This document shows positions 1 to 42,061 of a DNA stretch of 42,061 nucleotides, piece after piece (the first letter of the stretch is position 1; every line of letters starts with the position of its first letter). The position numbers were made by a program, and so were the translations under genes. Source of the stretch: Bacteroidales bacterium (lineage in GTDB: Bacteria > Bacteroidota > Bacteroidia > Bacteroidales > F082); contig WGGC01000167.1 in the NCBI GenBank assembly GCA_015491905.1, positions 1 through 42,061 on the forward strand, given 5' to 3'. Below the pieces are notes generated by a model. The model did no database searches. It saw only the letters and a program-made list of their open reading frames with translations, and had not been told where the DNA came from.

Positions 1-2
1 AA

Positions 3-419
3 AATACGGCTAAGGATAATTTTTGGAATGAAAAGGGTACCGAATTTGAAAAAAATATTAAAAGTAATAATTCATCCTCATTAAAAAGTAATCAGTTTAT
101 TGGAGAAATAGAAAGCAAAACAAAAACAATAAAAATTGTTTGTCGTGACCACGGAAAAGAAGATGGTGACAGGGTTCAAATCAGAAATAACAAATCTATT
201 ATCAGGTCTAATTTATATCTTACAAATAAGCCTAAAAAAGTGGTGGTAAAATTAAAATGGGGGATGAATCGAATAGACTTTACAGCTTTAAATCAGGGAA
301 GCGTTGGAATGAATACAGCTGAATTTGAAGTGTATGATGATTCAGGAAAGAGAATCTCGAAGAAAAAATGGAACATTTCGAAAGGATATACCGCAACTTT
401 ACTAATTGTTAAACTATAA
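3..419 (+). CDS. C-terminal part of a secreted-type protein of unknown function (5' end outside window)
   Basis: An open frame enters from the left edge in the phase starting at base 3 and stops with TAA at 417-419, giving 138 residues with no start inside the window. The fragment opens with an Asn/Ser/Lys-rich linker. It continues into a compact beta-rich domain beginning near 'IVCRDHGKEDGDRVQI' and ending 'KGYTATLLIVKL'. From memory, a domain of this shape (C-R-D-H...DGDRV...N.ID..A.N.GS...NTAEF.VYD) ends many uncharacterised secreted Bacteroidota proteins; I cannot run a search to confirm that. The next gene starts 63 bases downstream on the same strand, so co-transcription is possible. 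No function is assigned. Confidence 0.7.
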   Translation, partial: NTAKDNFWNEKGTEFEKNIKSNNSSSLKSNQFIGEIESKTKTIKIVCRDHGKEDGDRVQIRNNKSIIRSNLYLTNKPKKVVVKLKWGMNRIDFTALNQGSVGMNTAEFEVYDDSGKRISKKKWNISKGYTATLLIVKL

Positions 420-482
420 ATTAATTGAATAACTTCTTATTAAAAGATATAGGTTTTTTCTAAATTTTAAATATCACTTTTT

Positions 483-1952
483 ATGAAGCGTTTTTTTTCT
501 GTCGTATTTATTATGATGATTTCTACAAATGTTTTATTCTGCCAGGTTGATAATAACCTGCGGGCCAAGTTATATTTCCAGGAGGCTCAAAAGCTTTTTA
601 ATCAAAATGAATTTAAAGCATCATTAGATTATTTAACAAAAGCAGAAAAAACATTACAAGCCACAAACGGCCGTATTTTAAACCTGAAAATTAAAATTTT
701 ATATAACACAGGTAAATTTATTGAAGCCGAAAATGCATTAAACCTATTTATTTCCCATTATGGCAATGCTGTATCTGAAGAATTGAAAAATGAAACACTT
801 GGTTATTTTATCAGAATTGAAAAAGCTGCTAAAGCCCAAAGAAACAGAGAAAAAGAAAGGTTAAACCTGTTAAGAAAAAAAGAACTGGCACGAATAGCAA
901 GACTTAATAAAATTAAAAGAGACAAAATAGAAGAGGAAAAAAAATTCAGAATTCTGGCTAAAAAACTGGAACCGGAAATAAAAAAAAGATTACAACAACT
1001 TTCTCAAATCAATTATGGGAAAATATATATTTTTAAGCCGGTTAATAATTTAACAACCAGTAGAAATGAAGTTAGTTACTTTGTTGCGTATGATAATAAG
1101 TATATAATTTTTACTATCCCCGATAAATATGCACTGAAAAGACTTGATAAAGACAGATTATCATTTTCATCCGCACATGCTAAGCGTTTCTCATCCAACG
1201 TTACAAATGTCAAAGTAAAGACGCGTCATCATGGAAAAAAATGGCATTCTTTTAGAAAAAGTATTCAATATTCCAATGTTTTTTTAGGAGGAAATGGTGA
1301 TGAAATTTTATGGAATGGGAAACAGTATTCCAGCTTTAAAAGAAATGTATACTATTATTTTTATGTTAATAGTTTAAGTGCTGACATAAAGCTAAAAAAA
1401 ACTTTTGACAAAAAATATTACAACCCATATATTGAAACAGGTACAATTATAAAAACAGTTGACTACCGGCTTATTTCAAATAACGATTTACGATCTAAAT
1501 TAAAACGTAGTGGTTTCGTAAACAAACCCGGATCTGCAATAAACCCAAATCTTCCGGTTATAAAACTAAAGCCTGCCGGATTCAGGAAAATGCTATTCCC
1601 GGAGAAGAAAATAAATTATGTTTTGCAGGACAGAAAGGTTTCAGGCAGTTATATTCATAACAGACGAAAATACACAAAGTCATTCTTATATTTTATACCG
1701 TCTCAGAAAACAAACCATTATGGAACAATACAACATTATGGTAGTTTTTATTCTTCAAACCTTGCCAACCGTATTTATGAAATAAATGAGGATAAAAAAA
1801 TTAACCAGATTAGATTTGGCATGTTGTACGATTCGTTTAATAAAGGCTATGGAAGCGGTACAATAAAGTATTTTACCAATACATCTTATAAATTGCCATA
1901 TGAAACTTTAGTTAAATTGAGCCAGATATCAGAAAAAAATCCAATAGATTAG
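483..1952 (+). CDS. Secreted coiled-coil protein of unknown function
   Basis: 489 codons. Residues 1-20 form a signal peptide (Lys-Arg start, hydrophobic core, cleavage probably after the Cys before Gln21). Residues ~25-100 look like two or three degenerate TPR-type helical hairpins ('AKLYFQEAQKLFNQNEFKAS'). Residues ~105-175 are very rich in Lys, Glu and Arg and likely form a coiled coil. The remaining ~310 residues are Tyr/Lys/Asn-rich, probably beta-structured, and match nothing I recognise. The Cys near the cleavage site is in a poor lipobox (V-L-F-C), so a lipoprotein is less likely than an ordinary exported protein. It follows another exported-protein fragment. I see no consensus -7 box directly upstream. 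Function unknown; envelope or periplasmic location is inferred only from the signal peptide. Confidence 0.8.
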   Translation: MKRFFSVVFIMMISTNVLFCQVDNNLRAKLYFQEAQKLFNQNEFKASLDYLTKAEKTLQATNGRILNLKIKILYNTGKFIEAENALNLFISHYGNAVSEELKNETLGYFIRIEKAAKAQRNREKERLNLLRKKELARIARLNKIKRDKIEEEKKFRILAKKLEPEIKKRLQQLSQINYGKIYIFKPVNNLTTSRNEVSYFVAYDNKYIIFTIPDKYALKRLDKDRLSFSSAHAKRFSSNVTNVKVKTRHHGKKWHSFRKSIQYSNVFLGGNGDEILWNGKQYSSFKRNVYYYFYVNSLSADIKLKKTFDKKYYNPYIETGTIIKTVDYRLISNNDLRSKLKRSGFVNKPGSAINPNLPVIKLKPAGFRKMLFPEKKINYVLQDRKVSGSYIHNRRKYTKSFLYFIPSQKTNHYGTIQHYGSFYSSNLANRIYEINEDKKINQIRFGMLYDSFNKGYGSGTIKYFTNTSYKLPYETLVKLSQISEKNPID

Positions 1953-1998
1953 TTTTGTTGAATTTTCTTACGAATATAAAAATTTAAAATTAAAGAAG

Positions 1999-2071
1999 AG
2001 CCTCCCATGGGACTCGAACCCACGACCTGCTCATTACGAGTGAGCTGCTCTACCAGCTGAGCTAAGGAGGC
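1999..2071 (-). tRNA. tRNA-Thr (anticodon CGU, reads ACG)
   Basis: Read on the minus strand this folds as a full cloverleaf: acceptor GCCTCCT/GGGAGGC, D arm with AGCTGGTA, anticodon stem GCTCA/TGAGC with loop CTCGTAA, 5-base variable loop, and T arm GTGGG-TTCGAGT-CCCAT. The anticodon CGT (plus-strand ACG at 2036-2038) reads the Thr codon ACG. 73 nt including a U discriminator; CCA is not encoded. It is a single isolated tRNA gene. Confidence 0.96.
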
Positions 2072-2120
2072 TTTTAGAGATACGAATTTAACAAAACTGT
2101 ACATTAAAAAAATAAGGCTG

Positions 2121-2128
2121 CAAATGTA
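2121..2128 (-). promoter_or_regulatory. Bacteroidota-type -7 box for tRNA-Thr
   Basis: The minus strand reads TACATTTG, an exact match to TAnnTTTG, about 50 bases upstream of the tRNA 5' end. No good TTTG -33 element is seen at the usual spacing, so this is a candidate only. Confidence 0.45.
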
Positions 2129-2157
2129 AATCAATTTTTTTGTGAATTAAACCTGCC

Positions 2158-2186
2158 AAACAAAATGTTTTACATTTTGTTTTTTT
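2158..2186 (+). terminator. Weak A+T-rich hairpin with T run
   Basis: AAACAAAATG and CATTTTGTTT form a perfect 10-bp stem with a 5-base loop, followed by further T residues. It could stop plus-strand transcription coming from the 483-1952 gene. The A+T-only stem makes it a weak candidate. Confidence 0.35.
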
Positions 2187-2471
2187 ATTAGCAAGAAAAA
2201 TGATAGGCTTTTGTTTCCTGTTGTTTATTTTTATCAGCCTTTTATCTTAAAACTGGAAAAAAAATGCATGATTAAATTCTATTTTATCTGTAAAAATGTA
2301 TATTTTTAAAATTCAACTCTTTAATAACGACTAATAATATACTGAATATCAGGCCTTATAATCTAAATGAAATTATTTTTAGGTTTAAAATAATTTAACA
2401 AAGATGAAAGATTGGTTTTTATTATCTTGCGCAAAAATTTTTTTTGTTAAATTCTTAAAATTGCTAAAAGT

Positions 2472-3437
2472 ATGAAGTTTATAGTAAGATCATTTTTATT
2501 TGCAGGTTTATTACTGGTAGGATTTACCGTTTCTGCTCAGTCTGTTCAGGAAGCCGGAGACATGTTTAACCAGGGAAATCAACAATTTAAAGCTAAGGCA
2601 TTTAGCAAAGCTGTTGATTTATATGAACAAGCATTACAAATTGCAGAAGCTGCCGGCCCTGATGCATTCGAATTACAAGGAAAGATAGAAAACCAATTGG
2701 CTACTGCCTTATTTTGGAATGGAATTAATTTTTATAAGCAAAGACAGTTTGACAAAGCAATTGCTCAAATGCAGAAGTCTTTACAAATGGCAGATAAAGC
2801 ACAAAATGCTAAAATAAAAAATTATGATATAATTTATATCGCAAGGGTATATGCATCAAAAGGTAATGCTCTTTTAAAAAAGAAAGATTACACCGGCGCA
2901 GAAGCAGCTTATGCTGCAGCCTTAAAAGTAAACCCAAAAAGTATTAATGCATATTTTGGAAAAAGCTTGTTATATAAAGAAACTAAAAGTTATGATAAGA
3001 TGATAGCTATGGTTGACAAAGTAGGAGAATATGTAAATACTAACCGTAAAGGGCCTCAAATGTATGCAAAAGTTAAAAGAATGGCTTATGGTGCCTTATT
3101 AAATGCCGGAGCATCTGAACTTCAAAAAGAACATCCTGCTAAAGCTTTGGGTTATTTAAATCAATCTTTGAAGTTTAACTCCAGTAGTGCCAGTACATAT
3201 TATTATATGGCTATTGCAAATTTTAAATTAAGAAAATACACGGCTGCAATTACTAATGCTAAAAAGGCATTATCACTACCCGGTAATGATAAATCAGATA
3301 TTTATTTCACCCTTGCACAAGCATATCAGAAAAAAGGCGATAAAGCCAATGCTTGCAATGCTTTTAAACATGTAGTAAAGGGGCCTAATGTTGCTGCAGC
3401 AAAATACCAAAGAAGTCATGTTTTAAAATGTAAATAA
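2472..3437 (+). CDS. Secreted tetratricopeptide-repeat (TPR) protein
   Basis: 321 codons. Residues 1-22 are a signal peptide ending 'TVSAQ', the common Bacteroidota cleavage style. From ~30 on the protein is a run of TPR-like helical hairpins. The clearest are 'ALLKKKDYTGAEAAYAAAL' (~residue 135) and, near the C-terminus, 'STYYYMAIANFKLRKYTAAI' and 'DIYFTLAQAYQKKGDKANAC'. TPR arrays bind other proteins, so an envelope scaffold or co-chaperone role is plausible, but no catalytic domain is present and no partner is evident. It is a single-gene unit with a strong terminator directly after it. An imperfect -7-like box (TATCTTGC) lies about 40 bases upstream. Confidence 0.85.
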   Translation: MKFIVRSFLFAGLLLVGFTVSAQSVQEAGDMFNQGNQQFKAKAFSKAVDLYEQALQIAEAAGPDAFELQGKIENQLATALFWNGINFYKQRQFDKAIAQMQKSLQMADKAQNAKIKNYDIIYIARVYASKGNALLKKKDYTGAEAAYAAALKVNPKSINAYFGKSLLYKETKSYDKMIAMVDKVGEYVNTNRKGPQMYAKVKRMAYGALLNAGASELQKEHPAKALGYLNQSLKFNSSSASTYYYMAIANFKLRKYTAAITNAKKALSLPGNDKSDIYFTLAQAYQKKGDKANACNAFKHVVKGPNVAAAKYQRSHVLKCK

Positions 3438-3456
3438 TTTATTTTACAGATTGTAT

Positions 3457-3494
3457 AAAAAAAGGGGGGAATATTAATATTTCCCCCTTTTTTA
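3457..3494 (+). terminator. Intrinsic terminator after the TPR gene
   Basis: AAAAAAAGGGGGGA (3457-3470) pairs with TTCCCCCTTTTTT (3481-3493). An A+T spacer separates the arms and the structure ends in a T tract, 20 bases past the stop codon. The A tract opposite the T tract could make it partly bidirectional. Confidence 0.8.
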
Positions 3495-3542
3495 ATGCCC
3501 TATAATCAATATTAAACATTTAAATAGAAAAATATATTTACG

Positions 3543-3550
3543 TATCTTTG
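3543..3550 (+). promoter_or_regulatory. -7 box for the M16 protease gene
   Basis: TATCTTTG, an exact TAnnTTTG match, lies 37 bases before the chosen ATG at 3587. A start upstream at 3548 would lie inside this box, which supports the ATG at 3587. No clear -33 element is visible. Confidence 0.6.
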
Positions 3551-3586
3551 TCAGGATTAAAATTTTGTTCATTTAAATATTTAACA

Positions 3587-6385
3587 ATGATTAAAAAAAC
3601 CACCCTTTTTATTGCATGTCTGGTGTTTTTATTTTTTCCTGCACTACATGCACAACAATTAAATGAAACCTTTAAATTAAACCCTAAGGTTATTAAAGGT
3701 AAACTTTCCAACGGACTTACCTATTACATCCAACCCAATTCTGAACCCAAAAACCGTGTTGAATTGCGGCTGGTAATTAATGCCGGATCTATTAATGAGA
3801 CTAACGACCAACAAGGTCTGGCTCATCTGCTGGAACATATGGAATTTAATGGTACCAAACATTTTAAAAAATCAGCACTTGTTGATTTTTTAGAAGCTAC
3901 AGGCGTTAAATTTGGAGCTCATCTAAATGCAAGCACTTCTTTTGACCAAACTATTTATATGTTGCAAATGCCAACAGACAGGAGTAGTCTTATAGATAGT
4001 GCTATGTTAGTATTAGAAGACTGGGCACACAATGCTTTGCTTAAAGGCGATGATATTGATATGGAAAGAGGAGTAGTTAAAGAAGAATGGCGTTTGGGTC
4101 TTGGAGCTCAAGACAGAATGATGAAGAAATACCTTCCCATAATATTAAAAGGATCTCGTTATGCAAAAAGACTGCCAATTGGTAAAATGCCCGTTATTGA
4201 CACAGCACATTATGAAACTATACGTCGCTTTTATCATGACTGGTATCGCCCTGATTTGATGGCTGTTATTGTAGTTGGAGATGTAAAAGTTCCGCAAATT
4301 GAGAAAATGATTAAAGATCATTTTTCTAAACTTAAAAATCCTAAAAATGAAAAAGCAAGAGTTGTTTATGGTGTGCCTGATAATAAAGCTCCTATAGTTG
4401 CTATTGCTACTGATCCTGAAGCAACAACAAATCAGGTGGTAATTTTTTATAAGCATCCTAAAACTGTTGACAAAACAGTAAATGGATACAGGAAAAACCT
4501 TATGGCACAGTTGTATGACGGAATGATAAACAGTCGTCTAAATGAAATCTCTCAAAGTCCGTCAGCTCCTTTCATGTTTGCCGGTGCGGGATATGGGTCT
4601 TTTATAGGCAGAACTTTGAATGCTTATACTGATTTTGCAATAGCAAAGGATAATAAAATTCTTCCGTCATTAAAAGTTTTGTTAAATGAAGATAAACGTG
4701 TGAAGGATTTTGGGTTCACACAAAGCGAACTGGAAAGACAGAAAAAAAATGTTTTGCGTAAAATAGAAAAACAGTATACAGAAAGAAACAAACAATCTTC
4801 CGGGCGTTTAACTCAAAAATATATTAATAATTTCCTTGAAGGAAAACCTGTGCCGGGTATTGCAGTAAAATATAAACTTGCCAAAGAACTTATACCAACA
4901 ATTACATTAAAAGAGGTTAACGCACTCTCAAAAAAATGGATTACAGATACCAATATGGTTGTTCTGATTACAGCACCCAAGAAAAAAGACGTGAAAGTGC
5001 CAACAGAAAAACAAGTTTTGGAGGTTATTAATGCTGAAAAGTTAACTGTGCTGCAGCCTTACGTTGACAAAATGTTAAAAGCACCTTTAATTGACCATCC
5101 TGTTAAAGCAGGAAAAATTACTAACATTCAGAAAGTAGATACTCTTTACGAAAAGTGGACGCTCAGCAATGGCATGGAAGTATTTGTAAAACCTACTAAC
5201 TTTAAAAATGATCAGGTATTATATAGGGCATATAGCTTGGGAGGAACATCCCTTTTACCAGATAATAGAGTAATAATTTCACGTGTGTTTACTGGTATTA
5301 TTGATGGTAGTGGAATAGGAAAGTTTAGTGATGTAGAATTACAAAAAAAATTAAGCGGAAAAGTTGTCTCATTAAGTCCTTATTTAAAGTCGCTTACTCA
5401 AGGATATTCCGGAAGTGCAAGTCCTAAAGATATTGAAACTTTAATGAAGTTACAGTATTTGTTTTTTACTCAACCAAGGAAAGACAAAAACATCTTTGAA
5501 AAAGTAATTAACAATCAGATTAATATGGTAAAACATTTGGGAGCTAATCCTAAAATGGTTTTTTATGATTCATTATACCAGGTTATAACTATGCATTCCC
5601 CAAGAGTAATTATTATCCCTACCGTAGAACAAATCAAGAGCATATGGCAATCTGAAGTTTATAGGATATATAAAAAGCAGTTTGAGCATGCAGCCGGATA
5701 TAAAGTCTTTTTTGTTGGTAATATTAATAAGGATAAATTAAAACCATTGGTGGAAAAATACCTTGGTTCGGTTCCTTCAGGAGAAGCATTACATTGGAAA
5801 GATGTGTCGCCCTCATTTCCAAAAGGAATTAAAAAAGTAGTAGTTTACAAAGGATCAGAACCTCAAAGTTCTGTTGTTCTTGTAATGAAAGGAAAAACAA
5901 AGTATGACTTAAAAAACAGAATGCTGCTAAAAGTACTGGCACAAACACTAAATATTGAGTTGAGAGAAAAAGTGCGTGAACAGGAAAGCGGAACATACGG
6001 AATTTATGTAAATCCATCTATTTCTAAATATCCAAAAGAGGAATATAGCCTGATGTTGGGCTTTGGTTGCGCTCCTAAAAATGTAGATAAATTAACTAAA
6101 GCAGTATTTGGAATATATGAAAAGTTTAGAAAAGAAGGGCCTACCGAATTTACATTAAAAAAGGTAAAAGAAACATTTTTAAGAAGCAGAGAGTCTGATA
6201 TAAGAAAAAACAACTTCTGGATTAATGAACTTATAGACGAGCAATTTGACGGAGACAAGATTCTTACAAATGAAGAATACAAAAAGGCCGTAAACAGCAT
6301 TACTGTTGGAAAAGTAAAAAAAGCGGCAAAGAAATATCTTACTATGAATCATTATGTTTTAGGTATTTTAAAACCATCTAAATAA
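3587..6385 (+). CDS. M16 family (pitrilysin-type) zinc metalloprotease, exported
   Basis: 932 codons from ATG 3587. The frame opens further upstream (TTG 3548), but that lies within the -7 box and would hide the signal peptide. Residues 1-22 are a signal peptide ending 'LHAQ'. The inverted zinc motif HxxEH is at residues 80-84 (HLLEH), and the third ligand Glu is expected in 'RGVVKEEW' (166/167). The length and four-domain layout (catalytic half, then a second half from ~510 that lacks HxxEH) match periplasmic PqqL-like M16 peptidases, in which two homologous halves form a clam shell that digests peptides. The family is well recognised; the substrate is unknown. It is a monocistronic unit bounded by terminators at 3457-3494 and 6409-6465. 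Confidence 0.93.
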   Translation: MIKKTTLFIACLVFLFFPALHAQQLNETFKLNPKVIKGKLSNGLTYYIQPNSEPKNRVELRLVINAGSINETNDQQGLAHLLEHMEFNGTKHFKKSALVDFLEATGVKFGAHLNASTSFDQTIYMLQMPTDRSSLIDSAMLVLEDWAHNALLKGDDIDMERGVVKEEWRLGLGAQDRMMKKYLPIILKGSRYAKRLPIGKMPVIDTAHYETIRRFYHDWYRPDLMAVIVVGDVKVPQIEKMIKDHFSKLKNPKNEKARVVYGVPDNKAPIVAIATDPEATTNQVVIFYKHPKTVDKTVNGYRKNLMAQLYDGMINSRLNEISQSPSAPFMFAGAGYGSFIGRTLNAYTDFAIAKDNKILPSLKVLLNEDKRVKDFGFTQSELERQKKNVLRKIEKQYTERNKQSSGRLTQKYINNFLEGKPVPGIAVKYKLAKELIPTITLKEVNALSKKWITDTNMVVLITAPKKKDVKVPTEKQVLEVINAEKLTVLQPYVDKMLKAPLIDHPVKAGKITNIQKVDTLYEKWTLSNGMEVFVKPTNFKNDQVLYRAYSLGGTSLLPDNRVIISRVFTGIIDGSGIGKFSDVELQKKLSGKVVSLSPYLKSLTQGYSGSASPKDIETLMKLQYLFFTQPRKDKNIFEKVINNQINMVKHLGANPKMVFYDSLYQVITMHSPRVIIIPTVEQIKSIWQSEVYRIYKKQFEHAAGYKVFFVGNINKDKLKPLVEKYLGSVPSGEALHWKDVSPSFPKGIKKVVVYKGSEPQSSVVLVMKGKTKYDLKNRMLLKVLAQTLNIELREKVREQESGTYGIYVNPSISKYPKEEYSLMLGFGCAPKNVDKLTKAVFGIYEKFRKEGPTEFTLKKVKETFLRSRESDIRKNNFWINELIDEQFDGDKILTNEEYKKAVNSITVGKVKKAAKKYLTMNHYVLGILKPSK

Positions 6386-6408
6386 GTATCGAATCATTAA
6401 AGATTTTT

Positions 6409-6465
6409 AAAACAAGGGGAAGTATCAATCGTTTGATAAAAGCTTTCCCTTGTTTTGATTTTTGT
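6409..6465 (+). terminator. Intrinsic terminator after the M16 protease gene
   Basis: AAAACAAGGGGAAG (6409-6422) pairs with CTTTCCCTTGTTTT (6443-6456) with a single non-Watson-Crick position, followed by a T-rich tail, 24 bases past the stop codon. Confidence 0.8.
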
Positions 6466-6524
6466 TTTATATGATTTTGTAAATTCAAAGCTCCGTAATG
6501 AGTGTAGCTGCATGGGTTTTTATG

Positions 6525-6532
6525 TAAGTTTG
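6525..6532 (+). promoter_or_regulatory. -7 box for pfkA
   Basis: TAAGTTTG matches TAnnTTTG and lies 65 bases upstream of the ATG, predicting a leader of about 60 nt. No convincing -33 element. Confidence 0.5.
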
Positions 6533-6596
6533 CCCGAATTTTATGTAAAATTACAAGAGATAATATTTTAATTTTAATAATTAAAAGATAATATTT

Positions 6597-7700
6597 ATGA
6601 AACGATTACTCGTTGCCACTGGTGGAGGTGACTGTCCCGGTTTAAATGCTGTAATAAGGGCAATTGTTCACCGTGCCTCACAAGAAAAAGACTGGGAAAT
6701 ATTAGGAAGTATTCAGGCTTTTAATGGTGTTTTATGGGAACCTACAGAGGTTGTCAGGCTTGATATGGATAAAGTAAAAGGTATTCATTTTCAAGGAGGC
6801 ACAATTATTGAGACCACAAATAAAGGCGGCCCGTTCGCATGGCCTGTTAAGGATAAAGATGGAAAATGGTCTTATGTCGACAGGTCTGATGAAATGATTC
6901 GTAAACTGCAGATTATGCAAATTGATGCTGTAATAAGCATTGGCGGTGATGGTTCACAAAGAATATCCGAGCAGCTCTATCGTAAAGGACTTAATATTAT
7001 TGGTGTACCAAAAACCATTGATAACGATTTATCTTCTACTGATTCTACCTTTGGATTTCAAACTGCTGTTGAAATAGCAACTGAATCTGTTGATAAGTTG
7101 GTAACTACAGCAGCGAGCCATAATAGAGTATTTGTTTTGGAAGTTATGGGACGTGAAGCCGGATGGATTGCCATGAATGCAGCTGTTGCCGGTGGTGCCG
7201 ATGTATGTCTTATTCCTGAAATGCCCTATGATATTGAAATAGTAAAAGAAGCATTAGAAAAACGTTTTGTCCGCGACCGCGGATTTGCTGTTGTTGTAAT
7301 TGCAGAAGGGGCACGCCCAAAAGGTGGAAAAATGGCAGTAATGGATAATGATGAAGTTGGATACGCCAACCCTAAACTAGGTGGTGTTGCCAGAAAACTG
7401 ATTAATCAGTTGAAAGATGCAGGATTTAAACATGATATGCGGGAAACAGTTTTGGGTCATTTGCAGCGCGGCGGCGTTCCTATTGCATACGACAGGGTAC
7501 TCTCTGCTCAATTTGGGGTAAAAGCTTTTGAAATGGCACTTGCGGGTGACTTTGGAAAAATGGTTGCTTATCGTCATCCTGAATTTAAGGCAGTCCCTTT
7601 AATCGATGCTATTTCAAAACCTAATCTGGTTACTTATGATAATGCATTGGTACAAACAGTTAAAGGACTAGGGATTTCTATGGGTGTAAAATTTAAATAG
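6597..7700 (+). CDS. pfkA: 6-phosphofructokinase, glycolysis
   Basis: 367 codons. Phosphorylates fructose 6-phosphate to fructose 1,6-bisphosphate in the cytosol. Family motifs in order: 'GGGDCPGLNAVIR' (9-21), 'GGDGS' (116-120), 'PKTIDND' with the catalytic Asp142 (138-144), 'MGREAGWIA', and 'LGHLQRGG'. The phosphoryl-donor positions are mixed. Gly119 (E. coli Gly104) is the ATP-type residue, while Lys139 (E. coli Gly124) is the residue usual in PPi-dependent enzymes. This combination is typical of the 'group III' PFKs, most of which use ATP, so ATP is favoured but not proven. At 367 residues it is longer than the ~320-residue E. coli type, again as in group III. It stands alone between its own -7 box and terminator. 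Confidence 0.95.
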   Translation: MKRLLVATGGGDCPGLNAVIRAIVHRASQEKDWEILGSIQAFNGVLWEPTEVVRLDMDKVKGIHFQGGTIIETTNKGGPFAWPVKDKDGKWSYVDRSDEMIRKLQIMQIDAVISIGGDGSQRISEQLYRKGLNIIGVPKTIDNDLSSTDSTFGFQTAVEIATESVDKLVTTAASHNRVFVLEVMGREAGWIAMNAAVAGGADVCLIPEMPYDIEIVKEALEKRFVRDRGFAVVVIAEGARPKGGKMAVMDNDEVGYANPKLGGVARKLINQLKDAGFKHDMRETVLGHLQRGGVPIAYDRVLSAQFGVKAFEMALAGDFGKMVAYRHPEFKAVPLIDAISKPNLVTYDNALVQTVKGLGISMGVKFK

Positions 7701-7718
7701 TCTTTTCTTTTTTATACT

Positions 7719-7748
7719 AAATCCCGGACTATCGCTCCGGGATTTTTA
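7719..7748 (+). terminator. Intrinsic terminator after pfkA
   Basis: AATCCCGGA (7720-7728) pairs perfectly with TCCGGGATT across a 7-base loop and is followed by TTTATTTT. It lies 19 bases past the stop codon. Confidence 0.88.
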
Positions 7749-7816
7749 TTTTCACCATATTTTTTCAGAGTGTATAAGTCTTAAATAAAATTCAGAGCAT
7801 AGGTAAAACAATATGA

Positions 7817-7824
7817 TTACTTTT
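7817..7824 (+). promoter_or_regulatory. -7 box very close to the EamA start codon
   Basis: TACTTTTG matches TAnnTTTG and ends only 8 bases before the ATG at 7833. The predicted 5' leader is therefore only a few bases, or the mRNA is leaderless. Confidence 0.5.
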
Positions 7825-7832
7825 GCCGTCTA

Positions 7833-8774
7833 ATGGAAAAAGTAAGTCAAAAGAAAAAAAATCCAATTTCATGGATAATTTTAGTTAGTCTTGTTCTGGT
7901 TTGGGGTAGTTCTTTTATCTTAATAAAAAAATCACTGCTTTATTTTAGCGGCGTTGAAGTAGGTTTACTGAGAATAGTTATTACCTTTTTATTTCTATCT
8001 CCCCTGGCGGTTAAAAAACTAAAAAAGGTGCCAAGAAAAAATTTTTTCCTTTTATTTATTTCGGGAATTATTGGCAGTTCTATCCCGGCACTGCTTTTTG
8101 CTATTGCAGAAACTAAAATTGAAAGTTCTATAGCAGGAACACTAAATTCGCTAACACCTTTATTTACATTAATAATCGGACTTTCTTTTTTCAGGATAAA
8201 AGCAAGGTGGTATAATGTAACAGGAGTGTTAATAGGTTTATTAGGTGCGGTTGGTTTAATACTTTCCAGCAGTAAAGGTAATATGGGCGGAAACATTTTG
8301 TACTCTTCTTTGGTAGTTATTGCTTCAATTTGTTATGCTATAAATGTAAACCTTGTAAAAGTTTATTTTAAAGGAATCAGCTCTCTTGACATTACAGTGC
8401 TTACTTTTCTTTTTATAGGTGTCCCAACATTAATATATGTAATAATTTTTACAAATGTTCCGGAGCTATTATTAACAGATGCAAAATCATGGGAGGGATT
8501 AGGGTATTTATCAATACTATCTATTGTCGGAACAGGCATTGCTTTAATAGCTTTTAATCAGTTAATTAAGTTAAGCAGCCCTGTTTTTGCATCATCTGTC
8601 ACATATTTAATTCCTGTAATTGCAATTATTTGGGGAGTTATTGATGGAGAGCCTTTTTCTCTTATTTATTTTTTGTGGATAATTTTAATTTTAGCCGGTG
8701 TTTTTCTGGTAAATGCTAAGCCTTATTCTAATTTAAATCTGTCGTCCAGAATATTATTTAAAAAAAATAAATGA
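7833..8774 (+). CDS. EamA/DMT-superfamily membrane transporter
   Basis: 313 codons with about ten hydrophobic segments arranged as two five-helix halves. The EamA signature 'WGSSFILIKKSL' occurs in helix 1 and a repeat begins near 'GGNILYSSLVVIASICYAIN' (~residue 150). The drug/metabolite transporter superfamily exports or imports small metabolites (amino acids, nucleotides and others) across the inner membrane; the substrate cannot be read from sequence. The C-terminus is a short basic cytoplasmic tail. It is a single gene, with the rplU promoter beginning only 8 bases after its stop codon. Confidence 0.9.
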   Translation: MEKVSQKKKNPISWIILVSLVLVWGSSFILIKKSLLYFSGVEVGLLRIVITFLFLSPLAVKKLKKVPRKNFFLLFISGIIGSSIPALLFAIAETKIESSIAGTLNSLTPLFTLIIGLSFFRIKARWYNVTGVLIGLLGAVGLILSSSKGNMGGNILYSSLVVIASICYAINVNLVKVYFKGISSLDITVLTFLFIGVPTLIYVIIFTNVPELLLTDAKSWEGLGYLSILSIVGTGIALIAFNQLIKLSSPVFASSVTYLIPVIAIIWGVIDGEPFSLIYFLWIILILAGVFLVNAKPYSNLNLSSRILFKKNK

Positions 8775-8781
8775 CAAAAAC

Positions 8782-8810
8782 TTGTTAATTACAATTTTTT
8801 CGTATTTTTG
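8782..8810 (+). promoter_or_regulatory. Consensus promoter of rplU-rpmA
   Basis: TTG (8782-8784), an 18-base spacer, then TATTTTTG (8803-8810): a close match to the Bacteroidota sigma-ABfr promoter. It predicts a leader of about 30 nt before the ATG at 8848. Confidence 0.75.
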
Positions 8811-8847
8811 CACCTCCAAAATTTACGGTATTTAAAGACATAACATA

Positions 8848-9159
8848 ATGTACGCAATAGTAGAAATCGCCGGACAACAATTTAAAGTAGAAGAAGGTCA
8901 GGAAATATTTGTTCATCGTTTAAGCAACGAAGAGGGTTCTGACGTTACTTTTGACCAGGTTTTACTGGTTGATAAAGATGGAAAAGTTAAGGTGGGCACA
9001 CCTGTTGTAAAAGGCGCTAACATCAATGCAAAAGTATTGGAGCATGTTCGTGGTGACAAGGTAAAGGTATTTAAAAAGAAAAGAAGAAAAGGATACCAGA
9101 AAGAAACCGGTCATCGCCAGGATTTCAGTAAATTACTGGTAGAAAAAATTACTTTTTAA
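8848..9159 (+). CDS. rplU: 50S ribosomal protein L21
   Basis: 103 codons, the normal length for L21. It starts 'MYAIVEIAGQQFKVEEGQ' and has the C-terminal 'KKRRKGYQKETGHRQ' block that contacts 23S rRNA. It lies 17 bases upstream of rpmA, the near-universal rplU-rpmA pairing, and is transcribed from the strong promoter at 8782-8810. Confidence 0.98.
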   Translation: MYAIVEIAGQQFKVEEGQEIFVHRLSNEEGSDVTFDQVLLVDKDGKVKVGTPVVKGANINAKVLEHVRGDKVKVFKKKRRKGYQKETGHRQDFSKLLVEKITF

Positions 9160-9176
9160 CGCAAAAAACTTAAACA

Positions 9177-9446
9177 ATGGCTCATAAAAAAGGAATGGGT
9201 AGCTCTCATAACGGGCGCGAATCTGAAAGTAAAAGACTTGGAGTGAAAATTTTTGGTGGCCAATTTGCTGCTGCCGGGAATATTATCATCAGACAAAGAG
9301 GAACAGTACATCATCCCGGATTAAATGTAGGCATGGGTAAAGACCATACTATATTTGCCCTTAAAGATGGTGTTGTAGAGTTTCGTAAAAGAAAAAATAA
9401 CCGCTCATACGTTAGTGTGGTTCCTTTGGAAACAAACGAAGACTAA
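9177..9446 (+). CDS. rpmA: 50S ribosomal protein L27
   Basis: 89 codons. The basic N-terminus '[20 protein letters not shown]' reaches the peptidyl-transferase centre in known ribosomes and begins directly at Ala2, without the cleavable extension found in Firmicutes. The conserved 'GG.F..AG.I..RQRGT..HPG.NVG.G.DHT.FA' core follows. It is the second gene of the rplU-rpmA operon, closed by the terminator at 9473-9508. Confidence 0.98.
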
Positions 9447-9472
9447 TTTATAAGTCTTATAAAATTTTAAAT

Positions 9473-9508
9473 GTCCGGTGATAATGTTAATCACCGGACT
9501 TTTTTTTA
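9473..9508 (+). terminator. Strong intrinsic terminator of rplU-rpmA
   Basis: GTCCGGTGAT (9473-9482) and ATCACCGGAC (9490-9499) form a perfect 10-bp stem with a 7-base loop, followed by eight or more T residues. It lies 27 bases past the stop codon. Confidence 0.95.
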
Positions 9509-9548
9509 TTTTTATTGCCTTATATAAAAAATCAAAGATGTTAACTTA

Positions 9549-9556
9549 TATCTTTG
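9549..9556 (+). promoter_or_regulatory. -7 box for serS-rsmA
   Basis: TATCTTTG matches TAnnTTTG and ends 15 bases before the serS ATG, predicting a leader of about 10 nt. It overlaps the right half of a 7-bp inverted repeat (CAAAGAT at 9533-9539, ATCTTTG at 9550-9556), which may be coincidental. Confidence 0.6.
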
Positions 9557-9571
9557 CTAAAAATATAATTC

Positions 9572-10843
9572 ATGCTTGAGCTTCAAAGAATAAGAGAAAA
9601 CAGGGATACAGTAATTAAGCAGCTGGCAGTTAAAAATTTTGATGCCACTGAAATTGTTGATGAAATTATTGCACTTGATAAAGAAAGAAGAGCAAAACAA
9701 AAAGAACTTGACGACACGCTTGCCAGGTCTAAACAGTTAGCTAAAGAAATCGGTATTTGTTACAAATCCGGAAAGATAAAAGAGGCTGAGTTATTAAAAA
9801 AAGAAACACAGTCTCTTAAAGTTGTTTCAAAAAGTTTAAGTGATAATCTGGAAATGATTGTTACTGACATGAATAAACGGCTTGTTGAACTGCCTAATGT
9901 TCCACATCCTTCAGTTCCCAAAGGAAATAGTGAAAAAGATAATGAAGTAGTGTATGAAGAAGGAAAAATACCTGAGTTGTATGAAAAAGCTGTACCACAT
10001 TGGGAGTTGGCAGAAAAGTATAAAATTATTGATTTTAACCTTGGCGCAAAAGTTACAGGTGCAGGTTTTCCTTTTTATCGCGGTCAAGGCGCACGATTAC
10101 AAAGGGCATTAATAAATTTTTTTCTTGATGAAGCTATCAACAATGGATATCTTGAATATCAACCTCCATTATTGATAAATGAAGATTCCGGTTTTGGAAC
10201 GGGACAGTTACCTGATAAGGAAGGTCAAATGTATTATGCACAGCTGGATAACTTATACCTTATCCCAACGGCCGAAGTTCCAATAACGAATATATACAGG
10301 AATGTTATTCTAAAGGCGACAGACTTTCCTGTTAAAAACGTAGCCTACTCAAGCTGTTTCCGACGTGAAGCCGGTTCTTATGGTAAAGATGTCAGAGGGC
10401 TAAACAGGTTACATCAGTTTGATAAAGTGGAAATAGTCCAAATCCAGCACCCTGATAAATCTTATGATACGTTGGAAGAAATGAAAGCTCATGTAAGCGA
10501 ATTATTGAGAAAATTGGAGTTGCCTTTTAGAATTGTTAAGCTATGTGGTGGAGACCTAAGTTTTACCTCAGCACTTACATTTGATTTTGAAGTTTATTCT
10601 GCTGCACAAAAACGATGGCTTGAAGTCAGTTCTGTTTCAAATTTTGAAAGTTATCAAAGTAACAGAATGAAATTAAGATTTAAGGACGATTCAGGAAAAG
10701 CTAAACTTGCACATACTTTAAACGGGAGCGCTCTGGCACTGCCTAGAATTGTTGCTGCATTACTGGAAAATAATCAGACAGAAAATGGGATTAATATTCC
10801 TGCTGCCCTACAGAAATATACCGGATTTGAATTGATTGAATAA
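9572..10843 (+). CDS. serS: Seryl-tRNA synthetase
   Basis: 423 codons, the standard bacterial length. Charges tRNA-Ser with serine through seryl-adenylate. The N-terminal ~110 residues form the Lys/Glu-rich antiparallel coiled-coil arm that recognises the long variable arm of tRNA-Ser. Class II motif 2 is visible at ~265-290 ('CFRREAGSYGKDVRG...HQF.K.E') and motif 3 at ~384-402 ('NGSALALPRIVAALLENNQ'). 'TAEVPITN' lines the serine pocket. rsmA follows after 12 bases, so the two are probably co-transcribed. Confidence 0.98.
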   Translation: MLELQRIRENRDTVIKQLAVKNFDATEIVDEIIALDKERRAKQKELDDTLARSKQLAKEIGICYKSGKIKEAELLKKETQSLKVVSKSLSDNLEMIVTDMNKRLVELPNVPHPSVPKGNSEKDNEVVYEEGKIPELYEKAVPHWELAEKYKIIDFNLGAKVTGAGFPFYRGQGARLQRALINFFLDEAINNGYLEYQPPLLINEDSGFGTGQLPDKEGQMYYAQLDNLYLIPTAEVPITNIYRNVILKATDFPVKNVAYSSCFRREAGSYGKDVRGLNRLHQFDKVEIVQIQHPDKSYDTLEEMKAHVSELLRKLELPFRIVKLCGGDLSFTSALTFDFEVYSAAQKRWLEVSSVSNFESYQSNRMKLRFKDDSGKAKLAHTLNGSALALPRIVAALLENNQTENGINIPAALQKYTGFELIE

Positions 10844-10855
10844 TTTATTGTAATT

Positions 10856-11614
10856 ATGGTCAGACCAAAAAAACATTTAGGGCAACATTTCTTAACTGAT
10901 AAAAATATTGCCCGGAAAATTACCGAATGTTTATCGTCTGAACATGAAAATATTTGTGAAATAGGACCAGGAACGGGTGTTCTTACAAATTTTATACTTA
11001 AAAGGCCAGCTGTTAAAAAAGTTGTATTACTTGAAATAGATCAGGAGTCGGTAAATTATTTAAATACTGAATATAACGATAATCGATTGGAAATTATCCT
11101 GGCAGACTTTCTTAAAACAAACATTTCTTCTCTTTTCCCTGAAAAATTTGTGTTGATAGGTAATTTCCCTTATAACATATCAAGTCAGATCTTTTTTAAA
11201 ATTTTAGAAAACCGTCAGTTTATTCCTGAAGTGGTAGGAATGATTCAGAAGGAAGTAGCGGAAAGAATAATAGCAGGCCCTGGCAGTAAAACATACGGAA
11301 TATTAAGTGTTTTGCTGCAAGCCTGGTATAACATCAAGTATTGTTTTACTGTTAATGAAAATGTATTTTTCCCACCTCCAAAAGTTAAGTCATCAGTAAT
11401 CCGCCTGCAACGCAACTCTGTATCATCGTTAGATTGTGACGAAAAATTATTTTTCAGGGTTGTTAAAGCAGCATTTGGAATGCGAAGAAAAACATTGCGT
11501 AATTCATTAAAACCATTTTTTCAGGTAGATAATATTGACACACCCATGCTTTCCTTGCGTGCGGAGCAATTAAGTGTTGAGGATTTTGTATCGTTAACAA
11601 AAATGTTTCAATAA
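10856..11614 (+). CDS. rsmA: 16S rRNA (A1518/A1519) dimethyladenosine transferase
   Basis: 252 codons. Transfers four methyl groups from SAM to two adjacent adenines in helix 45 of 16S rRNA late in 30S assembly. The N-terminus is 'KKHLGQHFLTD'. SAM motif I 'EIGPGTG' is at 35-41, and the catalytic 'NFPYNIS' (N-[LF]-P-Y motif IV) at 103-109. A C-terminal helical domain contains the usual 'FGMRRKTLRNSL' segment. It is second in a two-gene unit behind serS; no obvious terminator follows. Confidence 0.97.
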   Translation: MVRPKKHLGQHFLTDKNIARKITECLSSEHENICEIGPGTGVLTNFILKRPAVKKVVLLEIDQESVNYLNTEYNDNRLEIILADFLKTNISSLFPEKFVLIGNFPYNISSQIFFKILENRQFIPEVVGMIQKEVAERIIAGPGSKTYGILSVLLQAWYNIKYCFTVNENVFFPPPKVKSSVIRLQRNSVSSLDCDEKLFFRVVKAAFGMRRKTLRNSLKPFFQVDNIDTPMLSLRAEQLSVEDFVSLTKMFQ

Positions 11615-11628
11615 TGTATTTCAAGATA

Positions 11629-11660
11629 TTGGTGAATATCAATTGATGTTCTTACTTTTG
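11629..11660 (+). promoter_or_regulatory. Promoter of uvrC
   Basis: TTG (11629-11631), a 21-base spacer, then TACTTTTG (11653-11660). It predicts a leader of about 65-70 nt before the TTG start codon at 11733. Confidence 0.6.
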
Positions 11661-11732
11661 TTGATACATTTTATATTTTGATTATTAAATAGAATATACT
11701 CAAATACTTTTTAATAACTCAAATTCATTACA

Positions 11733-13544
11733 TTGAAAAAAAATATCAATTATATATCTTCTGTAATTAAGAGTTTACCATCGGGCCCCGGAGTTTATCA
11801 ATATTTTGATAAAGACGGTAAAATTATTTATGTTGGAAAGGCAAAAAACCTGAAAAAAAGAGTTTCCAGTTATTTTAATAAGGAGCAGATTAGTGGTAAA
11901 TTAAAACTTTTGGTAAGACGAATTGCAGATATTAAATTTATAGTAACTGAAACAGAAACCGATGCTTTGTTACTTGAAAATAATTTAATAAAGAAATACC
12001 AACCACGATATAATGTTTTATTAAAAGATGATAAATCTTTCCCATGGATATGTATTAAAAACGAACCCTTTCCACGTGTTTTCTCTACACGTCATCCTGT
12101 AAAAGACGGATCGGAATATTATGGCCCTTATGCTTCTGTAAAAATGGTAAATATATTATTGGACACCATAAGGCAATTATATCCTCTGCGCACTTGTAAG
12201 TTAAATCTTAGTAAGAAAAATATTACTTCCGGGAAATTTAAAGTTTGCCTTGAGTATCATATAGGGAATTGTAATGCCCCTTGTGTCGGATTGCAGTCCG
12301 AAGATGATTATAATAAAAATATTCAACAGGTTCGGTCAATTATAAAAGGAAACTTAAATGACGTAACCATAGCCTTAAAAAAAATGATGCTGGAATACTC
12401 AGCAAAAATGGAGTTTGAAAAAGCACAGAAAATAAAAGAAAAAATAGAACTATTAGATAAGTATAAGAGTAAATCTACAATAGTAAATCCGAAAATTAAT
12501 AATGTAGATGTTTTTTCTATTTTATCAGATGAAGATGTTTCATATGTTAATTTTCTAAAAGTTGTAAAAGGAGCTGTATTACAGGCACATACTGTTGAAA
12601 TAAAAAAACGCCTTGAAGAAACTGATATGGAAATCCTCCTTTTTGCAATTATTGATTTTAGAAAACGATTTGACAGCCATTCAGATGAAATAATTTTACC
12701 TTTTGTTATGGATTTACCTTTAGAATCTATAAAAATTACTGTGCCAAAGCGTGGTGATAAAAAAGACCTTCTTGATTTGAGTATTAGGAATGCAAAATAT
12801 TTTAGGAATGAAAGGCTAAAACAACAACTATTGGTAGACCCTGAAAGGCATACCCGCAGAATAATGGAAAAAATGAAAAGTGATTTACGGTTGGACAACG
12901 TACCTGCAGTAATAGAATGTTTTGATAATTCTAATTTCCAGGGTACATATCCGGTGGCGGCTATGGTTCAGTTTGTTAATGGTAAACCAAATAAAAAGGC
13001 TTATCGGCACTATGATATTAAAACCGTTGAAGGTCCCGATGATTTTGCGTCTATGGAAGAAGTAATATTCAGAAGGTATAGCAGGCTATTAAAAGAGAAT
13101 AAACCTATTCCTGATTTGATAATTGTGGATGGAGGGAAAGGACAGTTAAATGCTGCTTTAAAATCATTACATAAGCTTAAGTTAACTGGTAAAGTCCCTA
13201 TTCTTGGTATTGCAAAAAAGCTGGAGGCATTATATTATCCCGGTGATCCTGTTCCATTATATCTGGATAAAAAATCGGAGACATTAAAAGTAATTCAGTA
13301 TTTACGTGATGAAGCACATCGCTTTGGAATCACACATCATCGCGGCAAGCGGCAAAAAGAAACATTAAAAAGTGAACTTACTACAATTAAAGGTATTGGT
13401 GATGGTACTGCTAAAAAATTATTGTCTTCCTTTAAATCTGTAATAAAAATTAAAGAAGCAGACAGGATAACTTTAGAGAAGCAAATTGGAAAATCTAAAG
13501 CTCAAATTGTTTATCAGTATTACCATCCCAAAAAAACAAATTAA
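11733..13544 (+). CDS. uvrC: Excinuclease ABC subunit C
   Basis: 603 codons. Makes both incisions around DNA lesions in UvrABC nucleotide-excision repair. Domains: GIY-YIG nuclease (~13-90, 'GPGVYQYF' and 'YVGKAKNLKKRV'), UVR motif that binds UvrB (~205-240, 'MEFEKAQKIKEKIELL'), RNase H-like C-terminal nuclease (~380-530, 'IECFDNSNFQGTYPVAAMV', 'DLIIVDGGKGQL'), and a terminal helix-hairpin-helix pair ('LTTIKGIGDGTAKKLL'). Start: no in-frame ATG exists between an upstream TAA at 11715 and the GIY-YIG domain. The best start is TTG 11733, with ATT 11727 as the only near alternative; full length relative to known UvrC supports this. It is a single gene ending at a bidirectional terminator. Confidence 0.95.
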   Translation: MKKNINYISSVIKSLPSGPGVYQYFDKDGKIIYVGKAKNLKKRVSSYFNKEQISGKLKLLVRRIADIKFIVTETETDALLLENNLIKKYQPRYNVLLKDDKSFPWICIKNEPFPRVFSTRHPVKDGSEYYGPYASVKMVNILLDTIRQLYPLRTCKLNLSKKNITSGKFKVCLEYHIGNCNAPCVGLQSEDDYNKNIQQVRSIIKGNLNDVTIALKKMMLEYSAKMEFEKAQKIKEKIELLDKYKSKSTIVNPKINNVDVFSILSDEDVSYVNFLKVVKGAVLQAHTVEIKKRLEETDMEILLFAIIDFRKRFDSHSDEIILPFVMDLPLESIKITVPKRGDKKDLLDLSIRNAKYFRNERLKQQLLVDPERHTRRIMEKMKSDLRLDNVPAVIECFDNSNFQGTYPVAAMVQFVNGKPNKKAYRHYDIKTVEGPDDFASMEEVIFRRYSRLLKENKPIPDLIIVDGGKGQLNAALKSLHKLKLTGKVPILGIAKKLEALYYPGDPVPLYLDKKSETLKVIQYLRDEAHRFGITHHRGKRQKETLKSELTTIKGIGDGTAKKLLSSFKSVIKIKEADRITLEKQIGKSKAQIVYQYYHPKKTN

Positions 13545-13557
13545 ATTTTAAAGAAAT

Positions 13558-13595
13558 AAAAAAAGCTTTCTAAAATAATCAGAAAGCTTTTTTTT
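13558..13595. terminator. Bidirectional terminator between uvrC and the TonB gene
   Basis: AAAAGCTTTCT (13561-13571) and AGAAAGCTTTT (13581-13591) form a perfect stem with a 9-base loop. It is flanked by A residues on the left and T residues on the right, so it ends both uvrC (plus) and the converging TonB gene (minus). Confidence 0.88.
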
Positions 13596-13611
13596 ACAAT
13601 ATAATTAAATT

Positions 13612-14286
13612 TTATTCTAATGTAAATTTAATAGGTAGATTAAAGGAAACCCTTACCGGTTTACCACGCTGCCTTCCGGGAATCCATCTAGGCATACCCT
13701 CAACAACTCTAACGGCTTCCTCATCACATCCGCCTCCAATACCACGTAGAACTTTAACATGATCAATTTTACCATTTGGTTCAACAACAAAGTTGATAAA
13801 TACCCGACCTTGAATTCCACTTTCTTTTGCTAAAGCCGGATATTTAATGTGAGTAGCTAAATATTTCATCAGAGCCTTTTCTCCACCCGGAAAATGGGGC
13901 ATTTGTTCTACAACAACAAATACAGGTTGTTGCTGTACATCTTCTTCTTGTACAGGAGGTGTATATTCTTCTACTTTCGTATTCATATTGGCTCCTACGT
14001 CGATGTCGACATTATCATCAATCTTTACATCGTTACTAACAATTTTAATTTGAGTAACGGTTTTTGGCGGAGGTGGCGGGGGTGGTTTTACCTTTTGCTC
14101 AGTAATGGGAACCATTTCCTCAGGTGTATTTTCAACTTGTTGTTGCATTAACGTTACTTTTTGCTTTTCATAACTTTTAATGTTAATAGCAAAGTAAGCC
14201 AACAACAATGAAAAAACCAATCCGATTAAAAAGAATGTAGTCTTCTTCCTTTCCAAATCCGCTTTTGGTGTTTTTATTGAATTCAT
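13612..14286 (-). CDS. TonB-family energy transducer
   Basis: 224 codons. An N-terminal cytoplasmic stub is followed by one membrane helix (~17-36), a Pro-rich periplasmic spacer with seven consecutive prolines (~67-73), and a TonB C-terminal domain (~140-224: 'HFPGGEKALMKYLATHIKYP', 'GRVFINFVVEPNGKI', 'RWIPGRQRGKPVRV'). It links inner-membrane proton motive force, via ExbB/ExbD, to outer-membrane TonB-dependent transporters. ExbB/ExbD are not encoded here, so it is one of several TonB paralogues expected in such a genome. 47 bases separate it from the upstream VanZ-like gene, with no clear promoter in between, so it may share a transcript with gcvH and the VanZ gene. Confidence 0.93.
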   Translation of the reverse strand: MNSIKTPKADLERKKTTFFLIGLVFSLLLAYFAINIKSYEKQKVTLMQQQVENTPEEMVPITEQKVKPPPPPPPKTVTQIKIVSNDVKIDDNVDIDVGANMNTKVEEYTPPVQEEDVQQQPVFVVVEQMPHFPGGEKALMKYLATHIKYPALAKESGIQGRVFINFVVEPNGKIDHVKVLRGIGGGCDEEAVRVVEGMPRWIPGRQRGKPVRVSFNLPIKFTLE

Positions 14287-14333
14287 TTTATTAAGGTTTA
14301 ATTCAAATATTTGATGCAGCTAAAATAAACAAA

Positions 14334-14735
14334 TTATTTTTCCCTGTTTTCTATTGGCCTTATTTTTTTTCGATATATTAAATAAAACACAATCCATCCT
14401 AAAAAAGCTCCGATAGCATCTGCATAAAAATCAAAACGATTACCACTTCTGCCTATAAAAACATAATGTTGTAGTATTTCAGTAACCATTCCGTATAATG
14501 ATGTTACAACCACAGAAACTATGCCAAAAATATAACGCTTTTTACTGTTGAAATATTGTTCTTTAAATCCAAAAAGGATTAAAAATACCAATACACCAAA
14601 AATAAACAGGTGAATCAGCTTATCAGGGCCTACCCAATCCCAGAAACTATTTACCCTTGGAAAATAATTTCCCGGTAATCCTGTTAAAATAAGAATGAAA
14701 ACAGACCAAAGAAAAGCCGGTATTATTTTGCGCAT
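14334..14735 (-). CDS. VanZ-like membrane protein
   Basis: 133 codons with four hydrophobic segments and the VanZ-family pattern: 'DKLIHLFIFGVLVF' (helix 2), 'YGMVTEILQHYVFIGRSGNRFDFYADAIGAF' reduced here to its key residues E, Q, R, D, D and N, and a basic C-terminus. The family is named after the teicoplanin-resistance protein, but most members, including this one, are of unknown function; no resistance phenotype should be inferred. It starts 3 bases after the gcvH stop codon, so the two are translationally close and co-transcribed. Confidence 0.8.
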   Translation of the reverse strand: MRKIIPAFLWSVFILILTGLPGNYFPRVNSFWDWVGPDKLIHLFIFGVLVFLILFGFKEQYFNSKKRYIFGIVSVVVTSLYGMVTEILQHYVFIGRSGNRFDFYADAIGAFLGWIVFYLIYRKKIRPIENREK

Positions 14736-14738
14736 TTT

Positions 14739-15119
14739 TTATGCCTCGGTAAGTTCTTTATAGGCTTGAGCATCTAATAATTCATCCAGCTCAGAAGGAT
14801 TAGTAATTTTTATTTTAACAATCCAGCCTTCTCCGTAAGGATCTTTATTTATCAATTCAGGTTCATCAGCAAGTTTTTCGTTTAACTCTAAAATCGTCCC
14901 TCCTACCGGTAATAATAAATCGGAAACTGTTTTAACTGCCTCCACGGTTCCAAAGACTTCTTCTTTATCCATCGTTTCATCAATGGTTTCAACCTCAACA
15001 AAAACAATGTCGCCCAACTCTTTCTGTGCAAAATCAGTAATTCCGATATAAGCCTCATCGCCTTCTGCTTTCACCCATTCATGATCTTTTGAATACTTTA
15101 AGTTTTCAGGAATATTCAT
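14739..15119 (-). CDS. gcvH: Glycine cleavage system H protein
   Basis: 126 codons. It carries the lipoyl arm that shuttles the aminomethyl group between the P, T and L proteins of the glycine cleavage complex. The lipoylated lysine is Lys63 within '[18 protein letters not shown]'. The N-terminus '[14 protein letters not shown]' and the C-terminal '[10 protein letters not shown]' are characteristic. gcvP and gcvT are not in the window. It is the first gene of a gcvH-VanZ(-TonB) unit behind the -7 box at 15146-15153. Confidence 0.97.
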
Positions 15120-15145
15120 TTTTATTTTACTTTAAAATTAGGTTC

Positions 15146-15153
15146 CAAATTTA
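15146..15153 (-). promoter_or_regulatory. -7 box for gcvH
   Basis: The minus strand reads TAAATTTG (TAnnTTTG) 27 bases upstream of the gcvH ATG. No clear -33 element. Confidence 0.5.
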
Positions 15154-15266
15154 GTGGTTTTTTTGGTATATCATGATAAATTTTTAAAAATTCATAGTAT
15201 GAATTTTTATAACTACAATGAATTTGAACCTTAAAATATCATCATGGAGAATTCATCTATTAATGA

Positions 15267-15274
15267 TACTTTTG
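15267..15274 (+). promoter_or_regulatory. -7 box for the ABC-F gene
   Basis: TACTTTTG (TAnnTTTG) ends 18 bases before ATG 15293. It lies downstream of the longest-frame start at 15218, which argues for the shorter protein. Confidence 0.55.
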
Positions 15275-15292
15275 CAAACAAATTTGTATAAT

Positions 15293-17206
15293 ATGGTTTC
15301 TATAGAAAATGTAACGGTAGAATTTAATGGAACACCTTTGTTTGAAGAAATTTCTTTCCAAATAAATGATAAGGAGAGAATAGGTCTTGCCGGGAAAAAT
15401 GGCGCAGGCAAAACCACGTTATTAAAAATTTTAAATAAAGAAATTATACCAACATCAGGTACTGTAGTAGTGCCTCAGGATGTCTCGTTAGGATATCTTC
15501 CACAGGAAAAAATGATAAAATCAGAATTGAATGTTCTGGAAGAAACACTGTCCGCATTTTCGAATATAAACCAATTAAAGCAAGAATATGAAACAATTTA
15601 TCAACAATTATCTATAAGAACCGATTATGATAACCCATCTTATTTGTTGCTGATTGAGAAAATGAACGACATACAGCATACTTTACTTGTTAATGAAGAG
15701 GACAAACTGGAAGGAAATGCCATAAAGGTTTTAAACGGACTTGGCTTTAAAAGTGATGAATTAGATAAAAAAGTAAGTGACTTTAGTCTTGGATGGCAAA
15801 TGAGAATTGAATTGGCAAAACTACTGTTATTAAAACCTGGATTGTTATTATTAGACGAACCTACAAACCACCTGGATATTGAAGCAATTCAGTGGCTTGA
15901 AAACTTCCTTAAAAATTATACAGGGTCTATTTTATTGGTTTCCCATGATAGGGCATTTTTAGACAATCTTACTTTGAGAACTCTTGAAATAAATAATCAT
16001 AAGATATTTGATTATAAAGTTCCTTATTCTAAATATTTAGTATTGAGTAAAGAGCGTATTTCTCAACAAAAAGCTGCATTTGAAAATCAACAGAAGAAGG
16101 TTAAAGAAACAGAAGCTTTTATTGAAAGGTTTAGATATAAGGCATCAAAAGCCAAACAAGTTCAATCTCGTGTAAAGATGTTGGAAAAAATGGATATGGT
16201 TTCTGTAGATGAGTTGGACAATTCAAAAATTCATTTTAGATTTCCTCCTGCACCACGTAGCGGAAAAGTTGTTGTAGAAGGAAATGTTAGCAAGCAATAC
16301 GGAGAATTAAAGGTGTTAAATGATGTAAATTTTCATATTCTAAAAGGAGAGAAAATAGGTTTTATTGGCAGAAATGGAGAGGGTAAAACAACTCTTTTAA
16401 AAATTATTTCCGGACATCTGGATTATTCCGGTGAATTAAAATTCGGGCATAATGTAATTTCCGGATATTATGCCCAGGACCAGTGGGAGATGCTAGATAA
16501 AAATAAAACTGTTTTTGAAACAATGGATGATATTGCTGTTGGCGATATTAGAAAACAATTGAATTCAATTTTAGGAGCCTTTTTATTTAGAGGCGATGAT
16601 GTAGATAAAAAAATATCTGTTTTATCCGGTGGTGAAAAAGCACGTTTATCATTAGCACGTTTATTATTAAAACCTACTAACCTTTTAATTCTTGATGAGC
16701 CAACCAACCATCTTGATTTGATTTCGAAGGATATTTTAAAATCTGCTTTGCTTAATTATGACGGAACATTAATTGTGGTTTCTCATGACAGGGATTTTCT
16801 CCACGGGTTAACAGACAGGTTTTATGAATTTAAAGATCATAAAATTAATGAATTCAGAGGCAGCTTAGAACAGTTTCTGGAAAAAAGAAATTTGGAACAA
16901 CTTGATGAGCTAGAGAAAAAGAAAAAACCTGTACCTGTGGCAACAAAACAGACAAATAAAAATATATGGGCTGAAAAAAAAGAAAAAGAGAAATATATTC
17001 GAAAGATAAAAAGGGAAATGGAAAAAATAGAAAAACAATTAGATTCTTCTGAAAAACTTTTGAATGAAATCAATGAAAAGTTATCAGATCCGGAAAATTT
17101 CTCTGATGAAATAAAAAATGGTAATTTGTTTAAAAAACATGAAGAAGTCCAAAAGGAAATAGAAACCTTATATGAAGAGTGGAGCCGTTTGGATGAAAAA
17201 CTTTAA
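15293..17206 (+). CDS. ABC-F family ATPase (Uup/YdiF-like), ribosome-associated
   Basis: 637 codons from ATG 15293; the frame extends to 15218, but those 25 residues are not family-like and precede the promoter box. There are two ABC cassettes and no membrane segment. Walker A sites are 'GKNGAGKTT' (~34-42) and 'GRNGEGKTT', signatures 'FSLGWQMR' and 'LSGGEKARL', Walker B 'LLLLDEPTNHLD' and 'LLILDEPTNHLD'. The charged inter-domain linker (ABC-F interaction motif) contains 'FIERFRYKASKAKQVQSR'. A C-terminal Lys/Glu-rich coiled coil (~555-637) resembles the Uup/YdiF tail. ABC-F proteins act at the ribosomal E site; antibiotic-resistance ABC-Fs are a subset and nothing here places this one among them. 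It converges with the prenyl synthetase gene, 7 bases apart with no visible terminator. Confidence 0.92.
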   Translation: MVSIENVTVEFNGTPLFEEISFQINDKERIGLAGKNGAGKTTLLKILNKEIIPTSGTVVVPQDVSLGYLPQEKMIKSELNVLEETLSAFSNINQLKQEYETIYQQLSIRTDYDNPSYLLLIEKMNDIQHTLLVNEEDKLEGNAIKVLNGLGFKSDELDKKVSDFSLGWQMRIELAKLLLLKPGLLLLDEPTNHLDIEAIQWLENFLKNYTGSILLVSHDRAFLDNLTLRTLEINNHKIFDYKVPYSKYLVLSKERISQQKAAFENQQKKVKETEAFIERFRYKASKAKQVQSRVKMLEKMDMVSVDELDNSKIHFRFPPAPRSGKVVVEGNVSKQYGELKVLNDVNFHILKGEKIGFIGRNGEGKTTLLKIISGHLDYSGELKFGHNVISGYYAQDQWEMLDKNKTVFETMDDIAVGDIRKQLNSILGAFLFRGDDVDKKISVLSGGEKARLSLARLLLKPTNLLILDEPTNHLDLISKDILKSALLNYDGTLIVVSHDRDFLHGLTDRFYEFKDHKINEFRGSLEQFLEKRNLEQLDELEKKKKPVPVATKQTNKNIWAEKKEKEKYIRKIKREMEKIEKQLDSSEKLLNEINEKLSDPENFSDEIKNGNLFKKHEEVQKEIETLYEEWSRLDEKL

Positions 17207-17213
17207 AAAAAAA

Positions 17214-18200
17214 CTATTTACTCCTGTATATTAAACGGTTAGCAAGGTCTTCAAGACCTGCCTTCCTCTCTTTATTTACATTTACCAAATCAAGTTTTTG
17301 AAGACTTTTATTGACATAATCTGAAATAATTTGTTCTGTATATGATTCTATATCAAGCGAATCAAAAATAGCCTTTGTATCTTTTACTTTTTCTTCAGGG
17401 TTAGGATTATTTTTTCTGTAAACAAACATTAACTTCTCTTTAGTTGTTTTATCAGCACGTTCAAGAGCAGATATATATAGAAAAGTTTTTTTACTTTCAA
17501 GGATATCAAGACCAGTTTGTTTTCCAAATTTTTGTTGTTCACCATAAACATCCAGCAGGTCATCCTTTAGTTGAAATGCCATACCGATATTGTTACCAAA
17601 CTCCGTCAATAAATCTATATCTTTTTCATTTGCATCACCTAATATAGCACCAATTCTCATACTGGCACCAAAAAGAACAGCTGTTTTATATTTAATCATA
17701 AGCATATAATCAGTTTTATCTACTAATGATTTATTTTCAAAATTTATATCCATTTGCTGTCCTTCACAAGCTTCAAGAGCAGTATCATTAAAGGTTTTTA
17801 ATATAACAGGTAATTTTTTTAACTCACACTGCATGGCAAAACGGTAAGCAAGAGCATACATTGTATCACCTGCGAGGATAGCCAGGTTTTTATTCCATTT
17901 GGTGTGAACAGTTTTTTGACCATGCCGTAAAGGAGCATCATCCATAATATCATCGTGGATAAGGGTAAAATTATGCAATAGCTCCACGGCCAGAGCTTGT
18001 GGCATAGCCTTATTTATATCATCACAAAACAAATTACATGACATTAGGGTAAATATTGGCCTTAACCTCTTACCAGATTGATTAATAGTATATATTATTG
18101 GTTCATAAAGTTCTTTTGGTGATTTGCTAAACTTTTGTTGCAGCAATTCATCCATAAATATTTTATACAGAGTTTCAAAAGAATAGGTTATATTATTCAT
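17214..18200 (-). CDS. Polyprenyl (isoprenyl diphosphate) synthetase
   Basis: 328 codons. Condenses isopentenyl diphosphate with allylic diphosphates. The first Asp-rich motif 'DDIMDD' is at 83-88 followed by 'PLRHG', and the second, 'DDLLD', at 213-217 in 'FQLKDDLLDVYG'. The first motif lacks the two-residue insertion of bacterial FPP synthases. Position -5 is Phe78 and -4 is Thr79, a pattern more like short-chain GGPP synthases, but product length is not secure. It is the last gene of an operon after the RND exporter and rfbA, with gaps of 4 and 6 bases. Product might feed quinone tails, a lipid carrier or carotenoid-type lipids; no co-located gene decides this. Confidence 0.9.
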   Translation of the reverse strand: MNNITYSFETLYKIFMDELLQQKFSKSPKELYEPIIYTINQSGKRLRPIFTLMSCNLFCDDINKAMPQALAVELLHNFTLIHDDIMDDAPLRHGQKTVHTKWNKNLAILAGDTMYALAYRFAMQCELKKLPVILKTFNDTALEACEGQQMDINFENKSLVDKTDYMLMIKYKTAVLFGASMRIGAILGDANEKDIDLLTEFGNNIGMAFQLKDDLLDVYGEQQKFGKQTGLDILESKKTFLYISALERADKTTKEKLMFVYRKNNPNPEEKVKDTKAIFDSLDIESYTEQIISDYVNKSLQKLDLVNVNKERKAGLEDLANRLIYRSK

Positions 18201-18206
18201 GATATT

Positions 18207-19070
18207 TTATTCTTCAATTAAGTTTAATAAATATTCTCCGTAACCACTTTTTAACAATGGTTTAGCAATTTTCCTTAATTGTTCCTTATCTATAAAACCT
18301 TTATGGTATGCTATTTCTTCAATACAGCCTATTTTTAAATTCTGACGTTCCTGAATAACTTCTACAAATTGGGATGCCTGTGTTAAAGAAGAGAAAGTTC
18401 CGGTATCGAGCCAGGCTGTTCCCCTGTTTAACAAACCTACTTTTAACTTTCCTTTATTCAAATAATATTTGTTAATATCAGTTATTTCATATTCTCCGCG
18501 AGCACTTGGCTTTAAATTTTCAGCAATTTCAACTACTGAATTATCATAAAAGTATAATCCTGGCACTGCAAAATGAGATTTTGGTTTAGCTGGTTTCTCT
18601 TCAATAGATAATGCATTCATATCTTTATCAAACTCCACAACTCCATATCTTTCAGGGTCTTTAACATGGTATGCAAATACAACTCCACCATCGGGATTAG
18701 TATTTTCCATTAATAAATTTTGAAGGCCATTACTATAAAATATATTATCTCCCAATACAAGCGCAACTTTATCATTACCAATAAATTCTTTTCCAATTAC
18801 AAAAGCCTGCGCCAACCCGTTGGGAACTTCCTGAACTTCATATTGGAAATTACAACCAATTTGTGAGCCGTCTCCCAATAATAATTTAAAATTAGGGGTA
18901 TCATGAGGTGTTGAAATAATTAAAATATCTTTTATTCCTGCCATTAACAATATTGATAAAGGATAATAAATCATTGGTTTGTCATATACAGGCATAAGCT
19001 GCTTACTAACAGCTAAGGTAAGAGGATGCAGACGCGTTCCGGAGCCTCCGGCTAAAATAATTCCTTTCAT
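18207..19070 (-). CDS. rfbA: Glucose-1-phosphate thymidylyltransferase
   Basis: 287 codons. Makes dTDP-glucose from dTTP and glucose 1-phosphate, the first step to dTDP-L-rhamnose and other dTDP sugars. Nucleotide-binding start '[16 protein letters not shown]', '[18 protein letters not shown]', 'VLGDNIFY', and '[20 protein letters not shown]' are all family hallmarks, and the length is typical. The usual partners rfbB, rfbC and rfbD are absent here. Instead it sits between an RND exporter (4-base gap) and a polyprenyl synthetase (6-base gap) on one transcript. Confidence 0.96.
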
Positions 19071-19074
19071 AATT

Positions 19075-21495
19075 TTACTCTTTGTGGTTTTTGTTTAATT
19101 CTTCTTTAATAATTTTTGTTATTTCGGGATTATCATCCTGCGCCAGTTTTGCTGCACGTGATTTTTTAAAAGCAGGAGTCAGCAGCCATTTTCCTAATGT
19201 AATAAGTAAGGAAGGCAATACCACAAGATTTGTAAACAAGGCTACCAACAATGTAAACGAAACCAGGTATCCTAATGCCTGTGTTCCTCCAAAAGAAGAA
19301 AGTATAAAGATTAAAAATCCAAAAAACAATACAATTCCGGAGAAAATCATGCTGTGACCGGTTTCCATTAAAGCATCTAAAACAGATTCTTTAATTCTCC
19401 AATTATTAGATTTAAGATGTAATCTGTATCTGGAAAGGAAATGGATTGTATTATCGACACTAATTCCTAATGCAATACTGAATATAATAATTGTAGAAGG
19501 TTTTATAGGGATACCAAAATATCCCATCATCCCGGCTGTCATAATTAAAGGAATTACGTTGGGGATAAACGATACTATAATTATTTTTACAGAAGAAAAT
19601 GTTAATGACATCAGCAAAGTGATAATTGTAATAGCCAGTATTAAGCTGCTAAATAAATTTCTTACAAGATAATTGGTACTTTTCAGGAAAACCACACTGG
19701 TTCCGGTGAGGTGTACTTTATATCTGTTTGGAGGAAATATTTTATTTATCCGTGGCCTTATTGTTGTAAGAATACTATCAATGGTATTAGTTCCAATATT
19801 TTCCATTTGCACTGAAACTCTTGCAATTTGATAATTTGAATCTACAAACGAATGTAACAGGTTTCCTTTTTTCCCTTTTTCTTTTAAGTCAGGAATATAG
19901 GACATAATAAAGTTTTTTTCCTGATTATTGGGAAGAGAATACATTTTTGGATTCCCTCTATAAAAAGCTTGTTTTGCAGCTTTTACAATTTCAACAATTG
20001 ATACGGGTTTTGAAAATTGTGGATACAGTGCCAAAGTATCCTGCAATTGATTTATTTTTCGTAAAGTAGAAAGTTGAAAGACGCCTCCTTTTCTTTCGGT
20101 ATTTACCGTTATCTCAAGGGGCATAACACCTTTAAAATTTTTCTCAAAAAATCTCAAATCTTTTCTTACAGTACTATTTTTCGAAATATCATCGACAATA
20201 GACCCTGTTGTTTTTAATAATGTACCACCGTAAATACCGGCAAGCACCATTAAAATGGTAAAAATATAAACCCAACCTCTATAATTAAAAATTGCAACTT
20301 TTGCTTTTCCTAACACTTTTGAGGTCATTCCTCTATCAGAGTCTAGGTGACGCATGTGCTTTGGTTTAGGAACAGGAAAGTAAGAAAAAAGTATGGGAAG
20401 CAACAGCATCGACAGTACATAAATTGCAAAAATATTTATCATTGCAACAATGCCAAAATGTACCAGCAATGTGTTGGAGGTAATAATAAACGATCCGAAG
20501 CCCACTGCTGTTGTTGCATTGGTAAGAAAATTAGCTTTTCCAATTCTTGTAATCATTCTGGATAATGCCTTAGTCTTATTTCCGTGTAAACGGATTTCTT
20601 CCAGATATTTATTTAATAAAAATATGGAATTTTCCACCCCAATTACAATTAATAATGGTGGCAACACACCTGTAAGTATAGTTATTTTATATCCCAGCAA
20701 AGTTATACTCCCCAATGTCCAAACTACAGCTACAGAAACAACTACACCGGCAAAAAATACAGCTCGTAGTGACCGGAAAAGAATAAATAGCAATATAAAG
20801 GTAACAAATGCTGACAAGAAAATAAAAAGAAAGGATTCTTTTTGAATTAAAGCCCCCTGAATGGTTCGTATATAAGGAAGTCCGGAAAACCTTACTTTTA
20901 AATTAAATTCTTTCCCATATTGATTGGCGGTTTCTGTTATTTTATTCATTAAAGGAATACGTGCTTTGGTGTCAAGGATAGACTTGTCCACCGTTACCAT
21001 CATAAGCTGAACATGATTTTTTTTATTAAATAACCGGTTAGCATATAACGGCATATTATATAAAGCATGCTTTATGGAGTCAACTTTCTGCTGTGTATCA
21101 GGCTTGTCAGGAACTAAATTTACAAAATCAAACTTATGCGTTTTATCGTTTCTTACCAAAGTAAAAAGACGTGCAGCAGAAACAACCTGCTTTACACCTT
21201 TTATTTTCATAAGTTCATGAGTGATATTATACCACTCATCAAAGTGCTTTAATGTAAAAAATTCGGGATCTTGAACTGCAATAAAAGTAACACTGCCGTC
21301 ACCGGTTTGTCCGAATTCTTTTTTAAATTTTGCATATTCAATACTTGTAGGGTCAGAAGACGGGAGCATTTTAGCCAGCTCATAAGAGAGTTTAGCTCGT
21401 GATCCTTCATATCCCATAAAAACAGTAAGAAGCCCAATTACAATTAATATTGACAGTCGATTACGAAGGATAAATCTTACAAGAAATTGCCACAT
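19075..21495 (-). CDS. RND-superfamily exporter of the MMPL/HpnN type
   Basis: 806 codons. Two homologous halves each have one helix, a large periplasmic domain, then a five-helix bundle (~12 helices in all). The first half has helix 1 at ~10-27 and a helix bundle from ~225; the second has '[16 protein letters not shown]' near 405 and a bundle from ~630 containing '[19 protein letters not shown]', the conserved Asp-bearing RND/SSD helix. This is the size and layout of lipid-moving MMPL/HpnN-like proteins rather than the ~1,040-residue AcrB type. Cargo is unknown. First gene of the exporter-rfbA-prenyl synthetase operon, behind the consensus promoter at 21595-21625. Confidence 0.9.
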
Positions 21496-21594
21496 ATATT
21501 ATCAGTTTCTCAGTAATAAACTTTTCTTAATTATTTAATATAAAAAAACAATATTTCAGACACATTTAATCTTGACTTTTTATATTAGAACTGG

Positions 21595-21625
21595 CAAAGG
21601 TACTATTTGTTTTTTGTTGGACAAA
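21595..21625 (-). promoter_or_regulatory. Consensus promoter of the RND-rfbA-prenyl synthetase operon
   Basis: On the minus strand: TTTG (21625-21622), a 19-base spacer, then TACCTTTG (21602-21595). This is the best match to the Bacteroidota consensus in the window. It predicts a leader of about 95 nt. Confidence 0.75.
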
Positions 21626-21708
21626 ATATTGTTTTCAAGAATTTTGTCGATATTTTTCAGACCTTTGGTTTTAATTTTTTATTTAAATAAATAATAATAT
21701 TATAAGAA

Positions 21709-22656
21709 ATGGCTAAAAAAGTTTTATTCATTGACAGCACGCATCCTTCATTACCAGAAGGGCTTAGGAAACTTGGTTTTTTGTGCGATTTTTTTCCTGA
21801 TGCAACACGTACTGACTTTTTAAAGATGATTAATAATTATGAAGGAGTAATTATAAGAAGTAAAATCAAACTAGATAAAGAAATCCTGTCGCATGCTAAA
21901 AATTTGAAATTTATAGGCAGAGTTGGAGCAGGAATGGAAAACATAGATGTTTCTTACGCCAAAGAAAACGGTATTGCATGTATAAACGCTCCTGAAGGTA
22001 ACCGTGGGGCTGTTGGCGAACAGGCGTTAGGAATGTTACTGATGCTTTTTAATAATTTGTTGCGTGCTGATGCTGAAGTAAGGAAAGGTATTTGGAGGAG
22101 AGAAGAAAATAGAGGGATTGAGATTGAAGGAAAAACAATAGGAATTATAGGTTATGGTAATACCGGAGGATCTTTTGCACGAAAACTTTCAGGGTTTAAA
22201 TCCACTGTGCGTGCCTATGATAAATATAAGCAAAACTATTCAGATAAATATGCTCAAGAGGCTGTTATGGAAGATATTTATTTAACCAGCGATGTTGTAA
22301 GCCTTCATCTGCCTTTAACAAAGGAAACTCAATATTTAGTAGATAAGGAATTTATTAACAGGTTTAAAAAACCATTTTATTTAATTAACACTTCCAGAGG
22401 TAAAATTGTTAAGACCGATGATTTAGTTGATGCTTTAAAGACAGGAAAAGTTTTAGGTGCCTGCCTTGATGTATTGGAATATGAAGGCCTGTCTTTTGAA
22501 AATCTCAATTCAAAAAATTTGCCATATTCTTTTCGTGAATTAATAAAAATGGAAAATGTGGTATTATCACCTCATATTGCCGGATGGACGCATGAATCTA
22601 ATATTAAGTTAGCCGAAACAATTGTCAGGAAAGTGAAAAATTTGTATAACCTATGA
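21709..22656 (+). CDS. D-2-hydroxyacid dehydrogenase (SerA-like)
   Basis: 315 codons. NAD-dependent oxidoreductase of the D-isomer-specific 2-hydroxyacid dehydrogenase family. Rossmann motif 'GYGNTG' is at 148-153, with Asp171 at the end of the next strand favouring NAD over NADP. The catalytic triad is visible as Arg230 ('NTSRG'), Glu257 ('CLDVLEYE') and His289 ('SPHIAGWTHES'). There is no C-terminal ACT or ASB domain, so it is the short form. Phosphoglycerate dehydrogenase (serine synthesis) is one possibility, but family members with other 2-oxoacid substrates look alike. Its TGA at 22654-22656 directly abuts the stop codon of the converging response-regulator gene. Confidence 0.93.
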   Translation: MAKKVLFIDSTHPSLPEGLRKLGFLCDFFPDATRTDFLKMINNYEGVIIRSKIKLDKEILSHAKNLKFIGRVGAGMENIDVSYAKENGIACINAPEGNRGAVGEQALGMLLMLFNNLLRADAEVRKGIWRREENRGIEIEGKTIGIIGYGNTGGSFARKLSGFKSTVRAYDKYKQNYSDKYAQEAVMEDIYLTSDVVSLHLPLTKETQYLVDKEFINRFKKPFYLINTSRGKIVKTDDLVDALKTGKVLGACLDVLEYEGLSFENLNSKNLPYSFRELIKMENVVLSPHIAGWTHESNIKLAETIVRKVKNLYNL

Positions 22657-23412
22657 TTATATTCCAAGTTTTTCTTTCAGAGATTTAACTCTACTGCGAC
22701 TGGCGTTAATTGAAGTACCATCTTTTAATATGACCATGTAACTTTCTTTGCCATATTTTTCTAATTTCTGAATTTGTTTTGTATTAATAATAAAAGATCT
22801 GTGTACTCTGATAAAATGTTTTCCGTTTAACTGGTTTTCAATATTACGCATGGTTTCCTTCTTTAGGAACTTTCCTTTTGCGGTATGAAATTCTATGTAA
22901 TCATCCTGAGCTTCAATAAACAATATTTCTTCAAGATGTACCATATCGATGTGATTACCTGTTTTTACAAAAATTCTATCGTTAACGATGGGTTCTTCTT
23001 TTAATTGATCCTTTAAACGGTTTACAGGATTTGCCTCATGCGATTTTTTTGCTTTTCTTTCAATTACCTTCTTAATTGCACTGTCAAATCGGTCTTTGGA
23101 AAATGGTTTCATTAAATAATCTATAGCATTTACTTCAAATGCTTTTAGTGCGTATTGATCGTAGGCAGTAGTAAAAATAATTTCAGGTATTTCATCTAAT
23201 AATTCAAGCATCTCAAACCCTGTTAACTTAGGCATTTGTATGTCTAAAAGAATTAAGTCGGGATGAAGAGATGAAATACCTTTAATTCCCGAAAATCCAT
23301 CTTCAAATTCGCCTATAAGTTCAATATTATTATGCGGTTTAAGGTAGGCTTTTAACAGCTCTCTTGCAGGCTGTTCATCTTCAATGATAATAACCTTTAA
23401 ATTAGTTTCCAT
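22657..23412 (-). CDS. LytTR-family response regulator
   Basis: 251 codons. N-terminal receiver domain with acidic pair 'EDE' (11-13), phospho-acceptor Asp57 in 'LILLDIQMPKLTGFEM', and Lys in 'LMKPF'. The C-terminal LytTR DNA-binding domain (~148-251) has 'FIEAQDDYIEFHT' and 'FIRVHRSFIIN'. Activated by the adjacent LytS-type kinase, it should bind direct repeats in target promoters. Its start overlaps the kinase gene by 11 bases, so translation is coupled. Third gene in the LiaF-like/kinase/regulator operon. Confidence 0.95.
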   Translation of the reverse strand: METNLKVIIIEDEQPARELLKAYLKPHNNIELIGEFEDGFSGIKGISSLHPDLILLDIQMPKLTGFEMLELLDEIPEIIFTTAYDQYALKAFEVNAIDYLMKPFSKDRFDSAIKKVIERKAKKSHEANPVNRLKDQLKEEPIVNDRIFVKTGNHIDMVHLEEILFIEAQDDYIEFHTAKGKFLKKETMRNIENQLNGKHFIRVHRSFIINTKQIQKLEKYGKESYMVILKDGTSINASRSRVKSLKEKLGI

Positions 23413-24466
23413 TTGTATTGTTTTTAGGTAATTTTAAAAGGGCAATAAACTCATTACTTGTTTTGCTTACTTCTAATAAATCAGTCCGGTTGTAGATTAA
23501 CTGCATACGTTTCTTTATATTTTTTAATCCTACACCGTTCCCCTTAGGCTTCTGACCTTCGGAGTCATAATTATTCTTAATTTCTATAAATATCGTTTCC
23601 GGTATATTCCTGCAAGTAATTTCAATAAATGTTTTTTCTTTTGATTGATATACGCCATGCTTAATAGCATTTTCAATTAAGGGCTGCAATATCATATTAG
23701 GAATAGGAAATTTCAAACATGATTCAGGAATATTTATTTTAAATTGTAATCGTTGTCCAAATCGGACTTTTTCAATATCAAGATAACGTTTCATATTTTC
23801 AAATTCTGCTTCCAGACTATTTTTACTGGTATTATCGTGAGCTAATGAGAATCGCAAAAAATCAGATAATTTTATAACCATTTCCTGGGCTTTATCAGGA
23901 TGTGTTATTGTTAAGGAGCTAATAGAGTTCAAACTATTAAATAAAAAATGTGGGTTAATTTGAGATTTGAGTTCACTTAACTGCGATTCTATTACTAATT
24001 GCTGAAGTTCAGCTTCGTGGATTAACTTTTCCTGAAGGTCGTCGTAATACAACATTAAATAATAAAACATCACAAAAAGCAAATAATAAAACAGACCTAT
24101 TACAGCGCGCCAGGGTAACGAATGTTTTAAGAATGATAAATAGTTTGTATCGTTTGGAAACAAATATGATAACCCAAAGTATCCCAGGGCCAACCACGCA
24201 GCGATTACAACAAGAGCAACAAAAAGATGATTTAAAACCAGATCAGGTAATGAGCTGTTTTCTTTAAGGTTAAACCGTATTACATACCATAAGCTATATC
24301 CAAAAACCATAAAAATTAAGCCAAATACTAATGCATCTGAAAGACCTATTACCCAAGGTTGATTATAAAAGAGCGTTACGATAACTGCATGTAAAGTAAT
24401 AATAACAAACCATACAACTAAATAAATGGATAAGTAATTTTTATTTTGTGTAATAGGATTCAGCAT
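23402..24466 (-). CDS. LytS-type sensor histidine kinase
   Basis: 354 codons. Four membrane helices (~11-33, 40-64, 78-104, 118-142) with little periplasmic sequence, a short coiled linker, the His_kinase region with phospho-acceptor His173 in 'SQINPHFLFNSLN', and an HATPase domain with N box 'PLIENAIKHG' and G box 'GNGVGLKNIKKR'. Lack of an extracellular sensor domain means it senses membrane state or another membrane protein. The LiaF-like protein encoded 29 bases upstream is the obvious candidate, by analogy with LiaF-LiaS in Firmicutes (inference). It overlaps its cognate regulator gene by 11 bases. Confidence 0.94.
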   Translation of the reverse strand: MLNPITQNKNYLSIYLVVWFVIITLHAVIVTLFYNQPWVIGLSDALVFGLIFMVFGYSLWYVIRFNLKENSSLPDLVLNHLFVALVVIAAWLALGYFGLSYLFPNDTNYLSFLKHSLPWRAVIGLFYYLLFVMFYYLMLYYDDLQEKLIHEAELQQLVIESQLSELKSQINPHFLFNSLNSISSLTITHPDKAQEMVIKLSDFLRFSLAHDNTSKNSLEAEFENMKRYLDIEKVRFGQRLQFKINIPESCLKFPIPNMILQPLIENAIKHGVYQSKEKTFIEITCRNIPETIFIEIKNNYDSEGQKPKGNGVGLKNIKKRMQLIYNRTDLLEVSKTSNEFIALLKLPKNNTNGN

Positions 24467-24495
24467 TTTTTTGAAATAAATGGATTACGAAAAAA

Positions 24496-25224
24496 TTAAT
24501 AACTCTTCACTTCAATTCCGCCAAACATAACCAGGCCTTTTATAACTAATGTTTTTTCCGTAACAACTCCTGTGTTAATCCGTCTTTTATCTGAAAACCC
24601 ACCAAAAAGAGAAACCCCGTCCCATTCTACTTTCCAGTTTTCAGGTAGTATAAGTTTTGTACCTCCAAACATGGTAAAAACATCAATAACAATAAAATCT
24701 TCTTCCATGGACACTTGCCTGAGGTCAATTTCAGAACCGCCAAAAACTGCAGTAATACTTCCTCCTTTAAAGTTGTCAGATTGAATAATTTTTATTCCTC
24801 CGCCAAAAACAGATATATCATTTAAATATCCTTTATTATCACTATAGCCTTCCTTATTATTTTGTCTTTTTTCATGATGCCTGTTCCTTTGACGTGTAAT
24901 CAATAAAATTCCCAGTCCTATCAAAACTAAAGGCCAGAAAACCTCATGCAGGCTAATATTTTCACCGAAAATATTTGGAATCCAAAAAATAAAACCTAAC
25001 CCCATCAATATGTATCCTGAATAACTTTGCGGGCGCGCTGCAAGGAGATAAATACCAATATAAATTAAAATGGTCTTCCAGCTGAACAGATAAAAAGAAA
25101 GGTCAACATTAAAAAAGTCAAGATTACCCAATAATACAATTCCGCCAATTACTATTAAAATAGCACCAAAGATAAGTCTTCCTTTTTGTGATGTATGAGC
25201 CGGTCTATTTGTGTCGTTTTCCAT
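24496..25224 (-). CDS. LiaF-like membrane protein with five F-G-G repeats
   Basis: 242 codons from ATG 25224. The frame reaches 25269, but that start precedes the -7 box at 25246-25253, so the shorter form is chosen. N-terminal half: about four short membrane helices (~17-34, 44-62, 69-83, 94-109; 'FGAILIVIGGIVLLGNLDFF' type). A basic linker (~111-125) leads to a soluble domain in which a hydrophobic residue plus Phe-Gly-Gly recurs at 140-142, 161-163, 186-188, 207-209 and 234-236. That regular spacing suggests a small beta-solenoid, as in LiaF C-terminal ('cell-wall-active antibiotic response') domains. First gene of the operon with the LytS/LytTR pair; probably an inhibitor or sensor of that kinase (inference). 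Confidence 0.85.
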   Translation of the reverse strand: MENDTNRPAHTSQKGRLIFGAILIVIGGIVLLGNLDFFNVDLSFYLFSWKTILIYIGIYLLAARPQSYSGYILMGLGFIFWIPNIFGENISLHEVFWPLVLIGLGILLITRQRNRHHEKRQNNKEGYSDNKGYLNDISVFGGGIKIIQSDNFKGGSITAVFGGSEIDLRQVSMEEDFIVIDVFTMFGGTKLILPENWKVEWDGVSLFGGFSDKRRINTGVVTEKTLVIKGLVMFGGIEVKSY

Positions 25225-25245
25225 ATTTTTATTTTTAAATCTATG

Positions 25246-25253
25246 CAAAGATA
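25246..25253 (-). promoter_or_regulatory. -7 box of the LiaF-like/LytS/LytTR operon
   Basis: The minus strand reads TATCTTTG (TAnnTTTG), 21 bases before ATG 25224. It excludes the longer upstream start at 25269. Confidence 0.6.
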
Positions 25254-25361
25254 ATTGTGTTGTTAACATTCAGGAAATTAAATTCGGTAAATTAGGGTTG
25301 TCAGTCGGTAAACGACGAAAGAATTATTAATTTCGTGGTACTAAATTAAAACTATAAACAG

Positions 25362-25824
25362 ATGCAAAAGATAGGACTTATTGGTGGAGTTACCTGGACT
25401 TCAACAATGGATTATTACAAACTAATCAATCAAAAAAGCAATAAAAAACTTGGTAAACATAATACTGCTGAGGTGATAATTTATTCTCTAAATTTTGAAC
25501 CTGTTCTTGAGAAAATGACTGATGGTAAATGGGATATAATACAGCAAGAATTTATAAATAAAGCATTGACATTAAAGGAGTCAGGAGCTGTTTTTTTGCA
25601 ATAGCATCTAATAACATGAGTTAGCTTTTGATATTTTAAAATCAGAAAGCAGAGAAAAAATTAAGAATATTATTACTAATTTACATGAACATAGACAAGT
25701 GCAGGGGGTAATATTAGGATGTACGGAAATACCTTTACTGATAAAACAAAAGGATGTTAATATCCCTGTTTTTGATACTACTTCTATCCATGTAGATGCA
25801 ATAATTAGAAGAGCTGAAAAATAA
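25362..25824 (+). pseudogene. Decayed aspartate/glutamate-type racemase gene
   Basis: The first frame (25362-25604) gives a normal racemase N-terminus: 'MQKIGLIGGVTWTSTMDYY' and 'HNTAEVIIYSLNFEPV'. It ends at a premature TAG. Reading on in the frame reached by adding one T to the T7 run (25591-25597) restores 'FFAIASNNMS', the usual Asn-Met active-site region, before a second break at ~25618. In a third frame the C-terminus is intact: 'ELAFDILKSESREKIKN', then 'VQGVILGCTEIPLL' with the second catalytic Cys, then 'VPVFDTTSIHVDA'-like sequence to TAA at 25822-25824. Family proteins are ~230 residues; only ~155 codons remain. So there is a 1-base deletion in a homopolymer plus an internal deletion of roughly 75 codons covering the middle. 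A T-run sequencing error could explain the first break but not the second. Confidence 0.88.
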
Positions 25825-25831
25825 CTATGTA

Positions 25832-27103
25832 TTATCTTGAGTAAAAATTAATCATTTGCTGAATAGATTTCCTGCATACAGGACAGAATTTATTTCCTTT
25901 AAAGGTCTTCATTAAACAATCTTCCATAGGCCTGTACATTCCTTTAGGCTCATATCCGCCACCTTCAAAGGCTCCTACTTTATTTTTATATTTTGGTATG
26001 TCAGGTGTAGGAATTGGAGTTGCAGGTTTTACCATATTTTCCCATTTTTTATTAAAATGTTTCAGAGTGGTAATATTTGGCTCCCATGGTTCAATATTTA
26101 AATTATAAAAAGTTCCGTAAGCTGTAGAATTATCATAATATTCATCTGCCAGGCCGGCAAAACCATGCCCGAATTCATGAATTATAATTTTTGCGGCATC
26201 CCGGTTGCTGTTAACAGCAACGTTATAGTAATTATAAATAGCACCTCCACCATATTTTTTACTATTTACCAGTATATAAATCTGATCATAAGGAGCATTT
26301 GCAGCTAGGTATCTTACACTTTTATCATCAAGAGTCATTAGATATCTTTCGCTGTTAAAAGTATAATAACTTGTATTTAAAATGGTGTTTTTCCAAATAT
26401 GCTGTGCAGGAATATCTGTACCGGAATCGACAGAAGGGGCCAATATTGCACGAAAATTAAATTTATTTTTATTGTTTGAATAAGGTGCAAACTTGAAAAA
26501 GTCATGAACAAACCGGTTGCAATCATTGATAAACAATCCCATTTGCCCGGCAGTATATCCTTCAGGTAAAATAACTACATCCACACGTTTTGAAGGTGTC
26601 CCGGTAACCTTTATATCAAATGATGGGTATGCCAAACGATGATCTTGTTTGATAAAACAATTTGCTGTATCAACAATGTAAGTGAACTTTTTTTTCATTT
26701 TACCTCTTCTGTTACGGCTATATAACTCTATCCGCACTTTTTCTTTAGGATAAGGAATAACAACAGTTTCAGAAAAAGTACGGTTTATTTTTTTAGCTTC
26801 TTTAGTAGATTGCCATTCTTTGAAAAGTGTAGAATAGCCTCTGGAATACAAAAGAGAATCATTATCCACATTAAATACTTTCACATAATAGTTACCATAA
26901 TTAAAAGTATCTACCAGGTTAGTTTTAGAACCTCCCCAATACGGCTCTTCAATTAATTCGTCAAAACTGTATGATTCATTATTATAGTTTCCACTATGGT
27001 AATAATCCATACGTAACGATTTATTTTTAAAAAACCTTGAAAACTGTGCATGGGTTGGTATTGATACAAGAATTAGAAATATAAAAAGAATATTTTTTAT
27101 CAT
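25832..27103 (-). CDS. Secreted M64-family zinc metallopeptidase
   Basis: 423 codons from ATG 27103; the frame extends to 27136, but that start overlaps the -7 box at 27134-27141 and would mask the signal peptide (residues 1-20, ending 'THAQ'). An N-terminal beta-rich domain (~25-160) is followed by the M64 catalytic domain. The zinc motif is HExxHxxxGxxDE at 309-321 (H309, E310, H313, D320), preceded by 'VDVVILPEGYTAGQM' and followed by a Cys-containing 'KFCPVCRKSIQQ' C-terminus. M64 peptidases include an IgA-cleaving enzyme of a gut bacterium, but most are uncharacterised; substrate unknown. It converges with the racemase pseudogene. Confidence 0.9.
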   Translation of the reverse strand: MIKNILFIFLILVSIPTHAQFSRFFKNKSLRMDYYHSGNYNNESYSFDELIEEPYWGGSKTNLVDTFNYGNYYVKVFNVDNDSLLYSRGYSTLFKEWQSTKEAKKINRTFSETVVIPYPKEKVRIELYSRNRRGKMKKKFTYIVDTANCFIKQDHRLAYPSFDIKVTGTPSKRVDVVILPEGYTAGQMGLFINDCNRFVHDFFKFAPYSNNKNKFNFRAILAPSVDSGTDIPAQHIWKNTILNTSYYTFNSERYLMTLDDKSVRYLAANAPYDQIYILVNSKKYGGGAIYNYYNVAVNSNRDAAKIIIHEFGHGFAGLADEYYDNSTAYGTFYNLNIEPWEPNITTLKHFNKKWENMVKPATPIPTPDIPKYKNKVGAFEGGGYEPKGMYRPMEDCLMKTFKGNKFCPVCRKSIQQMINFYSR

Positions 27104-27133
27104 TTTAATACAATCGATAAGGAATACTATATG

Positions 27134-27141
27134 CAAATTTA
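27134..27141 (-). promoter_or_regulatory. -7 box for the M64 peptidase gene
   Basis: The minus strand reads TAAATTTG (TAnnTTTG), 30 bases before ATG 27103. Supports the shorter start. Confidence 0.5.
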
Positions 27142-27177
27142 TTAAAAAAAGCAGATACTGACTTTGAATTTTAAGAA

Positions 27178-27213
27178 TAAAAAAATCCCGGAAATATAAA
27201 AGCTTTCCGGGAT
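27178..27213 (-). terminator. Intrinsic terminator downstream of the cytochrome b/c gene
   Basis: ATCCCGGAAA (27185-27194) pairs with TTTCCGGGAT (27204-27213). On the minus strand the hairpin is followed by seven or more T residues. It lies ~140 bases after the cytochrome gene, beyond the palindromic repeat. Confidence 0.85.
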
Positions 27214-27270
27214 AAAAAACTACACTTTATCGCAAATGAATAGTTTATTTTTTAGTCTTTTTTCATGTGT

Positions 27271-27365
27271 TAATAATTTTATATTTCATTGGTCACATGG
27301 AACTTACCATTATTGAATAATCATTAAATTAAACAGAAAAATAATTATTCAATTATGGCCGTTTC
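27271..27365. repeat. Palindromic intergenic repeat, copy 1
   Basis: The left block (27272-27325) and right block (27340-27365) match the second copy at 35579-35704 with only a few substitutions. Within the element, CCATTATTGAATAATCATT and AATAATTATTCAATTATGG are near-perfect inverted arms around a 14-base A-rich loop. Outside the arms, GGAAC and GTTTC can extend the stem. The right arm runs into the cytochrome b/c reading frame: its last sense codons and the TAA stop are repeat sequence. No transposase gene is nearby. I do not recognise the family. Confidence 0.85.
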
Positions 27366-29332
27366 TTGGTAATTAAAAGAATTATAAGAATAACAGCTAT
27401 CCCTAAATATATCCATAAGGAAAGAAAAAAGAATCCTTTTGCTGAACCGGGAGCTTCAATTTTAGCTCTGTTTACACCATTTAAATAAAGAATATATGAT
27501 TCAATATTTGCAATTTCAGGCTGCGTTAAACTATAAGAATCACCAAAAGCCAGCATATGAAGAGCCGGATGTGGCCCGGGAGGTATAGCTCCATGCTGAA
27601 TAAACCTGTCAATATTATTGACAAATTTCTGTGGATTTTTATTGTATAACACTTTGCTTATAGGATTTAACACCGGTACTTTTCCAAATAAAGATCCCGG
27701 ATTAACAACTCCTTTTTTACCTTCTACACCATGGCATCCAACACAGTCATTATGAAACAATTTCTTTCCAAGTGAAACATTACCTACTATGGTAGCAGCT
27801 TCGCCGGTTGGCCCCAGTTTTTGAAGTGTCTCTTTGGTACTTTCTTCTTCAGTTAAACCAGGTTTCGTTTGATTTACTGAACCATTATTTCCTGAACTTG
27901 CCCGTGGAACATATTTTGTTGAAGATTTTGCAACAGATTTCGGGTGCGGACTTAATAAATAGTCAACCAAATCATTAAGCTGTACTTTAGTAAGTGATCC
28001 AAAATCGGGCATAATAGAACTGGGGAAATGTTTTTTAGAATCTGTAATCTGCACTAACAGCCATTGCCGACTTCTGCCTTTGGTATTCTCATTTGTCAGA
28101 TCTGGTCCAACTTTGCCACCTATTCCGCTCATTGTATGACAAGCAGTACATCCCATGGTTTCAAAAACTTTTTTCCCAGCCAGTGCTGCGGCGGATAACT
28201 TAACAGGTTTTGCTGAAGGTGTTTTCTTTGACACAGAAGTGGTTTTAGCCGTTGTTGCAGGTTTTTTATTTTCTTTGCTTCCGGGAGGCTTGCTTTTCCA
28301 TCCTATTATTGTAAATGTTACAACATAAGCTATAAAAAGAAAGCCAAAAAACATCGTAGCCTTTCTTTTTGCCGGACTACGGGAAGGGTTTCTGTCTAAA
28401 AAAGGAACTGAAAATAATAATAATAGTATCACCGTAGGAATACCAACTGTTGCAAATATTTCCCACATCCCTCTGGTTAGTTTTAGTTGTTGATACAGAA
28501 ATAAGAAATTCCATTCAGGTTTGGGTTGGAAGGCCGCATCTGCAGGATCAGCAGGGCCGGTAAAAGGTGCCGGTGAATAGGCAGAAAGGAAAATAATTAC
28601 CAATAAAATAAAGCCACTAACTATTAAATCTATTGCTATCTGATCAGGCCAAAAGTCACCAAAAACTTTTCTTTTGGATTCTTTCCATGGGCCGGCGCTT
28701 CCAAATTTTCTAAAAGCCATTAAATGAAAAGCAATAAAAATAAATGCAAGTCCGGGAATAATAGCCACATGAAAAACATAAAATCGCGATAATGTTAATT
28801 GACCCATTGAATAACCTCCTCTAAGAAAGTATTCCAACCACTTTCCAATCAAAGGAACTGTACCCGCCATACTTGTTCCTACCTCTGCAGCCCAGTATCC
28901 TCTTTCATCCCAAGGTAATGCTGCTCCTGTAAAAATTAACAAGGCTACAATTATCAGCAAAAACAAACCTATAATCCATGTTAACTCACGTGGTTTCTTA
29001 TAAGCTCCCCATATAAAAATGCGAATCATATGTAAGGCTACCAAAATTGCCATAATATTGGCTCCCCAATAATGAATTCCTTGTATGAGCCATCCATAAG
29101 GAACATGTAATCGCAGCCATGCCAGACTATCATAAGCATGGTCTACTGTTGGAACATAATAAAATAATTGCCATACCCCTGTTAAAACCTGTAATACAAA
29201 AACAAATAGTGTTGCACTTCCAAGCGTATAAAAGAAACTGGCTCCTCCCGGAATCTTTTCGTCAAAAGCGGCCTTCATCGCTCCGTCTAAAGAAAGCCTT
29301 TCGTTAAACCATTGCGTAAATTTAGATGCCAT
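27353..29332 (-). CDS. Cytochrome b (b6-type) fused to two cytochrome c domains; quinol:cytochrome c reductase
   Basis: 659 codons. N-terminal cytochrome b with heme b ligands His87/His101 (13 residues between) and His188/His203 (14 between). The 14-residue spacing in the second pair is the b6 rather than the mitochondrial bc1 pattern. The quinol-site motif appears as PEWN (272-275). After the last cytochrome b helix (~345), a Lys/Ala/Pro/Thr linker leads to cytochrome c domain 1 (C395-x-x-C398-H399, Met441 probable axial ligand). A second linker leads to domain 2 (C530-x-x-C533-H534, Met593 probable ligand). A C-terminal membrane helix (~634-655) anchors the tail. Encoded 11 bases after the Rieske gene; together they form a two-gene reductase. 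The stop codon lies in the palindromic repeat. Confidence 0.93.
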   Translation of the reverse strand: MASKFTQWFNERLSLDGAMKAAFDEKIPGGASFFYTLGSATLFVFVLQVLTGVWQLFYYVPTVDHAYDSLAWLRLHVPYGWLIQGIHYWGANIMAILVALHMIRIFIWGAYKKPRELTWIIGLFLLIIVALLIFTGAALPWDERGYWAAEVGTSMAGTVPLIGKWLEYFLRGGYSMGQLTLSRFYVFHVAIIPGLAFIFIAFHLMAFRKFGSAGPWKESKRKVFGDFWPDQIAIDLIVSGFILLVIIFLSAYSPAPFTGPADPADAAFQPKPEWNFLFLYQQLKLTRGMWEIFATVGIPTVILLLLFSVPFLDRNPSRSPAKRKATMFFGFLFIAYVVTFTIIGWKSKPPGSKENKKPATTAKTTSVSKKTPSAKPVKLSAAALAGKKVFETMGCTACHTMSGIGGKVGPDLTNENTKGRSRQWLLVQITDSKKHFPSSIMPDFGSLTKVQLNDLVDYLLSPHPKSVAKSSTKYVPRASSGNNGSVNQTKPGLTEEESTKETLQKLGPTGEAATIVGNVSLGKKLFHNDCVGCHGVEGKKGVVNPGSLFGKVPVLNPISKVLYNKNPQKFVNNIDRFIQHGAIPPGPHPALHMLAFGDSYSLTQPEIANIESYILYLNGVNRAKIEAPGSAKGFFFLSLWIYLGIAVILIILLITKKRP

Positions 29333-29343
29333 AATATTGTATT

Positions 29344-29889
29344 TTAATATCCAATTAGAATTTTTTGTGGAACACCTACTTCAAATCGTTCATAAAGAAC
29401 ATATAATTCTCTTTCTTTAATTTTAATAGGTAAAGTATCCAGACCCCTTGGAGCAGGTCCGGAAACCACTTTTCCTTCTATCGTATATACGCTATTATGA
29501 CATGGGCAAATAAAAAGTTCTTCATCTTGATTCCAGTTATACCTGCATCCCATGTGCGGGCATATTGGAGAAAATACTTTTAAAGAATTATCAGGTTGCT
29601 TAACCACCCATACATCTTCATGCTTTTTAAATTTAAGATATGCATCGGTATCTGTTTTGGTAAACCAATATTTAGATGGCTTTTTTACCGGCTTAAAAGA
29701 ATTGGGGATAGCATCCACTGCAACTAATTTATTATATGGCGGTATGGAATGGCCGCTTTTAGATTTGGAAACTATCATGTCTACCATAGGGTAACCCAAC
29801 AAAAAACTCATCGCTCCTCCAATTCCCCATGTAGTAATTTTAAAAAAACGCCTCCTGCTTACATTATTGTTGTTTTCATTTTCTTCCAT
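29344..29889 (-). CDS. Rieske iron-sulfur protein of the quinol:cytochrome c reductase
   Basis: 181 codons. The N-terminal twin-arginine motif 'SRRRFFK' plus a membrane helix (~17-35) indicates Tat-dependent export and anchoring. The 2Fe-2S cluster ligands are in 'CPHMGC' and 'CPCHNS' (C-x-H ... C-x-x-H with the flanking disulfide cysteines), followed by the Pro loop 'GPAPRGLD'. It passes electrons from quinol to the cytochrome c domains of the downstream partner. First gene of the operon; 'GGAT' about 9 bases before the ATG is one of the few Shine-Dalgarno-like sequences here. The upstream promoter carries a CRP/FNR-like operator. Confidence 0.94.
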   Translation of the reverse strand: MEENENNNNVSRRRFFKITTWGIGGAMSFLLGYPMVDMIVSKSKSGHSIPPYNKLVAVDAIPNSFKPVKKPSKYWFTKTDTDAYLKFKKHEDVWVVKQPDNSLKVFSPICPHMGCRYNWNQDEELFICPCHNSVYTIEGKVVSGPAPRGLDTLPIKIKERELYVLYERFEVGVPQKILIGY

Positions 29890-29944
29890 CTTTTATCCTT
29901 TTGTAAGTAAATATTTTTTATAAGAAATTTATTGAATTATATTA

Positions 29945-29952
29945 CAAATGTA
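29945..29952 (-). promoter_or_regulatory. -7 box of the Rieske-cytochrome b/c operon
   Basis: The minus strand reads TACATTTG (TAnnTTTG), placing the transcript start near 29941, about 50 bases before the Rieske ATG. There is no TTTG -33 element; instead the palindrome at 29973-29990 occupies the upstream position, as expected for an activator-dependent promoter. Confidence 0.6.
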
Positions 29953-29972
29953 AAGATTAGAGTTTATTTTTA

Positions 29973-29990
29973 ATGTGACTTAAGTCACAT
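29973..29990. promoter_or_regulatory. CRP/FNR-family operator (perfect 18-bp palindrome)
   Basis: ATGTGACTTAAGTCACAT is a perfect palindrome containing TGTGA-N6-TCACA, the classical CRP-type half-sites. Its centre (29981.5) lies about 41 bases upstream of the start predicted from the -7 box, the class II activator position. Which CRP/FNR-type protein binds is unknown; none is encoded in the window. Confidence 0.65.
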
Positions 29991-30148
29991 ATAAACAATC
30001 AATTCCGGAAATAAATAATTCTTTTTATTAGATATGCTGTTTTAAACATATAATATTTAAACAGATAGAAATATCTAAAAAATAAAATATTATTTTAAAA
30101 AAGAGTTTTTCAGCAGAAGAAGTTGTATTTTTAATTTTAGATTACATT

Positions 30149-31168
30149 TCAGGAATATCCAAACCTGTTCGACAATAGTTTTATTTCTCTTAACTCATCA
30201 TATAATTTGGTTGCCTGTTCGTAATACAGACTTTGCTGACCATCGGAAAAAGCTTTTTCTGGAGTTTCATGGATTTCCATTATCACTCCATCGGCACCAC
30301 TAATAACTCCTGCCAATGCCATTTGCGGTACATGCTTCCGGATGCCAACACCATGAGAGGGATCTACAATAACAGGTAGATGGGTTTTTTCTTTTAAAAC
30401 AGGTATCGCACTTAAATCCAAAGTATTACGAGTAGCTTTTTCAAAAGTTCGGATTCCTCTTTCACATAGTAAGATTTTTTCATTTCCACTGGAAAACACA
30501 TATTCGGCAGAATATAATAACTCATCTATTGTGCCTGAAATTCCACGTTTAATCATCACGGGTTTATCTACCTGACCTAAAACATCCAATAAGTTAAAAT
30601 TTTGAGAGTTCCGTGCTCCCACTTGAAAAATATCTACAAAATCGAGCATTTTCTCTACTTGTGAAACCTGCATTACTTCTGTAATTACTTTGATACCGTT
30701 TTGTGAACAATGCTTGTAAAATAATTTTAACCCTTCAATACCAAGTCCGCGAAAAGAATATGGAGAACTTCTGGGTTTATATACTCCACCACGCATTATG
30801 CGGACATTGTTTTTCAATAAATGCTCTACAATACTTTCTATTTGGCTTTCACTTTCAATGGCGCAAGGTCCCGACATAATTGCCAGCTCATCGGTGCCTA
30901 TACGTATATTACCGCCCAAATCAATTACGGTATTGTGAAGCTTCCACTTTTTAGATACCATTTTATAACTATCAGACACCCTGTGAATGTCATCAATGCC
31001 AGGCAGATTACCAATTTGACGTAGGTCAAATTCTGTTTTAGGTATTCCTACAATATATTCCTTAAAATTAGTTTGTAAAGGCCTTGCCGGGATGGAAATT
31101 TTTTCCAGTTGATTAAGGATTTTTTCTTTTTGTTTAAGAGTAATATTTTTTTTAAGCTGAATAATCAT
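30149..31168 (-). CDS. aroF: 3-deoxy-7-phosphoheptulonate (DAHP) synthase, first shikimate-pathway step
   Basis: 339 codons. Condenses phosphoenolpyruvate with erythrose 4-phosphate. Residues ~1-70 form the ferredoxin-like N-terminal domain of the class I beta type, a regulatory module in relatives. The catalytic barrel follows, with 'MSGPCAIESESQ', 'GVYKPRSSPYSFRGLG', 'QVGARNSQNF', 'VMIKRG' and 'VIVDPSHGVG'. There is no chorismate mutase domain. It is the last gene of the trp operon and overlaps trpA by 4 bases (ATGA), so precursor supply is coordinated with tryptophan synthesis. Confidence 0.94.
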   Translation of the reverse strand: MIIQLKKNITLKQKEKILNQLEKISIPARPLQTNFKEYIVGIPKTEFDLRQIGNLPGIDDIHRVSDSYKMVSKKWKLHNTVIDLGGNIRIGTDELAIMSGPCAIESESQIESIVEHLLKNNVRIMRGGVYKPRSSPYSFRGLGIEGLKLFYKHCSQNGIKVITEVMQVSQVEKMLDFVDIFQVGARNSQNFNLLDVLGQVDKPVMIKRGISGTIDELLYSAEYVFSSGNEKILLCERGIRTFEKATRNTLDLSAIPVLKEKTHLPVIVDPSHGVGIRKHVPQMALAGVISGADGVIMEIHETPEKAFSDGQQSLYYEQATKLYDELREIKLLSNRFGYS

Positions 31169-31938
31169 GATTTAATTTTTTTAATGAATTGATGAATAGT
31201 TTTGTCGAGATTTGAGGTGTTTTCTATTGCTTTTATAAAAGCACTTCCGATAATTGCCCCGGAAGCATACCTGCAAGCCAAATCGAAACTTGTTTTATCT
31301 GATATTCCAAAACCAACCAAAAATGGATTTCTTAACTGCATTTGCGCAATACGCTCAAAATAAGATTCTTGCTTTTTTTTCAAGGATGCCGTATTCCCTG
31401 TTGTTGATGATGATGATACAACATATAAAAAACCACGCGTAGCTTCATCAATTTGATGAATTCTGTCATCAGAGGTTTGCGGAGTAATTAAAAAGATCAT
31501 GTCCAGCTCCAATTCTTCTGTTTTGCGCCGGTATTTCTCATTATAAATATCAACAGGTAAATCAGGAATTATTAGTCCGTCCACGCCTGAAGCTGCTGCT
31601 TTTTCCAGAAACCTTTCTACACCGTACTGCATTAACTGGTTAAAATATCCCATTACAATAATAGGTAATGCTTCTATGTTTTTTCTTATTTCTTGTATTT
31701 GATAAAAAATTGTATCCAAATGTATTCCATTTGCCAAAGCTCTATTGCTGCTATGTTGAATTACAGGGCCGTCTGCCAGAGGATCAGAATAAGGCATTCC
31801 AATTTCTATCATGTCAACACCGGCTTTTTCAAGACTTTTTACTATAAATACGGTATCATCTTTTTCAGGGTACCCTGCAGTAATATAAATATTTAAAATA
31901 TTCTTCTTTTCTTTTATCAAACTGTCGATACGATTCAT
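31165..31938 (-). CDS. trpA: Tryptophan synthase alpha subunit
   Basis: 257 codons. Cleaves indole-3-glycerol phosphate to indole, channelled to the beta subunit. Catalytic Glu45 ('MIEIGMPYSDPLADGPVIQ') and Asp56 keep the spacing of E. coli Glu49/Asp60; 'GLIIPDLPVD' and 'VGFGISD' complete the family pattern. It starts 11 bases after trpB and overlaps the DAHP synthase start by 4 bases. Confidence 0.97.
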   Translation of the reverse strand: MNRIDSLIKEKKNILNIYITAGYPEKDDTVFIVKSLEKAGVDMIEIGMPYSDPLADGPVIQHSSNRALANGIHLDTIFYQIQEIRKNIEALPIIVMGYFNQLMQYGVERFLEKAAASGVDGLIIPDLPVDIYNEKYRRKTEELELDMIFLITPQTSDDRIHQIDEATRGFLYVVSSSSTTGNTASLKKKQESYFERIAQMQLRNPFLVGFGISDKTSFDLACRYASGAIIGSAFIKAIENTSNLDKTIHQFIKKIKS

Positions 31939-31949
31939 TGCAATATTTT

Positions 31950-33146
31950 TTAAAAGTTGTTTTTTAAAGCATTTAAATTACTGCTGTAGGTTTGCATGTC
32001 TTTATCACCTCTTCCCGAAAGGTTGATAATGACTGTTTCTTCCTTTTTTAATTTAATTTTTGGTAAAACTGCCAGTGCATGTGCAGATTCCAATGCAGGA
32101 ATAATTCCTTCCATACGAGTAAGTTCAAAAGCTGCTTGTAAAGCCTCTTTATCTGTAGCTCCTAAAAATTTACCGCGATGGCTTTTAAATAAAAAAGCAT
32201 GTAAAGGACCAATACCCGGATAGTCTAATCCTGCAGAAAGGGAGTATGGTTCAATGATCTGGCCGTCATTATTTTGCATTAATAAAGTTTTTGATCCGTG
32301 AATAATGCCTTCTGTTCCTGTTTGTGTGGTAGCAGCTGTTTTCCCTGATTTAATTCCCATACCTTCTGCTTCAACGGCAATTAACTCAACGGATTCATTT
32401 TCCAGATAATGATAAAATGCGCCTGCCGCGTTGCTGCCGCCTCCAACACAAGCAATAATTTTATCGGGATTTTCGCTACCTGTTTTTTCTTTCATCTGAT
32501 ATTTCATTTCCTCACTTATAACAGACTGAAACCGTGCTACCATGTCGGGATACGGATGTGGCCCAACCACAGAGCCAATAAGATAATATGTATCTTCCGG
32601 GTGGTTAATCCAGTCGCGAATAGCTTCGTTGGTAGCATCTTTTAATGTTTTACTTCCCGAAATTGCCGGACGCACTTCAGCACCCAGCATTTCCATTCGT
32701 GCAACATTGGGAGCTTGACGTTTCATATCCACTTCACCCATATAAACAATACATTGTAATCCCATCAAAGCACTTACTGTAGCCGTAGCTACTCCATGTT
32801 GACCGGCACCTGTTTCAGCGATAATTCTTTTTTTTCCCAGACGTTTAGCCAGGAGAATCTGACCAATGGTATTATTTATTTTATGTGCACCGGTATGATT
32901 AAGGTCTTCACGTTTTAAAAAAATATTGGTGTTATATTTTGCGGATAGTCTCTTAGCGAAATATAATGGAGTAGGCCTGCCGGCATAATCTTTAAGCAGC
33001 ATTTTAAATTCTTTCTTAAAAGAAGTATCCTGAATAATATTAAGATAATGTTCTTTTAAATATTCTACATTGGAATAAAGTAATTCAGGGATAAATGCTC
33101 CGCCAAATTTTCCATAAAAACCATTTTTATCTACCTGATATTTCAT
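31950..33146 (-). CDS. trpB: Tryptophan synthase beta subunit
   Basis: 398 codons. PLP enzyme joining indole and serine. The Schiff-base lysine is Lys89 in '[11 protein letters not shown]', the phosphate-binding loop 'GGGSNAAG', and '[10 protein letters not shown]' is the catalytic-loop signature of the standard TrpB1 type. It overlaps trpF by 20 bases and precedes trpA by 11, as expected for an enzyme made in 1:1 ratio with TrpA. Confidence 0.98.
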
Positions 33147-33762
33147 TTTTAAACTGTTTAATTTGTTCTATATTTTTTATTCCGGGACTATTTTCAAAAC
33201 CACTGTTGATATCTACTCCCAACAATTGAGGGTAGTCAATGGCACAAATTTCTTTTCCCATTCCCGGAGTAATACCTCCGCTTATCATAAATGGTGTTGT
33301 TCCTTTATATTTTTGCAATAGCGACCAGTCAAATCTAATTCCATTTCCACCTGCTTTCTCACCGCGGGCATCAAAAAGAAAAATATCAGACGAATCCTGA
33401 TAAAGCAGGGGCAAATTAAAATCGAAGGTCTCGTCTATTCTAAATGCTTTAATAACCGGGGCCAGTTCTGTTTTTACCTTTTTGCAAAAAAAGGGTGTTT
33501 CATCACCATGCAATTGATAGTAATCGGGATGAAACAACATTTGAATTTTGTATAAAGTTTCAAAATTTTCGTCAACGGTTACAGCCACTCTCTTTGTAGT
33601 AGCAGGATAAAGTAAATCCGGAGGATTCTCACAGTTTCGAGGTGATGGCAAATGAAAAATAAACCCTACAAAGTCAGGTTTTAATTCCAGTACCTCGCTG
33701 ACATTAGCCGGATTACACATTCCGCATACTTTAAGTTTTAATTTGTTATCAGGCTTTTTCAT
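33127..33762 (-). CDS. trpF: Phosphoribosylanthranilate isomerase
   Basis: 211 codons, a TIM barrel catalysing the Amadori rearrangement. The general base is the Cys of 'LKVCGM' (Cys13), the general acid Asp is near '[13 protein letters not shown]', and the phosphate site is 'MISGGITP'. It is a stand-alone gene here (not fused to trpC). Overlaps: 4 bases with trpC upstream, 20 bases with trpB downstream. Confidence 0.96.
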
Positions 33763-34571
33763 TTTGAATACAGTGTTTCCTTACTAATTTTTTTTAAATC
33801 CTGAATAAACTTACGGCAAGCATTTTCAGGGTTTATAGATTTCATAAAAGTTTCACCTATTAAAAAGCCATCGAATCCTTTTTCTTTTAATGTTAAAATA
33901 TCTTCCGGCTTTGTAATGCCGCTTTCAGCAACTTTAACGGTATTTTCGGGCAGCATCTGAACCATCTTTGCGGCATTGTCAAAATCTACATTGAAATTTT
34001 TAAGATTTCTGTTATTTATTCCGGCAAGGTCTATTGTTTCACTATATTTATCAAGTTCATCAGCAGAATAAAATTCCAGAAGCACTTCCATTCCAAGGCT
34101 ATGTGCTTTTTCGGTAAAACTGTAAATTTCTTTTTTCGTCAATACTGAGGCTATTAATAAAATGGCATCTGCACCAATAGATTTTGCCTCCTCGATTTGA
34201 TAAGTATCGATAATAAAATCCTTACGAAGGATAGGACAGTAATTAAATTTACGGGCAGTGATAAGATCATTGCTTTTCCCGCCAAAAAATTTTTCATCAG
34301 TTAACACCGACAAAGCAGAAGCTCCTCCCTGCATATAACCGATAGAAGTTTTTTCTACTTCTGCTCTTTCGTTGATAATTCCGCGGGAAGGGGATTTCCT
34401 TTTAAACTCTGCTATAATACCGTTTTTATCCGGCCTTAATATGTATTGTTTTAATGAAATACACGGTGCTTTATAGTAAATACTTCTTTTCAGTAAATCA
34501 ACAGGATATAGTTTTTTTCTTTCTTCAGTTTCTTTTCTTTTATACTGAATTATTTCATTTAGTATGCTCAT
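33759..34571 (-). CDS. trpC: Indole-3-glycerol-phosphate synthase
   Basis: 270 codons from ATG 34571 ('MSILNEIIQYKRKE', the usual family start). A TTG six codons upstream (34589) is open but would overlap trpD. 'IAEFKRKSPSRG' holds the catalytic lysine region, 'PILRKDFIID' and 'GINNRNLKNF' follow, and 'AESGI' plus 'GFLIGETFM' form the phosphate-binding end of the barrel. It lies 4 bases after trpD and overlaps trpF by ATGA. Confidence 0.96.
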   Translation of the reverse strand: MSILNEIIQYKRKETEERKKLYPVDLLKRSIYYKAPCISLKQYILRPDKNGIIAEFKRKSPSRGIINERAEVEKTSIGYMQGGASALSVLTDEKFFGGKSNDLITARKFNYCPILRKDFIIDTYQIEEAKSIGADAILLIASVLTKKEIYSFTEKAHSLGMEVLLEFYSADELDKYSETIDLAGINNRNLKNFNVDFDNAAKMVQMLPENTVKVAESGITKPEDILTLKEKGFDGFLIGETFMKSINPENACRKFIQDLKKISKETLYSK

Positions 34572-34575
34572 TACT

Positions 34576-35571
34576 TTATTTATTTTCAATTACTTTTTTT
34601 AATGAATTATAAGCCCTTCCTGATTCCAGAGCCTCACGTGCTTTAGCTGTGCAATCTACCAGACTACTTTGAGGTTCGAGCACCTGAATTGCCAGGGCAG
34701 CATTGGCAATTACAACATTTTTTTGCTCCTTAGTACCTTCATTTTTTAAGACAGAAAGAAAAATACCGGCTGCTTCTTTTACCGTCTTTCCGCCAAAAAT
34801 ATCTTCTTTTAGAACTTTTCCCAATCCCCAATCATGGGGCGATAACAATTGTTCTCCATTATTTGAGTAAGAAACAGTATTTCCCGTTAGAGAGACTTCA
34901 TCATAGCCATCCAAACTATGGACAATATTAAAATTAAAACCGGGTATATCTTGAAACAGATAATAATATAAACGTGCAACTTCCAGATTGAATACCCCTG
35001 ACATTTGATTAGAAGGTAATGAAGGATTTACCAAAGGGCCAAGAATATTAAAAAAGGTTTTTATTCCCAGCTCTCTCCTAATGGGTGCTACATTTTTCAT
35101 TGCAGGATGAAATAAAGGAGCATGCATCATGCAAAATCCGGCGGTTTCCAATTGTTTTTTTAAAATAGCTTCATCGTTAGTAAACTGATAACCTAAATAT
35201 TCCATTACATTTGATGACCCGCACCCCGATGAAACTCCGTAATTACCATGTTTGGCAACTTTGTGACCGGAGCCGGCTACTACAAATGCAGAGAGTGTGG
35301 AAATATTAAAAGTGTCTTTTCCATCCCCTCCTGTTCCGCATACATCAATGGCGTTAAAACCGGATAAATCTACTTTTATACATAAATCCAGTAACGCATT
35401 GCGGAAACCTTTTAATTCTTTTACTGAAATTTGACGCATTAGGTAAACACTTAAGAAAGCAGCAATTTGGGAGGTATTATAATTTCCTTTTCCAATTCCC
35501 GTAAGTATATTGTATGCATCTTTTTCCGTAAGTTGCCCGTGTTCAAATAATTGATTTAATATTTCTTTCAT
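34576..35571 (-). CDS. trpD: Anthranilate phosphoribosyltransferase
   Basis: 331 codons, full family length. Transfers phosphoribose from PRPP to anthranilate. Glycine-rich PRPP motif 'VCGTGGDGKDTFNIST', 'KHGNYGVSSGCGS' and 'LGPLVNP' are diagnostic. Unlike the rest of the operon it is separated from its upstream neighbour (trpG) by 152 bases, filled mostly by palindromic repeat copy 2. Confidence 0.97.
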   Translation of the reverse strand: MKEILNQLFEHGQLTEKDAYNILTGIGKGNYNTSQIAAFLSVYLMRQISVKELKGFRNALLDLCIKVDLSGFNAIDVCGTGGDGKDTFNISTLSAFVVAGSGHKVAKHGNYGVSSGCGSSNVMEYLGYQFTNDEAILKKQLETAGFCMMHAPLFHPAMKNVAPIRRELGIKTFFNILGPLVNPSLPSNQMSGVFNLEVARLYYYLFQDIPGFNFNIVHSLDGYDEVSLTGNTVSYSNNGEQLLSPHDWGLGKVLKEDIFGGKTVKEAAGIFLSVLKNEGTKEQKNVVIANAALAIQVLEPQSSLVDCTAKAREALESGRAYNSLKKVIENK

Positions 35572-35578
35572 GTGTTTA

Positions 35579-35704
35579 TAATTTTATATTTCATTGGTCA
35601 GATGGAACTTACCATGATTGAATAATCATTCTCCCTGCCCTGTGAAATTTTTGCTATTTCACAGGGTGACTGTGATTTAATAATTATTCAATCATGGACG
35701 TTTC
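35579..35704. repeat. Palindromic intergenic repeat, copy 2, with nested hairpin
   Basis: Same element as 27271-27365. The left block 35579-35630 and right block 35679-35704 carry inverted arms CCATGATTGAATAATCATT and AATAATTATTCAATCATGG (one mismatch). The central loop is longer than in copy 1 and contains a second perfect hairpin, CCCTGTGAAAT (35638-35648) with ATTTCACAGGG (35656-35666), loop 7. It lies between trpG and trpD in the transcribed operon, so it would fold in the mRNA. Both copies sit just 3' of a minus-strand gene in the same orientation. Confidence 0.88.
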
Positions 35705-35723
35705 ATATTTTAAAATTTCCTTT

Positions 35724-36296
35724 TTATAAATTCAAAAAATTAAAAAGCATCATTTTTCCGTTTTCTGTTAAAACAGACTCGGGATGAAACTGTAATCCGA
35801 AAATTGGTAATGTTTTATGTTTTACTGACATAACCTTACCTTCTTCATCACGGGAAGTAATATCTAATTCCTGTGGAAAGTTTGTCTCATCAACTACCCA
35901 ACTATGATATCGTCCGGCCATAAATGAATCGGGGATATTATTTAATATGGGGTCTTTCACTGCTGTTTTATATATTGAAGTTGCCACTCCGTGATAAACA
36001 GTTTTCAGATTACTTAAATGTCCTCCAAAAACTTCTCCTATAGCCTGCATCCCCAAACAAACACCCAACATTTTTACAGAACTTGCATATTGCCGGATAA
36101 TTTCTTTCATATACCCTGCTTCATCCGGAATACCGGGGCCGGGTGAAAATACTATCCTGTCATAACCGGCAACTTCCTCAGGGAGAATTTCATCATTTCG
36201 TAAAACAGTTATTTCAAAACCACCATGTTCTCTGATAATATGTACCAGGTTATAAGTGAATGAGTCATAGTTATCTATTACAAGCAATTTTTTCAT
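35724..36296 (-). CDS. trpG: Anthranilate synthase component II (glutamine amidotransferase)
   Basis: 190 codons. Class I amidotransferase supplying ammonia to TrpE. Catalytic triad Cys80 ('MLGVCLGMQAIG'), His171 and Glu173 ('LQFHPESV'); oxyanion strand 'FSPGPGIPDEAG'. It starts 11 bases after trpE. It may also serve p-aminobenzoate synthesis, as in organisms with one shared subunit; not decidable here. Confidence 0.96.
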   Translation of the reverse strand: MKKLLVIDNYDSFTYNLVHIIREHGGFEITVLRNDEILPEEVAGYDRIVFSPGPGIPDEAGYMKEIIRQYASSVKMLGVCLGMQAIGEVFGGHLSNLKTVYHGVATSIYKTAVKDPILNNIPDSFMAGRYHSWVVDETNFPQELDITSRDEEGKVMSVKHKTLPIFGLQFHPESVLTENGKMMLFNFLNL

Positions 36297-36307
36297 AGAA
36301 AAAGATT

Positions 36308-37726
36308 TTAAATGTTTTCAGCAAGCTTCAGTGCCGAACGTAAAGCTCCCAGTTTGTTGTTAATTTCCTGTAATTCGCTTTCCGGTATGGAAGAAACAAC
36401 AACTCCTGCACCTGCCTGATAATAAAGGTTGTTGTTCTTACTAAGAAAACTACGAATAGTAATAGCCTGATTTAGTGATCCGTTAAAACCAAAAATACCA
36501 ATGGCCCCGCCATAAAAACTACGATCGTAATTTTCATATTTATCAATTAATTCCATAGCCTTATATTTAGGTGCTCCCGACAAAGTTCCGGCAGGAAAAG
36601 TATCGGCATAAACCTGCAAAGCTGATGTGTTTTTATTTAAAACCGCCTCTACTTCAGAAACCAAATGAATTACATGACTGTAGTATTGTATCTCTTTGTA
36701 TGTTTTTACCTTTACATCATGGCCGTTACGGCTTAAATCATTTCGTGCCAGATCTACCAGCATGGTGTGTTCTGCATTTTCTTTAGGGTCAACAGAAAGT
36801 TGCTCGGCTAATGTTTTATCAGCTTCATCATTTCCTGTTCGTTTAAAAGTCCCGGCAATAGGATTTATAACAGCCTTTCCATTTGCAACTTTCAATTGGG
36901 CTTCAGGTGATGATCCGAAGAGTTTAAAATTTCCGAAATCAAAATAAAAAAGATACGGTGACGGGTTAACTGAACGCAGGGCTCTGTAAACATTGAATTC
37001 ATCACCGGCAAATTGTTGTGTAAAACGTCGTGACAGGACTATTTGAAAAACATCACCACGCTGACAGTGATGAATACCTTTCCTAACAATTTCAAGAAAA
37101 TTCTCATCCGTCATATTTTTTTTCTCATTACCCGTTAATTTAAACCCGTAAGAAGGAAGTTTATTTATTTTAATAAGATTTTCAACTTTTTCCATCTGAG
37201 AGGACTCACCATTAAAACGGTTTTCTGTAATCAGCAGTTCATTTTTAAAATGATCAAAACGTAAAACAAAACGAAAAGCCGCATAATTCATTGTTGGAAT
37301 AGCCTCGTCCGGATTAGATTTAGAGTTTATAGTAAGGGTATCGAAATATTGAACAGCATCATAAGAAGTATAACCAAAAAACCCGTTAGCATCTGCAATA
37401 TCCTGACTTTTATGTCCATTTTGTTCCGTAACAATTTGAAAACTGTCCATAAAAGATTGAATCTTTTTTATAAGATCTGTTTTTTTTTCTAATATTACTG
37501 TAGATACATGTTCTCCGGTTTGTAATTCTATCTTATTTTCATTTACCCTGAAAGAAGCAATGGGCTCCAGGCATACAAAAGAATATTTATTGTCGTTCCC
37601 GTGATAATCGGAGCTTTCCAGTAAAAATGAACCGTAAAATTTATCACGTAGATTTAAATATAAGCCAACCGGTGTCAGTGTATCGGCAAGCATTTTTTTT
37701 GTTTTTATCAGCAATTTTTTCTTCAT
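36308..37726 (-). CDS. trpE: Anthranilate synthase component I
   Basis: 472 codons. Converts chorismate and ammonia to anthranilate. The C-terminal chorismate-binding domain shows 'DVFQIVLSRRF', 'NPSPYLFYFDF', 'INPIAGTFKRTGNDEAD', 'EHTMLVDLARNDLSR', 'TFPAGTLSGAPK' and 'YYQAGAGVV'. The N-terminal domain carries 'LLESSDYHGNDNKYSF', matching the L-E-S segment that forms the tryptophan feedback site in relatives. First structural gene of the operon, 27 bases after the attenuator terminator. Confidence 0.97.
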   Translation of the reverse strand: MKKKLLIKTKKMLADTLTPVGLYLNLRDKFYGSFLLESSDYHGNDNKYSFVCLEPIASFRVNENKIELQTGEHVSTVILEKKTDLIKKIQSFMDSFQIVTEQNGHKSQDIADANGFFGYTSYDAVQYFDTLTINSKSNPDEAIPTMNYAAFRFVLRFDHFKNELLITENRFNGESSQMEKVENLIKINKLPSYGFKLTGNEKKNMTDENFLEIVRKGIHHCQRGDVFQIVLSRRFTQQFAGDEFNVYRALRSVNPSPYLFYFDFGNFKLFGSSPEAQLKVANGKAVINPIAGTFKRTGNDEADKTLAEQLSVDPKENAEHTMLVDLARNDLSRNGHDVKVKTYKEIQYYSHVIHLVSEVEAVLNKNTSALQVYADTFPAGTLSGAPKYKAMELIDKYENYDRSFYGGAIGIFGFNGSLNQAITIRSFLSKNNNLYYQAGAGVVVSSIPESELQEINNKLGALRSALKLAENI

Positions 37727-37752
37727 CAGATGAATATTTTTTATTATAGATT

Positions 37753-37790
37753 AAAAAAAAACGGCCTGTCGTGATTTCGACAGGCCGTTT
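37753..37790 (-). terminator. trp attenuator terminator
   Basis: AAACGGCCTGTCG (37759-37771) and CGACAGGCCGTTT (37778-37790) form a perfect 13-bp stem with a 6-base loop. On the minus strand it is followed by an unbroken T run. It lies between the leader-peptide stop (37824) and trpE (37726), the position expected for attenuation. Confidence 0.93.
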
Positions 37791-37823
37791 GATTGATATA
37801 AATTATATTACAAGCGTTCTTCT

Positions 37824-37886
37824 TCACGTCAGTTTGGGACGAAAAAAGAGCCACCACCAATTTCTATTTAAATTCATTTTATTCAT
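37824..37886 (-). CDS. trpL: trp operon leader peptide (three consecutive Trp codons)
   Basis: A 20-codon frame on the minus strand, ATG 37886 to TGA 37824-37826, reads 'MNKMNLNRNWWWLFFRPKLT'. Three TGG codons in a row (plus-strand CCACCACCA at 37851-37859) before a short tail and a strong terminator are the hallmark of ribosome-mediated attenuation: with scarce Trp-tRNA the ribosome stalls and transcription reads into trpE. A second in-frame ATG at 37877 could be the true start. The promoter's -7 box ends only 5 bases before ATG 37886, so the leader is very short or the second ATG is used. I could not identify the antiterminator pairing by eye. Confidence 0.9.
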   Translation of the reverse strand: MNKMNLNRNWWWLFFRPKLT

Positions 37887-37891
37887 GGCCA

Positions 37892-37924
37892 CAAATGTAA
37901 ATATAAAATGATGTAAAAAACAAA
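37892..37924 (-). promoter_or_regulatory. trp operon promoter
   Basis: Minus strand: TTTG (37924-37921), a 21-base spacer, then TACATTTG (37899-37892). Transcription should start at about 37886-37888, immediately at the leader-peptide ATG. Confidence 0.7.
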
Positions 37925-37982
37925 TTTTTTTTGAGATTTATTTTTGATCTTATAAAAAGGAAGTCATCATAATTAAAATCTG

Positions 37983-37990
37983 TAACTTTG
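37983..37990 (+). promoter_or_regulatory. -7 box for the PAP2-GT39-GT2 genes
   Basis: TAACTTTG (TAnnTTTG) 55 bases upstream of ATG 38046; no clear -33 element. It diverges from the trp promoter about 60 bases away. Confidence 0.5.
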
Positions 37991-38045
37991 CATTCTTATA
38001 TATAGATGGCTTTCATAAACTGTTAACAAATACCATAAATAGAGA

Positions 38046-38699
38046 ATGAAAAAATTTTTATTGGAAAACCGATGGCAATTAATTGTTTATCTAATCATGT
38101 TAATTGCCGGTGGTATTATATTGCTTTCCTGGCCAAAGACAACAATACATTTGTTTTTTAACCAATGGCATTCTCCTTTTTTTAATTTTCTGTTTAAGTA
38201 CATGACTTATATTGCCAGTTGGGGAGTAATTCTGATTTTTTTGTTATTGCTGTTGGTAAAAGTCAGGTATGCATGGATGTATCTTATCGGAAGTTTTTTT
38301 ATTGCAATAATAGTACAGGGATTGAAGCGTTTGGCATTTCCTCATGTTTTAAGGCCTGAAGCTTATTTTAAATCCATACACAAGTTATCTGAACTGTATT
38401 TGGTACCCGGGGAGCATATGCATTTATATCATAGTTTTCCGTCGGGGCATGCTGCTTCTGCTTTTGGCATGCTTATAATATTACTTTATATCACGCGTAA
38501 CCAATGGTTAAAATGGTTATGGTTTATAATAGCTGTTTTAACAGCTTATTCCCGGATATATTTATCCCAGCATTTTTTACTTGACGTAGAAACCGGATCT
38601 ATTATCGGAGCTATTACCATGTTAATTGTGATATTGCTGTTTGAAAAATATTTCCCTTCTCAATGCGATTATTCTATTCGAAGGCGTTTTTGTAAATAA
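38046..38699 (+). CDS. PAP2-family membrane phosphatase
   Basis: 217 codons with about six membrane helices. The acid-phosphatase motifs are 'KRLAFPHVLRP' (motif 1; spacing slightly longer than the canonical K-x6-RP), 'PSGHA' (motif 2, catalytic His) and 'SRIYLSQHFLLD' (motif 3, S-R-x5-H-x3-D). Such enzymes remove phosphate from undecaprenyl diphosphate, phosphatidic acid or lipid A. The two following glycosyltransferase genes (7-base gap to the first) favour a lipid-carrier or lipid A substrate, but this is inference. Confidence 0.88.
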   Translation: MKKFLLENRWQLIVYLIMLIAGGIILLSWPKTTIHLFFNQWHSPFFNFLFKYMTYIASWGVILIFLLLLLVKVRYAWMYLIGSFFIAIIVQGLKRLAFPHVLRPEAYFKSIHKLSELYLVPGEHMHLYHSFPSGHAASAFGMLIILLYITRNQWLKWLWFIIAVLTAYSRIYLSQHFLLDVETGSIIGAITMLIVILLFEKYFPSQCDYSIRRRFCK

Positions 38700-38706
38700 C
38701 TAAATT

Positions 38707-40380
38707 ATGGTTGATAAGAAAATACAAGATATTATTATTATCAGTTTATTGGCTTTATTACTTTTTGTGCCTTTTCTTGGTGGAGTGCATTTATTCGACT
38801 GGGATGAAATAAATTTTGCCGAATCGGCACGTGAAATGATACAAAGCCATAACTACCTTACGGTTCAAATTAATTATATGCCATTTTGGGAAAAGCCGCC
38901 TCTTTTCATATGGATGCAGGTGCTCTCCATGAAAGTTTTTGGCATAAATGAATTTGCAGCAAGGTTTCCCAATGCCATTGCCGGGATGTTTACTCTTGTA
39001 TCCATTTATTTAATTGGTAACAGGTTGTTTAACCGAGGGTTTGGATGGCTATGGGTACTTGTTTATGCCGGTTCTATTTTACCCCAAATGTATTTCCGCT
39101 CCGGAATCATCGATCCCTGGTTCAACTTTTTTATTTTTATGGGCATCTATTTTATGGTTCTAAGCCTACATTCCTATCCGGCACCTAAACAAAACGGATA
39201 TACTTTCCTGTCTGCAGCTTTTATAGGGCTTGCCATTATGACAAAAGGGCCTGTGGGATTGTTAATATTCCTGTTAACTTTATTTGTTTGGTTGCTGGTA
39301 GCCCGCAGACAATGGAAGAGGGTTTTTAATGCAAGATTTTTAATTATCTATACTGTTACGTTAATTGTAGTTGGCGGGTTTTGGTTTATACTGCAGGCAT
39401 TCAATGGTAAAGGTTATTTAATAATGGATTTTATTCAATATCAAATACGTTTATTCAGTAAAAAAGATGCCGGTCACGGTGGTTTTCTGATGTATCATTT
39501 TGTTGTCCTGTTTCTTGGTGTGTTTCCTGCTTCCGTGTATTCGCTTCCGGCGTTTAGAAAGTTTAAAGACCACAGGGTTATCCAAAATTTATTTAGAAAC
39601 TGGATGATGATTAGTTTCTGGGTGGTACTTATTCTTTTTACCATTGTAAAAACTAAAATCGTACATTATTCTTCATTTTGTTATTTTCCTCTGACTTTCC
39701 TGGCTGCTTATGCTATAATGAATATCATAGAAGGTAAATTAAAATACCGTGGATGGATAAAATTCTTGCTTTTGCTTACAGCTTTTATAGAAGGATTGGT
39801 TTTTGTTGTCTTGCAGATATTTGTTACCTATAAAGATCAGATTATCGCCAAAGGCTGGATAAAAGACCCGTTTGCCCTTGGCAATTTACAGGCAAAAGTT
39901 CATTGGTCGGGATGGGAATTTCTACCGGGGGTGTTGTTATTTTTTGGAATTCTCTTTTTTGTGATTGTTTATCGTAAAAAGATTGCTACACAGATAATTG
40001 GGATATTTGTGGTTACCCTGGTATTTACTACTGTAAGTATTTACACTATAACTCCGAAAATAGAAAAGTATTCTCAAAATGCTGCCATTGAATTTTATAA
40101 AAGTCATGATACGGAAAACTGTTATTTGTTGGTTTGGGGTTATAAAAGCTATGCTCAGTATTTTTACGGAGAAATTAAACAGGAAAATACCGTTACTAAA
40201 TCCAATGAACAACGTCTGTTAAAGGGAATGGTGCAAAAACCTGTTTATGTAATAACAAAAAATTTTGAGGCGGAGAAATTTCAAAAAGAATACCCAGACT
40301 TTAAATTATTATATAGAAAAAATGGCTTCGTCTTTTTCGGAAGGCCTGCCGGAACTTTTAATGAGAAAATAAATGATTAA
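38707..40380 (+). CDS. GT39-family (ArnT/PMT-like) membrane glycosyltransferase
   Basis: 557 codons. The N-terminal helix is followed by the periplasmic 'FDWDEINFAESAREM' segment, whose Asp-Glu pair is the conserved GT-C active-site motif, and 'PFWEKPPLFIWM', typical of ArnT/PMT relatives. About eleven further helices run to ~residue 450, then a soluble tail of ~100 residues. Family members transfer a sugar from a polyprenyl phosphate to lipid A or protein on the outer face of the inner membrane. Acceptor and sugar are unknown. Its end overlaps the GT2 gene by 8 bases, which suggests that GT2 makes its polyprenyl-phosphate sugar donor. Confidence 0.92.
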   Translation: MVDKKIQDIIIISLLALLLFVPFLGGVHLFDWDEINFAESAREMIQSHNYLTVQINYMPFWEKPPLFIWMQVLSMKVFGINEFAARFPNAIAGMFTLVSIYLIGNRLFNRGFGWLWVLVYAGSILPQMYFRSGIIDPWFNFFIFMGIYFMVLSLHSYPAPKQNGYTFLSAAFIGLAIMTKGPVGLLIFLLTLFVWLLVARRQWKRVFNARFLIIYTVTLIVVGGFWFILQAFNGKGYLIMDFIQYQIRLFSKKDAGHGGFLMYHFVVLFLGVFPASVYSLPAFRKFKDHRVIQNLFRNWMMISFWVVLILFTIVKTKIVHYSSFCYFPLTFLAAYAIMNIIEGKLKYRGWIKFLLLLTAFIEGLVFVVLQIFVTYKDQIIAKGWIKDPFALGNLQAKVHWSGWEFLPGVLLFFGILFFVIVYRKKIATQIIGIFVVTLVFTTVSIYTITPKIEKYSQNAAIEFYKSHDTENCYLLVWGYKSYAQYFYGEIKQENTVTKSNEQRLLKGMVQKPVYVITKNFEAEKFQKEYPDFKLLYRKNGFVFFGRPAGTFNEKIND

Positions 40381-41134
40381 CGGAAAAAAAATAATTGTAG
40401 TTTTACCTGCTTACAATGCAGAACAAACCCTTGAAAAAACCTATCGGGAAATTCCTTTCGACATCGTTGACGATGTTATTCTTGTTGATGACCGCAGCAG
40501 TGATAAAACACTACAGGTAGGAAAGCAGCTGGGAATTAAACATATTATAGAACATCAGGAAAATAAAGGCTATGGCGGTAATCAGAAGTCGTGCTATAAC
40601 AAAGCCCTTGCCCTGGATGCTGATATTGTTGTTATGCTTCACCCTGATTACCAATACACTCCCAAGCTCATACATTCTATGTGCTACCTTATTGCCAATG
40701 ATGTTTACCAGGTAGTAATAGGGTCGCGAATTCTTGGTAAAGGAGCCCTTAAAGGCGGCATGCCATTGTATAAATATGTTGCTAACCGTTTTTTAACTCT
40801 TAGTCAGAATATTCTTATGAACCAGAAGCTTTCCGAATATCATACCGGTTACCGTGCTTTTTCAGCAAAAGTGTTACGCAGCATACCTTACAATACATGT
40901 TCCGATGATTTTGTATTCGATAATCAAATGCTGGCACAAATTTTTTATGCAGGTTTTGAAGTGGCAGAAATTACATGTCCCACTACTTATGCCGAAGAAA
41001 GTTCTTCCATTAATTTCAAACGCAGTACCGAATACGGACTGGGTGTATTAGGGGTTTCTTTTGGATATGTTTTACAAAAAACAGGATTGGCAAAGCTAAA
41101 AATATTCGAAGGAATCCGGCCTAATAATAATTAA
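40373..41134 (+). CDS. GT2-family glycosyltransferase (polyprenyl-phosphate sugar synthase-like)
   Basis: 253 codons, soluble, GT-A fold. 'VVLPAYNAEQTLEKTYREIP'-type start (VVLPAYNA), nucleotide-binding 'VDDRSSDKT', 'NKGYGGNQKSCYNKAL', a metal-site equivalent 'MLHPDYQY', and acceptor-loop 'YHTGYRAFSA'. These match dolichyl/undecaprenyl-phosphate mannose synthase-like GT2 proteins, which load a sugar from a nucleotide donor onto a polyprenyl phosphate. No C-terminal membrane helices. It starts inside the end of the GT39 gene (8-base overlap), so translation is probably coupled. Confidence 0.92.
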   Translation: MINGKKIIVVLPAYNAEQTLEKTYREIPFDIVDDVILVDDRSSDKTLQVGKQLGIKHIIEHQENKGYGGNQKSCYNKALALDADIVVMLHPDYQYTPKLIHSMCYLIANDVYQVVIGSRILGKGALKGGMPLYKYVANRFLTLSQNILMNQKLSEYHTGYRAFSAKVLRSIPYNTCSDDFVFDNQMLAQIFYAGFEVAEITCPTTYAEESSSINFKRSTEYGLGVLGVSFGYVLQKTGLAKLKIFEGIRPNNN

Positions 41135-41441
41135 CAAACAACCTGTGTTGTCCCGGAAATTTTAAATAAGACCTTATTTTGCGGCCGTGATGGAAGCGGA
41201 AAGCCCACAGGTTAAAGGCTGATTGTGCCACAACCGGAGGCGGGGCGACATTAGGAGCCCCCGAAAACGGTTAGCGGCACACAGCCTTTAGCCGAGGACT
41301 TGCAGCGTACAGCACGATTTGCCCGCCATAAAAAAACAAAATAAAACAATCGTTTTTTGCTTTATTACCTTTAGGAGCATCTGAAATTATTGATTTTATT
41401 ATTGACGCGGATGTAGTACTTTTGACAAATAAAAAACAGAT
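41135..41441. other. G+C-rich, strongly folded intergenic element (possible structured RNA or repeat)
   Basis: 307 bases without a gene. In 41181-41330 I count 90 G or C of 150 (60%), against about one third for the window. The core (41210-41293) folds as one long imperfect hairpin: GGTTAAAGGCTG/CAGCCTTTAGCC (41210-41221 with 41282-41293, one G-U), GTGCC/GGCAC, AACCG/CGGTT and GGGGC/GCCCC, around the loop GACATTAGGA. A second pairing, AACCTGTG (41140-41147) with CACAGGTT (41206-41213), competes with the base of that stem. There is no open frame and no match to tRNA, tmRNA or 6S RNA that I can see. It could be a non-coding RNA, a dispersed repeat or a recombination site. The last ~110 bases are A+T-rich and hold the promoter of the next gene. 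Confidence 0.6.
41417..41424 (+). promoter_or_regulatory. -7 box for the MBL-fold gene
   Basis: TACTTTTG (TAnnTTTG) ends 17 bases before ATG 41442, predicting a leader of about 12 nt. Confidence 0.55.
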
Positions 41442-42061
41442 ATGTTAGAAATTAAAAAGTTTATTGTTAACCCTTTTCAATTAAATGCTTATGTGTTGTA
41501 CGATGAAACACGCGAATGTATTTTAATTGACCCGGCGGTTTCGAATGCCGGTGAGTTGGAAGAGTTGAAAAGTTTTATTTCGGATAATCAGCTAATTACG
41601 CAGTCGGTGGTGAATACACACAGTCATATAGATCATATTTTAGGTAATAAAGCGGTTTGTGAAACTTTTGGGGTGCCGCTGTTTGCACATCGCGACGGGG
41701 AGTCATTTTTGGAACATGCAGCAGCATCGGCACAAACGTTCGGACTTCCTTTTGCGGGCGTTAAGCCCATAGATGTTTTTATTCATGAACCGCAGGAACT
41801 GAAATTTGGAAATACTGTTTTAAAAATACTGGACACTCCCGGTCATGCTGCCGGCAGTATTTGTCTGTATGCTGAAAAAGAAGGCGTTATAATTGTAGGC
41901 GATGTGCTTTTTAGAGAGAGTATAGGCCGTACGGATTTACCAACGGGTGATTATGATTTGCTGCAAAAATCGATATGGGAAAAACTCTTTGTTTTACCCA
42001 ATGAAACTGTTGTTTTTCCGGGACATGGCCCTAAAACCACTATTGGGTATGAAAAGGAAAA
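41442..42061 (+). CDS. MBL-fold metallo-hydrolase (glyoxalase II-like), 3' end outside window
   Basis: Starts at ATG 41442 and stays open to the last base (206 codons; most single-domain relatives have about 210, so little is missing). The metal-binding motif H-x-H-x-D-H is 'THSHIDH'. Further ligands are in 'DTPGHAAGSI' (His), 'VGDVLF' (Asp) and 'FPGHGPKT' (His), so both zinc sites look complete. These proteins are usually annotated hydroxyacylglutathione hydrolase-like or persulfide-dioxygenase-like; the substrate is not decidable. Its codons are visibly richer in G and C than those of the genes before 38 kb. Confidence 0.93.
   Translation, partial: MLEIKKFIVNPFQLNAYVLYDETRECILIDPAVSNAGELEELKSFISDNQLITQSVVNTHSHIDHILGNKAVCETFGVPLFAHRDGESFLEHAAASAQTFGLPFAGVKPIDVFIHEPQELKFGNTVLKILDTPGHAAGSICLYAEKEGVIIVGDVLFRESIGRTDLPTGDYDLLQKSIWEKLFVLPNETVVFPGHGPKTTIGYEKE

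Follow-up and report, generated by a model that had tools for sequence, protein, structure and literature searches.

What is the short G+C-rich patch that separates two genes towards the end of the DNA analysed here, a stretch of 42,061 nucleotides (hereafter the window) from contig WGGC01000167.1 of a Bacteroidales bacterium? An earlier note, made from the letters alone, described a multi-stem element of no known class with two competing folds, and this description has been partly confirmed and its interpretation partly supported. The composition it reported is correct: 90 of the 150 bases at 41181-41330 are G or C, making this the richest 150-bp stretch of the window, which has 33.4% G+C overall and at best 76 such bases in any stretch elsewhere. 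The statement that the patch encodes no protein agrees with the ORF list of the window, which holds no frame of at least 80 aa across it. It is preceded by what reads as a glycosyltransferase-like gene (40373-41134) and followed by one resembling the metallo-beta-lactamase fold (from 41442). A stretch of 171 nt folds at -69.3 kcal/mol (z = -5.7), and none of 200 shuffles folds equally well. Farther away, the window also carries a tRNA-Thr gene (1999-2071, minus strand) and a Bacteroid-trp leader (RF01692, 55.5 bits; 37779-37906, minus strand).

The element itself spans 41178-41331 on the plus strand, about 150 nt, as delimited by nhmmer and by a covariance model (R1) that matches it over its full length with 156 bits; positions 41140-41177, which had been counted as part of it (41140-41330), therefore lie outside. 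The 84-base hairpin formerly taken for its core (41210-41293) is present in the predicted fold and makes up the upper part of the element; what had been missed is the conserved stem below it, which carries purine-rich loops and joins about 41181-41209 to 41294-41327. The features referred to below are the following, all on the plus strand:

41140..41147, plus strand: AACCTGTG, proposed competing partner, outside the element and most likely a chance match
41181..41184, plus strand: 5' strand of the outer stem, GCGG, pairing with 41323-41326
41186..41206, plus strand: 5' core arm, conserved, CGTGATGGAAGCGGAAAGCCC; internal loops GAA and GGA (near-invariant columns of the 35-copy alignment; Flavo-1 arm)
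41210..41221, plus strand: 5' strand of the variable helix (helix 3), 12 bp, pairing with 41282-41293
41224..41229, plus strand: upper helix TGTGCC, pairing with 41276-41281 (predicted fold, helix 4)
41232..41236, plus strand: upper helix AACCG, pairing with 41268-41272 (predicted fold, helix 5)
41242..41261, plus strand: terminal hairpin GGGGC-GAC-ATTA-GGA-GCCCC (columns of the 35-copy alignment)
41282..41293, plus strand: 3' strand of the variable helix (helix 3)
41296..41316, plus strand: 3' core arm, conserved, GGACTTGCAGCGTACAGCACG; internal loops GCA and GTA (near-invariant columns; Flavo-1 arm)
41323..41328, plus strand: 3' strand of the outer stem, CCGC, and 3' tail C(C)A (flank table)
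41442..42059, plus strand: downstream gene, metallo-beta-lactamase-fold-like as read from its sequence, used for the comparison of loci

From the outside in, the element thus consists of the outer stem, the two conserved arms, the variable helix (about 12 bp), a pair of shorter helices and a GCGAC tip. Its 5' end reads TTGCGGC or similar, and copies on Bacteroides plasmids end in the same kind of 3' tail as the window copy. The outer stem is 4-6 bp long and covaries, 30 of 35 copies forming a stem of at least 5 bp with their own partner strand, versus 10.8 of 35 when partners are swapped. In many copies the arms pair as GGG.A.TG.GAA.GC.GGA.AAG versus CTT.GCA.GC.GGA.CA.G.CCC, a pattern of short helices separated by purine-rich loops of 3x3; we infer that these loops form sheared G.A pairs. 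In the terminal hairpin, GCGAC and the first G of GGA are invariant and AGC is near-invariant in the 35-copy alignment, which we read as tandem G.A pairing.

The conservation of this fold was measured on two alignments. The first (A1) holds 35 of the 38 copies from the element's own genome, leaving out three (L017, L020, L021) whose 5' end is replaced by another insert; R1 was built from these 35, and a second alignment of 78 copies from the genus (A2) was fitted to the model. With the plain MAFFT alignment of the 35 own copies, 23 of the 27 predicted pairs change on both sides; with the 78 model-fitted copies, 24 of 27 do so, in 448 cells versus 108 in shuffles, and 95.3% of cells are paired versus at most 46.9% with the partner slid. 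In this larger alignment the two core-arm helices (helices 1 and 2) are 99.5% and 100% paired, and changes on both sides occur in all 8 counted pairs of the variable helix and all 3 pairs of helix 5. Covariation shows that the single-strand fold of the element is conserved, which bears out the guess of a structured element. Folding is apparently a property of the plus strand. Its consensus fold has 27 pairs and -26.2 kcal/mol versus 17 pairs and -10.9 kcal/mol for the other strand, the single-sequence energy is lower on the plus strand in 34 of 35 copies under RNA and DNA parameters alike, and there are 33 G-U cells versus 5 A-C cells (83 and 66 in shuffles). In the 78-copy alignment the ratio is 52:17, but 15 pairs have any G-U and 13 any A-C, so that the asymmetry rests on cells rather than pairs. 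The element may act either as RNA or as single-stranded DNA.

The second of the two folds originally proposed fares less well. AACCTGTG (41140) is able to pair with CACAGGTT (41206), and this had been taken as a possible switch or processing signal in a transcript of the window locus. The 8-nt pairing does exist in the window copy, but the family as a whole does not share it: an exact 8-nt partner for that strand occurs within the 100 nt upstream in 2 of 37 copies, the window copy among them, and it lies outside the element. Moreover, the downstream gene is found in 11 of the 12 genus genomes (own included), and in all 9 of the other genomes having sequence upstream of this ortholog the element is absent from that position. 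The pairing looks like chance, and a switch or processing role at this locus is hardly credible. Membership in the riboswitches or other switch RNAs was likewise rejected, as the alternative pairing is limited to the same 2 of 37 copies.

The element does have a relative among known RNA families, contrary to the statement that it belongs to none. In the 701 bases around it, the sole Rfam family with a match at E-values up to 10 is Flavo-1 (RF01705), which aligns end to end (model positions 1-76) with 41179-41323, including both conserved arms and their internal loops. The score, 33.0 bits (E = 1.3e-5 in a narrower search), stays below the gathering score of 42, and the link between the arms measures 92 nt in the window copy versus 23 in the model, so that the short link of Flavo-1 is not found here. 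One place in the genome exceeds the Flavo-1 threshold (L011, C200:54415-54522, 43.2 bits). In an Rfam search of 20 loci, 18 match Flavo-1 at E <=0.05, one of them reaching the gathering score; 17 of these 18 matches coincide with an R1 match, the threshold-passing one (L011) being without an R1 match at the E-value used. As the two models coincide at 17 of 20 loci, we read their matches as one superfamily with a short form of about 80 nt and a long form of about 150 nt, the latter defined by the 78-copy alignment, and the window element is almost certainly a dispersed repeat of this superfamily. The Rfam threshold, passed by one of the 20 loci tested, misses most of them.

The number of copies agrees with this identification. 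The genome yields 36 blastn matches to the element, a profile made from these finds 38 copies in the retrieved loci, and R1 has at least 76 matches at E <=0.001 (150 of 221 candidates scored). A genome search had been suggested as a check on whether the patch belongs to a dispersed repeat family, and the outcome strongly supports that it does. R1 matches occur in all 12 genomes of the genus, 3-76 in each (at most 150 candidates scored per genome), and, with strict filters and few candidates scored, in 21 of 247 genomes of the order and 42 of 395 of the phylum, own genome included. As a control we used 49 genomes that an 18-base loop pattern, prone to chance hits, had picked out; of 68 stretches found with this pattern, 2 gave a full-length R1 match. 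Four of the control genomes belong to Bacteroidota according to their record titles, and R1 matches three of them: Draconibacterium sediminis with 3 matches, an uncultured Flavobacteriales with 60 and a Bacteroidetes MAG with 8. The fourth, a Cacconaster MAG, has no match, nor has any of the 45 other genomes. Both forms are present in Bacteroidota genomes and plasmids, the short form in plasmids of Bacteroides, Parabacteroides and Phocaeicola. A search of phages gave no match to the element, and a Persicobacter plasmid gave a 30-base match and no model match. One short-form copy (L088, genome G046) lies near a Cobalamin riboswitch (2267-2460, minus strand).

Copies are placed among genes in a manner expected of a dispersed repeat rather than of a gene. 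By crude ORF calls, the gene upstream of the 38 own copies is on the same strand in 13 cases, on the opposite strand in 19 and missing in 6, and the gene downstream is on the same strand in 18 and on the opposite strand in 20, that is, without orientation bias. On a tree the copies cluster by genome (22 changes, never fewer than 34 in 200 shuffles). When 54 of the at least 276 copies from the other 11 genus genomes were compared, a single own copy of the 38 (L038) proved to occupy a locus common to other species (G003, G007 and G011), with the same downstream gene and orientation; among the 54 foreign copies, further shared neighbours amount to one pair each for G002-G004, G001-G004 and G008-G011, and in this last pair (L078 and L054) the element is on the upstream side of the same gene in inverted orientation. 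Close pairs in the own genome all stand 5' end to 5' end (5/5, with 64 of the 76 matches listed). Taken together, either orientation, grouping by genome, few shared loci and 5'-to-5' pairs amount to the behaviour of a dispersed repeat. There is little sign of very recent spread, as the best pair among 36 aligned own copies is 87% identical. One pair is near-identical, L017 equalling L021 over 131 nt and then following L020; L017 is at a contig end (C179), and gene conversion or an assembly mosaic may explain the identity. Nested in or beside repeat copies at L020 (C38), L021 (C86), L017 (C179) and L043 (406-670) is another element, unrelated and MITE-like, which measures about 262 bp and has the inverted ends TAACCTGAGTTC... 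and ...GAATTCAGGTTA.

Plasmids give the edges of the element. Plasmid p5482 of Bacteroides thetaiotaomicron carries two short-form copies that are 92% identical, and the likeness spans TGCG to CGCCCAAA and stops there. In two classes of Bacteroides plasmids the shared sequence begins at the 5' end of one of these copies; in one of these classes the stop codon of an upstream LuxR-like gene lies inside the element, and on other plasmids a recombinase gene is immediately followed by a copy. The upstream part of p5482 as found in small plasmids was considered as an exact empty site and rejected: it is a mosaic joint rather than a clean insertion, because the sequence that follows in the small plasmids does not match the downstream part of p5482. 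On p5482 (L352), the second copy is overlapped by a hypothetical protein (WP_162303076.1, 31012-31362) that may not be a real gene. On several Bacteroides plasmids (L355-L357, L359 and, on p5482, copy 2) a G-rich stretch, for example GGGTGGGTGGG, precedes the element, which is decayed in L357; some of these plasmids have an ArdC-like gene some hundred bases from the element, or a recombinase gene in front of it.

Flavo-1 is catalogued in Rfam as an sRNA, and the whole family could accordingly be one of structured RNA genes or UTR elements acting in trans or in cis. The strand-specific fold speaks for this, as does a Flavobacterium-like genome in which a long-form copy (L279, about 1501-1655, 41.4 Flavo-1 bits) precedes a gene read as alaS. 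The part available of a study of F. psychrophilum (PMC9723704) reports a structured 5' transcript without Rfam match before alaS in that species. The same part describes Flavo-1 matches as lying indistinctly sense or antisense, many of them outside transcripts, which argues against RNA genes or UTR elements, and so do the two orientations of the 38 own copies and the lack of a conserved promoter or U-run at the element ends, as judged by eye in the flanks.

Evidence for selection on individual copies comes from another genus, probably Flavobacterium, in which a long-form copy stands antisense right at the stop codon of a gene identified from its sequence as adk. It was found in 24 of 34 loci scanned (the 30 best-scoring from a search of 101 genomes and 4 earlier ones), a set thereby biased towards genomes with the element. 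Some genomes of the genus (G740, G731 and G692) have no room for the copy, with 25-26 nt between the two matched stretches. Two of the 24 copies (L322 and L328), which carry a small palindrome insert, were excluded from identity counts. In the 231 pairs formed by the remaining 22 genomes, identity is 88% and 93% in the two core arms and 74% in the middle, versus 50% for four-fold sites of adk and 50% after alignment for the 60 nt on the 5' side of the element. These copies have 34-43% G+C, versus 58% in the window copy, and still pair. G-U and A-C cells number 33:5 on the plus fold and 16:25 on the minus fold, an asymmetry that is not decisive here. In most of L322 and L328-L335 a small palindrome of the type CCCGAT..ATCGGG is inserted in the tip or the 3' arm, and in L329-L335 the model match is lost and the middle hairpin stays.

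As the arms are far more conserved than four-fold sites or flank, the element beside adk is kept either by selection or by recurrent conversion from other copies; we favour selection, and some copies have probably been domesticated. The adk locus is where such a probably domesticated copy can be tested. This strong constraint would also suit a structured RNA, but the copies are antisense to adk, and, with the evidence given above, we consider it unlikely that the family as a whole consists of RNA genes or UTR elements.

Constraint beside adk would likewise be expected if the element were a DNA site (a cruciform or single-strand hairpin) for a host protein of the chromosome, of replication or of repair, spread and kept for the use of the host. 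The arms are indeed conserved from Bacteroides plasmids to the genome studied here, whereas the palindromes beside the Y1 genes examined vary from one gene to the next. Copy number, however, ranges from 3 to 76 within one genus, 226 of the 247 genomes of the order have no match at the cut-off and strict filters used, and no lagging-strand bias appears in the closed genome G004 (19 leading and 23 lagging of 42 copies, with the replication strand taken from the skew of 20 stretches of 20 kb). A host protein's site thus appears quite improbable, and a dispersed repeat with some adopted copies is the reading that we retain.

If the element is such a repeat, a known system could have moved it: an integron as attC, a resident IS as its MITE, or a Y1 transposase (TnpA) as its REP. 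Integron attC sites end in RYYYAAC and GTTRRRY, and such ends were not seen in the alignments read by eye, on which ground attC was rejected. As regards a MITE, the outer stem of 4-6 bp covaries and no target-site duplication was seen by eye in the flank alignments of own copies. A REP of the ordinary type, a hairpin of 20-40 bp with a GT[AG]G foot, was rejected as well, the element having 150 nt and no such foot.

Y1 transposases are nevertheless natural suspects, because the accessible part of one survey (PMC6006769) describes Bacteroidetes subclass 2.6 Y1 genes as flanked by 'atypical secondary structures'; the same part gives the motif Y...Q..HH for the low-copy subclass 1.2. Genes with this motif, candidate movers of the element, were found by a motif scan, run on element-bearing genomes only, in 16 of 22 (L110-L137), and the 5'-to-5' arrangement of close pairs is also in keeping with a known mobile system. 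The scan for copies near such genes covered 31 Y1 loci plus 20 regions surrounding Y1 genes (some the same genes), and copies lie in the flanks of 7 places. One-sided copies stand 114 bp from the open frame of a Y...Q..HH gene in G090 (L137) and, in short form, about 305 bp from a Y1 gene in G169. No Y1 gene closely bracketed by copies was found in the 22 element-bearing genomes: the sole one with a copy on either side, in G009, is frame-broken, and the copies are about 0.5 and 1.0-1.1 kb away. The draft genomes G000 and G008, with at least 76 and with 38 copies, showed no Y...Q..HH gene, and two other element-bearing drafts (G110 and G032) no Y1 match at all. The genes of subclass 2.6 type (YIH.NP) read here have other palindromes alongside, differing from gene to gene. 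Weighing these points, we regard movement by any of the three known systems as very improbable. Two Y1 remnants at contig ends of the own genome (L045 on C32 and L046 on C177) have a palindrome of their own, GCTCTCGCAAGTCTGTGACTTGTGAGC, a different REP. A palindrome flanking a Y1 gene in G000, GACTTGCGAGAGCGG, bears a faint likeness to the 3' arm of the element, GACTTGCAGCGG, too short to weigh.

A dispersed REP-like repeat, mostly a passenger and with some copies adopted by the host, is therefore the best explanation overall, with a probability somewhat above even. One strand, here apparently the plus strand, folds into a long hairpin: purine-rich 3x3 loops (GAA/GNA, GGA/GCA) recur along the helix that its two arms form, the tip GCGAC...G.AGC is conserved, the helix between them may take nearly any sequence that pairs, and the link between the arms may be either short or about 90 nt. 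Spread would occur in trans, as for REP elements, through a putative enzyme recognising the folded single strand; to this REP-like mechanism we give an even chance. In the own genome most copies would be passengers between genes, and a few elsewhere, such as those beside adk in the Flavobacterium-like genus, would be kept by selection for a local role. Against this explanation stand the few loci common to species, the little sign of very recent spread, the missing lagging-strand bias in the one closed genome, and the flanks, in which no target-site duplication was seen by eye; no orthologous empty site could be resolved to the base. A host function would account for the conservation beside adk no less readily. 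A bolder proposal, which we advance tentatively and consider rather doubtful, is that Flavo-1 and the long form are one phylum-wide family of mobile palindromes of Bacteroidota, recognised as single strands, whose putative enzyme reads the repeated G.A-loop helix and not the stem sequence, some copies, as at adk, having been domesticated. If true, what is catalogued as an 'sRNA' would represent a novel class of mobile element, some copies of which the host has adopted.

New here are the long form, the covariation by which it is defined and the evidence that a family listed as sRNA behaves like a dispersed and partly domesticated repeat. We found no account of Flavo-1 in such terms in the open-access literature, outside which most subscription papers lie. 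The sections available of the original description by Weinberg et al. 2010 (PMC2864571) present Flavo-1 as an RNA, and those of a 2022 review (PMC9029176) place it among the most abundant bacterial sRNAs, with no function listed there. The behaviour of the family, that of a dispersed repeat in either orientation, suggests a reason for this gap, and the 'sRNA' label deserves revision.

Several known systems invite comparison, and searches of the open-access literature for REP- or MITE-like repeats of Bacteroidetes or Flavobacterium brought up none that was recognised as the window element. The REP, BIME and REPIN elements of RAYT transposases are likewise dispersed intergenic palindromes with many copies, grouped by lineage and forming close inverted pairs (5/5 here); the element differs from them in length (about 150 nt, versus 20-40 for REP), in having no GT[AG]G foot and no closely bracketed Y1 gene among those found, and in arms that are conserved across a phylum. 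ERIC, RUP and Correia-type MITEs are intergenic imperfect palindromes of about 100-150 bp; unlike these, the element has a covarying inner structure and conserved loops, and no visible target duplication. The STAXI motif is a structured motif for which single-stranded DNA has been considered, and consists of pseudoknots in tandem (both from the part available of PMC2864571), a description by which alone it is set apart from the element. Palindromic RNA candidates of Bacteroidetes, HMP_4078 and others, are known here by name only (PMC8040213). The closest relative remains Flavo-1, which shares the arms, the internal-loop pattern and the Bacteroidota hosts; the window element differs from it in its 92-nt link, which holds a conserved second structure (GCGAC...G.AGC), and in behaving as a dispersed repeat in both orientations.
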